A stretch of DNA of 64,000 bases from Gammaproteobacteria bacterium (GTDB lineage: Bacteria; Pseudomonadota; Gammaproteobacteria; Chromatiales; Chromatiaceae). This document shows, piece by piece, positions 1 through 64,000 of the stretch (position 1 is its first letter; the number at the start of each line of letters is the position of its first letter). The notes under the pieces were generated by a model. That model was not told where the DNA came from and searched no databases. It was given only the letters and a program-made list of their open reading frames with translations. Made by a program: the position numbers and the translations under genes. The DNA is taken from the NCBI GenBank assembly GCA_011390365.1, contig JAABSM010000001.1, positions 62,001-126,000 on the forward strand, read 5' to 3'.

Positions 1-149
1 TCGATCGGCTTTGCAATCGCCCAAAGCCGGGATCCATGTTAAGGGGGCGACGAGGTTTCGAACAGTCGGAAGAGGGCGATCATTTCGCGGCGATGGCGGG
101 AAGTTTTGGTGTAGGAAGATTCCGGTGATGCCCCCGACGCGGGGATGGT

Positions 150-800
150 TCAGGGCGGGGCGTCCAGCAATCCGTTCTTGCTGGCGTAGATGGTGAGTTC
201 GGCGTTGCTTTTCATGCCCATCTTGGTGAGGATGCGGGTGCGATAGCTGGAGATGGTCTTGACGCTGACCGCCAGCGTTTCGGCGATTCCGGTCAGGGAC
301 TCGCCGCCGGCCAGCTTGAGGAAGACCTCGTACTCGCGATTGCTCAGGCGCAGATGGGGCGCCCGTTCATCCTCCGAACCCTGACTGTTGAAGATATCAT
401 CCGCCATCAGTTGCGCCACCTTTTCGCCGATGTAGCGCCGCCCCGACGCGATGACCTCGATGGCATGTATCAGCCTCTCCGGAGCGCTGTCCTTGGTCAG
501 GTAACCGTGGGCGCCGGACCTGATCAGTCGAACCGCGTACTGCTCTTCGGGATGGGAGCTGACGATCAGCACCGCAACCTCGGGATGGGCCTGCTTGATC
601 TCCTTGAGCACGTCTACGCCGCGGCGCCCGGGCAGGTTGAGGTCGAGCAACACCAGGTCCCAGGGGGCGTTGCGCAACTGGCGCATCGCCTCACCGCCGT
701 CTTCCGCCTCGCCCACCTCGGAGACGCCTCCCTGCTCAAGCAGGATTTCGCGAATGCCGCGCCGCAGGAAGCTGTGATCGTCGACGATGAGGATGCGCAT
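150..800 (-). CDS. NarL/FixJ-type response regulator
   Basis: 216-aa DNA-binding response regulator. Residues 1-115 form a receiver domain with the acidic pair D7/D8, phosphoacceptor D53 in LLDLNLPG and conserved K103 in YLTKD. Residues 150-210 are a LuxR-type helix-turn-helix (LSNREYEVF, then AVSVKTISSYRTRI). It probably activates or represses transcription after phosphorylation by the kinase encoded just upstream. The kinase stop and this ATG share one base (TGATG), so the two are almost certainly translationally coupled and form a cognate pair. No target genes can be read from the sequence. The class is certain; the stimulus is unknown. Confidence 0.93.
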   Translation of the reverse strand: MRILIVDDHSFLRRGIREILLEQGGVSEVGEAEDGGEAMRQLRNAPWDLVLLDLNLPGRRGVDVLKEIKQAHPEVAVLIVSSHPEEQYAVRLIRSGAHGYLTKDSAPERLIHAIEVIASGRRYIGEKVAQLMADDIFNSQGSEDERAPHLRLSNREYEVFLKLAGGESLTGIAETLAVSVKTISSYRTRILTKMGMKSNAELTIYASKNGLLDAPP

Positions 801-2002
801 CAGCGTGGTCCGCTGGAGTCCAGCTTGGGGAGGCGCACGCGAATAATGGTCCCCCCGCCCTCTGGTTGCACCGCCTCAATGGTGGCGGAGATGGCCCAGG
901 CCCGTTCGTGCATGCCGCGTATGCCGTACGACCCTTCCTTGGCAAAGGTGGCGTCGCCGATGCCGATGCCGTTGTCCCGAACCTCCAGCAGCAGATCTTC
1001 CCCCTCATGCAGCAGCGACACCTCGGCGCGGCTGGCCCGGGAGTGGCGGGCGACGTTGGTAAGCGCCTCCTGGGCGATGCGGAAGAGGGCGACGTTGTGG
1101 CTGTCGGGCAGATCGACGGGGCCCGCCTCGCCGGTGAACAGGGATTCGATGTCAGATTTCTCCATGAACCGTTCCACCAGCCATGACAGCGCCTCCGAAA
1201 GCCCCAGATCATCCAGGATATTGGGTCGAAGTTCCGTCTGGATACGGCGCGCCACATCGGCGGCGGCGGAGACATCCTTGCGCAGTTGCGCGACACGCGC
1301 CTTCACCTCTTGCGGGCGGTTTTCAAGGTGTCTTTCGATCCAGCCGAGGTCCAGGGAGAGGGCGGTGAAGGTGGCGCCCAGTTCGTCGTGGATCTCGCGG
1401 GCGATTTGCGCCTTCTCCTCTTCCCGGCTATGCAGCAGGTGGGCGGAGAGTTCCCGCAATCGGCGATGGGAGGACTTCAGCTCCTGCTCGGTGCGCCGCC
1501 GTTCCTGGATCTCCTGTTCCAGTTCCCGGTTGGCGTCGCTCAGCTCCGCGGTACGCTCCCGGACCTTGACCTCCAGCCGGGTCTGAAAGTCGCGCAGGCG
1601 CAATTGGCTCTCGACCCGGGCGAGTACCTCCAGGGCCTCGAACGGGCGTGTGATGTAATCCGCGCCGCCGGCGTGGAACGCCTCCAGTTTGTGGCCGGTT
1701 TCGTTGAGGGCGCTGACGAAGATGACCGGTACATCGGCGGTATCCTCCCGGGTCTTCATCTGTTCACAGACCTCGAATCCATCCATGCCGGGCATCATGA
1801 TATCGAGAATGACCAGATCGGGGCGCTTTTCGCCGATTCGCCGCAGCGCCTCCTCGCCGCTCAGGGCCATGCGCAGACTGTGGCCGCGGGTGGAGAGGAT
1901 GCCTTCCAGAAGCTCGAGGTTGATCGGCGTATCATCTACGGCGAGGATGTCGAACGGGCGCTGGATCGGCAGACTTATGAGGGAGCTGGTACCTTTTCTC
2001 AT
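800..2002 (-). CDS. Receiver-histidine kinase, HisKA_3 family
   Basis: 400-aa cytoplasmic hybrid kinase with no membrane segment. An N-terminal receiver domain (about residues 17-130, phosphoacceptor D67 in VILDIMMPG) is followed by a charged coiled coil (about 135-195). A HisKA_3 dimerisation domain carries phospho-His H205 in REIHDELG. The HATPase domain shows an N-box (QEALTNVARH, 311-320) and DNGIGIGD (343-350). The usual receiver lysine is replaced by arginine (YITRPF, R119). The start is the ATG at 2002. It is the likely partner of the NarL-type regulator that follows with a one-base overlap. Without a sensor domain, input presumably comes through the receiver from another kinase. Confidence 0.9.
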   Translation of the reverse strand: MRKGTSSLISLPIQRPFDILAVDDTPINLELLEGILSTRGHSLRMALSGEEALRRIGEKRPDLVILDIMMPGMDGFEVCEQMKTREDTADVPVIFVSALNETGHKLEAFHAGGADYITRPFEALEVLARVESQLRLRDFQTRLEVKVRERTAELSDANRELEQEIQERRRTEQELKSSHRRLRELSAHLLHSREEEKAQIAREIHDELGATFTALSLDLGWIERHLENRPQEVKARVAQLRKDVSAAADVARRIQTELRPNILDDLGLSEALSWLVERFMEKSDIESLFTGEAGPVDLPDSHNVALFRIAQEALTNVARHSRASRAEVSLLHEGEDLLLEVRDNGIGIGDATFAKEGSYGIRGMHERAWAISATIEAVQPEGGGTIIRVRLPKLDSSGPR

Positions 2003-2166
2003 CGGAATGTTGCGATGCGAGTTGCCGGCAAGTGGACTTGCCCTGGGGGTCTATCCTTTATGGAGCAGTTTTAACCATCTCCCGGGAGTTTAGCATATTC
2101 TGTCGCCGTTAATTGCGTTTTCCATGCTGTTGTTGCGCGGGATCAATGCACTCGCGGGATGGCGAT

Positions 2167-5100
2167 TCATTTGCGGGCATTCGCCACTCGCAGGCGCTTG
2201 GAGAGAATGCGCAACAAGGATTTGGCGATGATCGGATAGGTCAGCAGCAGGCGATTGAAGTCGTAGCTGCGAAGTTGCAGCAGGCGGCTGTCCTCGGCGA
2301 CCCTGGCGGTGGCGGATCGGGATTCGCCGTCGATCAGCGCCATGTCGCCGATCGTCTCTCCCGCCTCGACGCGAATGGAGTGGTTGTCGTCGAAGAGAAT
2401 CTCGATGGCCCCTTTCTGGATCAGGTAGAGGGAGTCGCCGGTATCTCCCTTCTTGAACAGGGTCTCGCCGGCGAAGGCGGTCTTGTGCTTCATCATCTCG
2501 GCGATGGGGATCAGGTAATTGGCGGGGATTTCCGAGAAAAGTTCCACCTTTTTCAGGAAGGAGACGACGGAGAGAACTCCCAGTACGTTTTTATTTGCCT
2601 CGTCCATTTTGCGTACCCCGGGCGGCGTTTTCTTGAAGAGATAGAAGGTGCGAATCATCTGCAGGAAGGGGTCGGCGGGGACCTCCTTGCGCCACAGCTG
2701 GGCGAGGGTGAGGGCGCCGGCGCTGGGCGGATCGAAATAGAAGGAGACGATCGGCATCACCAGCGCCTTGAAGGTGCGATCCAGGTTCACCTCCAGCAGC
2801 TCCATGGCGTTCGCCTGCAACGCCTTGTCGGTGCTGAAGAACTCCATGATCGCATTCTCCAGACCATCTCCGCCGTAATAGAGGTGCAGCAGGCCGAACA
2901 GCACCTCCAGCTGATAGTGATAGTGATCCAGCAGAAAGGCGCGGAAGTGGATGTCGCCGCCGCGGCAGGCGCTGATCGCGCGTTGGGTTTCGTCGAAGTT
3001 GCCCAGCGCCCAGTCGATCTCCGCGGTAGCCCAATCCCTGCCCGCCCGGAAGCCGTCGCGCCGCGCCAGATCGCGCAGGGCGTGCAGGCAGTTGATGCGC
3101 TGAATCGGCTTGGTCTCTTCCTGGTACTGCTTGATCAGATAGGCCTCGGAGTCAGGATGGGGAAACTTGCCCAGCAGACGTATCATGCGAATACGGTGGA
3201 TGGTATCCAGCGGCGTGGCGCGCATGAAGTCGATGATGTAGGCGGCCGCCTCCGGCGGCATCCGCTCCAGCGCCGCGGTGACGCTCTCCTCGAGACTCGG
3301 GATAAGGATCATCGGCAACAGGTCGGGCATGATGCTGGGATCCCGCAAGCGGGATAGGGCGCCGAGGATCTCCTTCTTCAGGCGTAATTCGGCGCCATCC
3401 AGCAGTGGCCGCAGCACGCGTGCCGCGGCGGGATAGTTCATGCGGGTGATCACCTTCACCGCCTCGATGCGGGCTGGCAGGGGGCCCTTGAGATCATCTT
3501 TCAGATTGGGGAAGATGGTTAGCGCCGCATCCAGCCCCCCGTTGACGCCGATCGCCGCCTTCGTCGCTACCCTCACCTCCATCGATGGGTCCTCGAAATA
3601 GGGTGCGACCACCTCCATCGCGTCTTCCTTTCGCAGCCGGCAGTAGGCCACCAGCGCGGCGGCGGCCACCTCCTTGTCAGCGTCGTCGAACAACGGCTGA
3701 AGTTTCGCCAGATCGATCCCCTGGGGACGAATCTCGATAAGCTCCAGAACCTTGAGACGCGTGGGGCTATCGTCGCATTGAAGGAGGGCGTAATAATCTT
3801 CCCGAAAGTCGATGTCGCCATGGTCGGGAATGAAGTTGAGCAGGGCGATGATCTCGGGATAGCGCTCTTCTTCAAGCAGGCGCTTGAAGATATCGCGGCT
3901 ACTCTTCTGTTCCAGCAGCCGGTCGATGTTCTCCGGGTTGAAATCCCAGTTGACCAGCGACTCCTCCAGGGAGGTCTGATAACGGGGTACGAGGATGATG
4001 ATGGAGATGAGCCATAGCGCGGCGAAGATTAAGGCGGCATAGGTGATGGCGCTGGCGTCGCCGAAAATCCCCAGCATGGCGAGCAGGGCGAGCCCGGCCA
4101 CGCCCTGGGCCAGCGGCGCCAGGATGCCGTTGGCGAAGGTCTGGGCGCGCTCTCGCAGACGCCCGGGGAGGGGGAAGTAGAGGAGCTCCCGGGCGGGGAC
4201 GTCGAGGGTCTCGGAGAAGGCATAGCGCACCACGTTGGCGATGGTGATGGCCGCCAGCGAGGGGTGGAAGATGGCCGCGGAGAGGGCCAGCAGGGCGAGG
4301 GCGGCGTTGATCATGAGGCTGTTGAGGATGCCGAAGCGACGCAACAGCAGCGACACCAGGGCGAACTGTATCACCATCTGGATCACCCCCACGACGCCAT
4401 ACAGCTGACCGAAAAAGATGGTCAGCTGCTCCTTGCCGTAGCTTTCGGCGGCGAAGACCTTGAGTTCGAAGTCGATGAACACGAAGTAGAAGAGGTCGGC
4501 GATGATCATCAGGAAGATGACCGCCACGAACGGATGCATCAGCACCCGGCGCAAGGGCGCTTCCCCCCCCTGTTCCACCTGCTCTTCCCGTCTCATCAGG
4601 GTATTCTCGCTACGACTGATGTAAAACGGGATGAAGGCGACGCCCAGCAGCAGCAGCGCGCACAACAGCAGCAGGGTCTCCGGGGCGACGAAGGCGAGCA
4701 TGGGCTGTACGCTGAAGCCCATCAGCAGGTTGCCGAGGGGAAAGCCGCCGTTGATGAAGCCGTAGAGGCGGCGAGCGTCGCGGGAGGTGAAGAAATCGCC
4801 CATGAACGAGAAGAAGATGGTCAGGCTGACCAGGCCGATCACCTCCAGCCATACCACCAGGGTAAAATAGAGCCATTCCGCGTCGCTTGCCAGCAGGCCC
4901 CAGTAGAGGGCGAACACGGAGATGGCGAAGAGGGTTTCGAGGGCGACGAAGAGATGGAGTTTCTGGCGTCGGGAGAGGAACCAGTCAACGCCCCAGGTAA
5001 CCGCGATGGTGGCGACCGCGACCCCCACGTAATACCAGGGCAGGATGTCGCCGAGACGATCATCGCCGAAGCGATCGATAAACAGCGCGTCGCCTACCGT

Positions 5101-5211
5101 GGAGCCCAGGGTATAGAAGAGGCTGATGACCAGCATCAACAGGAAGAACCACAGCGCCTTGTGGCTCTCACTGGAACGTATGGCAAAGAATTTTCGGAGT
5201 TGACGGTTCAT
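2167..5211 (-). CDS. Npt/TLC-like transporter fused to HEAT repeats and cNMP-binding domain
   Basis: About 1014 aa with three parts. Residues about 10-430 are a polytopic membrane region resembling the ATP:ADP antiporter/MFS fold (FFLLMLVISLFYTLGSTV near the start, about 12 hydrophobic segments). Residues about 450-860 are helical HEAT-like repeats, rich in paired helices such as DADKEVAAAALVAYCRL. The last 125 residues are a cyclic-nucleotide-binding domain with phosphate-cassette-like IGDMALIDGESRSATA, where the usual GE is GD but the Arg is kept. I chose the ATG at 5211 because the membrane domain begins soon after; a TTG at 5313 would add 34 polar residues. Substrate and ligand are unknown. 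Transport regulated by a nucleotide is inference. Confidence 0.85.
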   Translation of the reverse strand: MNRQLRKFFAIRSSESHKALWFFLLMLVISLFYTLGSTVGDALFIDRFGDDRLGDILPWYYVGVAVATIAVTWGVDWFLSRRQKLHLFVALETLFAISVFALYWGLLASDAEWLYFTLVVWLEVIGLVSLTIFFSFMGDFFTSRDARRLYGFINGGFPLGNLLMGFSVQPMLAFVAPETLLLLCALLLLGVAFIPFYISRSENTLMRREEQVEQGGEAPLRRVLMHPFVAVIFLMIIADLFYFVFIDFELKVFAAESYGKEQLTIFFGQLYGVVGVIQMVIQFALVSLLLRRFGILNSLMINAALALLALSAAIFHPSLAAITIANVVRYAFSETLDVPARELLYFPLPGRLRERAQTFANGILAPLAQGVAGLALLAMLGIFGDASAITYAALIFAALWLISIIILVPRYQTSLEESLVNWDFNPENIDRLLEQKSSRDIFKRLLEEERYPEIIALLNFIPDHGDIDFREDYYALLQCDDSPTRLKVLELIEIRPQGIDLAKLQPLFDDADKEVAAAALVAYCRLRKEDAMEVVAPYFEDPSMEVRVATKAAIGVNGGLDAALTIFPNLKDDLKGPLPARIEAVKVITRMNYPAAARVLRPLLDGAELRLKKEILGALSRLRDPSIMPDLLPMILIPSLEESVTAALERMPPEAAAYIIDFMRATPLDTIHRIRMIRLLGKFPHPDSEAYLIKQYQEETKPIQRINCLHALRDLARRDGFRAGRDWATAEIDWALGNFDETQRAISACRGGDIHFRAFLLDHYHYQLEVLFGLLHLYYGGDGLENAIMEFFSTDKALQANAMELLEVNLDRTFKALVMPIVSFYFDPPSAGALTLAQLWRKEVPADPFLQMIRTFYLFKKTPPGVRKMDEANKNVLGVLSVVSFLKKVELFSEIPANYLIPIAEMMKHKTAFAGETLFKKGDTGDSLYLIQKGAIEILFDDNHSIRVEAGETIGDMALIDGESRSATARVAEDSRLLQLRSYDFNRLLLTYPIIAKSLLRILSKRLRVANARK

Positions 5212-5353
5212 CTGGGACCGATTGTGGTCTTCTTGGCCTTGCCGCTTCCGACCGACGTTCGATGGTTTCCGGTTGGCGGGTGCGGTGGCGGTTATTTGAG
5301 ACTCAGGATGCAATTAGACACGAAACTGTTCGTAATTTCGAGAAAAATATCGT

Positions 5354-6181
5354 TTGAGCGATGTCCAGTGTGATCTCGGTGCGATGGATGGGGGGAGCTT
5401 GATGTTGGCGTATCGGTGGCTGAACGAAGGCAAGGGGGGCGGTATCCCCTTGATCGCGCTGCATGGAATGTTCGGGCGCGGGGAGCATTTGCGCGGCCTG
5501 GTGAGACGCATGGATCTCGCTCGACCGGTATTGTTGCCCGATTTGCGTAACCATGGCGCATCCTTTTGGCGAAGGGAGATGGATATCCCGCTCATGGCTG
5601 GGGACCTGGCGGCGTTGCTGGATGAGCTGGCGATTTCACGTTGCATGGTGCTGGGACACAGCATGGGCGGAAAGGTAGCCCTCCATTTCTCCCTTGTACA
5701 CCCACGCAAGGTGGATCGAATCGCCTCCCTGGATATGGCCCCGGTTACCTATCCACCACGCTTCGCCCATCTCTTTGAGGTACTGGGAACGCTGGAGCTG
5801 GAGAAGTTTCAGGCACGGGGGGAGGTGCGGCGTGAGCTCGCTTCAAGGCTGGGAGATGAGCGCCTTGCCGGTTTTCTGGCTCAGGCGCTGGTTCGGGACG
5901 GGCGGAGCTGGAACTGGCGTTTCAACCTTTCTTCTATACGAGAAAATGGCGATCGATTACGCCGCTTTCCGCCATCGCCTTTGCATCGCCAGTTTCGCGG
6001 GCCCGCCCTGTTCGTCCATGGTGATCGCTCCGACTACATGCGGGAGGATTACTGGCCCGAGATCATTCGTCTCTTCCCCGCCGCCAAGAGCCGCGCGATA
6101 GCCGGCGCGGGACACTGGTTGCACGTGGATCAGCCGGAGGAGACCAGCCTTGCCCTGAGGGGGTTTTTCATCAGCGGCTAG
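5354..6181 (+). CDS. Alpha/beta hydrolase, YbfF-like
   Basis: 275-aa alpha/beta-hydrolase-fold esterase-like protein. It has an oxyanion-region LHGMFGRGEH, the nucleophile elbow GHSMGGK (Ser), the acid Asp probably in VHGDRSDY, and the catalytic His in GAGHWLHVDQPEE near the C-terminus. The family includes thioesterases and carboxylesterases such as E. coli YbfF; the substrate is not predictable. The longest start is TTG at 5354; the ATG at 5384 is the alternative. The gene diverges from the transporter-like gene on the other strand. Its TAG stop lies inside a 15-bp palindrome (6178-6192) that matches the tips of a repeat element elsewhere in the window. Confidence 0.88.
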   Translation: MSDVQCDLGAMDGGSLMLAYRWLNEGKGGGIPLIALHGMFGRGEHLRGLVRRMDLARPVLLPDLRNHGASFWRREMDIPLMAGDLAALLDELAISRCMVLGHSMGGKVALHFSLVHPRKVDRIASLDMAPVTYPPRFAHLFEVLGTLELEKFQARGEVRRELASRLGDERLAGFLAQALVRDGRSWNWRFNLSSIRENGDRLRRFPPSPLHRQFRGPALFVHGDRSDYMREDYWPEIIRLFPAAKSRAIAGAGHWLHVDQPEETSLALRGFFISG

Positions 6182-6192
6182 TGCGGCACTAG
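6178..6192. repeat. 15-bp perfect palindrome matching the joined tips of the 100-bp element
   Basis: CTAGTGCGGCACTAG is a perfect 7-1-7 palindrome. Its halves equal the outermost 7 bp of the two ends of the 100-bp element at 8262-8361. It sits between two convergent genes and contains the stop codon of the alpha/beta hydrolase. It could be an excision remnant, a target site or chance. Confidence 0.55.
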
Positions 6193-6224
6193 GTGTCTCG
6201 GTGGCTGAAGTGATGAATCTGGGA

Positions 6225-7148
6225 TCAGGCGCTATTGAAGATGGCCTCGATCTGCGCCGCGTCGGGACCCCGTTCCGCACCGAAGCTGGCGAGCTGGTGC
6301 TCTTCGGCGAAGACGTTGGAGTAGAGGCCCGCCAACCAGTACTGGCCCTCCTGGGTCTCGCGCAGGTAGGCCAGGGCGTCCTGGATAAGCGGGCTGACCA
6401 CGCCCCAGAAGAATTTCGGGTACTGGGTGCGCAGGTCGGCGGCCGACTCGTAGCCGAGTTTCTCCGCGATGCCGGTCTCCTTGAACTCGGCGAACAGGGC
6501 GGCATGCTTGCGCGGGTAGTTGATGTCCGCCATCTGGCCGATGAGGTCGGCGGCGCGCAACAGCCCGGGGAAGGCGTGGGTGTCCCGGTAGTCTTCCTTC
6601 TCGGGGACCGGGAAGCGGGTCTGCTCGATGTTGCGCATGATCAGGTCCGTATCCACCGCCTCGACATGGCCGAAGCGCTGCTTGATGAACAGCTTGGAGC
6701 GATCGACGTGATAGGGGGTGAGGGCGGCGTCGGTGGAGCCGCGCTTCAGGGTGACGGTATCGCCGGCCTCATTGATCAGGTAGTGGCCGTTGGCGTCCCC
6801 CTGGCAGATGCCACGCACGTAGCCAATGTCGTGACAAAGCAGGGAGATGATGAAGTGCAGCCAGTCCTTGGGCGAGATGCCGCCCATGGTGAGGTGGCGC
6901 CCGCGCAGGATCTCCTGCCCCACCTCGGTCACCATGATGGTGTGGTTGAGGTCGTGGTAGGGGGCGTCGCTGTTGGCGATCTTCTCCAGCGCCATGCGCC
7001 CGATATAGGCGATCATGCTGGGGTAGTCCGGCTTCAGGTTGCCATAGGTGCGATGGTAGCTGTCCTGGAGTTTGCTGACGAAGGCGTCTATGACGATGGT
7101 GGTGGGATTGAACATGGTCGTGCTCGGTCCGCTCTGTCGAAATTGCAT
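6225..7148 (-). CDS. HD-domain metal-dependent phosphohydrolase
   Basis: 307-aa soluble protein with an HD-type metal-binding arrangement: H65 and H69 in PYHDLNHT, then H106-D107 in LLCHDIGYVRG, followed by a helical C-terminal half. HD proteins hydrolyse phosphate esters of nucleotides or cyclic nucleotides; this one lacks the HD-GYP signature, so I do not call it a c-di-GMP phosphodiesterase. It follows the response-regulator/coiled-coil gene by 37 bp on the same strand, and a shared transcript and signalling role are likely. The start at 7148 has only a weak Shine-Dalgarno; the ATG at 7115 is possible. Confidence 0.85.
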   Translation of the reverse strand: MQFRQSGPSTTMFNPTTIVIDAFVSKLQDSYHRTYGNLKPDYPSMIAYIGRMALEKIANSDAPYHDLNHTIMVTEVGQEILRGRHLTMGGISPKDWLHFIISLLCHDIGYVRGICQGDANGHYLINEAGDTVTLKRGSTDAALTPYHVDRSKLFIKQRFGHVEAVDTDLIMRNIEQTRFPVPEKEDYRDTHAFPGLLRAADLIGQMADINYPRKHAALFAEFKETGIAEKLGYESAADLRTQYPKFFWGVVSPLIQDALAYLRETQEGQYWLAGLYSNVFAEEHQLASFGAERGPDAAQIEAIFNSA

Positions 7149-7185
7149 AGAGTTCTCTTTTGTCGCGAGGCCGCGGCTGCGGGGA

Positions 7186-7896
7186 TCAACCCTTGCCCAT
7201 GGCCTTCTTGATCATCGCCAGGGTATCGCTGCGCTGCTTCGCCAGCAGCCCCTTGATGCTCTCGATGAGCTTGGCCTGTTGCTGTTGCATGCGGTGTACC
7301 AAGGCGTCGAAGACCTGCTTCTTGGATCGTTCGATCTCCTGATGGAGCTGCTTGAAGCGCGCCTCCAGATCGGCGGGCGCCCCGCCGCCCTGAGCGCCGC
7401 CGAGTTCCTTGCGCAAGGCGGCGAGTTTTTCGTCGAACTCGGCCCGCAGTTGCGCCTTCGCCGCTTCGATAGCCGCGTCGCCGCCCGCGGCGGGGGCCGC
7501 CGCCGCGCCTGCTGAGGCCGCGCGATCGGCGAGCACCTTTTTTATGTCATCAAGGGCCTTTTGAATTCCCTCGTCGGATGGCGGTTTTGATAGCAGGGAG
7601 GAGGCCCCTTCGGAGACCGCCTCCTCGAAATAGCTGTCCCCCTCATTGCCGGTGCAGATCACCACCGGCACATGGGCGGTGGCCGGGTTGCCATGAACCT
7701 TGTGCATGGTCTCGATGCCGTTGAGGCCGGGCATCATGTAGTCCATGAAGATGACGTCAGGGGTGTTGTTCTTGAGGATATCCAGCGCCCCTTCGCCGGA
7801 TTCGGCGGTGAGCACCTCAAGGCCGTGCTTCTGAAGCAGTCGGCTGATGATGATTCTGGCTGATTTGGAATCGTCTACGAGTAAGGCTTGTTGCAT
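7186..7896 (-). CDS. Response regulator with C-terminal coiled coil
   Basis: 236 aa. Residues 1-125 are a CheY-like receiver (D8/D9, phosphoacceptor D52 in VIFMDYMMPG, K104 in LLSKPPSD). An Ala/Gly-rich linker (about 127-143) leads to a long charged helix (about 144-215, for example FKQLHQEIERSKKQVFDAL) and a basic tail. There is no DNA-binding or enzymatic output domain, so output is probably by protein contact through the coiled coil. The HD-hydrolase gene directly downstream is the obvious candidate partner. Receiver and coiled coil are seen in the sequence; the partnership is inferred. Confidence 0.88.
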   Translation of the reverse strand: MQQALLVDDSKSARIIISRLLQKHGLEVLTAESGEGALDILKNNTPDVIFMDYMMPGLNGIETMHKVHGNPATAHVPVVICTGNEGDSYFEEAVSEGASSLLSKPPSDEGIQKALDDIKKVLADRAASAGAAAAPAAGGDAAIEAAKAQLRAEFDEKLAALRKELGGAQGGGAPADLEARFKQLHQEIERSKKQVFDALVHRMQQQQAKLIESIKGLLAKQRSDTLAMIKKAMGKG

Positions 7897-8261
7897 CGGT
7901 TCCGCTTCTCTCTGGGCAAAAACAGGTTGTGGGTTCCGTTAGCATGTCTCAGCCCAACATCCTGTCGTAGGCCGGTCGGCGGTATTGCCTCCAGGTTTCT
8001 GACGGCGATTGATGGTGATCGCCGCTTTCTTTCAACCATCGTACAAATTTTTTACCAAAAGGTTAACCGTTTTTTTGCAAGGGGCCCCAAAAAGGCGAAA
8101 TGACTCACGGCTTTCGGAGTGACTGGAGCAGACGCCCTGGCTTGACACCGCCCAAGGGCTGTACTCCGCATATCCTGGCCATGCGGCGAAGTCTGGTTGA
8201 TCCGTATTGGTGAAAAATTAATATAATCATGCGGTTGTCGGCATGCCCGCGCGTCGCGGTA
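7897..8261. other. Intergenic region without a gene
   Basis: About 365 bp between the response regulator and the 100-bp element. No convincing gene is visible. It is AT-rich in its last third and holds an isolated perfect TATAAT. A small inverted repeat (CGGCGAT...ATCGCCG, 8003-8024) is also present. Confidence 0.6.
8197..8227 (+). promoter_or_regulatory. Possible orphan sigma-70 promoter
   Basis: TTGATC (8197-8202) and TATAAT (8222-8227) with a long 19-bp spacer. It points into the repeat element and the 3' end of the convergent mazG, with no coding gene in front of it. It could drive a small or antisense RNA, or be fortuitous AT-rich sequence. Confidence 0.25.
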
Positions 8262-8361
8262 CTAGTGCGGCACCCGCTAAATAAGCCATAACGCTATTGA
8301 TATAAAAATCAATACCCTATGCCCCGCATTATTCATGGTCACTTGGCGGGTGCTGCACTAG
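8262..8361. mobile_element. 100-bp MITE-like element, copy 1
   Basis: Terminal inverted repeats CTAGTGCGGCACCCGC (8262-8277) and GCGGGTGCTGCACTAG (8346-8361) match at 15 of 16 positions. The AT-rich core holds an inner inverted repeat ATTGAT/ATCAAT. It encodes nothing. A second copy about 88% identical lies at 53081-53180. The element covers the last 33 bp of mazG, including its stop codon. Confidence 0.75.
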
Positions 8362-9174
8362 CCCCCTCTCGGCCGTTTCCCAGAGCCGAGCAAGGGCCTC
8401 GGGGTCCGACGCCAATGCGTCGATCCTTTCATCTCTTTCCCTCAGGATTTGCTCCATGCGCTGGAATCGTCGGGTAAAGTTGCGATTGCACTTGCGCAAG
8501 GCGCCCTCGGGATCGACCTTCAGGTGACGGGCAAGATTGACGCAGGTAAAGAGCAGATCCCCCATCTCCTGCTCCAGGCGCGCCTGTCGGCGTTGTGGAT
8601 CCCCCTCCGCCATCGCCTCGACCAGCGCCGTCCGCTCCTCGTCAAGCTGCTTCAGCACCCCCGCGGGGCCGGGCCAGTCGAAACCGACATGGGCGGCCTT
8701 GCGCTGGAGCTTGTGGGCGCGGGTCAGGGCCGGGAGCGCTTCGGGAATCGAGGCCAAAAGTCCTCCCTGGTCCTGGGTTTCCTTCTTGTCCGCCCGCTCG
8801 GTCGCCTTGATCGCCTCCCAGGCGCGGCGCTGCTCCTCTTCGCTGGCGTAGTCTTCATCGCCGAAGACGTGGGGGTGGCGGCGAACCATCTTGTCGCAGA
8901 TGCCGGCGACGACATCGTTGAAGTCGAAGCGGCCCTCCTCGTGGGCGATCTGGGCGTAGAAGACCACCTGAAACAGCAGATCCCCCAGTTCGTCCCGCAG
9001 GTCATCGAAGTCGCCGTTCTCGATCGCCTCGGCCACTTCATAGGCCTCTTCGATGGTGTGGCGCACGATGCTGGCGTAACTCTGTTGCAAATCCCAGGGA
9101 CAGCCATCTTGCGGATCCCGCAGGCGGGCCATGATCTCCAGCAGGCGTTGCATCGGCTCCGGGTGTTCGCTCAT
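8329..9174 (-). CDS. mazG: Nucleoside triphosphate pyrophosphohydrolase MazG
   Basis: 281-aa two-domain all-alpha NTP pyrophosphatase that hydrolyses (d)NTPs to NMPs plus PPi. The N-terminal half carries GCPWDLQQSYASI, EEAYEVAEAI and ELGDLLFQVVFYAQ, and the duplicated C-terminal half has EQEMGDLLFTCVNLARH; length fits the family. The ATG shares four bases with the ribE stop (ATGA), giving translational coupling. The C-terminus is odd: the final residues and the TAA stop lie inside the 100-bp element at 8262-8361, so the native tail (about LVQHPPSDHE) was replaced or extended by element sequence. Confidence 0.95.
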   Translation of the reverse strand: MSEHPEPMQRLLEIMARLRDPQDGCPWDLQQSYASIVRHTIEEAYEVAEAIENGDFDDLRDELGDLLFQVVFYAQIAHEEGRFDFNDVVAGICDKMVRRHPHVFGDEDYASEEEQRRAWEAIKATERADKKETQDQGGLLASIPEALPALTRAHKLQRKAAHVGFDWPGPAGVLKQLDEERTALVEAMAEGDPQRRQARLEQEMGDLLFTCVNLARHLKVDPEGALRKCNRNFTRRFQRMEQILRERDERIDALASDPEALARLWETAERGLVQHPPSDHE

Positions 9175-9839
9175 CCCATGAATCCGCTCTTGGCCAGCAA
9201 CTCCAGGGTTACCCCGGGGGAGGCCTGCTCGGTCTCGTTGGCGGCCTGATCGCCCAGCAGCAGGCGCTCCAGGTAGCGGGCGACCAGGTCCACCTCCAGA
9301 TTGACGCGGCTGCCGCTGTGATAGTGGTTGATAATCGTCTCCTGCACCGTATGGGGCACGATGTTGAGCTCGAAGATCGGTCCCTCCACCCGATTGACGG
9401 TAAGGCTGGCGCCATCGACGCAGATTGAGCCCTTGTGGGCGATATACTTCGCCAACCCCGCCGGGGCCAGGATGCGAAAGCGGATCGAACGGGCGTCATC
9501 GCGCCGCTCCAACACCTCGCCCAGGCCATCCACATGGCCGCTCACCAGATGACCGCCCAGTCGGCTGCTCAGCGTCAGGGCCTTCTCCAGGTTGACCGGC
9601 GAACCGCCCTTGAGATCGCCCAGGGTGGTATGGTCCAGGGTCTCCCGCGACACGTCGGCGACATAGCCGTTGCCCGGCAGGGCCACCGCCGTGAGACACA
9701 CCCCGTTGCAGGCGATGCTGTCGCCCAGCGCCACATCCGCGAGATCCATCTTGCCGGTGTCGATGGTGAGACGCACGTCGCCGCCGCGCTGTTCGATGCG
9801 CTGGATCTTGCCGACCGATTCGATGATGCCTGTGAACAT
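9171..9839 (-). CDS. ribE: Riboflavin synthase, alpha subunit
   Basis: 222 aa. It converts two 6,7-dimethyl-8-ribityllumazines to riboflavin, the last step of riboflavin synthesis. It starts with the invariant MFTGIIESVGKI and contains two tandem lumazine-binding barrels (about 1-97 and 98-205) with typical SRLGGHLVSGHVDG and KGSICVDGASLTVN. The start is the ATG at 9839. It lies downstream of ribD on the same strand, but a 332-bp repeat-filled gap separates them. No FMN riboswitch is visible upstream. Confidence 0.97.
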   Translation of the reverse strand: MFTGIIESVGKIQRIEQRGGDVRLTIDTGKMDLADVALGDSIACNGVCLTAVALPGNGYVADVSRETLDHTTLGDLKGGSPVNLEKALTLSSRLGGHLVSGHVDGLGEVLERRDDARSIRFRILAPAGLAKYIAHKGSICVDGASLTVNRVEGPIFELNIVPHTVQETIINHYHSGSRVNLEVDLVARYLERLLLGDQAANETEQASPGVTLELLAKSGFMG

Positions 9840-9861
9840 TTACTTTTTTCGCGAATTAATA

Positions 9862-10182
9862 GACAGGATTAACAGGATTTCGCGGGATGCACAGGATTTT
9901 TTTCGTGTTTGGATAAAAGGCCAAGGGAAACCTGGGCGACGGCAGCTTGATTTGCCAAACGCAGTAATCTTCGTATGGGAGTATAGCGCCGGTCGCAGGT
10001 TGTACCTGCGACCGGAACGTTTGACCCGCCACCGCCTTCGCTCCCGACCACGGATCTTCGCCGCGCCAAACATTCCGGTCGGGAGTGCAACTCCCGACCG
10101 GCTCCGTAATCCGCGCACATCCGCGAAATCCGCGGTTGATAAGCTCATCCCGTCAATCCTGACAAATCCTGTTAATCCTGTC
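9862..10182. repeat. Repeat island between ribD and ribE bounded by inverted 19-bp copies
   Basis: GACAGGATTAACAGGATTT at 9862-9880 and its exact inverse at 10164-10182 bracket the whole ribD-ribE gap. Further direct copies of ACAGGATT follow on each side. Inside are two matched hairpins (9989-10015 and 10075-10101). No gene lies in the island. Confidence 0.75.
9989..10101. repeat. REPIN-like pair of inverted hairpins
   Basis: Two 27-bp hairpins with perfect 12-bp stems and 3-nt loops: CCGGTCGCAGGT/ACCTGCGACCGG (9989-10015) and CCGGTCGGGAGT/ACTCCCGACCGG (10075-10101). Both have the outer sequence CCGGTCG/CGACCGG. The inner flanks are also inverted (AACGTTTG after the first, CAAACATT before the second), so the two units face each other as in REPINs. 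Confidence 0.65.
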
Positions 10183-11314
10183 CATCCTTCTTTTTCGCCA
10201 AAGGCGTGGCGGTGATGCGAATATCCCGTCCCACCATGCGTAGATCGCTGATGGTCAGGTCGATGCGCTGGGCCATGGTGGCGATGGCGGGGAGGTTGAA
10301 GAGGCCGCGGGCGCTGTCCCCCATCAGGTGGGGGGCGGCGTAGATCACCAACTCATCGATCAGGCCCGCTTGCAAGGCCGCGCCGGCGAGCACCGGCCCG
10401 CACTCCAACAGCACCTCGTTGATCTGCTCCTCGGCGAGGCGGCGCAGCGCCGCGGGGAGGTCGATGCGCCCCTCTTGCAGGCGGACCGGAATCACCTGAG
10501 CGCCGCGGCGCTCCCGGTTTTCGATCTTGCCCTCATCGCATCCCTCGCCGCACAGGATCAGCGTGCGACCGGGGAGGGTAAGCATGCGGGTATCCAGGGG
10601 AAAGCGGAGCTGGCTGTCGAGCACCGCGCGAATCGGTGTCGGGACCTCTTCCCGAGACTCCACGCCATCGAGATCCGCCGGATCGAGGCGTACATCCATG
10701 CTCGGATCGTCCGCCAGCACCGTGCCGATGCCGGTGAGGATCGCCGAGCTGCGGGCGCGCAGGCGATGCACATCCCGCCGCGCCGCCGATTCCGTGATCC
10801 ACTTGCTCTCGCCACTCGCCATCGCGGTCCGCCCATCCAGGCTCATCGCCAGCTTGCAACGAACGAACGGCAGGCCTTGGGACATGCGCTTGATGAAGCC
10901 TGGGTTGAGCGCCCGCGCCTGGACCTCCAGCAGCCCCGACTCCGCCTCGATGCCGGCGGCGCGCAGCAACGCCAGCCCCTTGCCCGCCACCAGTGGATTC
11001 GGGTCGACCATGGCGCACACCACCCGCGACACCCCGGCCTCGATCAGGCCATCGGTACAGGGCGGAGTACGGCCGTGGTGACAACAGGGCTCCAGTGTGA
11101 CATAGGCCGTCGCGCCCTTGGCCCGCACCCCCGCCGCCGCCAGTGCATTGCGCTCCGCATGGGGCGCCCCCGCCTTGCGGTGATACCCCTCGCCCACGAC
11201 TTCTCCACCGCGCACCAGCACGCAACCGACACGGGGGTTAGGGTGCGTGGTGTAAAGTCCGCGCCGCGCCAGGTGGATGGCGCGGGCCATGTGTTGGTGA
11301 TCTTGCGGTTTCAT
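10172..11314 (-). CDS. ribD: Bifunctional diaminohydroxyphosphoribosylaminopyrimidine deaminase/reductase
   Basis: 380 aa. It carries out the second and third steps of riboflavin synthesis: zinc-dependent deamination and then NADPH-dependent reduction of the ribosyl side chain. The deaminase domain (about 1-145) has PHAERNAL and the zinc-binding PCCHHGRTPPC. The reductase domain (about 147-370) begins RCKLAMSLDGRTAM and contains ECGPVLAGAAL. Length is normal for the family. It is probably the first gene of ribD-ribE-mazG, but the downstream repeat island may decouple expression. The coding end overlaps the inverted GACAGGATTAACAGG repeat, which supplies the last residues (KKKDGQD). Confidence 0.96.
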   Translation of the reverse strand: MKPQDHQHMARAIHLARRGLYTTHPNPRVGCVLVRGGEVVGEGYHRKAGAPHAERNALAAAGVRAKGATAYVTLEPCCHHGRTPPCTDGLIEAGVSRVVCAMVDPNPLVAGKGLALLRAAGIEAESGLLEVQARALNPGFIKRMSQGLPFVRCKLAMSLDGRTAMASGESKWITESAARRDVHRLRARSSAILTGIGTVLADDPSMDVRLDPADLDGVESREEVPTPIRAVLDSQLRFPLDTRMLTLPGRTLILCGEGCDEGKIENRERRGAQVIPVRLQEGRIDLPAALRRLAEEQINEVLLECGPVLAGAALQAGLIDELVIYAAPHLMGDSARGLFNLPAIATMAQRIDLTISDLRMVGRDIRITATPLAKKKDGQD

Positions 11315-11515
11315 GGCGGGTTTGAATGGATCAGATTAACAGGATTTCTCTGCGTGCTCCAGGCCTCCGCGAGAGGTTTTTCGGCCTGGTAGTACCCGTG
11401 CAACTTGCGCGGGTATATGCGAGCTGCCGCCACCATAGGCTATACTCTTATCACTTCCCTGTCAGCAGAAAACAGGAAATCGCGGACCCACAGGAAACAT
11501 AAGGAGAGCAGGAGA

Positions 11516-12163
11516 ATGGCGGAAGCCCCTACTTTTGAAAGCGTATGGCGCATGTTTCAGGAGAATGCCGAGCAACTCAGGGAGATGGCCAGGAAGTCGG
11601 AGCGAGAATATGCGGAGTTACGTAAGCAGTCCGAGGAGACGGATCGCAGGTTCAGAGAGACGGACCGGCAGTTCAAGGAGACGGACCGGCAGTTCAAGGA
11701 GACGGATCGTAGATTGCAGGAGGTTACCCGCCAACTGGGTTCGCATGGAAATCGTCTGGGGGAGTTCGTGCAGGAGATGGTGCGACCGGCGGTGGTCGGA
11801 CTGTTCAAGCGCCGCAACCTGCCCGTGCATCAGGTGATGCCCAACATTGTCGCCTATGACGATCATGGCCAGTTCGTCATGGAGATCGACCTGTTGGTGA
11901 TCAACGCGACCACGGCGATCGCGGTGGAGTGCAAATCCAAGCTGACGGTGGAGGATGTGCAGGAGCATCTGGATCGCATGGAGCTGTTCAAGCAGTGCTT
12001 CCCGCAATATCAGGGGTACACGCTGCTGGGGGCGGTGGCGGGAATGGTACTGCCCGAAGAGGTTGGGCGCTATGCCTATCGGCGCGGACTCTATGTACTG
12101 GCCCAGTCCGGGGAGGGCGTGGTATTGCTGAATAATGAGACGTTCCAGCCCAGGCAATGGTGA
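11516..12163 (+). CDS. DUF3782-like protein with heptad repeats and restriction-nuclease-like fold
   Basis: 215 aa from the ATG at 11516, which follows a purine-rich AGGAGAGCAGGAGA. Residues about 15-75 form a coiled coil with near-exact 7-residue repeats (FRETDRQ, FKETDRQ, FKETDRR). The C-terminal half (about 90-215) carries the pattern EIDLLVINATTAIAVECKSK, the D...ExK arrangement of PD-(D/E)XK enzymes. These proteins are widespread and uncharacterised; nuclease activity is inferred from the motif. The gene stands alone between repeat-rich spacers, which suggests a mobile or accessory character. Confidence 0.75.
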   Translation: MAEAPTFESVWRMFQENAEQLREMARKSEREYAELRKQSEETDRRFRETDRQFKETDRQFKETDRRLQEVTRQLGSHGNRLGEFVQEMVRPAVVGLFKRRNLPVHQVMPNIVAYDDHGQFVMEIDLLVINATTAIAVECKSKLTVEDVQEHLDRMELFKQCFPQYQGYTLLGAVAGMVLPEEVGRYAYRRGLYVLAQSGEGVVLLNNETFQPRQW

Positions 12164-12784
12164 GGCCCTCAGCCCTCAGGTGGATACCTTGCCTTGCTCT
12201 TGGGGAGTTTGAATAGACAGGATTAACAGGATTTCTCAGGATTGACAGGATTGACAGGATTTTTTTTCGGCTCGTTCGGCTCGTTCCCAAGGTCCCCCTT
12301 GGGAACGCACGTCTTGCAAGCTCTGGCTTGCCGGTCCGTCGGGCAGCTAGCGCTACCAAGACTTGGGTTCCCAAGCCGGAGCGTGGGTGGTCGCAAACCC
12401 TGCTTGAGATGAAGATACCGCGGCGGTACTATTCACTACCCGCACTCAAACCATCTTGAATCGCGACAATAGCCCGTCAGGTCGAATGCCACCATGATCA
12501 ATCTACCCGCACCTTCTCGCCTCGTTACCCTGTTCCTTGGCATTTGTCTTCTGGCGGCTTTCTCGCCCGCCTAGAGCAAACCCACCGAAGCGCGGAAATC
12601 GGGGACACCCAAGTTTTAGTTTTCCGGATTGGGGCAACGGGAGCCGATTCACCTAAATTCTTATTCAATGCCTTGGGGGTGGTCGGGCTGGGGAATCAAG
12701 GAGGGCAGACGGTCTTTGGCTACGCCTTGCTACGCTGGGGGATGGACAACACCACGGCGGCAGCGTCACCAGTCGGTTCGGGCG
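12164..12784. other. 621-bp repeat-rich gap without a gene
   Basis: Contains a direct copy of GACAGGATTAACAGGATTT (12216-12234) followed by two more GACAGGATT units, then a nested inverted-repeat block (12282-12376), then sequence bearing GGGGACACCCAAG near 12602. In my experience GGGGACACCCA-type sequence is often seen beside REP-associated transposase genes, which fits the relic that follows. No open frame here looks real. Confidence 0.6.
12282..12376. repeat. Nested inverted-repeat block
   Basis: A perfect hairpin CGTTCCCAAGG/CCTTGGGAACG (12282-12307) is followed by GCAAGC/GCTTGC (12316-12331). GTCTTG (12311) pairs with CAAGAC (12357), and the right arm of the first hairpin can also pair with GTTCCCAAG (12367-12375). 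A related GCTGGCTTGC...TAGCGCTA string occurs just before the second 100-bp element (53051-53084). Confidence 0.6.
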
Positions 12785-13447
12785 TCACCGGTGTTCGAGC
12801 CTAGTCCTCCCGGCCGCCTGATTCAAGAAGCCCTCGGGGTCCAGGCCCAGGCGCTCCAGTATCGGCGGAATCCCTGAATCGATGGCCCCGCGCTTGTCGT
12901 CTCGCACCGCGCGGCCGGTCCAGTCCAGCAGCTCCAGGTAGTCCGCGAAGCCGAAGGCGTTGGGGTGCGGGTCGGTGTCTTCGGTATTCAGGGGAGTGAG
13001 TGCGATCTTCGGTCGGTCCGCGGCTTGCTCGGGCGCGCTTTGCTGGCTGCTGGCGTTATCGCCCAGCTCCTGAGTCCTTTGCTGAATCGAGGTGAAGTCC
13101 GATTCCTCGGGCGTGTCGGCGACCCCCGCCCGCACGGGGTTCAGGTCCACATAGCTCATGCAGGTCAACACGGCGGCCTCGTCCAACAGCGCTTGGCTCT
13201 TGAAGCGGCCCTCCCAGAAACGCCCCTTGCAGCCGTCCTCCTCGTTGGCCCGCCGCGCCAGGTGCTCGTTGAGGCCGCGCATGAACCAGGATACATCACA
13301 GAGCCGCCGGCGCCAGGCCTGGATCACCGCTTCCGCCTGCTCCCGCTCGGCCTCTGCGGTGACTTCATTCCGTCTGTAGCGCTCCACCCTTCTTCTCTCT
13401 TTGGGTGTCCTTTTCTTCTTTTTCCCAAGCCAAAAAGTCGCCCGCAA
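12785..13447 (-). pseudogene. N-terminally truncated REP-associated tyrosine transposase (RAYT/Y1)
   Basis: 220-residue open frame. About residues 35-130 match the C-terminal half of TnpA_REP/IS200-like transposases (SWFMRGLNEHLARRANEEDG, GRFWEGRFKSQALLDEA, CMSYVDLNPVRAG). The N-terminal HUH and catalytic-tyrosine region is absent, and the first 30 residues (KKKKRTPKERRR) are unrelated basic sequence. The rest is a variable tail. It cannot be an active transposase. It is probably a remnant of the enzyme class that mobilises REP hairpins, several of which occur in this window. Confidence 0.8.
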
Positions 13448-13521
13448 AACGTGAAATTGGTCACGCGAGGCAGGGGCCGCCGCGTCGTTCGGGATGATTT
13501 TCGCCGAATGCTATCAAGGCG

Positions 13522-15345
13522 TCAAGTATGGTTTAGAGAAATAGAAGTGAAAAGTTCGATGTCGGGTTGGCATGCAAGAGCCTTCCGAAGCCAAGGTTGG
13601 GTGAGCGCGGTGTCTGGGGTAATCGGGATGAGTCGCTCTCGCTCCGCGGCGCTCAGGCGGTCGCGTTGCGGCAACTGGTTGCTCAATACCGCATGGTTGG
13701 CCTCGGAGGGGTCGCGGCCTTGTTGGGTGCGCTGAGTGATCCTTTCGCGCATCAGTCGTTCTGGGGTGGAGAGATCGAAGATCAGGAAGGGCACGCCCTG
13801 TTCTTTGGCGAGGCGGTTAAAGGGGGTGCGGTGGTCGTGTTTGAGGAAGGTGGCGTCGACGATGGTGGGCAGGCCGGCTTGCAGGGAGCGTTTGGCAAGG
13901 CGGCGCATCTGTTGGTAGGTGTTGGCGGAGAATTCGGGGGTGTAGATGGAGTGGTCGAGTTGGCTGGAGTCGTCTTCGGGTCGCAGGCCGGCGAGGCGTT
14001 TGCGCACCACGTCGGCGCGGATGTGGATGGCGTTGATCGATCCGGCGACGAAGCGGGCGAGGTAGCTTTTGCCGGCGCCGGAGGGGCCGCGGGTGATGGC
14101 GAGGATCGGGCGCTTGAGGCGGATGTCGGTCGGTCCGGCATGGAAGGGGGTTTCCAGGTAGCCTTGGGCGAGGGCGAGGTAGTCCGCCAGTTGTTGTTCC
14201 GTCTCGTCGCTGGGTTGCTGGTGGTGGCGAATGGCGGCGATCTTGGCGCGCACGGTGGCGCGGTAGTGGAGGTAGAAGGGGAGGAGGGGGAGGGCGTGGT
14301 AGGTTTCGGAGAGTGACCGTTCGCGGCTCGACCGGGTTGCGCCCTCGCCTGGACCCGCCTCCGGTGGGAGAGGGCGTTTTTCGTCGGGGGTGTGATCGGT
14401 TGCCGCCGAGGGGGTGTTGACGGAATCCGGCGTTTGGGTGTTTCCGGGATGTGTTTTTGCCCTCACCCCAACCCCGCTGGCGTGGCGAGGGGGGCTGTTG
14501 GCGCGCTCCAGATAGCGGTTGAGCAGTTGGTTGGCGGCGGCGGGGAGTTGGTGGTCGTGGAGGTCCATGAGCAGGAAGGCGAGGTCGCTGAGGGTGTCGA
14601 TCCAGCGTAGGGCCGGGGAGAATTCGATGGCGTCGAAGAGGGTGGGGTGGCCGTCGATGAGGGCGATGTTGCCCAGGTGCAGGTCGCCGTGGCATTCGCG
14701 GATATGGTTGTTGGTGCGACGGTGTTGAATGAGGGGGGCCAGTTTCGCGGGTTGTTGCCGCGCCCAGCGCTCGAATTGATCGATGAGGGCGTGGGTGGCG
14801 GGGGTTTGGTCGAGTTCCCGGATCAGGCGGTAGTTTTCCAGTAGCGGCGCCATGACCCGCGCCGGGGTGCCGAATTGGCCGTCGCGGGGTGCGATCTCGG
14901 CGGCGGCGTGGAGGGCGAGGACCTGGTCGCAGAGGCGGTCGGTGAGGGTTTCATCGAGGTGATGGGGGTGGTCGGCGAGGAGGGCGTCGTCTGCGAAGCG
15001 GCGCATCTCTACCAGGTAGTCCAGGGGCGGTCCGTTGGGGGAGATGGCGGGTCGGTCCGGGGCGCCGTAGAGGGTGCGCAGGCCGAGGTAGAGTTGCGGG
15101 GCGGTGCGGCGATTGAGGCGTAGCTCCTCTTCGCAGTAGTGGCGGCGTTGGTCGAGGCGGGTGAAGTCGAGAAAGCCCAGATCTACCGGCTTCTTGAGCT
15201 TCCAGACCTTGTCGCGGTGCAGCAGTAGGGAGGAGATGTGGGTCTCGACCAGCCGCGGCGGGTTGCCTTTCGCTTCGAGAAGGCGGGTGAGGGCCTTGAT
15301 GAGTGTTTTGTGTTGTTCGTATGGTTGGGCCATGGATGATGACAT
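13522..15345 (-). CDS. Bifunctional aminoglycoside-phosphotransferase-like/AAA ATP-binding protein
   Basis: 607 aa. The N-terminal part (about 1-290) has a kinase-like APH fold with HGDLHLGNIALIDG (catalytic loop) and LFDAIEFSP (metal-binding Asp). The C-terminal part (about 410-580) is a P-loop kinase-like ATPase with Walker A GPSGAGKSYLA and VDATFLKHDHR. The family is conserved in proteobacteria without a defined substrate. Between the two, about residues 291-345 are a Pro/Thr/Ser-rich low-complexity stretch encoded by an inverted repeat pair, which looks like an in-frame insertion. The start is the ATG at 15345 or 15333. Confidence 0.85.
   Translation of the reverse strand: MSSSMAQPYEQHKTLIKALTRLLEAKGNPPRLVETHISSLLLHRDKVWKLKKPVDLGFLDFTRLDQRRHYCEEELRLNRRTAPQLYLGLRTLYGAPDRPAISPNGPPLDYLVEMRRFADDALLADHPHHLDETLTDRLCDQVLALHAAAEIAPRDGQFGTPARVMAPLLENYRLIRELDQTPATHALIDQFERWARQQPAKLAPLIQHRRTNNHIRECHGDLHLGNIALIDGHPTLFDAIEFSPALRWIDTLSDLAFLLMDLHDHQLPAAANQLLNRYLERANSPPRHASGVGVRAKTHPGNTQTPDSVNTPSAATDHTPDEKRPLPPEAGPGEGATRSSRERSLSETYHALPLLPFYLHYRATVRAKIAAIRHHQQPSDETEQQLADYLALAQGYLETPFHAGPTDIRLKRPILAITRGPSGAGKSYLARFVAGSINAIHIRADVVRKRLAGLRPEDDSSQLDHSIYTPEFSANTYQQMRRLAKRSLQAGLPTIVDATFLKHDHRTPFNRLAKEQGVPFLIFDLSTPERLMRERITQRTQQGRDPSEANHAVLSNQLPQRDRLSAAERERLIPITPDTALTQPWLRKALACQPDIELFTSISLNHT
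14340..14495. repeat. Inverted repeat pair inside a coding sequence
   Basis: Two GCCCTC...GAGGG hairpin-type units, at about 14340-14373 and 14459-14495, lie on either side of an 85-bp spacer and are each bordered by GTTTTT on the inner side. They code for the proline-rich linker of the phosphotransferase/ATPase and look like an intergenic repeat family captured in frame. Confidence 0.55.
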
Positions 15346-15493
15346 CGGGCTAATTCACGGAGAAAACTACCACACAGAGAAGACCGAGCGCAAAGAGATG
15401 GTGAAAAATCGGCCGTGGGATGGGTGCTGTACACCCGTTCCTACCTTATTTCTGTCTTCTCTGCTGCAACCGCATTGGTCGTTGGTAAGGGTG

Positions 15494-15518
15494 CGGACGG
15501 GGCTGCAAGCCCCGTCCG
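15494..15518. repeat. REP-like hairpin at the 3' end of the deacetylase-family gene
   Basis: CGGACGGGGCT/AGCCCCGTCCG, an 11-bp perfect stem with a GCA loop, immediately after the deacetylase stop on the minus strand. No T-tract follows, so termination is doubtful. Confidence 0.55.
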
Positions 15519-15520
15519 GC

Positions 15521-16453
15521 TCAATCGATCTGCATCAGCACCCTGAGATGGGCCTCGACGGAGAGGGCGAGGGCGGTGGGTTCGTAGCCGCCTTCGAGGG
15601 AGGAGACGATGCGGCTGTCGGCGTGGCGTTGGGCGAGTTCCGCCAGTTGCTGGGTGACCCAGCGGTAGTCCGCTTCGGTGAAGCGCAGTTGCGCGAGGGG
15701 GTCGGAGCGGTGGGCGTCGAAGCCGGCGGAGATGAAGAGCATTTGCGGCTTGAAGGCGTCTAGCGCCGGTAGCCAGTGTTGTTGGACGATGGCGCGGAAC
15801 TCCTCGGAGCCGCTGCCCGCCGCCATGGGGGAGCAGATGATGCGGTCGTCGTGTTCGGCGAAGGGGCGGTTGGGGTAGTAGGGGTGCTGAAAGCTGGAGC
15901 AGACCATCACCCGCGGGTCGTCGCGAAAGATATCCTCGCTGCCGTTGCCGTGGTGGACGTCGAAGTCGATCAGGGCGACCCGTTCCAGGCCGTGGGCGTC
16001 GAGCGCCTCGGCGGCGCCGACGGCGATGTTGTTGTAGACGCAAAAGCCCATGGCGCGGTCCCGTTCGGCGTGGTGGCCGGGCGGGCGTATGGCGCAGAAG
16101 GCGTCGCCCACTTCGTCGCTCAGCACCATGCGGGTGGCGTGGGCGACGGCGCCGGCGGCGCGCAGGGCGGCGTCGTAGCTACCGCCGCTCACCACCGTGT
16201 CCGGGTCGAGATGGGCGGGCGCCTCGCCGGGGTGGGGCATGGCGCGATCGACCATGGCGAGATAGGCCTTGTCGTGGACTCGCTCCAGCTCTTCGCGGGT
16301 CGCCTTGGGGGCGTCGCGGCAGATGAGCAGATCCATGATGCCGGCGGCGATGAGACGGTCGTCGATGGCCTGCAAGCGTGCGGCGCACTCCGGGTGGTGG
16401 TCGCCGGTGTCGTGTTTCATGCAGTCGGGGTGGCTGATGTAGGCGGTTCTCAT
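15521..16453 (-). CDS. Histone-deacetylase-family protein
   Basis: 310 aa from the ATG at 16453. It belongs to the arginase-fold zinc amidohydrolases (HDAC/AcuC/acetylpolyamine amidohydrolase). The active-site His pair is in RPPGHHAER. Zinc ligands are visible in LIDFDVHHGNGSEDIF (D and H) and GFDAHRSDPLA (D). The C-terminal SLEGGYEP is also diagnostic. It starts with MRTAYISHPDC, typical of the bacterial class. Substrates in bacteria include acetylated polyamines or proteins; which applies here is unknown. It lies between aat and the phosphotransferase/ATPase gene on the same strand. Confidence 0.92.
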   Translation of the reverse strand: MRTAYISHPDCMKHDTGDHHPECAARLQAIDDRLIAAGIMDLLICRDAPKATREELERVHDKAYLAMVDRAMPHPGEAPAHLDPDTVVSGGSYDAALRAAGAVAHATRMVLSDEVGDAFCAIRPPGHHAERDRAMGFCVYNNIAVGAAEALDAHGLERVALIDFDVHHGNGSEDIFRDDPRVMVCSSFQHPYYPNRPFAEHDDRIICSPMAAGSGSEEFRAIVQQHWLPALDAFKPQMLFISAGFDAHRSDPLAQLRFTEADYRWVTQQLAELAQRHADSRIVSSLEGGYEPTALALSVEAHLRVLMQID

Positions 16454-16510
16454 GGGAGGCTCCGGTGGTTGGCGTTGGGGCGCTGCTCGCGTGATCAGGC
16501 GGTGCTTTCC

Positions 16511-16539
16511 TGGATCGCCGAGCTGGGCTCGGCGATCCA
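16511..16539. repeat. Perfect 13-bp-stem hairpin
   Basis: TGGATCGCCGAGC/GCTCGGCGATCCA with a 3-nt loop, in the aat-deacetylase gap. A decayed copy of the same hairpin begins at 52989 (TGGATCGCCGAGC, CGT loop, right arm with a one-base deletion), which shows that this is a repeat family. Confidence 0.6.
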
Positions 16540-16672
16540 AGGCGTCTATTGTGCGCAAAAACGCGGCGGTGTACAGCCGCGCTTTCATCCCGGGAGAGGT
16601 GCGAGAGCGCAAAACCCGTAGGTACGTCATGCCGCACGGAGCCCGCCTCTGCGTAGGCAGGCGTCCTTGCCG

Positions 16673-17368
16673 CTACCAGAGATGTGGGGGGAGTTCCACG
16701 CTGGGCGCGGCGGTGTGTTGCTCCAGCAGCTCGATGAATTCATGGCGATTGATCTCCTGCGCGCCCAGAGAGGAGAGGTGGTCGGTGTAGACCTGGCAGT
16801 CGATGAGGGCGCCGCCGCCTTCGCCGAAGCCGCGGGCGAGGTGGACCAGGGCCATCTTGGAGGTGTTGTTCTCGCGGCTGAACATGGACTCGCCGAAGAA
16901 TACCCGTCCCAGCATCACCCCGTAGAGGCCGCCGACTAGTCTGTCCTGGTTCCAGACCTCTACCGAGTGGGCGTAGCCCTCGCGGTGGAGCATGACATAG
17001 GCCTGTTTCATCTCGCGGGTGATCCAGGTGCCGTGCTGGCCGGGGCGGGGTTCGGAGCAGGCGGCGATGACCTCGGGGAAGGCGTGGTCGAAGGTGGCGC
17101 GGTAGTACGGCTTGCGCATTGCCTTGCGCAGGCTGCGGGAGACGTGGACATGTGCGGGAAAGAGGACGGTTCTGGGGTTGGGCGACCACCACATGATGGG
17201 CTGGCCGTGGCTGTACCAGGGGAAGATGCCGCCGCGGTAGGCGGTGAGCAGGCGCGGCAGGCTGAGGTCGCCGCCGAGGGCGAGCAGCCCGTCGGGGTCG
17301 GTCTCGGCGTCCTCCACCGGAGGGAAGGGGGCCTGGGGGTTGTCGTGATCGAGGAGGTAGAGGGTCAT
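16673..17368 (-). CDS. aat: Leucyl/phenylalanyl-tRNA-protein transferase
   Basis: 231 aa. It transfers Leu or Phe from aminoacyl-tRNA to N-terminal Arg or Lys of proteins, creating N-degrons for ClpS/ClpAP. Family signatures are present: FPPVEDAETDPDGLLALGGD, GGIFPWYSHGQPIMWWSPNPR, SVEVWNQDRLVGGLYGV and GRVFFGESMF. Full length. The start ATG is at 17368. The arginyl-transferase gene (bpt) that often follows is not here. Confidence 0.96.
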   Translation of the reverse strand: MTLYLLDHDNPQAPFPPVEDAETDPDGLLALGGDLSLPRLLTAYRGGIFPWYSHGQPIMWWSPNPRTVLFPAHVHVSRSLRKAMRKPYYRATFDHAFPEVIAACSEPRPGQHGTWITREMKQAYVMLHREGYAHSVEVWNQDRLVGGLYGVMLGRVFFGESMFSRENNTSKMALVHLARGFGEGGGALIDCQVYTDHLSSLGAQEINRHEFIELLEQHTAAPSVELPPHLW

Positions 17369-17413
17369 CGCGGGTTTCGTCTATTCGGCACCGGGGGCCA
17401 GCGCGGGGAGTAG

Positions 17414-17446
17414 AGGAGTGGCGCCCCTTGAAGCGCTGCCACTCCT
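17414..17446. repeat. Imperfect hairpin, AGGAGTGGCG family
   Basis: AGGAGTGGCG...TGCCACTCCT with a CCCTTGAAG-type centre, between the dynamin-like gene and aat. The arms match the perfect hairpin at 29766-29798. Confidence 0.5.
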
Positions 17447-17482
17447 GACGCGCACACGGCCCGGGGTCTGCTGCCGGTGCGA

Positions 17483-19024
17483 TTATTCGGCGTGCGCGCG
17501 CTTGTGCGGGTCAGTCTCCGGTTCGGCTTCCGCTTTGTCGCTGGCGGCGGGCGCTGGCTTGGGCTGGTGCTGGACATCCGCCAGCCCCTTGCCGGAGGGG
17601 TTGGTGAACTGGTCGTTGAGGGTCTGGACGAAGGTGTCGGTGTCTTGCAGGACCTGTTCGACCCGCTTGCGGGCCATGCGACCCCAGCCCGCCGGGCCGC
17701 GGCGGAAGACGCTGCTCCAGATCGCGGTGTTGCGTTCGAAGGCGGCGATCAGGCTGCCGCGGATGTTGATCTCCGCGCCGCGCTTGCGGGCCTTCTTCAT
17801 CAGGCTCTTGGCGGCCAGCTTGCGCACGCCGCCGTGGATGCCGAGGACGATGATCAGTACCCCGACCAGGGTGCCGATCATCAGCGGTTGACTGCCGCTC
17901 CAGGCCTCCAGCCAGGGCGGCGCGAAACTGATGCCCTGCCAGTAGCCCTTGCTGATGGTCAATGCCAGGGCGCCGACCAGCAGCGCGCCGAAGGCGATGG
18001 CGTCGCCCCACAGGGTGCGGGTGCGCCACTGTTCGAGCAGCCCCTGGAGTTCCGGGATCACCTTTTCGCGGATGTCGCGGGCGTTCTTCTCCAGCGCGCC
18101 GACGATGCGGTAGGCGCGTTCGATCTCCACCTCGTGCATGCGACCGTGAATCTCACTCAGATCCGCGTCGCGCTTGCTCTCGAAACGGCGACGCAATTCC
18201 GGGTTGTCGATGGGGGTGGCGGCGTCCGGGTTGTAGATGGTGTAGAAGCGGCCGGCGGTGAGGCCCCGTTCCCCGAGCGCCCGCTGCCAGGCCGCGACCA
18301 CCTCTTCCGGGTTGTCCTCGCGGGCGGTGGTATCGATCTGGTTGAGGATGAACAGGAACTTGCCGGTGTCTGGGCGGTTGAGGGTGCGGCTGACCAGATG
18401 ATCGAGGGTGTCGCGCATCGCCCCCGGCTCCGGGTGGCGGGCGTCGAACAACACCAGCACCAGGTCGGAGAGATCGATGATGTGGTCGGTGATGCGCAGG
18501 GTGGCCGAGCGCTGCGCGTCGGCGTCGAACCCCGGCGAGTCGATCAGGATCTTGCCGCGCAGCGACTCGCTGGGGCAGGTCTTCAGTTGCAGATAGGCGT
18601 CGATGCGCTCGCCCTCGCCCTCGGCCACCTTCTCGATCTCTTCGCTCATCTGATAGAAGGGGAAGCGGGGATCGGAGTCGAGGGCGATGCCGGGCAGGGC
18701 GTGGGGGGTCGCCTCGTGGCTGTAGCACATCACCGTAAAGCGGTCATCCACCGCCTGATTGCCGGTGCGTTGCAGCTGACCTTGCAGGTAGTGGTTGATG
18801 AAGGTGGATTTGCCGGCGGAGAAGGTGCCGAGCACCGAGATCAGCGGCCACCAGGGGATGAGCATGGCGTAGGACTGCCCCTCGTTGAGCAGGCCCAGGC
18901 CGTGGGCGACCTTGTCTAGCTTGCGGAAGCTCTGCACCGCGCTCAACAGCACCGGGTTTTCCTGCTTGAGGTGGGCTTCCAGGGTTTGCATGCGACGCTT
19001 TAGGACCTGTCCGGACGAGCTCAT
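17483..19024 (-). CDS. Dynamin-family GTPase with two membrane segments
   Basis: 513 aa. The GTPase domain has G1 GTFSAGKST (66-74), G3 DSPGFD (162-167) and G4 NQID (228-231), followed by a long helical region. Two hydrophobic segments (about 340-358 and 381-399) form a probable hairpin in the membrane. The C-terminal tail is charged and Ala/Pro-rich. A good Shine-Dalgarno (AGGAG, 7 nt) precedes the ATG at 19024. Bacterial dynamin-like proteins act in membrane remodelling or protection; the role here is unknown. It sits among housekeeping genes, upstream of aat. Confidence 0.82.
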   Translation of the reverse strand: MSSSGQVLKRRMQTLEAHLKQENPVLLSAVQSFRKLDKVAHGLGLLNEGQSYAMLIPWWPLISVLGTFSAGKSTFINHYLQGQLQRTGNQAVDDRFTVMCYSHEATPHALPGIALDSDPRFPFYQMSEEIEKVAEGEGERIDAYLQLKTCPSESLRGKILIDSPGFDADAQRSATLRITDHIIDLSDLVLVLFDARHPEPGAMRDTLDHLVSRTLNRPDTGKFLFILNQIDTTAREDNPEEVVAAWQRALGERGLTAGRFYTIYNPDAATPIDNPELRRRFESKRDADLSEIHGRMHEVEIERAYRIVGALEKNARDIREKVIPELQGLLEQWRTRTLWGDAIAFGALLVGALALTISKGYWQGISFAPPWLEAWSGSQPLMIGTLVGVLIIVLGIHGGVRKLAAKSLMKKARKRGAEINIRGSLIAAFERNTAIWSSVFRRGPAGWGRMARKRVEQVLQDTDTFVQTLNDQFTNPSGKGLADVQHQPKPAPAASDKAEAEPETDPHKRAHAE

Positions 19025-19226
19025 GTGGGACTCCTGAATCGGGTTTGGTGATGTTCAATCGATCCCGGAACTATACCCGAGATGGCCGGCGCGTGGTAGG
19101 TGGTTGTCTCGGGGTTTGCGCGATCTCTGAAACGACGAAATACCCGAAAAGCGCGAAAGGCGCTGGTTGAACCGTTTGCGCGCCGTTCGCGTGCTGCGTA
19201 GTTGATCGATGTTCCCTGGGGGCGGA

Positions 19227-19649
19227 TCAGAAAGGCTTGAGCGAGGCCAGCAGCACGATGGCGATGAGAAACACCACCGGGATCTCGTTGAACCAGCGGT
19301 ACCAGACGTGGCCGTGGCGGTTGCGATCGGCGGCGAAGTCCTTGAGCAGGCGTCCGCAGTACCAGTGGTAGACGCACAGCAGGGCGATCAGGGCGAGCTT
19401 GATGTGCAGCCACAGCATCGAGCTGTAGGCGGTCCAGGCGTAGTCGTAGAGCATCCATAGCCCCAGCACCACGGTCGCCACCCCGCCGGGGGTGGTGATG
19501 CCGTAATAGAGTTTGCGTTCCATTACCTTGAAGCGCTCGCGGCTGGTCTCGTCCTCGCTCATGGCGTGGTAGACGTAGAGGCGGGGCAGGTAGAAGAGGC
19601 CCGCGAACCAGGTGACCATGGTGATGATGTGCCAGGCTTTCAGCCACAT
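19227..19649 (-). CDS. hemJ: Protoporphyrinogen IX oxidase HemJ
   Basis: 140-aa integral membrane protein with four hydrophobic helices, of the HemJ/UPF0093 family. It oxidises protoporphyrinogen IX to protoporphyrin IX, the penultimate step of haem synthesis. Landmarks are the N-terminal WLKAWHIITMVTWFAGLFYL (conserved His), FKVMERKLYYGITTPGG, and a conserved His in WLHIKLALI. AAGGAG lies 6 nt before the ATG. No other haem genes are adjacent. Confidence 0.92.
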   Translation of the reverse strand: MWLKAWHIITMVTWFAGLFYLPRLYVYHAMSEDETSRERFKVMERKLYYGITTPGGVATVVLGLWMLYDYAWTAYSSMLWLHIKLALIALLCVYHWYCGRLLKDFAADRNRHGHVWYRWFNEIPVVFLIAIVLLASLKPF

Positions 19650-19683
19650 AGTGTTCTCCTTGGGGGTTAATGCGAATTCGGGG

Positions 19684-19715
19684 AGGACCGCCAGTCTTCA
19701 GGGACTGGCGGTCCT
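19684..19715. repeat. 13-bp-stem hairpin
   Basis: AGGACCGCCAGTC/GACTGGCGGTCCT with a 6-nt loop, upstream of hemJ. The AGGACCGCCA arm core is shared with the hairpin at 29766-29798. Confidence 0.55.
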
Positions 19716-19801
19716 GAGATTTGTTTACGTTTCGATATTCCGTCATTGCCGCCATAGTTGTTAGTAGAAATGAGTGTGTGGCAAGCGCAACCAAAGTACG
19801 C

Positions 19802-19853
19802 AGCGCGCGGCTTGACGCGCCCGTGCCTGCATTGGCGCGTCAAGCCGCGCGCT
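19802..19853. repeat. 20-bp perfect inverted repeat
   Basis: AGCGCGCGGCTTGACGCGCC (19802-19821) is exactly repeated in inverse at 19834-19853 with a 12-nt loop, just downstream of the amgK stop. The right arm with its flanks recurs almost unchanged at 63718-63745. Confidence 0.65.
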
Positions 19854-19856
19854 ACG

Positions 19857-20873
19857 CTATGCGGGTGTGTTCTTCGGTAGCTCTGGCAACACTCGTTTGG
19901 CGATGAACTCTCCCAGGCGCTCGGTCTCCGGGTAGTCGGGGGCGACCTCGACGATGTACTCCAGGGTGCGGGGGATCTCCTTGAGGTAGCCGTCCTTGCC
20001 GTCGCGCAGGAAGAGTCGGGCGAAGATGCCGGCGGCCTTGAGGTGGCGCTGCATGCCCATCAGGTCGAACCAGCGCGGGAATTCCCGCTCGTGCTCCTGG
20101 CGCAGGATGCCGGTGTGCAGGGCGAGGTGAAAGTAGCCCTTGGCCCATTCGGCGACCCGCTGGCGGGGCCAGCGGATGTAGCAGTCCCGCAGCAGCGAGA
20201 CCAGGTCATAGGTGACCGGGCCGGCCACCGCGTCCTGAAAGTCGAGCACGCCGGGGTTGCGCCCGTCGCTGACCATCAGGTTGCGCGAGTGGTAGTCGCG
20301 ATGGACGAAGACCTGGGGCTGGTGTTGGGCGTTGGCGATCAGCGCCTCGAAGGTCTCGTCCAGCATCTCCCGCTCGGCGGCATCGAGGTCGAGTCCCAGA
20401 TGCTCGCCGACCAGCCAGTGGCGAAACAGCTCCATTTCTTTCCACAGCAGCGCATGGTCGTAGGCGGGCAGCGCCTCGGCGTTCGCGCAGGCCTGCATCG
20501 CCGCCAGCGCGCCGAGGGCGTCGCCGTAGAGGCGGTCGACGCTGGTTTCGTCGAGGTGATCCAGATAGAGCCTTTCGCCCAGGTCGCTGAGCAGCAGGAA
20601 GCCCCGCCCCCGGGACTGGGCGAGGATCTCCGGTACATGTATCCCCAGCGGGCGGAGGCGCCCGGCGATCTCGATGAAGGGGCGGCAGTCCTCCTTGTCC
20701 GGTGGGGCGTCCATGGCGATGAGGGTTTGGCCATCTTCCAGAGAGATGCGAAAATAGCGCCGAAAACTGGCATCGCCAGAGGCTGGCTCAAGGGTGAAAT
20801 TCGTTTCTCCAAAATGGCTTGCGAGCCATTCGTTGAGTTCCGCGAGACGTTCAGGCATGGGGATGGATGACAA
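19857..20873 (-). CDS. amgK: AmgK-like N-acetylmuramate/N-acetylglucosamine kinase
   Basis: 338-aa kinase of the aminoglycoside-phosphotransferase fold. VFVHRDYHSRNLMV is the catalytic loop and VLDFQDAVAGPVTYDLVSLL carries the metal-binding Asp. In Pseudomonas, AmgK phosphorylates the anomeric position of MurNAc/GlcNAc for cell-wall recycling that bypasses MurA, and it is encoded beside and divergent from lptD, exactly as here. The partner uridylyltransferase gene murU, usually next to it, is absent from this spot. The assignment rests on fold and synteny. Confidence 0.85.
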   Translation of the reverse strand: MSSIPMPERLAELNEWLASHFGETNFTLEPASGDASFRRYFRISLEDGQTLIAMDAPPDKEDCRPFIEIAGRLRPLGIHVPEILAQSRGRGFLLLSDLGERLYLDHLDETSVDRLYGDALGALAAMQACANAEALPAYDHALLWKEMELFRHWLVGEHLGLDLDAAEREMLDETFEALIANAQHQPQVFVHRDYHSRNLMVSDGRNPGVLDFQDAVAGPVTYDLVSLLRDCYIRWPRQRVAEWAKGYFHLALHTGILRQEHEREFPRWFDLMGMQRHLKAAGIFARLFLRDGKDGYLKEIPRTLEYIVEVAPDYPETERLGEFIAKRVLPELPKNTPA

Positions 20874-20989
20874 CCGACGTTGAAGAAAAGTGGATTCTAT
20901 GCGATTTTACCTCCCCCTTGCCACGCTTCTCGCGAAACCAGAAGATCAATAGCAATGCCGTCTGCCACGACGGCGGGGCAAAATAACCC

Positions 20990-23260
20990 ATGACCTTGCA
21001 ATCCGACCACCATAATGCCGGGAGGCGCATGTCGATTCGCCCCAAGGCCCTGAGCCTCGCGATCCTCGCGGTGCTCGCCCATCCCCAAGCGGTGAACGCG
21101 AGTTCGCTGTCTTCTTCCTTGCTGGATCAGGGCCTGGATTGGTCCCGCTGCGAGGGCGCGCTGGCGCCGATCCCCCGCGCGCAGCCGGGCGAGGTGATCG
21201 TGCTGGAGGGGGAGGGGGCGGAGCTTTTTCCCGATGAGCGTATCGCGCGCATGGCCGGCGATGTGTTCGCCCGCCAGGGTGCGCTGGAGGTGCGCGCCGC
21301 GTCGCTGGTCTACAACGAGGCGGAACAGAGCCTGAAGGCCGACGGCGGGGTACTCGCCAGCAATGGCCCTTTGCGTCTGTTTGGCGAGTCGGCCTCCTTC
21401 GATCTGGCGGCGGGGCAGGCGTTGCTGGAGGCGGTGGAGTATCGCCTCATCGACCAGCACGCGCGGGGATCGGCGGAGAGGGTGGAGTTGCTCGATGATC
21501 AGCGTTCCCGTTACAGCGGGATTACCTACACCACCTGCCCGCCCGGGGACGAGGGCTGGCTGCTGTCGGCGTCGGAGATGGAGATCGACCGGGAGAGCGG
21601 CATCGGCGAGGGCCGGGATGCGGTGCTGCGGTTTCAGGATGTCCCCATCTTCTACACCCCCTATATCCAGTTTCCCATCGATGATCGGCGCATGAGCGGT
21701 CTGCTCGCCCCCTCCATCGGCTATGGCGACGACACCGGCCTCGATATCGCCATTCCCTACTACTTCAATATCGCCCCCAACATGGACGCCACCGTTCAGC
21801 CCCGCATCATGAGCGATCGGGGTGTGATGCTGGGCGGCGAGGGGCGCTACATGACCCGCAACAGCTACGCGGAGCTGGATCTGGAGTGGATGCCCGACGA
21901 TTCCGGTCAGCAGGCGGGGGAGGATACGGCGCGCGGGGCGCTGGCGTTCGAGGGGCGGGGTCGGGCGCCCTGGGATGGGCGCTACCATATCGACTACAAC
22001 TATGTTTCGGATACCGATTATCTGGATGATTTCGGCGACAGTCTGGCGGTCTCCGCCGAGACCCATCTCCCACGCCGGGGGGAGATCCGCTATCGCGGCA
22101 AACAGTGGGATCTGCTCGCCCGCGCGCTCTATTTTCAGACCCTGGACGAGGCCATCGCCCCGTCCCAGCGCCCCTACGCGATGCTGCCCCAGATCCGCTT
22201 CAACCTGGCGCGGGAGGAGCTGCTGGCCGGACTCGATGGCAGGCTGGAGAGCGAATATGTGCGTTTCGACCGGGATGTGGGGGTAACCGGCCAGCGCGTC
22301 GATCTCTATCCCAGTCTCAGTTACCCAATGGAGACGGTTTGGGGCTTTTTGCGGCCCAAGGCGGGCTTTCGCCATACCGCCTATCGCCTGGACGGCGAGG
22401 GTTATCAGGACTCCGAGAGTCGTAGTCTGCCGATCTTCAGCCTCGATGCGGGGCTCTTCTTCGAACGCGACGCCGACTGGTTCGGGCGCGCCGTCAGCCA
22501 GACCCTGGAGCCCCGTCTCTTCTATCTCAACGTGCCCTATCGGGACCAGAGCGAGCTGCCGGATTTCGATAGTGCGCTGCTGGACTTCGGCTTCGGCGGG
22601 CTGTTTCGGGAAAACCGCTTCAGCGGCGGCGATCGCATCGGCGACGCCCATCAGCTGAGCATGGCCCTCTCCAGTCGGGTGCTGGATCGCACCGATGGCT
22701 CGGAACGGTTTCGCATCGCCCTGGGCGGTATCTTCTACTTCGAAGACCGGCGCGTCGATCTCAACGGCGCCGGCAGCGATGACGACGCCAGCTCTACCCT
22801 GGTGGGCGAGGCGGCGGCGGGCATTGGCGAGCACTGGCGGCTGCGCGGCGGCATCGAGTGGGATCCGCACGGCGACAATGAAAAGACCCGCCGCTCGTCG
22901 CTCGGCCTCGCCTATCGCGGCGCCGAGCAGCGGCTCTTCAATCTCACCTACCGTTATGACGACGAGCTGCTGGAGCAGGGGGATCTCTCCTTCCGGCAAC
23001 CGGTCGGTGACCATTTCGACCTGGTGGGCCGCTGGAACTACTCGCTGCGGGAGAATGAAACCCTGGAGGTGTTCGGCGGTCTTGAATATGACAGTTGTTG
23101 CTGGAAGGTGCGGGCGGTGGCGCGGCGCTATATCAAGGAGTCGGGCGGCGACGCGGACAACTCCTTTTTCCTGCAACTGGAGATGAAGGGGTTGGCCGCC
23201 ATCGGCAATCAGCTGGATCAATTTTTGCAACGAGGAATCTTTGGCTATGAAGTGGAATAA
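20990..23260 (+). CDS. lptD: LPS-assembly protein LptD
   Basis: 756 aa from the ATG at 20990; the ATG at 21029, preceded by GGGAGG and starting the signal peptide (RPKALSLAILAVLAHPQAVNA), is a likely alternative (743 aa). LptD is the outer-membrane beta-barrel that inserts LPS with LptE. An N-terminal jellyroll domain (about 60-210, GEVIVLEGEGAELFPDERIA) is followed by the barrel. Cysteines fit the known disulfide pattern: one near the mature N-terminus (DWSRCEG), one in YTTCPPGDEGW, and an adjacent pair in YDSCCWKVR. The last 14 bp overlap surA. Confidence 0.96.
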   Translation: MTLQSDHHNAGRRMSIRPKALSLAILAVLAHPQAVNASSLSSSLLDQGLDWSRCEGALAPIPRAQPGEVIVLEGEGAELFPDERIARMAGDVFARQGALEVRAASLVYNEAEQSLKADGGVLASNGPLRLFGESASFDLAAGQALLEAVEYRLIDQHARGSAERVELLDDQRSRYSGITYTTCPPGDEGWLLSASEMEIDRESGIGEGRDAVLRFQDVPIFYTPYIQFPIDDRRMSGLLAPSIGYGDDTGLDIAIPYYFNIAPNMDATVQPRIMSDRGVMLGGEGRYMTRNSYAELDLEWMPDDSGQQAGEDTARGALAFEGRGRAPWDGRYHIDYNYVSDTDYLDDFGDSLAVSAETHLPRRGEIRYRGKQWDLLARALYFQTLDEAIAPSQRPYAMLPQIRFNLAREELLAGLDGRLESEYVRFDRDVGVTGQRVDLYPSLSYPMETVWGFLRPKAGFRHTAYRLDGEGYQDSESRSLPIFSLDAGLFFERDADWFGRAVSQTLEPRLFYLNVPYRDQSELPDFDSALLDFGFGGLFRENRFSGGDRIGDAHQLSMALSSRVLDRTDGSERFRIALGGIFYFEDRRVDLNGAGSDDDASSTLVGEAAAGIGEHWRLRGGIEWDPHGDNEKTRRSSLGLAYRGAEQRLFNLTYRYDDELLEQGDLSFRQPVGDHFDLVGRWNYSLRENETLEVFGGLEYDSCCWKVRAVARRYIKESGGDADNSFFLQLEMKGLAAIGNQLDQFLQRGIFGYEVE

Positions 23261-24554
23261 ACGACTGCGCGCGTTGGCGGGGCTGGTATTGCTGGTGTGG
23301 GGCGGCGCGACGGCCAATGCGGCGTCATACAACACCATCGACGCCATCGCCGCGGTGGTGGATGACGACGTGATCCTCCAGAGCGAACTGCAAAGCGCCA
23401 TGAACAAGCTGGCGGTGCAGCTGCGGGATCGGGGGGTGCGCATGCCGCCGCAGGCGATCTTCGAACGTCAGGTGCTGGAGAAACTGATCAGCGAGCGGTT
23501 GCAACTGGCGGCGGCCAAGCGTGCCGGGATTCGCGTCGACGACGACACCCTCAATCAGGCGATCGCCAAGATCGCCGCCCGTAACAGTATGTCGATCTCC
23601 CAGATGCGGGATGTGCTGGAGCGCGATGGCATCAGCTTTCGGGAGTTTCGCCAGCAGTTCGCCGACGAGATGACCATTCAGGCGCTGCGCGATCGGGAGG
23701 TGAAGCGGCGGGTGCGCATCTCCGATCAGGAGGTGGAGGCCTATCTGGCTCGCAACAAGGGGGATGATAAGACGGAGTACTGGCTCTCCCACATCCTGCT
23801 GGCGACGCCGCGCGGCGCGAGCGCGGACGAGATCGACCAAGTCCGCCAGCAGGCTCGGGAGCTGGTGGCATCGCTGCGCGGCGGCGCCGACTTTGGCCAG
23901 GCCGCGGTCGCCAACTCCTCGGGTCAGCAGGCGCTGGAGGGTGGCGATCTGGGCTGGCGCTCCAGCGAGGATTTGCCCAGTTTCTTCGCCGACGCGGTAC
24001 GCGACATGGTCGCCGGCGAGATCAGCGAGCCGATTCGCAGTAACAGCGGCTTTCACATCGTCATGGTGCGCGAGAAGCGGGGTGGCGAACAGCATATCGT
24101 CACCCAGACGAAGGCCCAACATATCCTCATTCGCACCAACGAGGTGACCTCCGATCAGGATGCCCGCACCCGCCTGGAGCAGCTGCGCCAGCGCATCCTG
24201 GGCGGCGCGGATTTCGAGACCCTGGCCCGCGGCCATTCGGATGACAAGGGCTCGGCGATCAAGGGTGGTGATCTGGGCTGGGTCAGCCCCGGGGACACGG
24301 TTCCCGAGTTCGAGGAGAGCATGGACGAATTGAGTCCGGGCCAGGTCAGCGAGCCGTTCAAGACCGAGTTCGGCTGGCATATCGTGCAGGTGCTGGAGCG
24401 CCGCAACCACGACGATACCCAGGAGATGCGCCGGGGGGTGGCCCGCAATGCCATCGGCAATCGCAAGCTGGAGGAGGAGTGGGAGCTCTATGTACGACGC
24501 TTGCGGGATGAGGCCTATGTCGAGATTCGCCTCGATGATGAGGGCGGGAGTTGA
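23247..24554 (+). CDS. surA: Periplasmic chaperone/peptidyl-prolyl isomerase SurA
   Basis: 435 aa from the ATG at 23247 (GAGGAA upstream). SurA carries outer-membrane proteins such as LptD through the periplasm. A signal peptide (about 1-26, ending TANAAS) is followed by the N-terminal chaperone domain ([11 protein letters not shown]). Two parvulin domains follow, at about residues 170-275 ([18 protein letters not shown]) and 283-385 ([18 protein letters not shown]), and then a C-terminal helix. It overlaps lptD by 14 bp and pdxA by 4 bp, so the trio is one operon. Confidence 0.97.
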
Positions 24555-25534
24555 GCCAGGCCGCGATTCGGCGCATCGCCTATACCCCGGGGGAGCCGGC
24601 GGGCATTGGCGCCGATCTGATTCTCGCGCTGGCGGATGCGCCGCAAGACATTGAACTGGTGGTGGTCGCGGACCCCGCCCTGCTGGAGGCGCGCGCGGCC
24701 ATGCTCGGTCTGTCCGTCGCCATCGAAATCTTCGCGCCTGGCAGTCCGATCCGTGTTCCCGACCCCGGCGTCTTGCGGGTGCAGCCGGTGGCGTTGGCAC
24801 GACCCGCGCAAGCCGGCCGCCTCGACCCGGCGAATGCCGAGTACGTGCTGGAGACATTGCGCCAGGCCATCGATGGCTGTCTGCAAGGCGAGTTCCACGC
24901 CATGGTCACCGGACCGGTCCACAAGGGCGTGATCAACGAGGCCGGTGTCCGTTTTACCGGCCATACCGAGTTTCTCGCCGAGCGCACCGGCGGCGATCCG
25001 GTGATGGTGCTCGCCACCGACGGGCTGCGGGTGGCCCTGGCGACGACCCATCTGCCGCTGCGTGGCGTGCCCGACGCCATCACCCCCGTCACCCTGGAGC
25101 GGGTGTTGCGGGTGCTGGACGGCGATCTGCGGCGAAGATTCGGCCTCGCCGAGCCGCGCATCCTGGTTTGCGGCCTCAACCCCCATGCGGGGGAGGGGGG
25201 GCATCTGGGGTGGGAGGAGATCGAGGTGATCGAACCGACCCTGGAGCGACTGCGGGGGGAAGGGCTCCAGCTGGAGGGGCCGCTGCCCGCCGATACCCTC
25301 TTCACGCCCCCCAATCTGGCCCGCGCCGACGCGGTGCTGGCGATGTACCATGATCAGGGGCTGACGGTGCTCAAGCACAAGGGTTTCGGGCGGGCGGTCA
25401 ACATCACCCTGGGCTTGCCGATCATCCGCACCTCGGTGGACCATGGTACCGCCCTGGATCTGGCCGGCGGCGGCAAGGCCGCGACCGGCAGCCTGATGAC
25501 CGCGCTGGATACCGCGTTGCGAATGACGCGCTAA
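24551..25534 (+). CDS. pdxA: 4-hydroxythreonine-4-phosphate dehydrogenase
   Basis: 327 aa. NAD-dependent enzyme of pyridoxal-phosphate synthesis. It starts with TTG, overlapping the surA stop (TTGA); this start is needed because the conserved [10 protein letters not shown] lies only 11 residues in. Metal and substrate residues appear in [26 protein letters not shown] and MYHDQGL, and the C-terminus has [19 protein letters not shown]. In many gammaproteobacteria rsmA/ksgA follows; here the operon ends and a hairpin lies about 36 bp downstream. Confidence 0.97.
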
Positions 25535-25569
25535 GGGAGATTGGAGCGTTAGGCCCTGCTCCGGGGGCG

Positions 25570-25600
25570 GCAGTGCCGGTCCTTCAAGGACTGGCACTGC
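25570..25600. repeat. Hairpin downstream of pdxA
   Basis: GCAGTGCC-g-GTCCTT / AAGGAC-t-GGCACTGC, one mismatch, tiny loop. It lacks a T-tract. Its GTCCTT...AAGGAC centre resembles the other hairpins of the window. It could act as an mRNA 3' stabiliser or weak terminator. Confidence 0.5.
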
Positions 25601-25725
25601 TGAGGCTTCAGATGGGGAATTTCGAGGGGCCGCAACCTTATTCCCGGATCGATCCCGTACCGCGATCCGCCTGAAGGCCCGACCTCCCCAGGCTTCGCGG
25701 CGCCCTGGCAGGGTTGCCGCGGTGG

Positions 25726-26232
25726 TTATTCCGGCAGGTACTCGTGGAGGTCCATGCAGAGGTACTCCGCCGCGCCCAGTGGGGTGGAGAAGACCTCCCC
25801 TTCGTGGGTGTCGGCGATGCGTTCGCGGTAGAGCATGCCCAGGGCGGTGCCCATCGGGGAGTCGGAGATGTAGGCCCAGCGTTCGCTGGTAAAGCCGATA
25901 GCCGCCGAGAGGTCGGCGAACTGCTCAACCTCCTCCGGCGAGAGCAGGAAAAAGGCGTTGCGCATGTCGACCACGCCGTTCATGTCGGGTCGGTATTCGG
26001 GACGGGCACGGATGTGCCGGAGAAAATGTTCAAGCGCACGATAGCGCAGTTCGCCTTCGACCTTCATGACGATAAGTCCTTTTTCGGGAAGAAGAAGGTA
26101 GTCCAGGCGGGCATGTTGCATCTCGATGTGTCCGGGAAGGGGGGCGGGAACACGCGCCCGGGCGCTGATTGGCGCGCCTCCGTCTCTGTCTTGAGCCAGG
26201 TTCAGGTTGTTCATGTTGTTCTCTTTCGTCAC
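25726..26232 (-). CDS. STAS/SpoIIAA-like protein
   Basis: 168 aa, soluble. The central part (about 40-150) fits an alpha/beta SpoIIAA-like pattern: beta-rich LLLPEKGLIVMKVEGEL, an amphipathic helix ALEHFLRHIRARPEY, then NGVVDMRNAFFLLSPEEVEQFADL and a late strand WAYISDSPMGTALG. Such proteins are found in proteobacteria with unknown role. The N-terminal 20 residues are variable. The start may be the ATG at 26214 (MNNLNLAQ) rather than 26232. It diverges from mpl. The family call is tentative. Confidence 0.6.
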   Translation of the reverse strand: MTKENNMNNLNLAQDRDGGAPISARARVPAPLPGHIEMQHARLDYLLLPEKGLIVMKVEGELRYRALEHFLRHIRARPEYRPDMNGVVDMRNAFFLLSPEEVEQFADLSAAIGFTSERWAYISDSPMGTALGMLYRERIADTHEGEVFSTPLGAAEYLCMDLHEYLPE

Positions 26233-26363
26233 TCGGCATGGTCGCCCTGGTTGGGCTGGCGGAGCGCTTCCGGTCGGGGCCTCACCTCCGCCTTTCGCGC
26301 CGTCCTCGTACAGAAATATTGTACTTTTATTTCATTATTCAACGCAAGTGGACTGATTACGTA

Positions 26364-27731
26364 ATGCATATTCACATATTGGGTATCTGCGGCACGTTCA
26401 TGGGCGGGCTCGCCCGAATCGCCAGCGCGGCGGGGCATCATGTGAGCGGATCGGACGCCAATGTCTATCCGCCGATGAGCGATCAACTGGCGGCGGCGGG
26501 GATCCCGGTGAGCCAGGACGATGACCCGGGACAGCTCGATCCCGTCCCCGACTGGGTGGTGATCGGCAACGCCATGTCGCGGGGCAACCCGGTGGTCGAG
26601 GCGGTGCTGGCGCGGGGCTTGCCCTACACATCCGGTCCCCAGTGGCTGGCGGAAAACCTGCTGCGGGACCGTTGGGTGCTGGCGGTGGCCGGGACCCATG
26701 GCAAGACATCCACCGCCAGCATGCTGGCCTGGATCCTGGAGGACGCCGGCCTCGATCCGGGCTACCTGATCGGCGGCGTGCCGGTGAACTTCGGGGAGTC
26801 CGCCCGTCGCGGCGGCGCGCCCTTCTTCGTGATCGAGGCGGATGAGTATGACACGGCGTTTTTCGACAAGCGCTCCAAGTTTGTCCATTATCGTCCCCGC
26901 ACCCTGATCCTCAACAACCTCGAATTCGACCATGCCGACATCTTCGACGACCTTGGCATGATTCAGCGCCAGTTTCATCACTTGGTACGTACCGTCCCGG
27001 CCAACGGCCTGATCATCGCCCCCGGCGACGATGAGAATCTGAACAGCGCCCTGGAGATGGGGTGCTGGACGCCCCTGGAGCATTTCGGCGACGACCGGGG
27101 TTGGCAAGCCGTGCCGCTGAGCGGCGATGGATCCCGTTTCGAGGTTGCCTTCGGCGGCGAAAGCCAGGGCGTCGCGGAGTGGTCATTGAGCGGCGTTCAT
27201 AACATGCAAAACGCGCTGGCCGCCATCGCCGCGGCACGACACGCCGGCGTGCCGGGGCATATCGGTGTCGCGGCGTTATGCCGCTTTCACGGCATCAAGC
27301 GGCGCATGGAGCTGAGCGGCGAAGCGGGTGGGGTCGTGGTGCTGGATGATTTCGCCCACCACCCGACGGCGATTCGCGCCACCCTCGCCGGATTGCGCGC
27401 GCGGGTGGGGGAGGGCAGGATCATCGCCATTGTTGATCCCCGCTCCAACACCATGCGCATGGGCGTGCATCGGGCGCAGTTGCCGGATGCCCTGCTGGCG
27501 GCGGATGAGGTGGTGGTGCATGCAGCGGCGGATCTGAAGTGGAGCCCGCATGAGGTCTTCGCGGGATTCCCCAAACCGCTCTTCATCGAGCGGGATGTCG
27601 CGGCGATCGTCGAGCGTTGCCTGGAGAGGGGACGTCCCGGCGATCGCATCCTGGTCATGAGCAACGGCGGCTTCGGCGGCATTCACGAAAAACTGCTCAC
27701 CGCACTGGGGCGGCGTCATGAAACCGCGTGA
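26364..27731 (+). CDS. mpl: UDP-N-acetylmuramate:tripeptide ligase Mpl
   Basis: 455 aa. It joins recycled L-Ala-gamma-D-Glu-meso-DAP to UDP-MurNAc in peptidoglycan recycling. The ATG at 26364 starts the invariant [17 protein letters not shown]. The ATP-binding [28 protein letters not shown] and the C-terminal domain with [12 protein letters not shown] are all present. Length matches the family. It overlaps ubiX by 14 bp. Together with amgK in this window it points to active cell-wall recycling. Confidence 0.96.
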
Positions 27732-28335
27732 CGCCGTCACCCTCGCCATCAGCGGCGCTTCCGGCGCGCCTTATGCGCTGCGTCTGCTGGAGTGCCTGTT
27801 GCGCGCCGGCCGCCCGGTCTATCTGTTGATCTCGGATGCCGGGCGAATCGTCATCGAGCAGGAGTGCGGCTTGCGCTTGCCGACGGCCCCCGGCGCGGCG
27901 CGGGAGGTTCTGCTGGAAAGGGGCGATGGCGCGGGAGAGCTTCGACTACTGGGGCTCGACGACTGGTTTTCGGCGGTCGCCAGCGGCTCCAACGCGCCGC
28001 GTTCGATGGTGGTCTGCCCCTGCTCCATGGGCGCCTTGTCGGCGATCGCCCGCGGCGCCAGCGACAACCTGATCGAGCGTGCCGCCGACGTCGTCCTCAA
28101 GGAGCGTCGCCAGCTGATTCTGGTAACTCGTGAGAGCCCGCTCTCGTCAATCCACCTGGAGAACATGCTGACCCTGTCGAGGATGGGCGTGGTCATCATG
28201 CCCGCCAGCCCGGGTTTCTATCATTGTCCCGAGAAGGTCGACGATCTGGTGGACTTCATGGTTGCCCGCGTCCTTGATCACCTCGGCGTCGAGATGGATC
28301 TGGTGGAGCGGTGGGGGGGCGAGCGGAAGGATTGA
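27718..28335 (+). CDS. ubiX: Flavin prenyltransferase UbiX
   Basis: 205 aa. It makes prenylated FMN, the cofactor of the UbiD decarboxylase in ubiquinone synthesis. The FMN-binding [47 protein letters not shown] and MPASPGFYH are the usual signatures. The ATG lies within the end of mpl (14-bp overlap), an arrangement common in gammaproteobacteria. Confidence 0.96.
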
Positions 28336-28509
28336 TCCTCTGGCTCTGGGTTCGTCATTTCAGCCGCGCAGACACAGCGATCACAGAGAGAATTCAGGAG
28401 GTCGCGGACGCCCCTGCGCTCACCTATGGGGTGCTGGCAAACGCTAGCATAATGCACGAAAAAGCCTGCGCGCGCGCCGTGTCTCCCTGGCCAACGGATC
28501 TTTTCAGGA

Positions 28510-28968
28510 TTAACGCAACCGCTCGTGTAGCTTGCGGTGGAACTGCTCGCTGCTCTTGATCGGGTGGAAGGTGTTTTTCGACTCTTGAAAGGGCACGCTT
28601 GCGTCGCTGCGGTAACAATCCACGAATCGGGTGAAGTCCTCGGCGCCATCCAGGCACGGCCACTTCAGCAGGAAGCGGGGCAGCGGGGTGTCGCCGAGTT
28701 TGCAGGTAACGATGCGGCGATCCTGACTGACCGCGGCGCCAAGGGCGAAGCCGACCCACCAGGGCGGCGGATCCTCCTCCGGCATGAACAGCAGGAGGTG
28801 GCTGCTGTCTCGGAGCCGATCCACCAGGTTGACGTTGATCGCCTCAGCGGAGTCGCGCAGTTCGTTGACGGGATCCACCAGACATATCACGCCTTTCCTG
28901 CGCAGACCCTCAAGATAGGGTTCTACAAGGGTGCTTTGACGTCGCTGGTAAAGCGCGAACAGGGGCAT
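28510..28968 (-). CDS. Small TIR-like protein
   Basis: 152 aa, soluble, single domain. The order of secondary structure resembles a TIR/flavodoxin-type fold: MPLFALYQRR, helix VEPYLEGLRRKG, strand GVICLVDP, helix SAEAINVNLVDRLRDS, strand HLLLFMPEED, then WWVGFALGAAVSQDRRIVTCKLG, like the W..fELG.A motif of bacterial TIR proteins. The position of the catalytic Glu (WxxxE) is Ala here, so NADase activity is doubtful. It stands alone on the minus strand. A nucleoside deoxyribosyltransferase-like fold is the main alternative. Confidence 0.5.
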   Translation of the reverse strand: MPLFALYQRRQSTLVEPYLEGLRRKGVICLVDPVNELRDSAEAINVNLVDRLRDSSHLLLFMPEEDPPPWWVGFALGAAVSQDRRIVTCKLGDTPLPRFLLKWPCLDGAEDFTRFVDCYRSDASVPFQESKNTFHPIKSSEQFHRKLHERLR

Positions 28969-29194
28969 TGAACGATGCTCGAAATGGGGTTAAAAAAATA
29001 TTGATTCGACCGGGGGCCTAAGGCGTGTCCGCCACTCCCCCGCCCGATCGCCATAGCCCTGCGTTTACCGTAAAAAATTGCCCGGCGTCTCCTTGATCTC
29101 CCCCTCCCTCAGGGAGAGGGCCGGCGGCAAGGTGAAGGGTCACGGCGTTGCGCTTGGTTTGTTGGTCATCCCGGGTTGCGCAACGCCATCATCG

Positions 29195-29566
29195 TTAGCC
29201 GCAACCGCCGCCGCTGCCGCAGGTCCCGCAACCGCCGCCGCTGACCGGCTGGAGGTTGTTGAAGACGAAGGAGGCGCCCTCTTCGCCGCGGTCGACAAAG
29301 TCGATCTCCACGCCGCGCAGGTACTGCATGGTACCAACGTCGACGATAACCTTGAAGCCTTCGCATTCGAGAATGTTGTCGTTTTCGTTGACCTGGTCGG
29401 TGAACGACATGCCGAAGTTGATGCCGCTGCAACCGCCGGGGGTGGCGTAGACGCGGATCCCTTCGATAGGATCTTCGACCTGATTGACCAGTTCCGAAAG
29501 CTTGGTCTGGGCCGGCGCGGTCACCGTGAGGTCTTCGTTGGAAAGGGTGTTGGCGGTAGCGCTCAT
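29195..29566 (-). CDS. erpA: A-type iron-sulfur carrier, ErpA-like
   Basis: 123 aa of the HesB/IscA family, which carries or inserts [Fe-S] clusters. Conserved cysteines are C46 in TPGGCSGINFG and C113/C116 in GGGCGTCGSGGGCG. The second and third lie in an unusually glycine-rich tail with one more terminal Cys. FKVIVDVGTMQYLRGVEIDF is typical. It is not in an isc or suf cluster, as is usual for ErpA; IscA or SufA identity cannot be excluded. Confidence 0.85.
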   Translation of the reverse strand: MSATANTLSNEDLTVTAPAQTKLSELVNQVEDPIEGIRVYATPGGCSGINFGMSFTDQVNENDNILECEGFKVIVDVGTMQYLRGVEIDFVDRGEEGASFVFNNLQPVSGGGCGTCGSGGGCG

Positions 29567-29765
29567 GGTTCAACTCCTGATTTGATTACTAGACTATTTT
29601 ACTATGTTATACCGAAAAGCCGAATTTCAAACCATCGGGTGTGTATGGTCGGTGGCCTTGCACGGGTTTCCGGGCATGGCCACCCCTGGAAATCCCTCCC
29701 AAGGGAGCCGCGGCTTGAACCGGCCCCGCAATCGAAGGAGGTTGAGGCTTACTGTGAATCGATCG

Positions 29766-29798
29766 AGGAGTGGCGGTCCTTCGAGGACCGCCACTCCT
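29766..29798. repeat. Perfect 15-bp-stem hairpin
   Basis: AGGAGTGGCGGTCCT/AGGACCGCCACTCCT with a TCG loop (33 bp), between the DUF6858 gene and erpA. It is the best-preserved member of the family also seen at 17414 and, in its core, at 19684. Confidence 0.65.
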
Positions 29799-29841
29799 TG
29801 GGCTCGATTTATTTTCCGGGTGGCGAACCACTCCATGGCCG

Positions 29842-30285
29842 TTAGCCGGGCCGGGCCAGGCCCCCCACGCCATCGACAGGCGCGACCTCCGATGGCGCCT
29901 TCAGGACGCCGCGACTCCAGCGCTCCAGCGCGGCGTTGACGACGGGCATGGGGGCTTCGAGAAAGGTGATCAGCCAGCGGTCTCCCAGATCGGCAAGGCC
30001 GATGGTGCGCGGGCGTGTCGCCATCGCCTTGGGATCCGGCAGGGTGATGCCGAAGCAGAAGACGATGCTGATCGCCCCCTGAATCGACTCGTCGATCCAG
30101 CCCTGGGCCAGGGTTTCGGTATGTGAGACGTGATCGAAGCGGCCGACCAGGCACGCCAGCGGGTGCTCGTTGATGCAGCCTTCGAAGTAGCCGGCGATCG
30201 CTTCGAGGCTGGTGAAGCGGCTTTCGTCGCGAGCGAGTTCGAGGGTGAACAGGGGGTAACTGACTTCGCTGAGGGACTCTTTCAT
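29842..30285 (-). CDS. DUF6858-family protein
   Basis: 147 aa from the ATG at 30285, where the recognisable sequence starts (MKESLSEVSYPLFTLELARD). It is a small soluble alpha/beta protein with YFEGCINEHPLACLVGRFDH, SIVFCFGITLPDP and RPRTIGLADLGDRWLITFLE. I recognise the pattern as DUF6858, known from sulfur-oxidising and related proteobacteria, with no function. The last 20 residues (VAPVDGVGGLARPG) look non-conserved. A monocistronic gene. Confidence 0.7.
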   Translation of the reverse strand: MKESLSEVSYPLFTLELARDESRFTSLEAIAGYFEGCINEHPLACLVGRFDHVSHTETLAQGWIDESIQGAISIVFCFGITLPDPKAMATRPRTIGLADLGDRWLITFLEAPMPVVNAALERWSRGVLKAPSEVAPVDGVGGLARPG

Positions 30286-30404
30286 GATTTGGCGATTCGC
30301 TGGTTGCGCGGGAACGGGGTTCGCCCGGAAAAGGGCCACCCCGTAATGATCGCGTTGTAACCGCGTCGCTGGCAATGAGAAATCTCAACGCTTTAGTGAT
30401 GGAT

Positions 30405-31880
30405 TTAGTCTAAAGTGCGGTGATCATCCAGCAGCGAGCCCTGCTGGTCGCCGTCGTCGGGAATCGACGCCCAAAGCTTGTCGCCCAGGGCCTTGGGGGC
30501 GTTCTGGTACCAGTTGAGCTTGTCCCGCAACTCCACCACTTCGCCGACGATGATCAGGGTAGGGGGCTTCGGTTTCTCCCGCTCCACCACCTCCTGGATG
30601 TTCTCCAGGGCGCCGGTGAATACCCGTTGGTTCTCAGTGGTACCCTGCTGTATCAGGGCGATGGGCATGGTTGGCGGTACGCCATGCTCGATCAGCTTGT
30701 CGCGGATGATCGGCAGCCCCAACAGACCCATGTAGAAGACCACGGTCTGGCGCGGCTGCGCCAGTTGCGGCCAGTTGAGGTTGATGGTGCCGTCCTTGAG
30801 GTGGCCGGTGACGAAGGTGACGGACTGGGCGTAGTCGCGGTGGGTGAGGGGGATGCCGCTGTAGGCGGCGCAGCCGGAGGCGGCGGTGATCGCGGGAATC
30901 ACCTGAAACGGCACCCCCTCTTCGGCGAGGGTGTCGATCTCTTCGCCGCCGCGACCGAAGATGAAGGGGTCGCCGCCCTTCAGGCGCAGCACTCGTTTGC
31001 CCTGTTTGGCGAGATCGGCGAGCAGGCGATTGATCTCTTCCTGACGCATGGCGTGGCGGTTGCGCTCCTTGCCGACATAGACGCGATCGGCGTCGCGGCG
31101 GGTCATCTCCAGGATCGGCTTGGAGACGAGACGGTCGTAGACGACGACATCCGCCTGTTGCATCAGGCGCAGGGCGCGAAAGCTGATCAGGTCGGGATCG
31201 CCGGGGCCGGCGCCCACCAGGTAGACTTCCCCCCCCGGCGGGGTGTCGGAGGCGGCTTCCAACGCCTGCTCCATGGCCATGTCCGCGCCGCTGAGGTCGC
31301 CGGCGAAGATGCGCTCGGCGACGCCGCCGGTGAGCACCTTTTCCCAGAAGCGCCGCCGCCGCGAAACATCGCTGAAACGTTGCTTGACCGTCTCCCGGTA
31401 GCGCTGGGCGAGTCCGCCGAGACGACCGTAGGCGGCGGGGATCAGGGCCTCCAGGCGGGTACGGATCAGGCGCGCCAGCACCGGGGCCGCGCCGCCGGTG
31501 GAGACGGCGATCATCACCGGCGAGCGGTCGATGATGGAGGGGGTGATGAAGGAGCCCTTGTCCGGATTGTCGGCCACGTTCACCGGGATGCCTGCCTGTC
31601 TGGCGGTTTGCGCGACCCGCGCGTTGACCTCGGCGAGGTTGGTGGCCGCCATCACCAGCCGCGCGCCCGCCAGGTGGTCGTCGCCATAGGCCTCGGCTCG
31701 CCATTCGATCTCGCCGTTATCGGCGAGCGCGCGGATCCCCTGATGGGCCTCGGGAGAGATCACCGTCACCCTGGCCCCGGCGGATCTCAGCAGGTTCACC
31801 TTGCGCAGCGCGACATCGCCGCCGCCGATCACCACCACCGGCTGTTCGCGGATGTCGAGAAAAATCGGAAAGAATTCCAT
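30405..31880 (-). CDS. cysG: Siroheme synthase CysG
   Basis: 491 aa, trifunctional. An N-terminal precorrin-2 dehydrogenase/ferrochelatase domain (VVVIGGGDVALRKVNLL, about 1-150) is followed by the uroporphyrinogen-III methyltransferase domain (VGAGPGDPDLIS, LKGGDPFIFGRGGEE, AGIPLTHRDYAQSVTFVTGH, about 218-460). It makes siroheme for sulfite or nitrite reductases. The ATG at 31880 has AAGGAA upstream. It lies 146 bp after the CLC channel gene on the same strand. No sulfite or nitrite reductase is in the window. Confidence 0.96.
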   Translation of the reverse strand: MEFFPIFLDIREQPVVVIGGGDVALRKVNLLRSAGARVTVISPEAHQGIRALADNGEIEWRAEAYGDDHLAGARLVMAATNLAEVNARVAQTARQAGIPVNVADNPDKGSFITPSIIDRSPVMIAVSTGGAAPVLARLIRTRLEALIPAAYGRLGGLAQRYRETVKQRFSDVSRRRRFWEKVLTGGVAERIFAGDLSGADMAMEQALEAASDTPPGGEVYLVGAGPGDPDLISFRALRLMQQADVVVYDRLVSKPILEMTRRDADRVYVGKERNRHAMRQEEINRLLADLAKQGKRVLRLKGGDPFIFGRGGEEIDTLAEEGVPFQVIPAITAASGCAAYSGIPLTHRDYAQSVTFVTGHLKDGTINLNWPQLAQPRQTVVFYMGLLGLPIIRDKLIEHGVPPTMPIALIQQGTTENQRVFTGALENIQEVVEREKPKPPTLIIVGEVVELRDKLNWYQNAPKALGDKLWASIPDDGDQQGSLLDDHRTLD

Positions 31881-32026
31881 CGTGTATTCCTTGAGAGAAC
31901 CTGGAAAGGGCGGTTGGCCGCCAAACCGCGCTTTCCGGGTCAAACGAGAAGGCAGGGCGGACGCGGCGCGCCGAAACAGGCGGGGAACTTTATCACGGCA
32001 CGGGTTCAGCGACAATTTTCACGCGA

Positions 32027-33781
32027 CTAGGCACTGTAGGAGGACTCGATCATCTCCCGCGTGAGTATGCCGTAGATACGATGAATGCCCGGCGCGTTCA
32101 TGCGTTCCACATAGAGCGCCTCCGCATCGCCCTGGTCGAGGCGCTCCTTGGCCTGCTGCAAGGTGGCTTGCAGGTGGATCGCCCCCAGTTCCATGCGGCG
32201 CGCCGGGATGGCGCGCAGGTCGATGGAGGAGGGCGCCGCGTCGTCCCCGGCTGCTAGCTCCCGCTCCTCCAGATGGCGCAGCAGGTCGAGGCTCGGCATC
32301 AGCGTCATGGCGCTGCGTTCGCCGAAGACGATCCACTCGGGGTGGCTTTCCAGCAGCTTGCGGGCGACATCCCGGCTGATGACCGCATCGGCGCGTCGGA
32401 AGCTGTCGCTCATGCTGGCGGCGACGCCGGCGCGGCGCAGGCTCTGCATCACCGGGCTGTCCCGGTAATCGAGGCCCTTGGCCTTGAGCAGGCTGATGAA
32501 GATCGACTCCTTGCCGAAGAGTTCGCTGGCGGTGAGGCCGGCGATGACGATGACGAACATGCCGGGCATCACTACCGCCGGGTTGTGGGTCAGCTCGACG
32601 ATGGCGGTGAGGGCCGATAGCGGTGCTTGCAGGGAGGCCCCCATCAATGCGCCCATGCCGAGCAGGGTGTAGAAGGCGACGCTGGAGACGGTATCCGGGA
32701 ACAGCTGATTGCCGATGAGCCCGAACAGGCTGCCGGTGCAGGCGCCGATGAAGAGCGCCGGGCCGATCATGCCGCCGGGGATCCCCAGGCCGACGCAGGC
32801 CGCGCTGGCGAGGAGTTTGGCGAAGATCGCGAGCGCCAGCAGGGGCAACGCGAGGTCGCCGTGGAGTGCGGCGCTGACGGTATCGTAGCCGATCCCCATG
32901 GAGGCGGGGGCGGCGACGCCGATGACGCCGACAATGACGCCGGCGAGGGTGGCCTTGCTCCAGAACGGCCAGGCCGCCGACCAGCGCGAGAAACGTTGCA
33001 ACAGATCGATGAAGGCGGCGGCCAGGGTGCCGCAGACCAGCGCCAGCAGCATCACCAGCGGCGCTTCGAGCAGGCTCCCCGGGATCATCGCCGGCACATC
33101 GAAGGCGGGGGCGCGACCGAATACCGAGATGGAGAGGGCGTTGGCGCTGACCGCGGCCAGGATCACCGGGGTAAAGCTGGCCAGGGTGTAGTCGAGCATC
33201 ACCACCTCCAGGGCGAAGATGACGCCGGCCAGGGGGGTGTTGAAGGAGGCGGCGATGCCGGCGGCGACGCCGCACCCGACCATGGTGCGAATGCTGTTAT
33301 TGGGGAGCTGAAAGTATTGTCCGAGGAGGCTGCCGGCGGCGGCGCCGAGATAGATGTTGGGGCCCTCGCGCCCCACCGAGTGGCCGCCGATAATGGCGAT
33401 GGCGGCGCCGAAGAACTGGAGGAAGAAGCCGCGGGCGTGGAGATAGCCCTGGTGGTAGGCAAGGCGCTCCATCACTCGCGCCACCCCCAGTACATAGTCG
33501 CCGCCGGCGGCCCTCTGAAACAGCAGGCCGATGAGCAGCCCGGCGACGATCGGCAGCAGCAGGCGCAGCCATGGATCGAGGGCCTCATAGGCCTCCGGGT
33601 GATCGCCGGGGAGGATTGCCAGCTGACTGTTTTCGACGATCAGGCGAAAGGCGACGATGACGCCGCCGGAGGCGATGCCGGTGATCAGGCCGATCAGGGC
33701 CAGCGGTAACAGGGTGTTGGCACGCGCCAGCTTGAGCAGCAGCCGCTCGGAGACGGGGTCGAATCGCTCACGCAGCTTCAT
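32027..33781 (-). CDS. CLC-type chloride channel/antiporter with CBS-like tail
   Basis: 584 aa. The membrane domain (about 20-430) carries the selectivity motif GREGPNIYLGA with the gating glutamate, and the second motif GLGIPGGMIGPALFIGA. The last 140 residues form a CBS-type regulatory region (SDSFRRADAVISRDVARKLL; IYGILTREMIESSYSA). CLC proteins exchange chloride for protons or conduct chloride. The start is at 33781. Confidence 0.93.
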   Translation of the reverse strand: MKLRERFDPVSERLLLKLARANTLLPLALIGLITGIASGGVIVAFRLIVENSQLAILPGDHPEAYEALDPWLRLLLPIVAGLLIGLLFQRAAGGDYVLGVARVMERLAYHQGYLHARGFFLQFFGAAIAIIGGHSVGREGPNIYLGAAAGSLLGQYFQLPNNSIRTMVGCGVAAGIAASFNTPLAGVIFALEVVMLDYTLASFTPVILAAVSANALSISVFGRAPAFDVPAMIPGSLLEAPLVMLLALVCGTLAAAFIDLLQRFSRWSAAWPFWSKATLAGVIVGVIGVAAPASMGIGYDTVSAALHGDLALPLLALAIFAKLLASAACVGLGIPGGMIGPALFIGACTGSLFGLIGNQLFPDTVSSVAFYTLLGMGALMGASLQAPLSALTAIVELTHNPAVVMPGMFVIVIAGLTASELFGKESIFISLLKAKGLDYRDSPVMQSLRRAGVAASMSDSFRRADAVISRDVARKLLESHPEWIVFGERSAMTLMPSLDLLRHLEERELAAGDDAAPSSIDLRAIPARRMELGAIHLQATLQQAKERLDQGDAEALYVERMNAPGIHRIYGILTREMIESSYSA

Positions 33782-33798
33782 GGGCGTTGGCGGTGAAA

Positions 33799-33829
33799 CG
33801 AAAAGGGCGGCTCGAAGCCGCCCTTTTCG
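33799..33829 (-). terminator. Rho-independent terminator of the cytochrome c4 gene
   Basis: CGAAAAGGGCGGCT/AGCCGCCCTTTTCG, a 14-bp perfect stem with a 3-nt loop, followed on the minus strand by TTTC. It lies about 30 bp after the cytochrome stop and just before the CLC gene. Confidence 0.75.
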
Positions 33830-33861
33830 CTACGGGTAGGCCCCGTGATTCACCGCCGGGA

Positions 33862-34473
33862 TCAACGCAGACCCTGAAGGTAGGACGACACCGCCGCGAT
33901 CTCTTCGTCGCTCATGCGCGCCACCACGTCGCGCATCATGCCCTGGGGATCGTTGTTGCGCACGCCGGCGCGAAAGTCCTTCATGGTATTCGCCAGGTAA
34001 GTGGCGTGCTGGCCGGAGACGCGCGGAAAGTTGGCGGCGGGGTTGCCGTAGCCGCTGGGACCGTGACACGAGGAGCAGGCCGAAACCTCCTTGTCGGCGA
34101 TGCCCGCCACGTAGATCTTGCGCCCCTTCTCGACCAGCTTGGGATCGGCCTTGCCGGTGGTCTGGGTCTGGGAGCTGAAGTAGGCCGCGAGATCGGCGGC
34201 ATCCTGCTCGGAGAGGGATGCGACCATGGGCGCCATCAGGGCGTTGTTGCGAACCTCGCCCGCCTTGAACTCGATGATCTGCTTTTCGAGATAGGCGGCG
34301 TGCTGACCCGCCAGCTTGGGCCACTCCGGGTTGACGCTGTTGCCGTCCGCCATGTGGCAGGCCAGGCACGTAGCCGATTTGGTCTTGCCCGCCTCGGCAT
34401 CACCCGCCGCCATCGTAATACCGCTTGCCGCCAACAACGCCGACATTGAAATCGAAACTAGCCATTTTTTCAT
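33862..34473 (-). CDS. Cytochrome c4, dihaem
   Basis: 203 aa. A signal peptide (about 1-22, SMSALLAASGITMA) leads to two homologous class I c-type domains, each with one CXXCH: CLACH (first half) and CSSCH (second half), and distal Met ligands probably in NALMAPM and DPQGMMRDV. It is a periplasmic electron carrier to terminal oxidases in the c4 family. A strong terminator follows it. The start is the ATG at 34473. Confidence 0.94.
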   Translation of the reverse strand: MKKWLVSISMSALLAASGITMAAGDAEAGKTKSATCLACHMADGNSVNPEWPKLAGQHAAYLEKQIIEFKAGEVRNNALMAPMVASLSEQDAADLAAYFSSQTQTTGKADPKLVEKGRKIYVAGIADKEVSACSSCHGPSGYGNPAANFPRVSGQHATYLANTMKDFRAGVRNNDPQGMMRDVVARMSDEEIAAVSSYLQGLR

Positions 34474-34646
34474 GGTTTTTTCCCGTCAAATTGTGCTGCA
34501 AAAAGTACCGCGCCCAAACACCGCGCACGTCATAAACCGTGAAATTGTCCCAAATCACGGCGGACAGGTCAAATTGAATCGCACCCGGCGCCACGCCAGC
34601 GCCGGCGGGTGGTATAACCGCGCAAGCCGGCGTATGGGACCGCTTC

Positions 34647-34865
34647 TCAGTCGTCGCCGATGATGCGATCGTCGCGCGGCGCGGTAAGCAGCCGCTCGGC
34701 CTCCGCCTGGTTGGCGGCGTGCATCATGCGGATGACCGCCGCGGAGCCCTTGGGCTCGTTCTGGCGTTGCTGGTAGACCAGTTGCTTGGCTTCCCCATAG
34801 TTGTCGAAGCTATCGTAGTATGCGAGCTGATTGTCCGGCAGGACCTTGTAGACGAAATAGGGCAT
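34647..34865 (-). CDS. Conserved small protein of unknown function
   Basis: 72 aa, from the ATG at 34865 (MPYFVYKVLPDNQLAYYD). Acidic and helical, with no signal peptide, membrane segment or cysteines. The VLPDNQLAYYDSFDNYGEAKQLV region looks like a conserved small-protein pattern in gammaproteobacteria, but I do not know its role. It lies between the cytochrome gene and glgC, transcribed away from glgC. Confidence 0.65.
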   Translation of the reverse strand: MPYFVYKVLPDNQLAYYDSFDNYGEAKQLVYQQRQNEPKGSAAVIRMMHAANQAEAERLLTAPRDDRIIGDD

Positions 34866-35220
34866 GGGTCGAGACTCCGCTGAAGGGTGGGAATGGTGGT
34901 TTACGCTGCCCAAATGACCCCGGGCCCGGCTGAAATCAAGGACCCGCGTGATGGCGGGATCGAGGGCGGACCGGCGACGCTTTTGGGCTGGCGAGTAAAG
35001 TAAAAACGCCTGTCATCCGCCTTTCACCCGCGTCGGCTATGCTTGAGGTGTGGATGCCGATATGAAATCATCCCACATGCGCCAACCGTGGATGTGGTAT
35101 GCTTTGGCCGGATCGCGCCCCTGCCTTTCCCTGTTGTCGGGACGATAGTGGCGCGGTTGTCGCAAATCGGTCCAGTTCAAGTTGTTATTCGCCGATACTG
35201 AGCGTGGAGAATTGTTCGTT
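34866..35220. other. Upstream region of glgC, no gene seen
   Basis: 355 bp between divergent genes, so it must hold both promoters. TATGCT -10-like hexamers occur at 35038 and 35098, the second preceded by TGG (extended form), but neither has a convincing -35. No riboswitch or repeat is recognisable. Confidence 0.4.
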
Positions 35221-36489
35221 ATGAGTTCTGAATCCAGTCCAAGATTCGTTAGCGCACTGACCCAGAATACCCTTGCCCTGATCCTTGCCGGGGGGCGCGG
35301 ATCCCGCCTGAAGGGGCTTACCCGCTGGCGTTCCAAGCCGGCGGTGCCGTTTGGCGGGAAGTTTCGCATCGTCGACTTCCCGCTGTCCAACTGCATCAAC
35401 TCGGGGATCCGTCGGATAGGCGTGCTGACCCAGTACAAGTCCCATTCCCTGATTCTGCATGTACAGCGTGGTTGGGGGTTCCTGCGCGGCGAGTTCAATG
35501 AATACGTGGAGCTTTTGCCGGCGCAGCAGCGCATCCAGAACAACTGGTATGAAGGGACCGCGGACGCGGTCTACCAGAACCTGGATATCTTCCGTAATCA
35601 TGATCCGGACTATGTGCTGATCCTTGCCGGAGACCACATCTATCGCATGGACTATGGGGCGATGATCGCCTACCATGCCGCCAATCACGCAGATCTGACC
35701 GTCGGCTGCATCGAGGTCGACCTGGACAAGGCCAAATCCTTCGGTGTGATGGAGGTCAACGAGGATCACCGGGTGGTCGAGTTCGAAGAGAAGCCCGATC
35801 AGCCCAAGAGCATGCCGAACAAGCCGGATCAGGCGCTCGCCTCGATGGGTATCTACGTCTTCAACAAGGATTTTCTGTTCGAGCAGCTGATCAAGGACGC
35901 GGATACCCGCAATTCATCCCATGATTTCGGCAAGGATATCATCCCCAGCGTGATCCGCAACTACCGGGTCATGGCCTATCCGTTTCGGGATCCGGAGAAC
36001 GGCGCCCAGGCCTACTGGCGGGATGTGGGCACCATCGACGCCTTCTGGGAGACCAATCTCGAACTGATCGGGGTGACCCCTCAGCTCAACCTCTACGACA
36101 AGAAGTGGCCGATCTGGACCTATCAGGAGCAGTTGCCGCCGGCCAAGTTCATCTTTGACGACGACAACCGCAGAGGCATGGCGATCGACTCCATGGTCTC
36201 CGGCGGCTGCATCATCTCCGGCGCCACGGTCAAGAACTCCCTGCTCTTCTCCAACGTGCGGGTCAGCTCCTACTCCAGCGTCACTGACTCCGTGATCTTG
36301 CCCGATGTGGAGATCGGCAGGCATTGCCGGATCACCCGGGCGGTCATAGACAAGGGGGCGCAGATCCCGGAGGGGACGGTGATCGGCGAAGACCTCGAGG
36401 AAGACGCAAGACGTTTCGAGGTCTCGCCGGGAGGCGTGGTCCTGGTGACCCCGGAAATGCTGGGACAGGTACTCAATTATGTCCGATAA
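35221..36489 (+). CDS. glgC: Glucose-1-phosphate adenylyltransferase
   Basis: 422 aa from the ATG at 35221. It makes ADP-glucose from ATP and glucose-1-phosphate, the committed step of bacterial glycogen synthesis. Signatures are [55 protein letters not shown], and the C-terminal left-handed beta-helix repeat region ([18 protein letters not shown]). It overlaps the GH57 gene by 11 bp and heads a glgC-GH57-malQ-galU run. Confidence 0.97.
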
Positions 36490-38176
36490 TCGTTTGAAGG
36501 TCGTGCTTTGCTGGCACATGCACCAGCCGGATTACCGCGGCCCGGCGCACAGCGACTTTCAGTTGCCCTGGGTCTATCTGCATGGGATCAAGGACTACAT
36601 CGATATGGCGTACCATATCGAGGCCCAGGAAAAGGCCCGGGCGGTGGTCAACTTCGCGCCGGTCCTGCTGGAGCAGATCGAGGCCTACGTGGAACAACTC
36701 GATGGCTGGCTCAAGCGCGGCGAGCGGATCGGCGATCCACTGCTGGCGGGTCTCGCGGGACCCGGGCTGCCGTTGGACGACGGCCACCGGGAGGCACTGC
36801 TCAAGGCCTGCCTCAAGGCCAACGAACAGAACCTGATCGACCGTTTCCCCCCGTTCCGGCGATTGGCGGATATGGCCAAGAAGGCGTTGCGAGAGCGCTG
36901 GCGGATCCCCTATCTCAGCGATCGCTTCCTCACCGACCTGCTGGTGTGGTACCACTTGGCGTGGATGGGTGAGATGCCTCGCGAAAACGATTCGCGCATC
37001 GCATCCCTGGAGGAGAAGGGCGCGCTGTTCGATCAGCAGGATCGGCGCGCGCTGATCGAGGTGATCCACGAGATCCTCGCGGGGCTGATCCCCCGCTACC
37101 GGGCATTGGCGGAGGAGGGCAAGGTTGAGCTCTCCACCTCTCCCTACGCCCATCCCATCGTGCCCTTGCTGCTTGATCTGGAGACAACCCGCGAGGCCAT
37201 GCCGGAGGCGGCGCTGCCAAAGGCGAAGGAGTACCCCGGGGGCGAGCCTCGGGCGCGCTGGCATATTCGCAAGGGCGTGGAGACCTTCGAGCGCCATTTC
37301 GGCTTTCGCCCCAAGGGCTGCTGGCCCTCCGAGGGAGCGGTCAGCAGCCAGACCATTCGCATCCTCGAAGAGGAGGGCTTCGAGTGGGCCGCCAGCGGTC
37401 AGGCGGTATTGCACAACAGTCTGAGCCAACATCACAAGGCCCGGGAATTGCCCGAGAACTGGGTCCATCGCCCCTATACCCTGGCCGAGGGCAAGACCCG
37501 CATCTTTTTCCGCGACGACGGGCTATCCGATCTGATCGGCTTTACCTTTTCCGATTGGCATGCGGACGATGCGGTGGGCAACCTGATCCAGCATCTGGAG
37601 ACTATCGCCAACTCCACCAGCTGCGACCCGGACTGCGTGGTGTCGATCATTCTCGACGGCGAAAACGCCTGGGAATACTACCCGAAGAATGGCTGGTATT
37701 TCCTCAGCGCCCTCTACCAGCGGCTGGGCGACCACCCGCGGCTGGAGCTGACCACCTTCGCAAAGAGCATCCGCAAGAACCTGGGTATACCCCCCTCGAT
37801 CCCCTCGCTGGTCGCCGGCAGCTGGGTCTACGGCACCTTCTCCACCTGGATCGGCGATCGCGACAAGAATCTTGGCTGGGACATGCTGGTCGATGCCAAG
37901 AAGGCCTACGACAAGGCGCTCCAGGAGCGGGAGTATTCGCCGCAACAGCTGGATGAGCTGGAGATGCAACTTGCTACCTGCGAGGGATCCGACTGGTTCT
38001 GGTGGTTCGGCGACTACAATCCCGAGGCCGCCGTCTCCGATTTCGAGAAGCTCTTTCGCGCCCAGTTGACCCACCTCTACGAGTTGCTGGGGGTGGCGCC
38101 GCCGGCCTACCTCTCCCGGGTCTTCGCCCACGGTACCGGTGATCCCGCGAAAGGCGGTGTCATGAGAAAAAGCTAA
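36479..38176 (+). CDS. GH57-family glycoside hydrolase
   Basis: 565 aa, cytoplasmic. GH57 motifs in order: HMHQPDY (region 1), [10 protein letters not shown] with probable nucleophile E285, [11 protein letters not shown] with probable acid/base Asp (D346 or D347), and [12 protein letters not shown]57 includes alpha-amylases, amylopullulanases and branching enzymes; I cannot say which this is. Its place between glgC and malQ, with an 11-bp overlap and a 3-bp gap, points to a role in making or remodelling storage alpha-glucan. Confidence 0.92.
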
Positions 38177-38179
38177 GGC

Positions 38180-39679
38180 ATGAGTGAAGTCAATCCCCCC
38201 CCGCAGGATTCCGGCCTGGATCGTCGACGCGCGGGTGTGCTGTTGCACATCTCTTCTCTGCCCGGCCGGTTCGATTGCGGCGAGCTCGGCTCCGAGGCCC
38301 GTCATTTCATCGATTTTCTGGCCGACTGCGGCGTCACGCTGTGGCAGATGCTTCCGGTCACCCCGCCCCAGGGCGGTCTGTCGCCCTATCAAAGCAGCTC
38401 GGTGCACGCGGGCAACCCCCGTTTCATCAGTCTACAACCGCTGATCGAGAGCGGTTGGTTGCCAAAGAGCGCGGCGGATAACAACGGCCAGGGTTTTCGC
38501 GAGGAAGCGATCGACTCGGCGCGGGAGGGTTTCCTCGCCCGTGCCACCGGTGAAGAGCGGCTTCGATACGATGAATTCATCGCCAAACAGGGCTTCTGGC
38601 TGGATGATTTCGCCCTGTTTCAGGCCTTGCACATACAATACCCGGGCATGGGCTGGTGGGAGTGGCCGCAAGGGCTGCGCGATCGCCAGCCGCTGGCCCT
38701 GGCCGAGGCGCGGGTGCAATACAAGGATCTTTGCGACAAGTTCCGGTTCGAGCAGTTTCTGTTCTTTGAACAGTGGCGTGCGCTCAAGGCCTACGCCAAT
38801 CAGCGCGGGGTGCTGCTGTTCGGGGACATGCCGATCTTCGTTGCCCATGACAGCGCCGAGGTGTGGGCCAACCCCGAGATGTTCTTCCTGGATGAGCAGG
38901 GGCAGCCGACGGTGGTAGCCGGCGTCCCTCCCGATTACTTTTCCGCGACCGGGCAACGCTGGGGCAACCCCCTCTACCGCTGGGATCGCATCGCCGACAG
39001 TGGCTTTCGCTTCTGGATCGAGCGCATGAAGACCCAGTTGTCCCTGTTCGACCTGATTCGCATCGACCACTTTCGCGGCTTCGAGGCCTACTGGGAGATC
39101 CCGGCGGAGGATGATACGGCGATCAACGGACATTGGGTCAAGGCCAGGGGCGACGAGCTGTTCGAGTATCTCCATGGCCAGTTCGATCCCCTGCCGCTGG
39201 TCGCCGAAGACCTGGGCATCATCACCCCGGAGGTGGATGCGCTGCGCGAGAAGTACGGTCTGCCCGGCATGAAGATCCTGCAATTCGCCTTTTCCGGCGA
39301 GGCGGAGAATCCCTATCTGCCCTTTCGCCATGAGCGCAACACCCTGGTCTACACCGGCACCCACGACAATGACACCACCCTTGGCTGGTACATGTCGCTG
39401 GATGACGAGATGCGCCACTATGTGGATGAGTACCTGGGCCACTCGGTGGAGGCCATGCCCTGGCCGTTGATCCGTCAGGCGCTGGCGTCGCGGGCCAATC
39501 TGGCGATTCTGCCGATGCAGGACCTGCTGGGGCTGGATGGCAGTCACCGCATGAATCTGCCGGGAACCATGGAGGGCAACTGGGACTGGCGCTTCCAGTG
39601 GGAGATGATCGACGCCCAGTTGCCGGCGAAGATTCGTCGTCGGGTCGAGATGTACGGACGATTGTCGGATTCACTTTGA
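38180..39679 (+). CDS. malQ: 4-alpha-glucanotransferase (amylomaltase)
   Basis: 499 aa, GH77. It transfers maltodextrin segments between glucans. Motifs: [57 protein letters not shown] (nucleophile Asp), [12 protein letters not shown] (acid/base Glu) and [14 protein letters not shown]. It starts 3 bp after the GH57 stop, so it is translationally linked. With glgC it suggests storage and turnover of glycogen. Confidence 0.97.
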
Positions 39680-39723
39680 TCCCGCGGCCCAGCGGCGGGA
39701 GAGAGAGAAAAGAGGAGTCGAAT

Positions 39724-40605
39724 ATGTCGAGAACGATACGCAAGGCGGTTTTTCCTGTCGCGGGCCTCGGGACCCGCTTCCTTCCCGCCACCAAGGCGAG
39801 TCCCAAGGAGATGCTTCCCGTCGTCGACAAGCCGCTGATTCAATACGCGGTGGAGGAGGCGGTGAACGCCGGGGTGGAGGTAATGGTCTTCGTTACCGGG
39901 CGTAACAAGTCCTCAATCGCCAACCATTTCGATACCGCCTACGAGCTGGAGACGGAGCTCGAGAGCCGCGACAAGACCAAGCTGCTGGACATCGTCCAGG
40001 GGATCGTCCCCTCCCATGTTTCATGCGTCTACATTCGCCAGAACATGCCGCTGGGGCTCGGGCACGCGGTACTGTGCGCCGAGCCGGTGGTGGGGGATGA
40101 ACCCTTCGCGGTGGTGCTGGCGGATGACCTCATCGACGACGACGGCCGCGGCTGCCTCAGTCAGATGGTGCGGGTGTACGCGGATACCGCCTCCAGCGTG
40201 CTCGGCACCGAGGTGGTGGATCCCGCCGAGACCGGCAGTTACGGCATCGTCGACCCGGAAGGGGACGGTCGCATCGTACGCGTGAGGGGGATCGTCGAAA
40301 AACCGGCGCCGGCGGATGCCCCCTCCAACCGCGCCGTGGTGGGTCGCTATATCCTTACCTCGCGCATCTTCCATCACCTGCACAAGACCGGCAAAGGGGC
40401 CGGCGGCGAGATCCAGCTGACCGACGCCATCGCCGCGCTGATGCGGGAAGAGGATGTGCTCGCTTACGCCTTCAAGGGGCAACGTTACGATTGCGGCAGC
40501 AAACTAGGCTATTTGCAGGCCACCGTCGACTATGCGATCAAGCACCACCATCTGGGGGACGAATTCACCGCCTGGCTGAAGCGGCGGATCGGGTGTCAGG
40601 GCTAG
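39724..40605 (+). CDS. galU: UTP-glucose-1-phosphate uridylyltransferase
   Basis: 293 aa from the ATG at 39724 (AGAGGAG upstream). It makes UDP-glucose for envelope sugars. The nucleotide-binding [30 protein letters not shown] and [18 protein letters not shown] are characteristic. It lies 44 bp after malQ and is probably cotranscribed, sharing the glucose-1-phosphate pool with glgC. Confidence 0.97.
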
Positions 40606-40698
40606 GCGACGCCCTTGCCGGTGCTGAATATGGTCGGAATGACGGCGCCCGCGGCAGATGCAACAGTGGGATTCGCGGCAGCCCGCGGCCAAGCGCGG

Positions 40699-40729
40699 TT
40701 GTCAATATCCCGAGCGCTAATGCTATACT
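40699..40729 (+). promoter_or_regulatory. Probable sigma-70 promoter of the thioredoxin gene
   Basis: Extended -10 TGC-TATACT (TATACT at 40724-40729) with TTGTCA at 40699-40704. The 19-bp spacer is long, which the extended -10 could offset. It lies 62 bp before the GTG start. Confidence 0.5.
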
Positions 40730-40790
40730 GAATAACCCTGTTATTTTTTCGGCCCCGGGTCGGAACCACCACCCAGCAAAAGGAGCTATC

Positions 40791-41162
40791 GTGGCTGTAG
40801 TAGAGCTTACCCAAGAGAATTTTGAAGATACCATCACCAATAACGATTTTGTCATCGTCGACTACTGGGCGCCTTGGTGCGCCCCTTGCCGCTCTTTCGC
40901 CCCCACCTACGAAACGGTCTCCGAAGAGTTTCCGGATGTGGTTTTCGCCAAGGTGAATACGGAGGAGGAGCAGTCGATCGCCATGCACTTCCAGATCCGC
41001 TCCATTCCCACGCTGATGATCTTCCGCGAAAAGGTGATCATCTTCAGCCAGGCCGGCGCCCTGTCCGACTCCGGCTTTCGCGATCTGGTGACCAAGGCTT
41101 CGGAACTGGATATGGCCGAGGTCCACAAGCAGATCGAAGAGGAGAAGAACAAGCAGGCCTAG
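40791..41162 (+). CDS. Thioredoxin-family protein
   Basis: 123 aa from the GTG at 40791, which has AAAGGAG 5 nt upstream. Thioredoxin fold with active site WCAPC (C30/C33) and the cis-proline in RSIPTLMIF. It is a little longer than TrxA because of a charged helical tail (EVHKQIEEEKNKQA). Cytoplasmic, as no signal peptide is present. It probably reduces disulfides; partners are unknown. It has its own promoter and converges with the FHA gene. Confidence 0.93.
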   Translation: MAVVELTQENFEDTITNNDFVIVDYWAPWCAPCRSFAPTYETVSEEFPDVVFAKVNTEEEQSIAMHFQIRSIPTLMIFREKVIIFSQAGALSDSGFRDLVTKASELDMAEVHKQIEEEKNKQA

Positions 41163-41177
41163 CTCGCCCGCGCCTGA

Positions 41178-41215
41178 ACTGAAGTTCGGACTCCGCCCGG
41201 AGCCCGGACTTCAGT
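41178..41215. repeat. Long hairpin between convergent genes
   Basis: A 17-bp stem with one mismatch and one wobble: ACTGAAGTTCGGACTCC against GGAGCCCGGACTTCAGT, 4-nt loop. It sits in the 66-bp gap between the thioredoxin and FHA stop codons. No T-tract is present on either side, so a repeat or mRNA-stabilising role is as likely as termination. Confidence 0.55.
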
Positions 41216-41228
41216 CCGAAAACTCCGG

Positions 41229-41861
41229 CTACTCCTGCTGGAAGGCCATCCGCAGCCCGTCGACCTCGATCTCGTCACCGTTGTTCAAGCGGCTCTCGCC
41301 TTCCCCCAGAGGCTGGTCGTTGAGGGTGACGGCACCCCCTTCGCACGGCTTGGGGATCAGAAAGTAGTCATTGCCCTTCTGCATAATCGCCGCGCACTCG
41401 CCCCGCTTGGTGGCAAGAGGCGTTACCTCCTTGGTCAGCTTGATGATACGACCCATGCGCGGCCCATTGAGGATCTGCAGGAAGGCGGGAATCACCTCCG
41501 CCAGTTTGACCCTCCATAGCCGCTGATCTTCTTCCTCTTCGATGTTTTCGTCGCGATAGCTGTGGGCGTTGTCGACATACTCCAGGCTGTAGTCGCCGAA
41601 GTGGAGGATGTCGCCGTGATCGAGGGGGTGATCGGCGGTCTCGCGGCCATTGACCACCAGCGGGTATCGCGGCATGTCCTCGGCCAACATGCGATAACAA
41701 TTATCACCATCCCTCACCACCCGCGCGTGTTGCGGTCCGCAGCGAATGCTGTCGATACGGATCTCGTTTCGCTTTTCGCGGCCAATGGTGACCTCCATCT
41801 CCTCCTCCAGCTCGACGCTTTGCAGCAGGCGGTTGGAGAATCGCAGCATGAGCTTTGGCAT
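41229..41861 (-). CDS. Protein with two FHA-like domains
   Basis: 210 aa, cytoplasmic. The first FHA domain (about 5-95) has VTIGREKRNEIRID and GPQHARVVRDG, where the usual conserved Ser before the HA is Gly/Pro. The second half (about 118-208) repeats the pattern more weakly (LQILNGPRMGRIIKLT, VTLNDQPLGEGESRLNNGDEI). FHA domains bind phosphothreonine peptides; the altered residues make binding uncertain. GGAAGG precedes the ATG at 41861. It starts 2 bp after the stop of the CorB/CorC-type gene, so the two are coupled. Confidence 0.8.
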   Translation of the reverse strand: MPKLMLRFSNRLLQSVELEEEMEVTIGREKRNEIRIDSIRCGPQHARVVRDGDNCYRMLAEDMPRYPLVVNGRETADHPLDHGDILHFGDYSLEYVDNAHSYRDENIEEEEDQRLWRVKLAEVIPAFLQILNGPRMGRIIKLTKEVTPLATKRGECAAIMQKGNDYFLIPKPCEGGAVTLNDQPLGEGESRLNNGDEIEVDGLRMAFQQE

Positions 41862-41863
41862 GA

Positions 41864-43141
41864 TTATTCGGTACCTTCCGTTTTTCTCTGGTCCGGCATG
41901 AACTTGACCGTTTTTACCATGTTTCCATGGGTTTGCAGGATCTCGATGGGATAGCCGTTCAGCAGCAGGCTGGTGCCTGGCTCCGGGATGGTTTCCATAT
42001 ACTCCAGTATGAGGCCATTCATGGTCCGGGGTCCATGGCTGGGGAGTTCCCAGCCGAAGACGCGCACCAGCTCCCGAATGCTGGCGCTGCCGTTGATCAG
42101 ATAACTACCATCCCCCTGGGGCTGCACATCCTGCACCCGGTCCGCGGGATCGGTGGTGAACTCTCCGACGATCTCCTCAAGCAGGTCGGAGAGGGTGAGC
42201 AGCCCCATGAAATCCCCATATTCGTCGACGATCAACCCCAGATGGCGTCGTTCCCGCTGGAAGTTTAGCAGTTGTCGGTTGAGGGGGGTGGATTCCGGGA
42301 TGAAATAGGGCGGTTCCGAGATCTCGCGCAAGGTTTCGAGGCTCATCTCTCCCTTCGCCAGGGCGTGCATCGCGCGACGGATGTGCACCACGCCGACGAT
42401 CTGATCGATGCTGCCTTCGTACAGGGGGATGCGGGTGTAGTAGCTGTTGCGCAATTCGACGATGATCTCTTCGATGGGCAGGCCGAGATCTATGCCCTCC
42501 ACTTCATGACGGGGGATCATGATCTCTTCCACCCGTTTGTTTTCGAGATCGAGGATGCTCAACAGCATCTGGCGGCGGCTTTGGGGGATGAGGGCGCCGG
42601 CCTCCATCACCACGGTGCGCAACTCTTCCTGGGTGAGGGCGTTGCCGGCGCCATCCTGGTCACTGACCCCGGCCAGCTTGAGCAGCGAGTTGGCGATCAG
42701 GTTGACCGCCCACACCAGCGGGTAGGTGAGGCGGAGCAGGGGACGGTAGACGAAGGCGGCGGGGAATGCGAGTTTCTCCGGATGTAGGGCGGCAAGGGTC
42801 TTGGGGGCGACCTCGGAGAAGATCAGGATGACCAGGGTCAGCAGCCCGGCCGCCGCCGGGATCGCCCCTTCGCCGCCGATGCGCAGCGCGATCACGGTGG
42901 CAAGGGAGGAGGCGAGGATGTTGACGAAGTTGTTGCCCAGCAGGATCAGGCCGATGAGCCGGTCTGGGCGTTTGAGCAACTGATGGGCGCGCATCGCGCC
43001 TGGATGGCCGTTGTCCTTGAGGTGGCGGAGCCGGTAACGGTTGAGGGTCATCAGCGCTGTCTCGGATCCCGAGAAGAAGGCGGACATCATGATCAGTACG
43101 CCAAGTATGGAAAAAAGGGCGGAGAGGGGCAGATCAGTCAA
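41864..43141 (-). CDS. CorB/CorC-type magnesium/cobalt transporter (CNNM family)
   Basis: 425 aa. DUF21 membrane domain (about 5-185, SILGVLIMMSAFFSGSETAL and GLILLGNNFVNILASSLATVIAL), two CBS domains (about 205-330, IMIPRHEVEGIDL, LGLIVDEYGDFMGLLTLSDLL), and a C-terminal CorC/HlyC domain (about 345-420). The TTG at 43141 (GGGAG 7 nt upstream) places DUF21 at the N-terminus; an upstream ATG at 43252 would add 37 residues of no evident function. The next gene, FHA, is translationally linked. Confidence 0.9.
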   Translation of the reverse strand: MTDLPLSALFSILGVLIMMSAFFSGSETALMTLNRYRLRHLKDNGHPGAMRAHQLLKRPDRLIGLILLGNNFVNILASSLATVIALRIGGEGAIPAAAGLLTLVILIFSEVAPKTLAALHPEKLAFPAAFVYRPLLRLTYPLVWAVNLIANSLLKLAGVSDQDGAGNALTQEELRTVVMEAGALIPQSRRQMLLSILDLENKRVEEIMIPRHEVEGIDLGLPIEEIIVELRNSYYTRIPLYEGSIDQIVGVVHIRRAMHALAKGEMSLETLREISEPPYFIPESTPLNRQLLNFQRERRHLGLIVDEYGDFMGLLTLSDLLEEIVGEFTTDPADRVQDVQPQGDGSYLINGSASIRELVRVFGWELPSHGPRTMNGLILEYMETIPEPGTSLLLNGYPIEILQTHGNMVKTVKFMPDQRKTEGTE

Positions 43142-43263
43142 GGGGCAGCTCCCGGGCGATATCGAAAAGGTTGGAGAGTCGAGTGCAAGGCTTGGTGTCA
43201 CAGGGGCGATCGCACAGCCCCAGGGCTGTACTCCAGGCCGATGCCTTATCAATAAGACAACAA

Positions 43264-44058
43264 TCAGGCAAGGCGATAGGCTCCGTAACCCACCACGCGA
43301 TCCCGAGATCCGGCGGTATCCCCGGAGTTGCGCAGGTCGAGGGTGGCGACCGCCAGATGATGTTCCTTCGCCGCAAGCAGGAGGCCGCTGATGGGGATGC
43401 GGCCGCAGGCGTCATGGAAGTCGATGGCGGCGGGATTGCGCTCCTCAATGGCGCGGGTGGTCTTTGCGTCTCGCTCCCTCGCGGCATCGTAGTCGAGAAA
43501 ATGGGAGAGGTCGGAACTGATCACGATCAGGGTCTCGTCGCCTCCCCATGTCGCCTCAAGTACCTCCCGAACCTGTTCGGGCTCGGCATGGCCGACGATC
43601 AGCGGCGTCAGGGTAAAGTTCGCGAGTACCCTTTGCAGGAAGGGAAGCTGTACCTCGAGACTGTGTTCACCATCGAAGGCGGCATCGAGGGTAGCGACGA
43701 ACGGCTTCTGCTTGAGGTTCTTCAGTGTTTCGGCGTCGACCGGGATATCTCCCAGCGGCGTGCGAAAGGCCTTCGCATCGCTCACCGCCAATCCGCGAAA
43801 GGGCAGACGATGGGCCGGGGCCAGCACCACGACCCTGGTGATGCTGTCGCGAAAGGCGCGAAGTTGGGCGTAGGCCGTAGCCGCGACCGGTCCGGAAAAG
43901 ATGTAGCCGGCATGGGGGACGATGATCGCCTTCGGACGCGGTGTGTCGCCGCGGGGTGACACCATGGCCAGGTAGCGGTCGATCATGGATGCGAGCTTGT
44001 CGGGCTCGGCCGGATAGAATGCGCCCGAGACGCTCGGTATGCGAATGCCGTTACTCAA
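43264..44058 (-). CDS. Memo-family protein (AmmeMemoRadiSam system protein B)
   Basis: 264 aa. Memo/LigB-like fold: SVSGAFYPAEP, IVPHAGYIFSGPVAATAY, VVLAPAHRLPFRGLAVS, EHSLEVQLPFLQ, VISSDLSHFLDYDAA. It starts with TTG at 44058 with AAGGAG 8 nt upstream; an ATG overlapping the SD region stops at once. In many genomes this protein is encoded with an AMMECR1 protein and a radical-SAM protein; neither is near here. The function is unknown, possibly metal-dependent. Confidence 0.9.
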   Translation of the reverse strand: MSNGIRIPSVSGAFYPAEPDKLASMIDRYLAMVSPRGDTPRPKAIIVPHAGYIFSGPVAATAYAQLRAFRDSITRVVVLAPAHRLPFRGLAVSDAKAFRTPLGDIPVDAETLKNLKQKPFVATLDAAFDGEHSLEVQLPFLQRVLANFTLTPLIVGHAEPEQVREVLEATWGGDETLIVISSDLSHFLDYDAARERDAKTTRAIEERNPAAIDFHDACGRIPISGLLLAAKEHHLAVATLDLRNSGDTAGSRDRVVGYGAYRLA

Positions 44059-44308
44059 TCTCTCATCTCCTTGGTTTGACGGGAGCCGATTTGCCGGGAT
44101 TGCTGAAGCCAGCGCCCTTTCCCGAACCGGATTGCATCATGCGAGATGCGCGCGACAGGGGATCAGGGGTCTCTCCTGTTGTTGACTTTATTGTGCATTT
44201 AATATAGGGTTTGATTCTACAACAACAGGCGCGGTCGATTCCACCACTGGATGCTTGCCGAAGAGAAATTATCCGGTCCGCGCCTGATCGATAACCGTCG
44301 GCCAGGGA

Positions 44309-44704
44309 ATGTTTTCGGTGAAATTCGTGTCACGCCTTTTCAACTTGGGGCGCCGGTCGCCCATCGCGAGGCGCCAGTGCGGCGCCCATCCCCCGCGCCA
44401 CGCGTCATCTCGCAAATGGCTCGCCTACCGCCAGGACGGTTGGCATGTCGAGGAGGACGGCAACAGCAGGCGATGTCGTATCCTGCCCGAGACGCGGGTG
44501 TCGGCATGGCTGATTATTGCCCGTTTTCGCTACCTTGATGGCCTTAATGAAACCGACTCCACGATTTTATGGCGTGGGGCTGGTTTCTCCGCCGCGCAGA
44601 TGAGAAGATTGCGCCGCTCCCTGATCTGGCGGGGCAAGGAGGTTGAAACCGCCGCACCGGTTCTCGATATGGGCCACAATACGGTTAACAAGCCGACCAG
44701 CTGA
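44309..44704 (+). CDS. YgfX/CptA-like protein, N-terminally degenerate
   Basis: 131 aa. The C-terminal half matches the YgfX (toxin CptA) pattern: YRQDGWHVEEDG, ILPETRVSAWLIIARFRYLD, then FSAAQMRRLRRSLIW. The family normally starts with two membrane helices, but here residues 1-45 are basic and hydrophilic (RRSPIARRQCGAHPPRHASS). The gene may therefore be truncated or have decayed at its 5' end. YgfX is usually encoded beside sdhE/nadB; here it precedes a sensory gene by 51 bp. Medium confidence that it is expressed. Confidence 0.45.
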   Translation: MFSVKFVSRLFNLGRRSPIARRQCGAHPPRHASSRKWLAYRQDGWHVEEDGNSRRCRILPETRVSAWLIIARFRYLDGLNETDSTILWRGAGFSAAQMRRLRRSLIWRGKEVETAAPVLDMGHNTVNKPTS

Positions 44705-44755
44705 TCGGCCATCTGGCGTAGCGGTGAAACACATGTCACACAGAGAGACTGAAGC

Positions 44756-45877
44756 ATGACTGAAGAGCACGCTCCCTCGATACTTATCGTCGACGACGTA
44801 GCGGAGAATATCCAGATCGTCGCGGGGGTTCTGAAGACCGAGGGCTACAACATGGCCTTCGCCACCAGCGGAGAATCGGCGCTGGAGATCGCGCGCAACA
44901 ACCATTTCGATCTGGTGTTGCTGGATGTGATGATGCCGGAGATGGATGGTTTCGAGACCTGCCGGCTGCTCAAGGCGGATGAATCCATCGCCGACTCGAC
45001 CGTGATCTTTCTAACCGCCAAGACCGACGTCGACAGCATCGTCAGGGGCTTCGAACTGGGTGGCCGAGACTATATCACCAAACCCTTCAACGCCGCGGAG
45101 CTCTCCGCCAGGGTCAGGACCCATGTCGAGCTCAAGCGCAATCAGCGCGACCTGGAACAGTTGAACGCGGCAAAGGATCGCTTCATCTCCATCCTCGCCC
45201 ATGAACTCAAGGGACCTTTCGTGGGCCTGAATGGGGTGTTGAAGATGGTGGATGAACAGTACGACGTGCTCGAGCGGGAGATGATTCGTGACTACATCTC
45301 CCTCTCCCGCAAGGCGTCGGACCAGTTGCTGGATCTGGTGGATAATCTGCTGACCTGGTCGACCATGCGCACCGACGGGCTGCCGTTCGCGCCACGCCTC
45401 ATCGACCTTGGTACGGCCATTAACGAGACCGCGGCCGAGCTGGCTTCGGTCCTGGAAGCCAAGGACCTCTCGCTGGAGAACCGGGTCGGAGAGGGTAGCT
45501 TCGCGTTCGCGGACGCGGACATGATGCGCACCGTCCTCAGAAACCTCTTCTCCAACGCAGCGATGTTCACCGAACCAGGCGGAAGAGTGGGGGTGGAGTC
45601 GGAAGATGGGGGCGATCGCGTCAGGGTGCGGGTGTGGGATACCGGAATCGGTATCGGCGAGGAGGAGCGTCGCGATCTCTTTCATATAGACAAGCGGATC
45701 AAGCGCAAGGGAACCGCTGGCGAGATGGGGACGGGCATGGGCCTGATTCTCTGCCGCGATCTGGTGGAGCGCAACGGCGGGGAGATCTGGATAGCCAGCG
45801 CCCCGGGCAAGGGAACGGAGGTATTCTTCACCTTGCCGCGCCAGGATATTACGCAAACCGAACGGAAATTGGATTGA
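44756..45877 (+). CDS. Receiver-histidine kinase, HisKA family
   Basis: 373 aa, cytoplasmic. The receiver domain (about 8-125) has SILIVDDVAENIQIV, a phosphoacceptor Asp in LVLLDVMMPEMDG and Lys in YITKPF. A HisKA domain follows with the phospho-His in ILAHELKGPFVGL, then a HATPase domain (TVLRNLFSNAAMFTEPGG, DTGIGIGEEER, GTGMGLILCRDLVERNGG). Signals probably come through the receiver, as no sensor domain is present. It is followed after 1 bp by a second receiver-containing gene. Confidence 0.92.
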   Translation: MTEEHAPSILIVDDVAENIQIVAGVLKTEGYNMAFATSGESALEIARNNHFDLVLLDVMMPEMDGFETCRLLKADESIADSTVIFLTAKTDVDSIVRGFELGGRDYITKPFNAAELSARVRTHVELKRNQRDLEQLNAAKDRFISILAHELKGPFVGLNGVLKMVDEQYDVLEREMIRDYISLSRKASDQLLDLVDNLLTWSTMRTDGLPFAPRLIDLGTAINETAAELASVLEAKDLSLENRVGEGSFAFADADMMRTVLRNLFSNAAMFTEPGGRVGVESEDGGDRVRVRVWDTGIGIGEEERRDLFHIDKRIKRKGTAGEMGTGMGLILCRDLVERNGGEIWIASAPGKGTEVFFTLPRQDITQTERKLD

Positions 45878-45878
45878 C

Positions 45879-46643
45879 GTGTATCAGCAATTAAGACTCC
45901 AAGAATTTCTGGAAGCGGTCTCCCGTCTGGTGCGGGAGAGCCGAAGCGGCGTCGTGTTCCTGGTGGCGAAAAACGGCGGCTGGGGCAAGCTCGAAGTGAA
46001 AAGCGGGGAGATTACCTCGCTTACCTTCAAATCGCGCAAGGGCTCGGAGAGCCTGCCGATTCTCCAGCAACTGGAGGAGGTGCAGTTCCTGTTTCAGGAG
46101 CAGAAGGGGACCGCCTCCCACGGCGCGGATGGTGACGCCGCGATTACCACCGAGGAGTTTTTCGGCTTTTTCGGCGTACGGTCGCCGGTTCCCGGGGCGC
46201 GAAACCAGCGCTCTTATCGGCGCGCCTCGGTAAAACTGGAGGCTTCCCGGCGCAACACGAAGAGTCAGGTGGCGGAAGGGGTTACCATCCTGGTGGTCGA
46301 TGACAGCGCGATCGCCCGCAAGGCGGCCAGAATTCCTCTTGAGACAGAGGGGTATCGCGTCGTGGAGGCCGTCGATGGCTTCGAGGCGCTGGGCCAGCTG
46401 CAGAACGAAAAGCCGGACCTGGTCCTGCTCGATCTGGTGATGCCGGGGATTGATGGGTACCGGGTGCTGGACCTCATTCGCGGCAATCCCAACTATGCCG
46501 GGCTTCCGGTGATCATGCTCACCGCCCGGGACGGTCTGATCGACAAGCTCAAGGGCCGCATCAGCGACCTGGACGCCTATCTCACCAAGCCCTTTGAACC
46601 GTTCGACCTGATCCGCGAGGTGGCGAAGCAGCTCCAGAAATGA
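45879..46643 (+). CDS. Response regulator with N-terminal DUF4388-like domain
   Basis: 254 aa from the GTG at 45879, 1 bp after the kinase stop. Residues about 1-80 (GVVFLVAKNGGWGKLEVKSG, then SLTFKSRKGSESLPILQQL) look like a DUF4388/PATAN-type module. Residues about 135-250 are a receiver domain with the acidic pair in ILVVDDSAIARKAA, a phosphoacceptor Asp in LVLLDLVMPGIDG and Lys in YLTKPFEPF. It has no DNA-binding domain. The kinase next door is its likely phosphodonor. A role in motility, twitching or adhesion is possible but not shown. Confidence 0.85.
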   Translation: MYQQLRLQEFLEAVSRLVRESRSGVVFLVAKNGGWGKLEVKSGEITSLTFKSRKGSESLPILQQLEEVQFLFQEQKGTASHGADGDAAITTEEFFGFFGVRSPVPGARNQRSYRRASVKLEASRRNTKSQVAEGVTILVVDDSAIARKAARIPLETEGYRVVEAVDGFEALGQLQNEKPDLVLLDLVMPGIDGYRVLDLIRGNPNYAGLPVIMLTARDGLIDKLKGRISDLDAYLTKPFEPFDLIREVAKQLQK

Positions 46644-46827
46644 GACTCAGCGCCGCCAGGGGCGCCAGTACCGCCGTGGGCGAATTTTCGCGCAGCGATC
46701 TGAATAGTTATGTTCGTCCTTGATCATTGTCCCGGTCAGCCTTACCCGGAGTGCGAAGGCGCTGCCTGACGAACACGCGCCTGGCGTGTCTTCCAAACGG
46801 AGGAGGCGTGTAACGCTATCTCGCGCG

Positions 46828-48024
46828 TTACTGTCCCGCCACCGCCAGCAGCACGCCCGCCGCCACCGCGCTGCCGATGACGCCGGCGACATTGGGACCC
46901 ATCGCGTGCATCAGCAGGAAGTTGTGGTTATCCGCCTCCAGGCCCACCTTGTTGACGACCCGCGCCGCCATGGGTACCGCCGAGACCCCCGCCGCGCCGA
47001 TCAGGGGGTTGATCTTGCCGCCGCTCATGCGGTGCATCAGCTTGCCCATCAGCACGCCGGAGGCGGTGCCGATGCAGAAGGCCAGCGCCCCGAGGATGAG
47101 GATTCCCAGGGTCTCCAGGTTCAGGAAGGCGTCCGCCGACAGCTTGGAACCCACCGCCAGCCCCAGGAAGATGGTCACCACGTTGATGATCTCGTTCTGG
47201 GCCGCCTTGTTGAGACGTTCGACGACACCGGATTCCCGCAGCAGGTTGCCAAGCATCAGCATCCCGATCAGCGGCGCGGCGGAGGGCAGAAAGAGGATGC
47301 ACAGCAATAGCACCACGAGCGGAAAGAGGATCTTCTCCAGTTTGGAGACATGGCGCAGCTGGCTCATCTTTACCGCCCGCTCCTCGGGGGTGGTGAGGGC
47401 GCGCATGATCGGCGGCTGAATGATGGGCACCAGCGCCATGTAGGAGTAGGCGGCCACCGCGATCGCACCCAGCAGATCGGGGGAGAGGCGGGAGGCGAGA
47501 AAGATCGCCGTAGGGCCGTCCGCGCCGCCGATGATGGCGATCGCCGAGGCGTCCGCCAGGGTGAAATTGAAGCCGGGAACGAGATTGAGGGCCAGCGCGC
47601 CGAGCAGGGTGGCGAAGATGCCGAACTGGGCGGCGGCGCCGAGCAGCAGCATGCGCGGCATGGCGATCAGGGCGCCGAAGTCGGTCAGCGCGCCGACGCC
47701 CATGAAGATCAGCAGCGGGAAGATGCCGGTCTCGATCCCCGCGTGGTAGACATACCAGAGGAGTCCCGCCTCCTTGATCTCCTGGCCCGCGTAGCAGGCC
47801 CCGGAGGCGAAGTCGGCATCGGCGCAGTATACCACCTCCGAGATGCCGGCTACCGGGATGTTGGTCAGAATCGCGCCAAAGCCGATGGGTAGCAGCAGCA
47901 GCGGTTCATATTGCTTGCGGATCGCCAGAAAGATCAACAGCGCGCCGACCGCCATCATCAGCGCCTCGCCCCAGCCGATGTTGGCAATGCCCATGGACTG
48001 CCACAATGCTTGCATGCTGTTCAT
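46828..48024 (-). CDS. oadB: Sodium-pumping decarboxylase, beta subunit
   Basis: 398 aa, about 10 membrane segments. It decarboxylates the carboxybiotin on the alpha subunit and exports Na+. Landmarks are [14 protein letters not shown], the carboxyl-binding [41 protein letters not shown], and [10 protein letters not shown]. It lies 5 bp from oadA. Oxaloacetate decarboxylase is the likely activity, though methylmalonyl-CoA or glutaconyl-CoA pumps share this subunit. Confidence 0.95.
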
Positions 48025-48029
48025 GATTG

Positions 48030-49820
48030 TCAGCCCAGGGCGACCAACGGGTCACCGACCTTGACCGTATCGCCGACGGCGACGGCGACGGATTGCACCG
48101 TACCCGCCTCGGGGGCCTTGATCTCGGTCTCCATCTTCATCGCCTCGAGGATGATCAGCACCTCGCCCTCCTGAACCGACTGTCCGGGCTGGGCGACGAT
48201 CCTGAAGATGCTGCCCGCCAGCGGCGCCTCGATCGTACGCGCGGCGGCTGTCGATGTCCGGGGCGGCGCTGCGGCGGCGGCCGGGGCGGCGGCCGCGCGG
48301 GTGACCTGACCGCCCGGCGCGACCGCCACGCTGTATTGGCGACCGTTGACGGTGATCAGGTAGGACTCCTCGCCGCTACCTTGGGACGGCGCGATAGGGG
48401 CGGGCTGGACGGTCGGGGCCGGTTCCGCGCCCGGCCCCGGCTCGAAGGCATCCGGATTGCCCCGGTTTTCGAGGAATTTCTGGCCGATCTGGGGGAAGAG
48501 GGCGTGGATCAGCACATCCTCGCGATGATCCGCGGCCAGTTCGATGCCCTTTTCGTTGGCCAGCTGCTCCAGTTCCTGGGTCAGCGTGTCCATCTCCGGC
48601 GACAGCAGATCGGCGGGGCGGCAGGTGATGGCGTCGGCCCCCTCCAGCACCCGCTCCTGCAACTCCCGGTTAACCGGTGCGGGCGAGGCGCCATACTCGC
48701 CCTTGAGCACGCCCGCCGTCTCCTTGGTGATGCTCTTGTAGCGTTCCCCTTGCAACACGTTCAATACCGCCTGGGTGCCGACGATCTGGGAGGTGGGGGT
48801 GACCAGGGGAATCAGGCCAAGATCCTCGCGCACCCGCGGGATCTCCTCCAGTACTGCGTCGAACCTGTCCGTCGCGCCCTGCTCGCGCAACTGGTTTTCC
48901 ATGTTGGTAAGCATGCCGCCGGGAACCTGGGCGACCAGGATGCGCGAGTCGATCCCCTTGAGAGAGCCCTCGAACTTCGCGTATTTCTTGCGCACCTCTC
49001 GAAAGTAGGCGGAGATCTCTTCCAGTAGCTTGAGGTCCAGTCCGGTAGCCCGCGGCGTATCCTGGAGGATCGCCACCACCGCCTCGGTGGCGGAGTGGCC
49101 GTAGGTCATGCTCATCGAAGAGATGGAGGTGTCGAGCATGTCGACGCCCGCTTCCGCCGCCTTCATGTTGGTGGCGGTGCTCATGCCGGTGGTGGCGTGG
49201 GAGTGCATGGCGATCGGCAACGATACCGTCTCCTTGAGACGGCTGACCAGCTCGAAGGCGACATAGGGCTTGAGCAGCCCCGCCATGTCCTTGACGCAGA
49301 TCGAATGGCAGCCCATCTCCTCAAGCCGCTTGGCCATATCCAGCCAATAGTCGAGATCGTGCACCGGGCTGACGGTGTAGGAGAGGGTGCCCTGGGCGTG
49401 GCTGTCCGTCGCCAGCACCGCATGCACCGCGGTCTCCAGGTTGCGCGCGTCGTTCATGGCGTCGAAGATGCGGAACACATCCACCCCGTTCTCGGCGGAA
49501 CGTTCGACGAAGGCCTGCACCACGTCATCCGAGTAGTGGCGATAGCCGAGCAGGTTCTGGCCGCGAAGCAGCATCTGCTGGCGGGTATTGGGCATCGCCT
49601 TTTTCAATTGCCGCAGGCGTTCCCACGGATCCTCGCCGAGGTAGCGAATGCAGGCGTCGAACACCGCGCCGCCCCAGCTCTCCAGCGACCAGTAGCCCAC
49701 CTTGTCGAGTTTCTCGGCGATCGGCAGCATATCCTCGATACGCATGCGGGTGGCGAGCAGGGATTGATGTCCATCCCGCAGTACGACGTCGGTGATGGCG
49801 AGCGGTTTGCGTTCGTTCAT
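48030..49820 (-). CDS. oadA: Oxaloacetate decarboxylase, alpha subunit
   Basis: 596 aa from the ATG at 49820. The carboxyltransferase domain has [41 protein letters not shown], metal-binding HSHATTGMS, and a PYC/OADA region. A Pro/Ala-rich hinge (about 480-525) leads to the biotin-carrier domain with EAMKMETEI, whose Lys is the biotinylation site. The hinge suits a swinging biotin arm. It forms an operon with the gamma and beta subunits (oadG, oadA, oadB in order). Confidence 0.96.
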
Positions 49821-49885
49821 TATGATGACCTGACTGGCTGAATTGTGAATCGTTGGGTTGCTGGAAGAGCGGATAAGGGGTAGTG

Positions 49886-50149
49886 TTAACCCGCATGCCC
49901 GGCGCGGTAACGGGCGACGGCCGCCGAGATGACCGCGATCACTTCGTCGTCGCTCTCCTCCGCGGCGGCTGAGGCGGGGCGAGCGGGTGGTCGCGACGCC
50001 CCTTCTCTCTCGGCGGGTTCCGGCCACTTGCTGGCAACCCGAGCGACCAGGGTCATCATGAGGATCAGCAGTCCCAGAAAAATGAATACGCTGCCCATGC
50101 CTAGCAGCATCAGGTTGAGCCCCTGCTGTAACAGTTCGGATATGCTCAT
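49886..50149 (-). CDS. oadG: Oxaloacetate decarboxylase, gamma subunit
   Basis: 87 aa. One N-terminal membrane helix ([20 protein letters not shown]) and an acidic/Ala-Pro-rich cytoplasmic tail. The gamma subunit anchors alpha to beta. It precedes oadA by 65 bp and is the first gene of the operon. The C-terminal residues ([18 protein letters not shown]) match the motif shared by OadG proteins. Confidence 0.9.
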
Positions 50150-50156
50150 CGGTCAA

Positions 50157-50553
50157 GGGATCCTTTCGGCGCCGTCACGGTGCAGCGAGCGGGTTTTGCC
50201 GGCAGATGGTTGTATTGAGATGTGACAAAAGTCGCCTTTTTATGTGACGTGGGGGGAAAAGTCAATTCATGAATATTGCAAGGAAACTCTATCTTGTTGT
50301 TCGGGGTGAACTATTGCGCTGAAAAATTATAAGCGTTGTTTTGGGTAATAGTTCCAATTCGGCGTTTTGAAGAAGAGAAATCAGCCGGCGACCCTGCTAG
50401 ACTCTCCTTCTTTCCTGTTGTAACGATAAGGCGATTGCCGGAGATTTTTTACCTTGGACCATCGCGCCGACAAAGGTTAGCGTAACGCAGGGTTAAGGGG
50501 TGCGGTCTGGTCGCGAAGGTCAACAGTAATCATCGATTGCATGCGAGGTAGAT
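50157..50553. other. 397-bp divergent upstream region
   Basis: Between oadG and the sulfotransferase gene, transcribed apart, so it holds at least two promoters. It is AT-rich relative to the window around 50220-50430. I see no clear -10/-35 pair, riboswitch, repeat or small gene. Confidence 0.45.
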
Positions 50554-51855
50554 GTGTTTTCACACCCGGAGCTGGAAAGTTTGGAACGCTGTTTGCCGAA
50601 TCATGGGCGGGAAGCGGGGGAGGCGTCATTCAGTGACATCGTGGTCGTCGCCTCCAGCTCGCGAGGCGGCTCCAGCTTTTTCGCCGAGGTGCTGCGTAAT
50701 CACCCCGACCTGCTCCACTTCCCGGCGGAGATCAACCCCTACCTGATGGTCGCGCGCCTGGGTTTTCCCCTCAACGGCAGCGACTCCGACGCGTTGGGCG
50801 CCGAGCATGCCGCGGATGCCGATTCCCTGCGCAAGATGCTCCTCTCGGAGGCGGGCAATTACGTCACGGGCGGCCTGCCCGAGGACTGGGGCAGCTGTTT
50901 CAGCGGCGATCTGTATGCCCGGATGAGTCTCCAGTGGCCGGATGTGCAATTCTCGCGCGACGAGATCAAGCAGGCGTTCCAGCTTGCCGTGGATGCGGCG
51001 GGGGGCGTCGAGAACGGCTTTCCGACCCAGGATTTTCACGCCCGCTTCCTTTGCGCCTTGCGTGGCAACCACCCCGAGATCAATCCGTACTATTACGATA
51101 TCAATCGGGAGCTGATCCGGGAGCTGGCGCCTGAGCTGCCCGCGCCGGGGGGGCCTCCCACCGAGCGACTGCTGGAAGAGGTGCCTTTCGTGACCATCGC
51201 CCCCTGGGATCGGCACGGCGCCCTGTCGCGCCCCCTGATCATCAAGACCCCCAGCAACTGTTATCGACTGGAGTTCCTCAAGGCCCTCTTTCCCCAGGCC
51301 CGCTTTCGGGTATTACATCTCACCCGCAACCCCCTGTCGTCGGTCAACGGGCTGTGCCGGGGCTGGATGCACCACGGCTTCTTCTCCCACCGGGTAGAAG
51401 AGCGGCTGGACATCGAGGGTTACTCCGAGACCGGTCCCTGGGGACGACACTGGTGGAATTTCGATCTGCCGCCGGGATGGCGCGAGTGGACCCAGCGCCC
51501 GTTGGCCGACGTGTGCGGCTTTCAGTGGTCTTCGGCCCATCAGGCGACCCTGGATTTTCTCGAACGGCATCCGGAAGTGGAGCGCATCACCATACGCTTC
51601 GAAGACCTCATCCGCGACGAGGCGAGCCGCCGCGGGACGCTGGCGCGGGCGCTGGACTGGCTGGGGGTCGATCTCGCCCCGCTGGAGACCATCGCCAGCA
51701 ACGGGCTGCCGCCGGTGATGCAGACCGACCGGCCCTCCAAGGGGCGCTGGAAGCGTCATGTGGACAAGCTCAAGCCGGTGATGGAGAATCAACGGGTATG
51801 GCGCACCGCCGAACGACTGGGATACCAAAAAGATGACGAAGCTAACTGGATTTGA
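50554..51855 (+). CDS. Sulfotransferase-family protein
   Basis: 433 aa from the GTG at 50554 (GAGGTAGAT just before it). The sulfotransferase fold shows the 5'-phosphosulfate loop VVVASSSRGGSSFFAEVL near the N-terminus and a 3'-phosphate region at FRVLHLTRNPLSSVNGL, followed by TIRFEDLIRD. PAPS-dependent sulfation is the family activity; the acceptor is unknown. The 3' end overlaps the following amidinotransferase-fold gene by 23 bp, so they likely act together. The pair has no other relative in the window. Confidence 0.85.
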   Translation: MFSHPELESLERCLPNHGREAGEASFSDIVVVASSSRGGSSFFAEVLRNHPDLLHFPAEINPYLMVARLGFPLNGSDSDALGAEHAADADSLRKMLLSEAGNYVTGGLPEDWGSCFSGDLYARMSLQWPDVQFSRDEIKQAFQLAVDAAGGVENGFPTQDFHARFLCALRGNHPEINPYYYDINRELIRELAPELPAPGGPPTERLLEEVPFVTIAPWDRHGALSRPLIIKTPSNCYRLEFLKALFPQARFRVLHLTRNPLSSVNGLCRGWMHHGFFSHRVEERLDIEGYSETGPWGRHWWNFDLPPGWREWTQRPLADVCGFQWSSAHQATLDFLERHPEVERITIRFEDLIRDEASRRGTLARALDWLGVDLAPLETIASNGLPPVMQTDRPSKGRWKRHVDKLKPVMENQRVWRTAERLGYQKDDEANWI

Positions 51856-52798
51856 TGAAACCGCGGCCACCTGGGGCGGCCCGGGGCTCCTTTCGCGCAA
51901 GACCAGTCATGCCGAGGAGTGCGCCGCGGGCCGGATCTGGCATCCCTGCGGCTACCGTTCCGAGGTCGCCCCCCTGCGCAGCGTGCTGCTCAGCGTCCCC
52001 GGCGAGGAGTTTCTCGCCATCGACGACCCCGACGCCTGGCTGATGCTCGCCCCCATCGATCTCCCCCGTCTCCTCGACCAGCACTGCCGCATCGTCGAGT
52101 TCTACAAGGAGCAGGGTGTCGAGGTGCTGCTGGTGCGCGGCGACAACCCGCCGCCCAACCTGATCTTCATGCGCGACACCTTCGCCATGACCCCGGAGGG
52201 TGGGGTAGTCGCCCGCCTTGCCCCCGCCCAGCGCGCCGGCGAGGAGCGCTGGGCGGCGCTGGGACTGGCTCAGGCGGGTATTTCCATCCTGCGCACCCTG
52301 CGCGGCAACGCCAACTTCGAAGGGGCGGATGCCTTGTGGCTCAATGAGCGCAAGGTGCTGGTCGGGGTAGGGCGGCGAACCAACTCGGAAGGTTTCCATC
52401 AGTACGCCGCGGTGTTGCACGAGATCGACCCCGCCATCGAGGTGACCCCCATCCCCATGCCCGAGGGTGTCCAGCACCTGCTGGGCATGCTCAACTTTAT
52501 CGACGCCAACCTAGGGGCGGTGGATCGGGAAAAGGCCCCCGAGATGCTGATCCAGCTGCTGCGAGAGGAGGGCCTGGAGCTGCTCATCTTTGAGGCGGAT
52601 GACGAACTGCGGGTCAAGCGCGGCATGAACTTCGTCACCCTCGGGCCGCGCCGGTTGGTGATGCCGGCGGAGTGTCCCGCGATGCGCGCCCGCTTCGAGG
52701 CCCGCGGCGTCGAGGTCTTCGAACTCGAAGTGGACGAGTACCTCAAGGCCGGCGGCGGCCTGGCCTGTTTGACCGGGATCGTCGCCCGCTCCGATTAA
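51833..52798 (+). CDS. Amidinotransferase/dimethylarginine-dimethylaminohydrolase-fold protein
   Basis: 321 aa. Member of the guanidino-modifying superfamily (COG1834 type). Catalytic residues are in place: NFEGAD (E163/D166), H215 in VQHLLGMLNF and nucleophilic C312 in GGGLACLTG at the C-terminus. NPPPNLIFMRDTFAM is the usual N-terminal Asp-bearing motif. It could be a hydrolase of a methylated or free arginine-like guanidine, or an amidinotransferase. The 23-bp overlap with the sulfotransferase gene suggests a guanidino-containing, sulfated product; that is inference. Confidence 0.85.
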   Translation: MTKLTGFDETAATWGGPGLLSRKTSHAEECAAGRIWHPCGYRSEVAPLRSVLLSVPGEEFLAIDDPDAWLMLAPIDLPRLLDQHCRIVEFYKEQGVEVLLVRGDNPPPNLIFMRDTFAMTPEGGVVARLAPAQRAGEERWAALGLAQAGISILRTLRGNANFEGADALWLNERKVLVGVGRRTNSEGFHQYAAVLHEIDPAIEVTPIPMPEGVQHLLGMLNFIDANLGAVDREKAPEMLIQLLREEGLELLIFEADDELRVKRGMNFVTLGPRRLVMPAECPAMRARFEARGVEVFELEVDEYLKAGGGLACLTGIVARSD

Positions 52799-53080
52799 CG
52801 GAATAACGACGCCCCAGGGTAATCGTTGGACAGGATTAACGGGGTGGCCGGGATGTTGCGATGACCACCGCCGTCCGGAGCGCGAGGCTCGACTCGCGAA
52901 CGCCGTCACCGGCGCCTCAAATTGCGCGCGCTCCGGTGTTTGGCGGCAAAAGACGGGATGGGGCGTGGTCGTTCGGGCGCTGGTGTCGTGGATCGCCGAG
53001 CCGTGCTCGGCATCTCGCCGTGTGCCCGTGAGGTCGCTGTCTCTCCAGGCGCTGGCTTGCGAGCTCGGGTCCTGGTAGCG
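52799..53080. other. Repeat-containing gap before the second 100-bp element
   Basis: Holds a GGACAGGATTAAC copy (52828-52840), a decayed hairpin of the TGGATCGCCGAGC family (from 52989) and a GGCTTGC...GGTAGCGCTA string related to the block at 12282-12376. No gene is supported. Confidence 0.55.
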
Positions 53081-53180
53081 CTAGTGCGCCAGCCGCTAAA
53101 TAAGAAATAACACTATTTATATAAAAATCAATACCCTGCGATTCGCATTATTCATGGTCACTTGGCGGGTGCTGCACGAG
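53081..53180. mobile_element. 100-bp MITE-like element, copy 2
   Basis: Same length and organisation as copy 1 (8262-8361) with about 12 differences. The left end, CTAGTGCGCCAGCCGC, has diverged; the right end GCGGGTGCTGCACGAG matches copy 1 except for one base. It ends 17 bp beyond the argJ stop codon, in the same orientation to argJ as copy 1 has to mazG. Confidence 0.75.
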
Positions 53181-53197
53181 TACATGGCGTGAAGCCG

Positions 53198-54412
53198 TCA
53201 GGTCCGATACTCGGCGTTGATCTTGACATAGTCGTAGGAGAAGTCGCAGGTGAGGATGGTGGCGGAGGCGTCGCCGCGACCGAGTTCGATGATGATGGGG
53301 ATCTCGCTTTGGTCCATCACCCGCTGGCCGTCCTCTTCGGTGTAGCGGGCGGAGAGGCCGCCCTGGTCGACGATCTCGACGTTATCGAGGCAGATGCGTA
53401 CCTTGCGGATCTCCAGGTTCTGGATGCCGGCGCGGCCGACTGCCGCGAGGATGCGGCCCCAGTTGGGATCGGAGGCGAAGAGGGCGGTCTTGACCAGCGG
53501 CGAGTGGGCGATGGCGAAACCCACCTGCTTGGCTTCCTGGCGGCTGGCGGCGCCTGAGACCCGTACCTCGACCAGCTTGGTGGCGCCTTCGCCGTCACGC
53601 GCGATATCGCGGGCCAGTTCCATGCAGAGCAGGGTCAAGGCCCGCTGGAATGCCTGGCCGGATTCGCTTTCGGCGTCGGTAATGGCCGAATTACCGGCCT
53701 TGCCGGTGGCTAGCAGGACGCAGGCATCGTTGGTGGAGGTGTCGCCGTCGATGGTGACCGAGTTGAAGGAGGGCTCCACCGCAGTGGCGAGACAGCGCTG
53801 CAATAGCTGGCGCTCGATGGCGACGTCGCTGGCCAGATAGGCGAGCATGGTGGCCATGTCGGGGTGAATCATGCCCGAGCCCTTGGCCATACCGGTGAGG
53901 GTGACCGGCGTTCCGTCCAGTTCAATACGCACCGAGTGGAGCTTGGGGACCGTGTCGGTGGTCATGATCGCCTGCGCGGCGGCTTGCCAACCCGCGGGGC
54001 TGAGGTTGTTCAGCGCCTGGGGCAGGGCGGCGGCGATGCGCGATGTGGGCAGGGGCTGGCCGATGACGCCGGTGGAGAAGGGGAGTACCTGGGTGATCGC
54101 GCATTCGCGCAGGGCGGCGAGTGCCTTGCAGGTCTCCAGGGCGTCACGATAGCCCTGTTCGCCGGTGCCGGCGTTGGCATTGCCGGAGTTGATCATCAGG
54201 TATCGCGGAGCGGCGATCGCGCCATGCTCCCTGGCTACCGTGACCGGGGCGGCGCAGAAGGCGTTGCGGGTGTAGACCGCGGCGCAGCGGGTTCCCTCCT
54301 CGCATTCGATGATCACCAGGTCGTGGCGGTCGGCATACTTGATGCCAGCGGCGGCGACGCCGAGGCGGATGCCGTCGATGGGGCTGGGTTGGGGTAGAAA
54401 TTCGGCCTTCAT
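53198..54412 (-). CDS. argJ: Glutamate N-acetyltransferase/amino-acid acetyltransferase ArgJ
   Basis: 404 aa. It transfers the acetyl group from N-acetylornithine to glutamate in arginine synthesis. The Thr-based autocleavage site is in GMIHPDMATMLAY, where cleavage before the Thr gives two chains. Other marks: NSGNANAGTGEQGYRDA, PFSTGVIGQPLP, DTSTNDACVL and NWGRILAAVG. It lies 16 bp after the secA stop on the same strand, and the second 100-bp element follows it at once. Confidence 0.96.
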   Translation of the reverse strand: MKAEFLPQPSPIDGIRLGVAAAGIKYADRHDLVIIECEEGTRCAAVYTRNAFCAAPVTVAREHGAIAAPRYLMINSGNANAGTGEQGYRDALETCKALAALRECAITQVLPFSTGVIGQPLPTSRIAAALPQALNNLSPAGWQAAAQAIMTTDTVPKLHSVRIELDGTPVTLTGMAKGSGMIHPDMATMLAYLASDVAIERQLLQRCLATAVEPSFNSVTIDGDTSTNDACVLLATGKAGNSAITDAESESGQAFQRALTLLCMELARDIARDGEGATKLVEVRVSGAASRQEAKQVGFAIAHSPLVKTALFASDPNWGRILAAVGRAGIQNLEIRKVRICLDNVEIVDQGGLSARYTEEDGQRVMDQSEIPIIIELGRGDASATILTCDFSYDYVKINAEYRT

Positions 54413-54428
54413 GGTCAGCTCCGCGCCA

Positions 54429-57245
54429 TTAATTCAGTTTGCCGTGGCACTGCTTGTATTTCTTGCCGGAGCCGCAGGGGCAGGGTTCGTTGCGCCCGAT
54501 CTTGCGACCCTCGCGCACGAAGGGCTGCGGTTCACGGGGATCTTCCGGCGGGGGTCCTTCCGCGACCTCCGCGTCCGCCGGGGGCGGGGCGAAGCCGTTG
54601 AACTCTTCGTGCTTGAACTGGAACTCCTCGGGGCGCTGTTCCCGTTCCGGCATCTCGGTGCGCACCTTGACCCGGGAGAGTACCGCGACCACGTCGTGCT
54701 TGATGCTGTCGAGCATGCGTGAAAACATCTCGAAGGCCTCGCGCTTGTACTCCTGCTTGGGGTTCTTCTGGGCGTAGCCGCGCAGGTGAATGCCCTGGCG
54801 CAGGTAGTCCATTGCCGCCAGGTGCTCTTTCCAGTGCTGGTCGAGGATCTGGAGCATGATCTCCTTTTCGAAGCGACGCAGGTTTTCGGGGCCGACCAGC
54901 TTTTCCTTGTCTTCGTACTCGCCCTTGAGGTTGTCGAGGATGCGCTGGCGCAGGGGCTCTTCGTGGAGGTTGTGATCGGCATCGAGCCAGTTCTGGATCG
55001 GATATTCGACCTCGAACTCCTCCTTGAGGGCGCGGGTCAGGCCCGGAACGTCCCACTGCTCCTCCAGGCTCTGAGGGGGGATGTGGCGATCGATGAGGGT
55101 GTTGACCACGTCGTGTCGCAGGTTTTCCATGTTTTCGGAGATGTCTTCGGCATCCATCAGGTCGTCGCGCTGTTCATAGACCACCTTGCGCTGGTCATTG
55201 GCGACGTCGTCATACTCCAGCAGTTGCTTGCGGATGTCGAAGTTGCGCCCTTCCACCTTGCGTTGGGCATTGGCGATCGCCTTGTTGATCCAGGGATGTT
55301 CGATCGCCTCCCCCTCTTCCATGCCCAGTTTCTGCATCATGCCGCCGACCCGGTCGGAGGCGAAGATGCGCATCAGGTTGTCTTCCAGGGAGAGGTAGAA
55401 GCGTGTCGAGCCTGGGTCGCCCTGACGACCGGAACGTCCGCGCAGCTGGTTGTCGATACGCCGGGATTCGTGGCGCTCGGTGCCGATGACGTGCAGGCCT
55501 CCCGCCTCCTTGACCCTGGCGTTGAGCTTTTGCCAGTCGCTATGAATCTTCTCCATGGTGGCCTGGGTGACGTTGGCGCCGGCATCCTCGATATCCGCCG
55601 AGGGGTTGCCGCCGAGCACGATGTCGGTACCGCGGCCGGCCATGTTGGTGGCGATGGTGACCGTGCCGGGGCGACCCGCCTCGGCGACGATGCGCGCCTC
55701 CCGTTCGTGCTGTTTGGCGTTGAGCACGTTGTGGGGGATCTTCTCGTTCTCCAGCAGGTTGTGGATCAGCTCGGACGATTCGATGGAGGCGGTACCCACC
55801 AGTACCGGTTGTCCCCGCTCGATGCAGTCCTTGATATCCTCGACGATGGCGGCGTACTTCTCCTTGGCGGTGAGAAAGACCAGGTCGCCCATATCCTTGC
55901 GCACCATGGGCTGGTTGGTGGGAATGACCACCACCTCCAGGCCGTAGATCTGCTGGAATTCGTAGGCCTCGGTGTCAGCGGTGCCGGTCATGCCGGCGAG
56001 CTTGTTGTAGAGGCGGAAGTAGTTCTGGAAGGTGATCGAGGCGAGGGTCTGGTTCTCGTTCTGGATGCGCACCCCCTCCTTGGCCTCCACCGCCTGATGG
56101 AGGCCCTCGGACCAGCGCCGGCCGGGCATGGTGCGGCCGGTGAATTCGTCGACGATCACCACCTCGCCATCCTTGACGATGTAGTCCACGTTCTTCTGGA
56201 ACAGGGCGTGGGCGCGCAGCGCGGCGTAGACGTGGTGCATCAGCATGATGTTGCCGGAGTCGTAGAGGCTCTCGCCCTCCTTGAGCAGGCCCATCTCGCC
56301 GAGCATCTCCTCGATCTTCTGGTGGCCGTCTTCGCTGAGGTAGACCTGGCGCGCCTTCTCATCCACCGAATAGTCGCCGGGGCCGAAGTCGGGTTTGCCC
56401 TCTTCGTTCTTTTCAATGGGCGCCTGGCGGCTCAGGGAGGGAATGACCTTGTCGATCTTGGTGTAGAGTTCCGAGTTGTCGTCGGTGGGGCCGGAGATGA
56501 TCAGGGGCGTGCGCGCCTCGTCGATGAGGATCGAGTCCACCTCGTCGACGACGGCGAAGTTGCGCTCCCGCTGCACCCGCTGTTGCGGGGTGAAGGCCAT
56601 GTTGTCGCGCAGGTAGTCGAAGCCGAATTCGTTATTGGTGCCGTAGGTGATGTCGGCGGCATAGGCCTCGCGGCGGGTCACCGGGCGCATTTGCGGGTGG
56701 CCGCCGGATGCGCCGTCGTAGTCCGGGTCGTAGAGGAAGGAGGAGCTGTCCGCACCGGCGCCGCCGGAGGAGTTGATGACGCCGACGCTGAGGCCGAGGA
56801 AATGGTAGAGCTTGCCCATCCAGGCGGCGTCGCGGCGGGCCAGGTAATCGTTGACCGTGACCACATGAACCCCCTTTCCCGACAGGGCATTGAGGTAGGC
56901 GGCGAGGGTCGCCACCAGGGTCTTGCCTTCACCGGTCTTCATCTCGGCGATCTTGCCGTCGTTGAGGACCATGCCGCCGATCAGCTGGACGTCGAAGTGG
57001 CGCATCTCCATGATGCGGCGGCCGCCTTCGCGGGCGACGGCGAAGGCCTCCGGCAACAGGTCGTCGAGCTTCTCCCCCTTGTCGAGGCGCGCCCGGAACT
57101 CTGCCGTCTTGGCCTGGAGTTGTTCGTCACTGAGGGCCTGGATCTGCTCCTCCAGGGCGTTGACCTGATTGACGACCTTGAACATTTTCTTTACCAGTCG
57201 CTCGTTGCGGCTGCCAAAAACCTTTTTCAGAATCTTGCTGACCAT
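54429..57245 (-). CDS. secA: Preprotein translocase ATPase SecA
   Basis: 938 aa. It drives protein export through SecYEG. Walker [21 protein letters not shown], Walker [23 protein letters not shown]-type helicase motifs, and the C-terminal zinc-binding [13 protein letters not shown], which binds SecB. Length is near the family norm. It lies 86 bp after the M23 peptidase gene; the usual secM is not seen. Confidence 0.98.
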
Positions 57246-57294
57246 GAACTACATCTATCCCGGGAATTGGTTGGATGGGGTGGAGCGGCGAGGA

Positions 57295-57320
57295 CGGCCC
57301 GAAGGGCGAACTTCGGGCCG
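57295..57320. repeat. Hairpin between the M23 peptidase gene and secA
   Basis: CGGCCCGAAG/CTTCGGGCCG, 10-bp perfect stem with a 6-nt loop, in the 86-bp gap. No T-tract on the minus strand, so it could attenuate but is not a standard terminator. Confidence 0.45.
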
Positions 57321-57331
57321 CGGAGGGGTGA

Positions 57332-58288
57332 TCAATGAATCTCCTTCATGAACTTCTGGGGGTCCACGGTCTCGCCGTTATAGGCGACCTCGAAGTGGAC
57401 GTGGGGGCCGGTGGAGCGCCCGGTGTTGCCGAGCAGGCTGATCACCTGCCCCTTGGTCACCAGGTCGCCGGTCTCCACGAAGACCTTCTGGTTGTGGCCG
57501 TAGCGGGTGGAGTAGCCGTTGCCGTGGCGAATCTCCACCACCTTGCCGAAGCCCGCCTTGGAACCCGCGAAGGTGACGACGCCAGAGGCGACCGACATCA
57601 CCTTCGAGCCCCGCTTGCCGGCGATATCTATGCCGTTGTGGAAGGAGCGCTTGCCGGTGAAGGGGTCCTTGCGGTAACCGTAGAGGGAGGAGATCCAGCC
57701 GTTGGCCACCGGACTGCCGGCGGGGAATATCTCCTCCTGCAACTGGCGATTCATCAGCAACTCTTCGAGAAAGCTCAATTTGCGCTCCCGATCATCAATC
57801 GAGCGGGAGAGTGCCTTCATCTCGTCTACCAGTTCCTGAAAGTCGAAATCCTCGTCGCTCATCGCGCTGAGGCTCCCCCCGTCGTCGTCCAGGTCACCGG
57901 TACCGCCGCGGGCGGGCAGTTCGTCGAAGTTGAATTCATCCGCGTCGAGGTTGCTGACCTCGGCAAGCCGCTGCCCCAGGGCGTTGATGCGCAGGATCTC
58001 CGATTGCATCTCCCCCAGGCGCAAGGCCAGGGCGTCAAGATGGTTGCGGGTCTGGCCCCGTTCCTCCAGCAAACTGGTGCGTTGCTCCTCCAGTTCAAGA
58101 TAGACCGCCTCGGCGGCCTGATCCGATTTGCTGGCGAGCCCCTTCTCCAGTCCGAATTGATAGCCGTACCATGCGCTTGCCGTGGCGCCAGCGCCCAGTA
58201 GCAGGGCCGTCAGGGCGATCGCTTTCCAGAGCGAAGTCCCGATTCGCCCGGAAGTTGCGGCAACTCCAGATAGGAGTAGAATTTTCAT
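57332..58288 (-). CDS. M23-family murein endopeptidase
   Basis: 318 aa. It has an N-terminal membrane segment (about residues 20-45), a coiled coil (about 55-100) and a C-terminal LytM/M23 domain (about 200-318). The zinc ligands H and D are in FHNGIDIAGKRG and H in PHVHFEVAYNG; all are present, so it should be active. GAGGAG precedes the ATG at 58288. It is next to secA, as in many gammaproteobacteria. Confidence 0.93.
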   Translation of the reverse strand: MKILLLSGVAATSGRIGTSLWKAIALTALLLGAGATASAWYGYQFGLEKGLASKSDQAAEAVYLELEEQRTSLLEERGQTRNHLDALALRLGEMQSEILRINALGQRLAEVSNLDADEFNFDELPARGGTGDLDDDGGSLSAMSDEDFDFQELVDEMKALSRSIDDRERKLSFLEELLMNRQLQEEIFPAGSPVANGWISSLYGYRKDPFTGKRSFHNGIDIAGKRGSKVMSVASGVVTFAGSKAGFGKVVEIRHGNGYSTRYGHNQKVFVETGDLVTKGQVISLLGNTGRSTGPHVHFEVAYNGETVDPQKFMKEIH

Positions 58289-58333
58289 AGGCTCCTCGTC
58301 GATCGTTCCCGTTATTGCTAAGTTTAATCCATT

Positions 58334-58759
58334 ATGGCCAGACAGCTAGATCCAGTTGATCGCTACCTAACCCGGATCACCCGATTTGCGAGGGTGGACA
58401 CACAATCGAAACTGCTCGCTCTGGTGCGAGCCGCTCTGCCCGCCGAGCTTGCGTGCCAGTGCCTGGGGGCGACGCTGGCTCAGGATCGCCTGACGGTCGT
58501 CGCGCCGTCCCCCGTCTGGGCAAGTCGGTTACGCTATTCTTTTCCTCTCATTCAGGCTCGTTTGGGCGAGTCCGACGTGGTCGTCGAGCGGCTGCTGGTC
58601 AGGATTTCACCCCAACGCTCCGCGAAAACCCGCGAGATGCCCAAGCCCAAGGCGATCTCCGATTCCAGCGCGACACTGCTGCGCCAGACGGCGGAGACGG
58701 TCGACGATGTCGAGCTGGCCGCGGCGCTGCGTCGTCTCGCCGCCCATGGCAGGGGTTAG
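58334..58759 (+). CDS. DUF721/DciA-like protein
   Basis: 141 aa. An N-terminal KH-like DUF721 domain (LLALVRAALPAELACQCLGA, then RLTVVAPSPVWASRLRY) is followed by a short helical tail. DUF721 includes DciA, a helicase-loading factor in many bacteria without DnaC; this gene neighbours lpxC and secA as DUF721 genes commonly do in gammaproteobacteria. It is transcribed divergently from the M23 gene and converges with lpxC. Confidence 0.8.
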   Translation: MARQLDPVDRYLTRITRFARVDTQSKLLALVRAALPAELACQCLGATLAQDRLTVVAPSPVWASRLRYSFPLIQARLGESDVVVERLLVRISPQRSAKTREMPKPKAISDSSATLLRQTAETVDDVELAAALRRLAAHGRG

Positions 58760-58797
58760 CTTCGCTGTGTTGGCGAAGGTTCCGCCCCGGCAAGGGC

Positions 58798-59709
58798 TCA
58801 ACTGACCTGGATCGGCTTCATGTAGGAGATCGGCAGCTCCTTTTCGTTCTCGAAGGTGACCTCTTCCCAGCTGTTCTGATTGGCCAGCAGCGCCTTGAGC
58901 AGCTTGTTGTTGAGGGCATGGCCCGATTTGTGGCCGGTAAAGGCGCCGATGAGGCTGTGGCCGAGCAGGTAGAGGTCGCCAATGGCGTCGAGAATCTTGT
59001 GTTTGACGAATTCGTCTTCGTAGCGCAGTCCGTCCTCGTTCAGGATGCGGTAGTCGTCGACCACGATCGCATTGTCCATGCTGCCTCCCAGCGCCAGACT
59101 GCGTTCGCGCAGCATCTCGATGTCGCGCAGAAAGCCGAAGGTGCGGGCGCGACTGATCTCCTTGACGAAGGAGATGGAGGAGAAGTCCATCGAGGAGAAG
59201 CGGGTGCGGTCGGTGAATACCGGGTGGTCGAAGTCGATCGAGAAGGAGACCTTGAAGCCCTCGTAGGGTTCGAAGGAGGCGAGCTTGTCATCCTCCTCGA
59301 CGCTCACCTTTCTCTTGATGCGAATGAATTTCTTGGCCGCGTTCTGCTCTTCGATGCCGGCCGACTGGAGCAGGAAGACGAAGGGGCCGGCGCTGCCGTC
59401 CATGATCGGCACCTCCTCGGCGCTGACGTCGACATAGGCGTTGTCGATGCCGAGGCCGGCGAAGGCGGAGAGCAGATGCTCGACGGTGGAGATCTTGACG
59501 CCGTCCTGCACCAGGGTGGTCGAGAGGCGAGTATCGCCCACGTTCTCGGGTGCGGCCTTGATCTCCCGCGGCTCGTCCAGGTCGACACGCCGAAAGACGA
59601 TTCCGGTCTCTACCGGCGCCGGGCGTAACGTCAGGTAGACCTTCTTGCCCGTGTGCAAGCCCACGCCGGTTGCGCGGATGACGTTTTTCAGGGTGCGCTG
59701 TCTGATCAT
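58798..59709 (-). CDS. lpxC: UDP-3-O-acyl-N-acetylglucosamine deacetylase LpxC
   Basis: 303 aa. Committed step of lipid A synthesis, a zinc amidase. The zinc ligands are in [19 protein letters not shown] and [17 protein letters not shown]. It starts [22 protein letters not shown] as usual. Length normal. It is the upstream gene of a minus-strand cell-envelope group (lpxC, M23 peptidase, secA), with the DUF721 gene on the opposite strand between them. Confidence 0.98.
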
Positions 59710-59834
59710 TAACTCATTAATTCCTGTCCGAAAGGTTTGAATGCCGCTACTAACTTGTGAATTCTATCATGGGCTTCAATGACAGACAAAGCGTAAAGCA
59801 ACGTGAGAATAGCGCCCCGACCAAGGGCGACCGT

Positions 59835-61013
59835 CTACCCGCGACAACCCCCTTCTTTGTCCCCCTTGCCGGGGGTGAGGCGGCGACGCAACGGCGGAAT
59901 GGCGGCCGTGATCAGAAACAGCAGCGAGAAGATAGCGAGGACGTTGTTTTCTGATTCCCGCGACGCGGTTTCGACGACACTGAATATCCGCCAGTCGAGG
60001 GTGGCGATCGCCTGATCCAGCGCCAGGCCGAGCAGCAGGCTCATGCCGGCGACACCGACCAGATAGGCGCCAAGGGTGCGATTTCCAAGCTCGCGGCGGA
60101 TGATCGCCAGGCTGCCGATATTGCTTGCCGGCCCGGCGAGGAGAAAGACCAGCACCGTGCCCGGCGACACGCCGGCGAAGAGCATGGCGTGGGCCAGCGG
60201 GGTACTGGCGGTGGCGCAGACGTACATCGGCACCGAGATCGCGAGTATCGCCAGCATCGCAAAAAGGCCGCTACCCCAGGCGGCGAGGGTCTCCGCCGGC
60301 AGCAACGTGATGACCGCGCCGGCGGCGAGGATGGCGGCGGCCAGCCACAGCGAGAGGTCATCGAGGAGGGTGGTGAAGGCGTACTGCAGGCCCTCCCAGG
60401 TGCGGCTGACGAAAGAGCCCCTCGCCCCGCGGGCGTGGGCCCGTGAGGGCTCGCTGGCGGTGGCGGCGTCACCCCGGCCTTGTGGGGGCGTCTGCGCGAC
60501 GCAGCCGCAGGCGCCATCGGCGCAGCGGATGGGTGGCGATGCGGCGCTCATCGAGCTATCGGGTTGCGCCACCGGTAATTCGATGGTGTGGGCGGGCTTC
60601 GGGGTATCGAATCGTCCCACCAGCAATCCCGCCGTCACCGCCGAGAGCACGGCGGCGATGGGGCGAATGATCGCCAGCCAGGGGCCCAGCAAGACCCAGG
60701 AGAGGGCGACGGAGTCGACGCCGGTCTCCGGCGTGGCGATCAGGAACGAGGTGGTGGAGGCCTTGGAAGCGCCTCCCCGGCGCAGCGAGATGGCGGCGGG
60801 CAACACGCTGCACGAGCAAAGCGGCAGCGGGGCGCCGATCAGCGCCGCCTTGATGACCGAGGCTGAACCGCTCCCCCCCAGCATGCGGGCGACCAGCTTC
60901 ATGGGAATCCACGCTCGAATCAGCCCGGCGGCGATCAGTCCGACGAGCAGCCAGGGCGCGGAGTCCAGGGCGAGGAGCCAGGTGTTTTCCAACCAGCGTT
61001 GCAGTAGTTCCAT
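59835..61013 (-). CDS. SO_0444-type copper/zinc efflux permease
   Basis: 392 aa from the ATG at 61013. Two-part membrane permease of the DUF318/YraQ family: GAPLPLCSCSVLPAAISLRRG is the key N-terminal motif, and VCATASTPLAHAMLFAGVSPG its C-terminal repeat. A His/Cys-rich central loop (CADGACGCVAQTP) could bind metal. Shewanella SO_0444 and relatives are linked to Cu/Zn efflux; transport of arsenicals or other species is possible. It starts 22 bp after the MTA/SAH deaminase stop. Confidence 0.85.
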   Translation of the reverse strand: MELLQRWLENTWLLALDSAPWLLVGLIAAGLIRAWIPMKLVARMLGGSGSASVIKAALIGAPLPLCSCSVLPAAISLRRGGASKASTTSFLIATPETGVDSVALSWVLLGPWLAIIRPIAAVLSAVTAGLLVGRFDTPKPAHTIELPVAQPDSSMSAASPPIRCADGACGCVAQTPPQGRGDAATASEPSRAHARGARGSFVSRTWEGLQYAFTTLLDDLSLWLAAAILAAGAVITLLPAETLAAWGSGLFAMLAILAISVPMYVCATASTPLAHAMLFAGVSPGTVLVFLLAGPASNIGSLAIIRRELGNRTLGAYLVGVAGMSLLLGLALDQAIATLDWRIFSVVETASRESENNVLAIFSLLFLITAAIPPLRRRLTPGKGDKEGGCRG

Positions 61014-61035
61014 GGCGGATAGGATCAGCAAAGGC

Positions 61036-62352
61036 TCAGGCGAGTTCCTGAAGCCGCTGTTGCCACTCACCGCTCTTTACGCGAATGGCGGTTTCGTCGA
61101 GGGTGGTCAATCGCCCCTGGCGGAGCACCTGACGACCGGCGACCCAGACGTCGCTTACCTGGTTGCGGTGGCTGGCATAGATCAGTTGGGAGATCGGGTG
61201 GTAGAGCGGGCGGGTATTCAGATGGGAGAGGTCGATGGCGGTGATGTCCGCCGCCTTGCCCTTCTCCAGCGAGCCGGTCTCGGCGGCGATGCCCAGCGCC
61301 CGTGCGCCGTTGATGGTGGCCATGCGCAGCGCCTGCTCGGCGGGCAGGGCGGCGGCGTCGCCGGCGACCCCCTTGCCCAGCAGGGCGGCGGTACGCATCT
61401 CGCCGAGCATGTCCAGATCGTTGTTGCTGGCGGCGCTGTCGGTGCCCAGCGCGACGTTGACCCCGGCATCCAGCAGGCGTTGCACGGGGCAGAAGCCGCT
61501 GGCCAGTTTCAGGTTCGACTCCGGGCAGTGCACCACATGGCCGCCGGCGTTGGCGTAGGCGGTGATCTCGTCGTCTTGCAGATGGGTCATATGCACCCCG
61601 ACCAGCGAGCTGTCGAGCAGTCCCAGTCTCTCCAGCCGCGCCAGCGGCCGCATCGCGTACCTCTCCAGCCCCATGCGAATCTCGTCATCCGTCTCGTGGA
61701 CGTGCATGTGCACCGGGATGTTCAGCTCCGCCGCCAGTTTGGCGACCCGCGCCAGCGGCGCGTCGGATACCGAGTAGGGGGCGTGGGGGGCGAACGCGGT
61801 GTGCAGCGTTGCCCGGTCCCGCAGGCGATCGTGCAGCGCCAGGCCCCGCTCCAGGTATTCGTCCGGGTTCTCCGCCCAGGCGGAGGGGAAGTCGATGAGG
61901 ATCAGGCCCACCACCGCGCGCATCCCCGCCGACTCGACCACCCGCGCGGTAACGTCGGGAAAGAAGTACATATCGTTGAAACAGGTGACGCCGCCGCGAA
62001 GCATCTCCGCCGCCGCCAGCCGCGTGCCGTCGGCGATGAACTCCTCCCGTGCCCAGCGCTGCTCCGCCGGCCAGATGTGGTCGTTGAGCCAGGTCATCAG
62101 CGGCAGGTCGTCGGCGAGGCCGCGAAACAGGCTCATCGCCGCGTGGGTATGGGCGTTGATCAGGCCGGGGATCACCAGGTGTTCGGAGAGATCGTGAACC
62201 TGATTGGCGCGATACTTCTCCGCCGCCCGCGACTGGGTCGGCAGTTCCAGAATGCGGCCATCCTTGATCGCGACGGCGTGACCTTCCAGCACCGGATCGC
62301 CGTCGGTGACGGGAGCGATCCAGCGGGCGTTGATCAGGGTATCGATTTTCAC
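61036..62352 (-). CDS. mtaD: 5-methylthioadenosine/S-adenosylhomocysteine deaminase
   Basis: 438 aa from the GTG at 62352. Amidohydrolase-superfamily deaminase with metal ligands in PGLINAHTHAAMSLFRG, HMHVHETDDEI, and GTDSAASNNDLDMLGEMR. It deaminates MTA/SAH to the inosine forms. The divergent neighbour is mtnA, which acts later in the methionine-salvage route; in Pseudomonas this deaminase-first route is known. Other members, such as guanine or chlorohydrolase-like deaminases, are an alternative. Confidence 0.88.
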   Translation of the reverse strand: MKIDTLINARWIAPVTDGDPVLEGHAVAIKDGRILELPTQSRAAEKYRANQVHDLSEHLVIPGLINAHTHAAMSLFRGLADDLPLMTWLNDHIWPAEQRWAREEFIADGTRLAAAEMLRGGVTCFNDMYFFPDVTARVVESAGMRAVVGLILIDFPSAWAENPDEYLERGLALHDRLRDRATLHTAFAPHAPYSVSDAPLARVAKLAAELNIPVHMHVHETDDEIRMGLERYAMRPLARLERLGLLDSSLVGVHMTHLQDDEITAYANAGGHVVHCPESNLKLASGFCPVQRLLDAGVNVALGTDSAASNNDLDMLGEMRTAALLGKGVAGDAAALPAEQALRMATINGARALGIAAETGSLEKGKAADITAIDLSHLNTRPLYHPISQLIYASHRNQVSDVWVAGRQVLRQGRLTTLDETAIRVKSGEWQQRLQELA

Positions 62353-62479
62353 GGTAATGACTCCAGGTGGCGGTGCGACAACCGACGGTGCAAAAGGCGG
62401 AGACCCCAGGGAAGGTTCGCGCCCCTCGGCGCCGCTCGGCCATGTTCTCAATTCCGTCTATTCTATCAAAACTCCAAGC

Positions 62480-62488
62480 TGATATACT
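62480..62488 (+). promoter_or_regulatory. Possible extended -10 promoter of mtnA
   Basis: TGATATACT: an extended -10 with TATACT at 62483-62488, 45 bp upstream of the mtnA ATG. No good -35 is visible. Confidence 0.4.
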
Positions 62489-62533
62489 CCCTGCCTACCA
62501 ACCGACCACCCCTTGTCAGCCGGGAGAACCGCC

Positions 62534-63598
62534 ATGACACCCATGCCCCTAGCCATCGCCGCCGCCGCCGACAAGGCCATCGTCTGGGAGAACGATCGCC
62601 TCTATCTGCTTGACCAGCGGGTGCTTCCCGCCGAAGAGGTCTACCTGGAATACCACGGCGCGGAGGATGCCGCGGAAGGGATCCGGTCGATGGTGGTGCG
62701 GGGCGCGCCGGCGATCGGCATTACCGCCGCCTTCGGGGTGGTGCTGGGCGCGCGCCGGGCATGGGCAAGCGCCGGGCATGGCTGGAAGGCGGCCCTGGAA
62801 CCGGGGCTTGGCGCGCTCGCCGCATCCCGGCCCACCGCCGTCAACCTCTTCTGGGCGATCGCGCGCATGCGCAAGGTGATCGCCGGCATGGCCGATGACG
62901 GCGACCCCACACCCCGCCTGTTGCGTGAGGCCCAGGCCATTCATGCCGAGGATGTGGCCGCCAATCGCGCCATGGGCGAGCTTGGGGCGGCCTTGCTTGG
63001 CGAGCGCACGCGGGTGATTACCCACTGCAATGCCGGCGCCCTCGCCACCGGCGGCTACGGTACCGCGCTGGGGGTGATTCGCAGTGCCTGGGCCGCCGGC
63101 AAGCTGGAGGGGGTACTCGCCGACGAGACCCGCCCGTGGATGCAGGGCGCCCGCCTCACCGCCTGGGAGCTGGCCAAGGACGCGATCCCGGTGACCTTGC
63201 TGACCGACGGCGCGGCGGCCAGCCGGCTGGCGCTGGGCGATGTGGGCTGGATGATCGTCGGCTCCGACCGCATCGCCGCCAACGGCGACGTCGCCAACAA
63301 GATCGGCACCTACAGTCTCGCCGTCAACGCCAAATACCACGGCGTCAAGGTGATGGTCGCCGCCCCCACCTCCACCATCGACATGCAGCTCGCCAGCGGC
63401 AAGGAGATCCCCATCGAGACCCGCGGCGCGGAGGAGGTGCTGTGCTGCGGCGGCACGCGCCTGGGCGCGCAAGGGGCGGAGGTGTGGAACCCGGTCTTCG
63501 ACGTCACCCCCGCCGCCCTGGTCGACGCCATCGTCACCGAAAAGGGGGTGGTGGAAAACCCGACCGCGGAGAAGATGGCGGAACTGATGGGGCGTTGA
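62534..63598 (+). CDS. mtnA: Methylthioribose-1-phosphate isomerase
   Basis: 354 aa from the ATG at 62534 (GGGAG 7 nt upstream); an in-frame TTG at 62513 is less likely. It isomerises methylthioribose-1-phosphate to methylthioribulose-1-phosphate in methionine salvage. Family marks: MVVRGAPAIGITAAFG, RPTAVNLFWAI, ITHCNAGALATGGYGTALGV, DETRPWMQGARLTAWEL (active Asp/Cys region) and IVGSDRIAANGDVANKIGTY. It diverges from mtaD. Confidence 0.96.
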   Translation: MTPMPLAIAAAADKAIVWENDRLYLLDQRVLPAEEVYLEYHGAEDAAEGIRSMVVRGAPAIGITAAFGVVLGARRAWASAGHGWKAALEPGLGALAASRPTAVNLFWAIARMRKVIAGMADDGDPTPRLLREAQAIHAEDVAANRAMGELGAALLGERTRVITHCNAGALATGGYGTALGVIRSAWAAGKLEGVLADETRPWMQGARLTAWELAKDAIPVTLLTDGAAASRLALGDVGWMIVGSDRIAANGDVANKIGTYSLAVNAKYHGVKVMVAAPTSTIDMQLASGKEIPIETRGAEEVLCCGGTRLGAQGAEVWNPVFDVTPAALVDAIVTEKGVVENPTAEKMAELMGR

Positions 63599-63717
63599 GT
63601 CTTGTCGCTTCACGGGGCATATCTCTCTCACCGAGACGCTGCGGCCAGGTCGGAGGGGTTCTCTGTGCGCCCCTGTCCCTCAGTGAGGGACTGTTATCGC
63701 CCTGCGTCAGGGGTGAC

Positions 63718-63745
63718 ATTGGCGCGTCAGGCCGCGCGCTCCGCT
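63718..63745. repeat. Copy of the right arm of the 19802-19853 inverted repeat
   Basis: ATTGGCGCGTCAGGCCGCGC followed by GCTCCGCT matches 19832-19859 at 26 of 28 positions. The left arm is not present here. It lies between mtnA and pgeF. Confidence 0.55.
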
Positions 63746-63779
63746 GCTTGGGGGCCGTTGCGCCTGGGCGCGCGGCGAA

Positions 63780-64000
63780 CTATTCGAACCAGATAACAGA
63801 GGCAAAACGTCCGGTGACGCCGTCGCGACGGTAGGAGTAGAACCGGGGGTCACAAAAGGTGCAATACTCTCCGCCGCCAATGAATGAAGGCTGGTAGGGC
63901 GTCAGCCGCTGGCGGGCGAGGGCGTAGAGGTCCGCCAGCCACTTCCCCTGCGTTTCTCCCGGGCGAAAGGCGGATGCCGCGGCGGCGTCACCGTCGACAA
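63780..64000 (-). CDS. pgeF: Purine nucleoside phosphorylase/laccase-domain protein (PgeF/YfiH), C-terminal part
   Basis: The 3' 221 bp of a gene that runs off the window: 72 codons open to the edge, then TAG at 63780-63782. The tail GGEYCTFCDPRFYSYRRDG followed by VTGRFASVIW is the diagnostic C-terminus of the PgeF/YfiH family, which cleaves purine nucleosides and clears mis-crosslinked muropeptides. The upstream part is not visible. Confidence 0.88.
   Translation of the reverse strand, partial: VDGDAAAASAFRPGETQGKWLADLYALARQRLTPYQPSFIGGGEYCTFCDPRFYSYRRDGVTGRFASVIWFE

Follow-up and report, generated by a model that had tools for sequence, protein, structure and literature searches.

A 100-bp MITE with IS630-type ends often sits at TAG stop codons in a Chromatiaceae genome, probably as an effect of its CTAG target

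Results

The window, a stretch of 64,000 nucleotides from a Chromatiaceae draft genome, carries two copies of a short repeat, here called family A. Family A is very probably an IS630-type (Tc1/mariner-like) MITE that moved into the TA of CTAG, and its landing in stop codons is then mainly an effect of this target. The evidence comes from the structure of the copies, their ends, their positions relative to neighbouring genes and the corresponding sites in related genomes.

Copy 1 occupies positions 8262..8361 (+ strand, 100 bp) and has CTAG at both ends. Copy 2 occupies positions 53081..53180 (+ strand, 100 bp), with the right-end CTAG mutated to CGAG. The two copies are identical at 88/100 positions in a gap-free alignment, which agrees with the ~88% described in an earlier note on this sequence, and the similarity is far beyond chance because a genome-wide search gives 73 matches to the element. 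The note had also described 16-bp terminal inverted repeats. Inverted repeats are indeed present, but they measure 19 bp and are imperfect, with 17/19 matched positions in copy 1 and 14/19 in copy 2. The left repeat of copy 1 (CTAGTGCGGCACCCGCTAA) lies at 8262..8280 on the + strand, and the right repeat, CTAGTGCAGCACCCGCCAA when read on the minus strand, lies at 8343..8361. The core of each copy is AT-rich in GC-rich surroundings, as described, with a GC content of 0.37 in copy 1 and 0.29 in copy 2 compared to 0.63 for the whole window. The ATTGAT/ATCAAT motif attributed to both cores is confined to copy 1; copy 2 has ATTTAT/ATCAAT.

The two copies do lie at the 3' ends of the minus-strand genes mazG and argJ in equal orientation, and NCBIfam matches back both gene names. 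Copy 1 contributes the stop and the 10 codons before it to mazG (8329..9174, minus strand; tail LVQHPPSDHE, then stop), the frame-0 stop inside the copy being the end of the gene. MazG models cover residues 8-269 of 281, so the tail derived from copy 1 is outside the modelled domain. ArgJ models match argJ (53198..54412, minus strand) through its final residue, and its stop codon is 17 bp away from copy 2. The window also contains a solo 15-bp palindrome, CTAGTGCGGCACTAG, at 6178..6192, which corresponds to the two ends of the element with no core between them. A + strand open frame of 281 codons stops at the TAG of this palindrome and has esterase-like NCBIfam matches, all below the cut-offs. 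An Rfam search of the whole window gave no match.

To count copies genome-wide, as the earlier note had proposed, we used a profile model that was built from sequence alone of 32 copies and run over fetched regions. This gave 73 non-overlapping matches, two of which are halves of one copy, corresponding to ~72 elements with CTAG flanks in a 169-contig draft, a type of assembly in which repeats may be hidden. With copy 1 as the query, 40 of 72 candidates scored, with 88% identity in the weakest full-length match. In 61/73 matches, the alignment reached both ends of the model (positions 1-2 and 98-100). The 67 matches of at least 60 bits form the near-full set used for all context counts, and the 6/73 below 60 bits were excluded. 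The copy matched in two halves (C95:36989-37179) is interrupted by an insert of ~66 bp with a palindrome. The family is therefore short and dispersed with 19-bp inverted arms. It carries no transposase gene of its own: its length is 100 bp, and the frames read from either end soon run into stops. The outcome of only two copies, no flanking signature and no related IS, against which the note had set its proposal, fails on all three counts, since ~72 elements were counted, they are flanked by CTAG, and other genera hold a related IS630-family IS.

Among 191 genomes (the source genome, its family and its class), positives were confined to the source genome, G003 with two copies, and G181 with a weak match. 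The insertion site of copy C57:1590 is common to one of the G003 copies. A 20-mer taken from the right end had one exact match in the GTDB contig collection, on a MAG contig (the source genome's own records may be absent from this collection), and was not found in viral contigs. A search for the element in plasmids and phages gave no match.

The outer 12 bp of family A, CTAGTGCAGCAC, recur in other genera at the borders of a 1.33-kb IS that encodes an IS630 transposase. In G039, two inverted copies of CTAGTGCAGCAC lying 1,329 bp apart enclose a transposase broken over two frames, the pieces of which match DDE_3 (7.6e-19) and the IS630 model NF033545. The outer 12 bp of the MITE are identical to those of this IS and the inner arm differs; through these 12 bp and the two protein models, family A has ends in common with an IS630-family IS. 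The search for an IS with matching ends that the note had called for thus led to other genera. In G259, a relative carries an open frame of 428 codons, and its ends, GTGCAGCACTG/GTGCTGCACTG, adjoin TA. The 12-bp end CTAGTGCNGCAC was counted 114 times in the source genome compared to 7 for the reversed control, 33 times in G019 and 16 times in G045. Thirteen IS copies with both ends were taken from 30 transposase loci; L221 was dropped as spurious-looking and L228 despite a weaker CTAG-bounded pair. CTAG was present at both ends in 13/13 copies, of which the TA is built in because the end search demanded it.

At 1e-10, relatives of the C-terminal piece of the G039 transposase were detected in 46/211 family genomes; the source genome, G001 and G003 gave 0 matches. 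DDE_3 also had 0 matches in the source draft assembly. These searches found no autonomous partner in this draft, and the description of the element as non-autonomous with no transposase nearby holds across the assembly, in which nothing matched DDE_3 or the related IS630 transposase. The definition of a MITE requires no partner in the same genome, and a partner can be lost. No genome searched yielded an IS630 transposase flanked by CTAGTGCAGCACCCGC ends. Together, the ends suggest that family A was mobilised by an IS630 transposase.

Two other transposition systems could produce a repeat of this kind. MITEPsy1 of Pseudomonas syringae is also 100 nt long and inserts at CTAG or YTAA (PMC3189936), and an IS5-type MITE making a 4-bp CTAG (YTAR) duplication would leave flanks identical to those of a TA duplication in CTAG. 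However, the MITEPsy1 repeat printed in the part of that paper available, GGAAGGTCTGAAAAAGCC, is unrelated to the ends of family A (PMC3189936), which match ISs with an IS630-family DDE_3 transposase and not an IS5-family IS. The common IS630 ends already disfavour the IS5-type reading, and we regard it as very improbable. Movement by a RAYT (Y1) transposase would fit a REP/REPIN-like repeat that is short, palindromic, extragenic and present in many copies, but the ends in common with a DDE IS630 IS, and empty sites that are single CTAGs, leave this origin scarcely credible.

The same outer CTAGTGCAGCAC is found on further MITEs. Family B of the source genome (111-112 bp; C9:10780-10890 (L105), C86:31789 (L107) and C128:19943-20054 (L110)) has the outer ends of family A and another core. 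MITEs with this outer sequence also occur in G019 (109 bp) and in G045, G034, G024, G102 and G072 (mostly ~110-130 bp). All of these, family B included, differ from family A in core sequence and copy number. The MITEs in G045, G034, G102, G072 and G024 (L165-L176) have the 12-bp end in common and carry inner repeats of the GTTGTCGTTGTC type. On C137 of the source genome, a family A copy lies directly against a family B copy that is missing its right end. Two other short repeats were also noted in the source genome: a ~31-bp palindrome, GGAGTGGCAGTCCTTGAAGGACTGCCACTCC, downstream of C17:10239, with dozens of matches in G003, and a second short repeat around CAGCCGCGCCAA, at times followed by CACGGAGATCACGG-like sequence, that often abuts family A ends (adjoining copies C2:12542, C79:31611 and C104:3601).

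In 33/67 near-full copies, the TAG stop of the neighbouring gene is the TAG of the terminal CTAG. Two copies supply the stop for the gene on either side: C81:38392, and C114:58034, which adjoins a protein presumably ending like GyrB. This gives 35 stop-sharing gene ends. A further 5/67 copies, including the one at mazG, hold a gene stop in another phase. The 34/67 copies that are not at a TAG stop comprise 10 between two gene ends, 19 between an end and a start, 3 between two starts and 2 at contig edges; most of these 34 adjoin at least one gene 3' end. The claim that the element is always at the 3' end of a gene is contradicted by the 3/67 copies between two gene starts, and the common orientation seen in the window is not a rule of the family, as the stop-sharing gene ends divide 18 vs 17.

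CTAG is rare, with 331 observed (elements included) compared to 2,210 expected from base composition. The 197 CTAGs outside elements comprise 88 in genes, 95 intergenic and 14 at stops. The background of non-genic CTAGs at stops is thus 14/109, compared to 33/67 for the copies (odds ratio 6.6, p=2e-7), which bears out the suggested preference for gene ends. Genes were called by a simple dicodon caller over ~646 kb around the copies; the background was drawn from these regions with the one caller for both sets, so the comparison is a controlled rather than a genome-wide one. Past CTAG, a search for an extended target consensus revealed only mild G/C differences from background. When the IS630 copies were considered, at least 80 open codons preceded the TAG at an end in 1/13 full-length copies in relatives, compared to 39/67 MITE copies of the source genome (p=0.0015), by a loose rule that 363/2,434 control TAGs passed and across differing genomes and flank lengths. 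This is only a hint that IS630 insertions do not all land at stops as a matter of course.

To determine where these genes end in relatives, all 35 gene ends were searched, 11 against five genomes and 24 against G001 and G003. Nineteen of the 35 were comparable; one C108 homologue and a second C66 homologue were left out because they had no locus. One of the 19 (C57) has its insertion in common with G003, and relatives are without the element at the other 18. At these 18 gene ends, 8 genes stop at the homologue's codon and 17 within 6 residues, the exception being the right gene at C81, which is 9-14 residues longer than its homologues. No protein of the source genome is more than 5 residues shorter than its homologues at these ends. 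Two stops are empty single CTAGs in a relative, in G001 for C147:65099 and in G003 for C104:10696. For C80 and C103, the G001 genes also stop with TAG at the equal codon, but this TAG is not part of a CTAG. The empty sites in G001 and G003, read with the one site common to G003, suggest that the element has been mobile.

These positions also bear on whether the element truncated the genes it entered, its terminal TAG only closing a broken frame. Any intragenic CTAG in a suitable phase would end at such a TAG, and the 5/67 copies with a stop in another phase, mazG among them, would fit truncation. Truncation, however, predicts that the three phases are used alike, and the observed ratio is 35 gene ends at the TAG to 5 in other phases; with proteins at most 5 residues shorter at the 18 comparable ends, we hold this account to be highly doubtful.

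Counting the solo palindrome of the window, CTAGTGCNGCACTAG stands by itself at 7 places in the source genome, 3/7 of which close open frames of 281-313 codons; single cases also occur in G019, G045 and G138. The terminal GTGCNGCAC of the element is its own reverse complement except for the middle base, so the two element ends are also direct repeats. Deletion between the two terminal GTGCNGCAC palindromes probably produced the solo CTAGTGCNGCACTAG sites.

We also considered that selection keeps the element as an mRNA 3' end, or as a bidirectional hairpin that protects or ends adjacent transcripts. Copy 1 folds as a long hairpin (-44.8 kcal/mol, z -7.6; other strand -46.8, z -6.5), and the arms of the family show weak covariation, with 6 doubly changed cells compared to 1.5 in shuffles (0/500). 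In contrast, copy 2 barely folds (z -0.75). Of the arm cells, 96.3% are paired and 3.7% unpaired, and RNAalifold found 3 pairs only on alignment A3, which took in 66/73 matches. The weak covariation could stem from a transposase's need for symmetric ends, and an RNA function by covariation was rejected as the main reading because the signal is weak. Copies at stops are no better conserved than those elsewhere (mean identity to the consensus 0.902 vs 0.917, p=0.10), and relatives do without the element at 18/19 compared genes. The even orientation (18 vs 17) argues against a one-way mRNA 3'-end role and, with the folding of copy 2 and the weak arm covariation, against the use in one orientation that the earlier note had suggested. 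Retention for an RNA role is therefore improbable, and insertion into CTAG stop codons accounts better for the preference for gene ends.

Discussion

The gene-end bias of family A follows mainly from its target. Elements of the IS630 group target TA and duplicate it on insertion, IS630 itself with a preference for the TA in CTAG, as described in the accessible part of the source (PMC2170065). By analogy, family A would have been inserted at the TA of CTAG, with duplication of TA, by an IS630-type transposase that recognised the common ends (GTGCAGCAC...). CTAG at both ends and the two empty sites with one CTAG fit this duplication, and a 4-bp CTAG duplication looks alike. CTAG is rare in the genome, and a gene ending xxC TAG has CTAG as its stop. 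After insertion at C-TA-G, the terminal G of the element would complete TAG, so that a gene running into the element from either side meets this stop. A gene would thus keep its length, and two convergent genes with one CTAG would both keep their stops, so that insertion is predicted to be silent even between convergent genes, the arrangement seen for two copies. Stop codons would be safe sites since TAG is left on both strands, and insertions within genes would mostly have been lost by selection.

Alternatively, the element or its transposase may actively favour stop-codon CTAGs, for example where DNA is more accessible at the ends of translation or transcription. We consider this unlikely. 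If true, the excess over other non-genic CTAGs would reflect targeting beyond the survival of harmless insertions, and family A would be a stop-codon-landing transposon that spreads without harm to either neighbour.

Insertion into CTAG followed by survival at stops would give a parasite a simple, testable route in a compact genome: a rare target, a large share of whose harmless occurrences are stops. Element ends able to restore the stop codon on either strand would be the second part of this compact-genome strategy. The case also separates target choice from function in gene-end repeats, a pattern often taken as regulation. A literature search of open-licence papers found no description of a MITE landing in host stop codons.

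Known systems share parts of this behaviour. IS870 uses CTAG to make the stop codon of its own transposase. IS630 of Shigella and ISY100 insert into TA with TA duplication, IS630 with a CTAG preference, as proposed here (PMC2170065). These three are autonomous ISs, whereas family A is transposase-less and rebuilds the stop codons of its host. MITEPsy1 resembles family A in its 100 nt and CTAG target, but its authors, in the text available, link it to an IS5-type IS, and its repeat is unrelated (PMC3189936). The RUP element of Streptococcus pneumoniae (107 bp, IS630-Spn1-related) is similar in size and has six-frame stop codons, terminal TA, IS630-family-like repeats and ~110 copies (PMC2229807, PMC3049150). 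According to the same sources, in the parts available, RUP has an IS630 in the same species and is proposed to insert within IS elements or close to them (PMC2229807, PMC3049150). In contrast, no IS630 was found in the assembly that holds family A, and half of the near-full copies lie in TAG stops.
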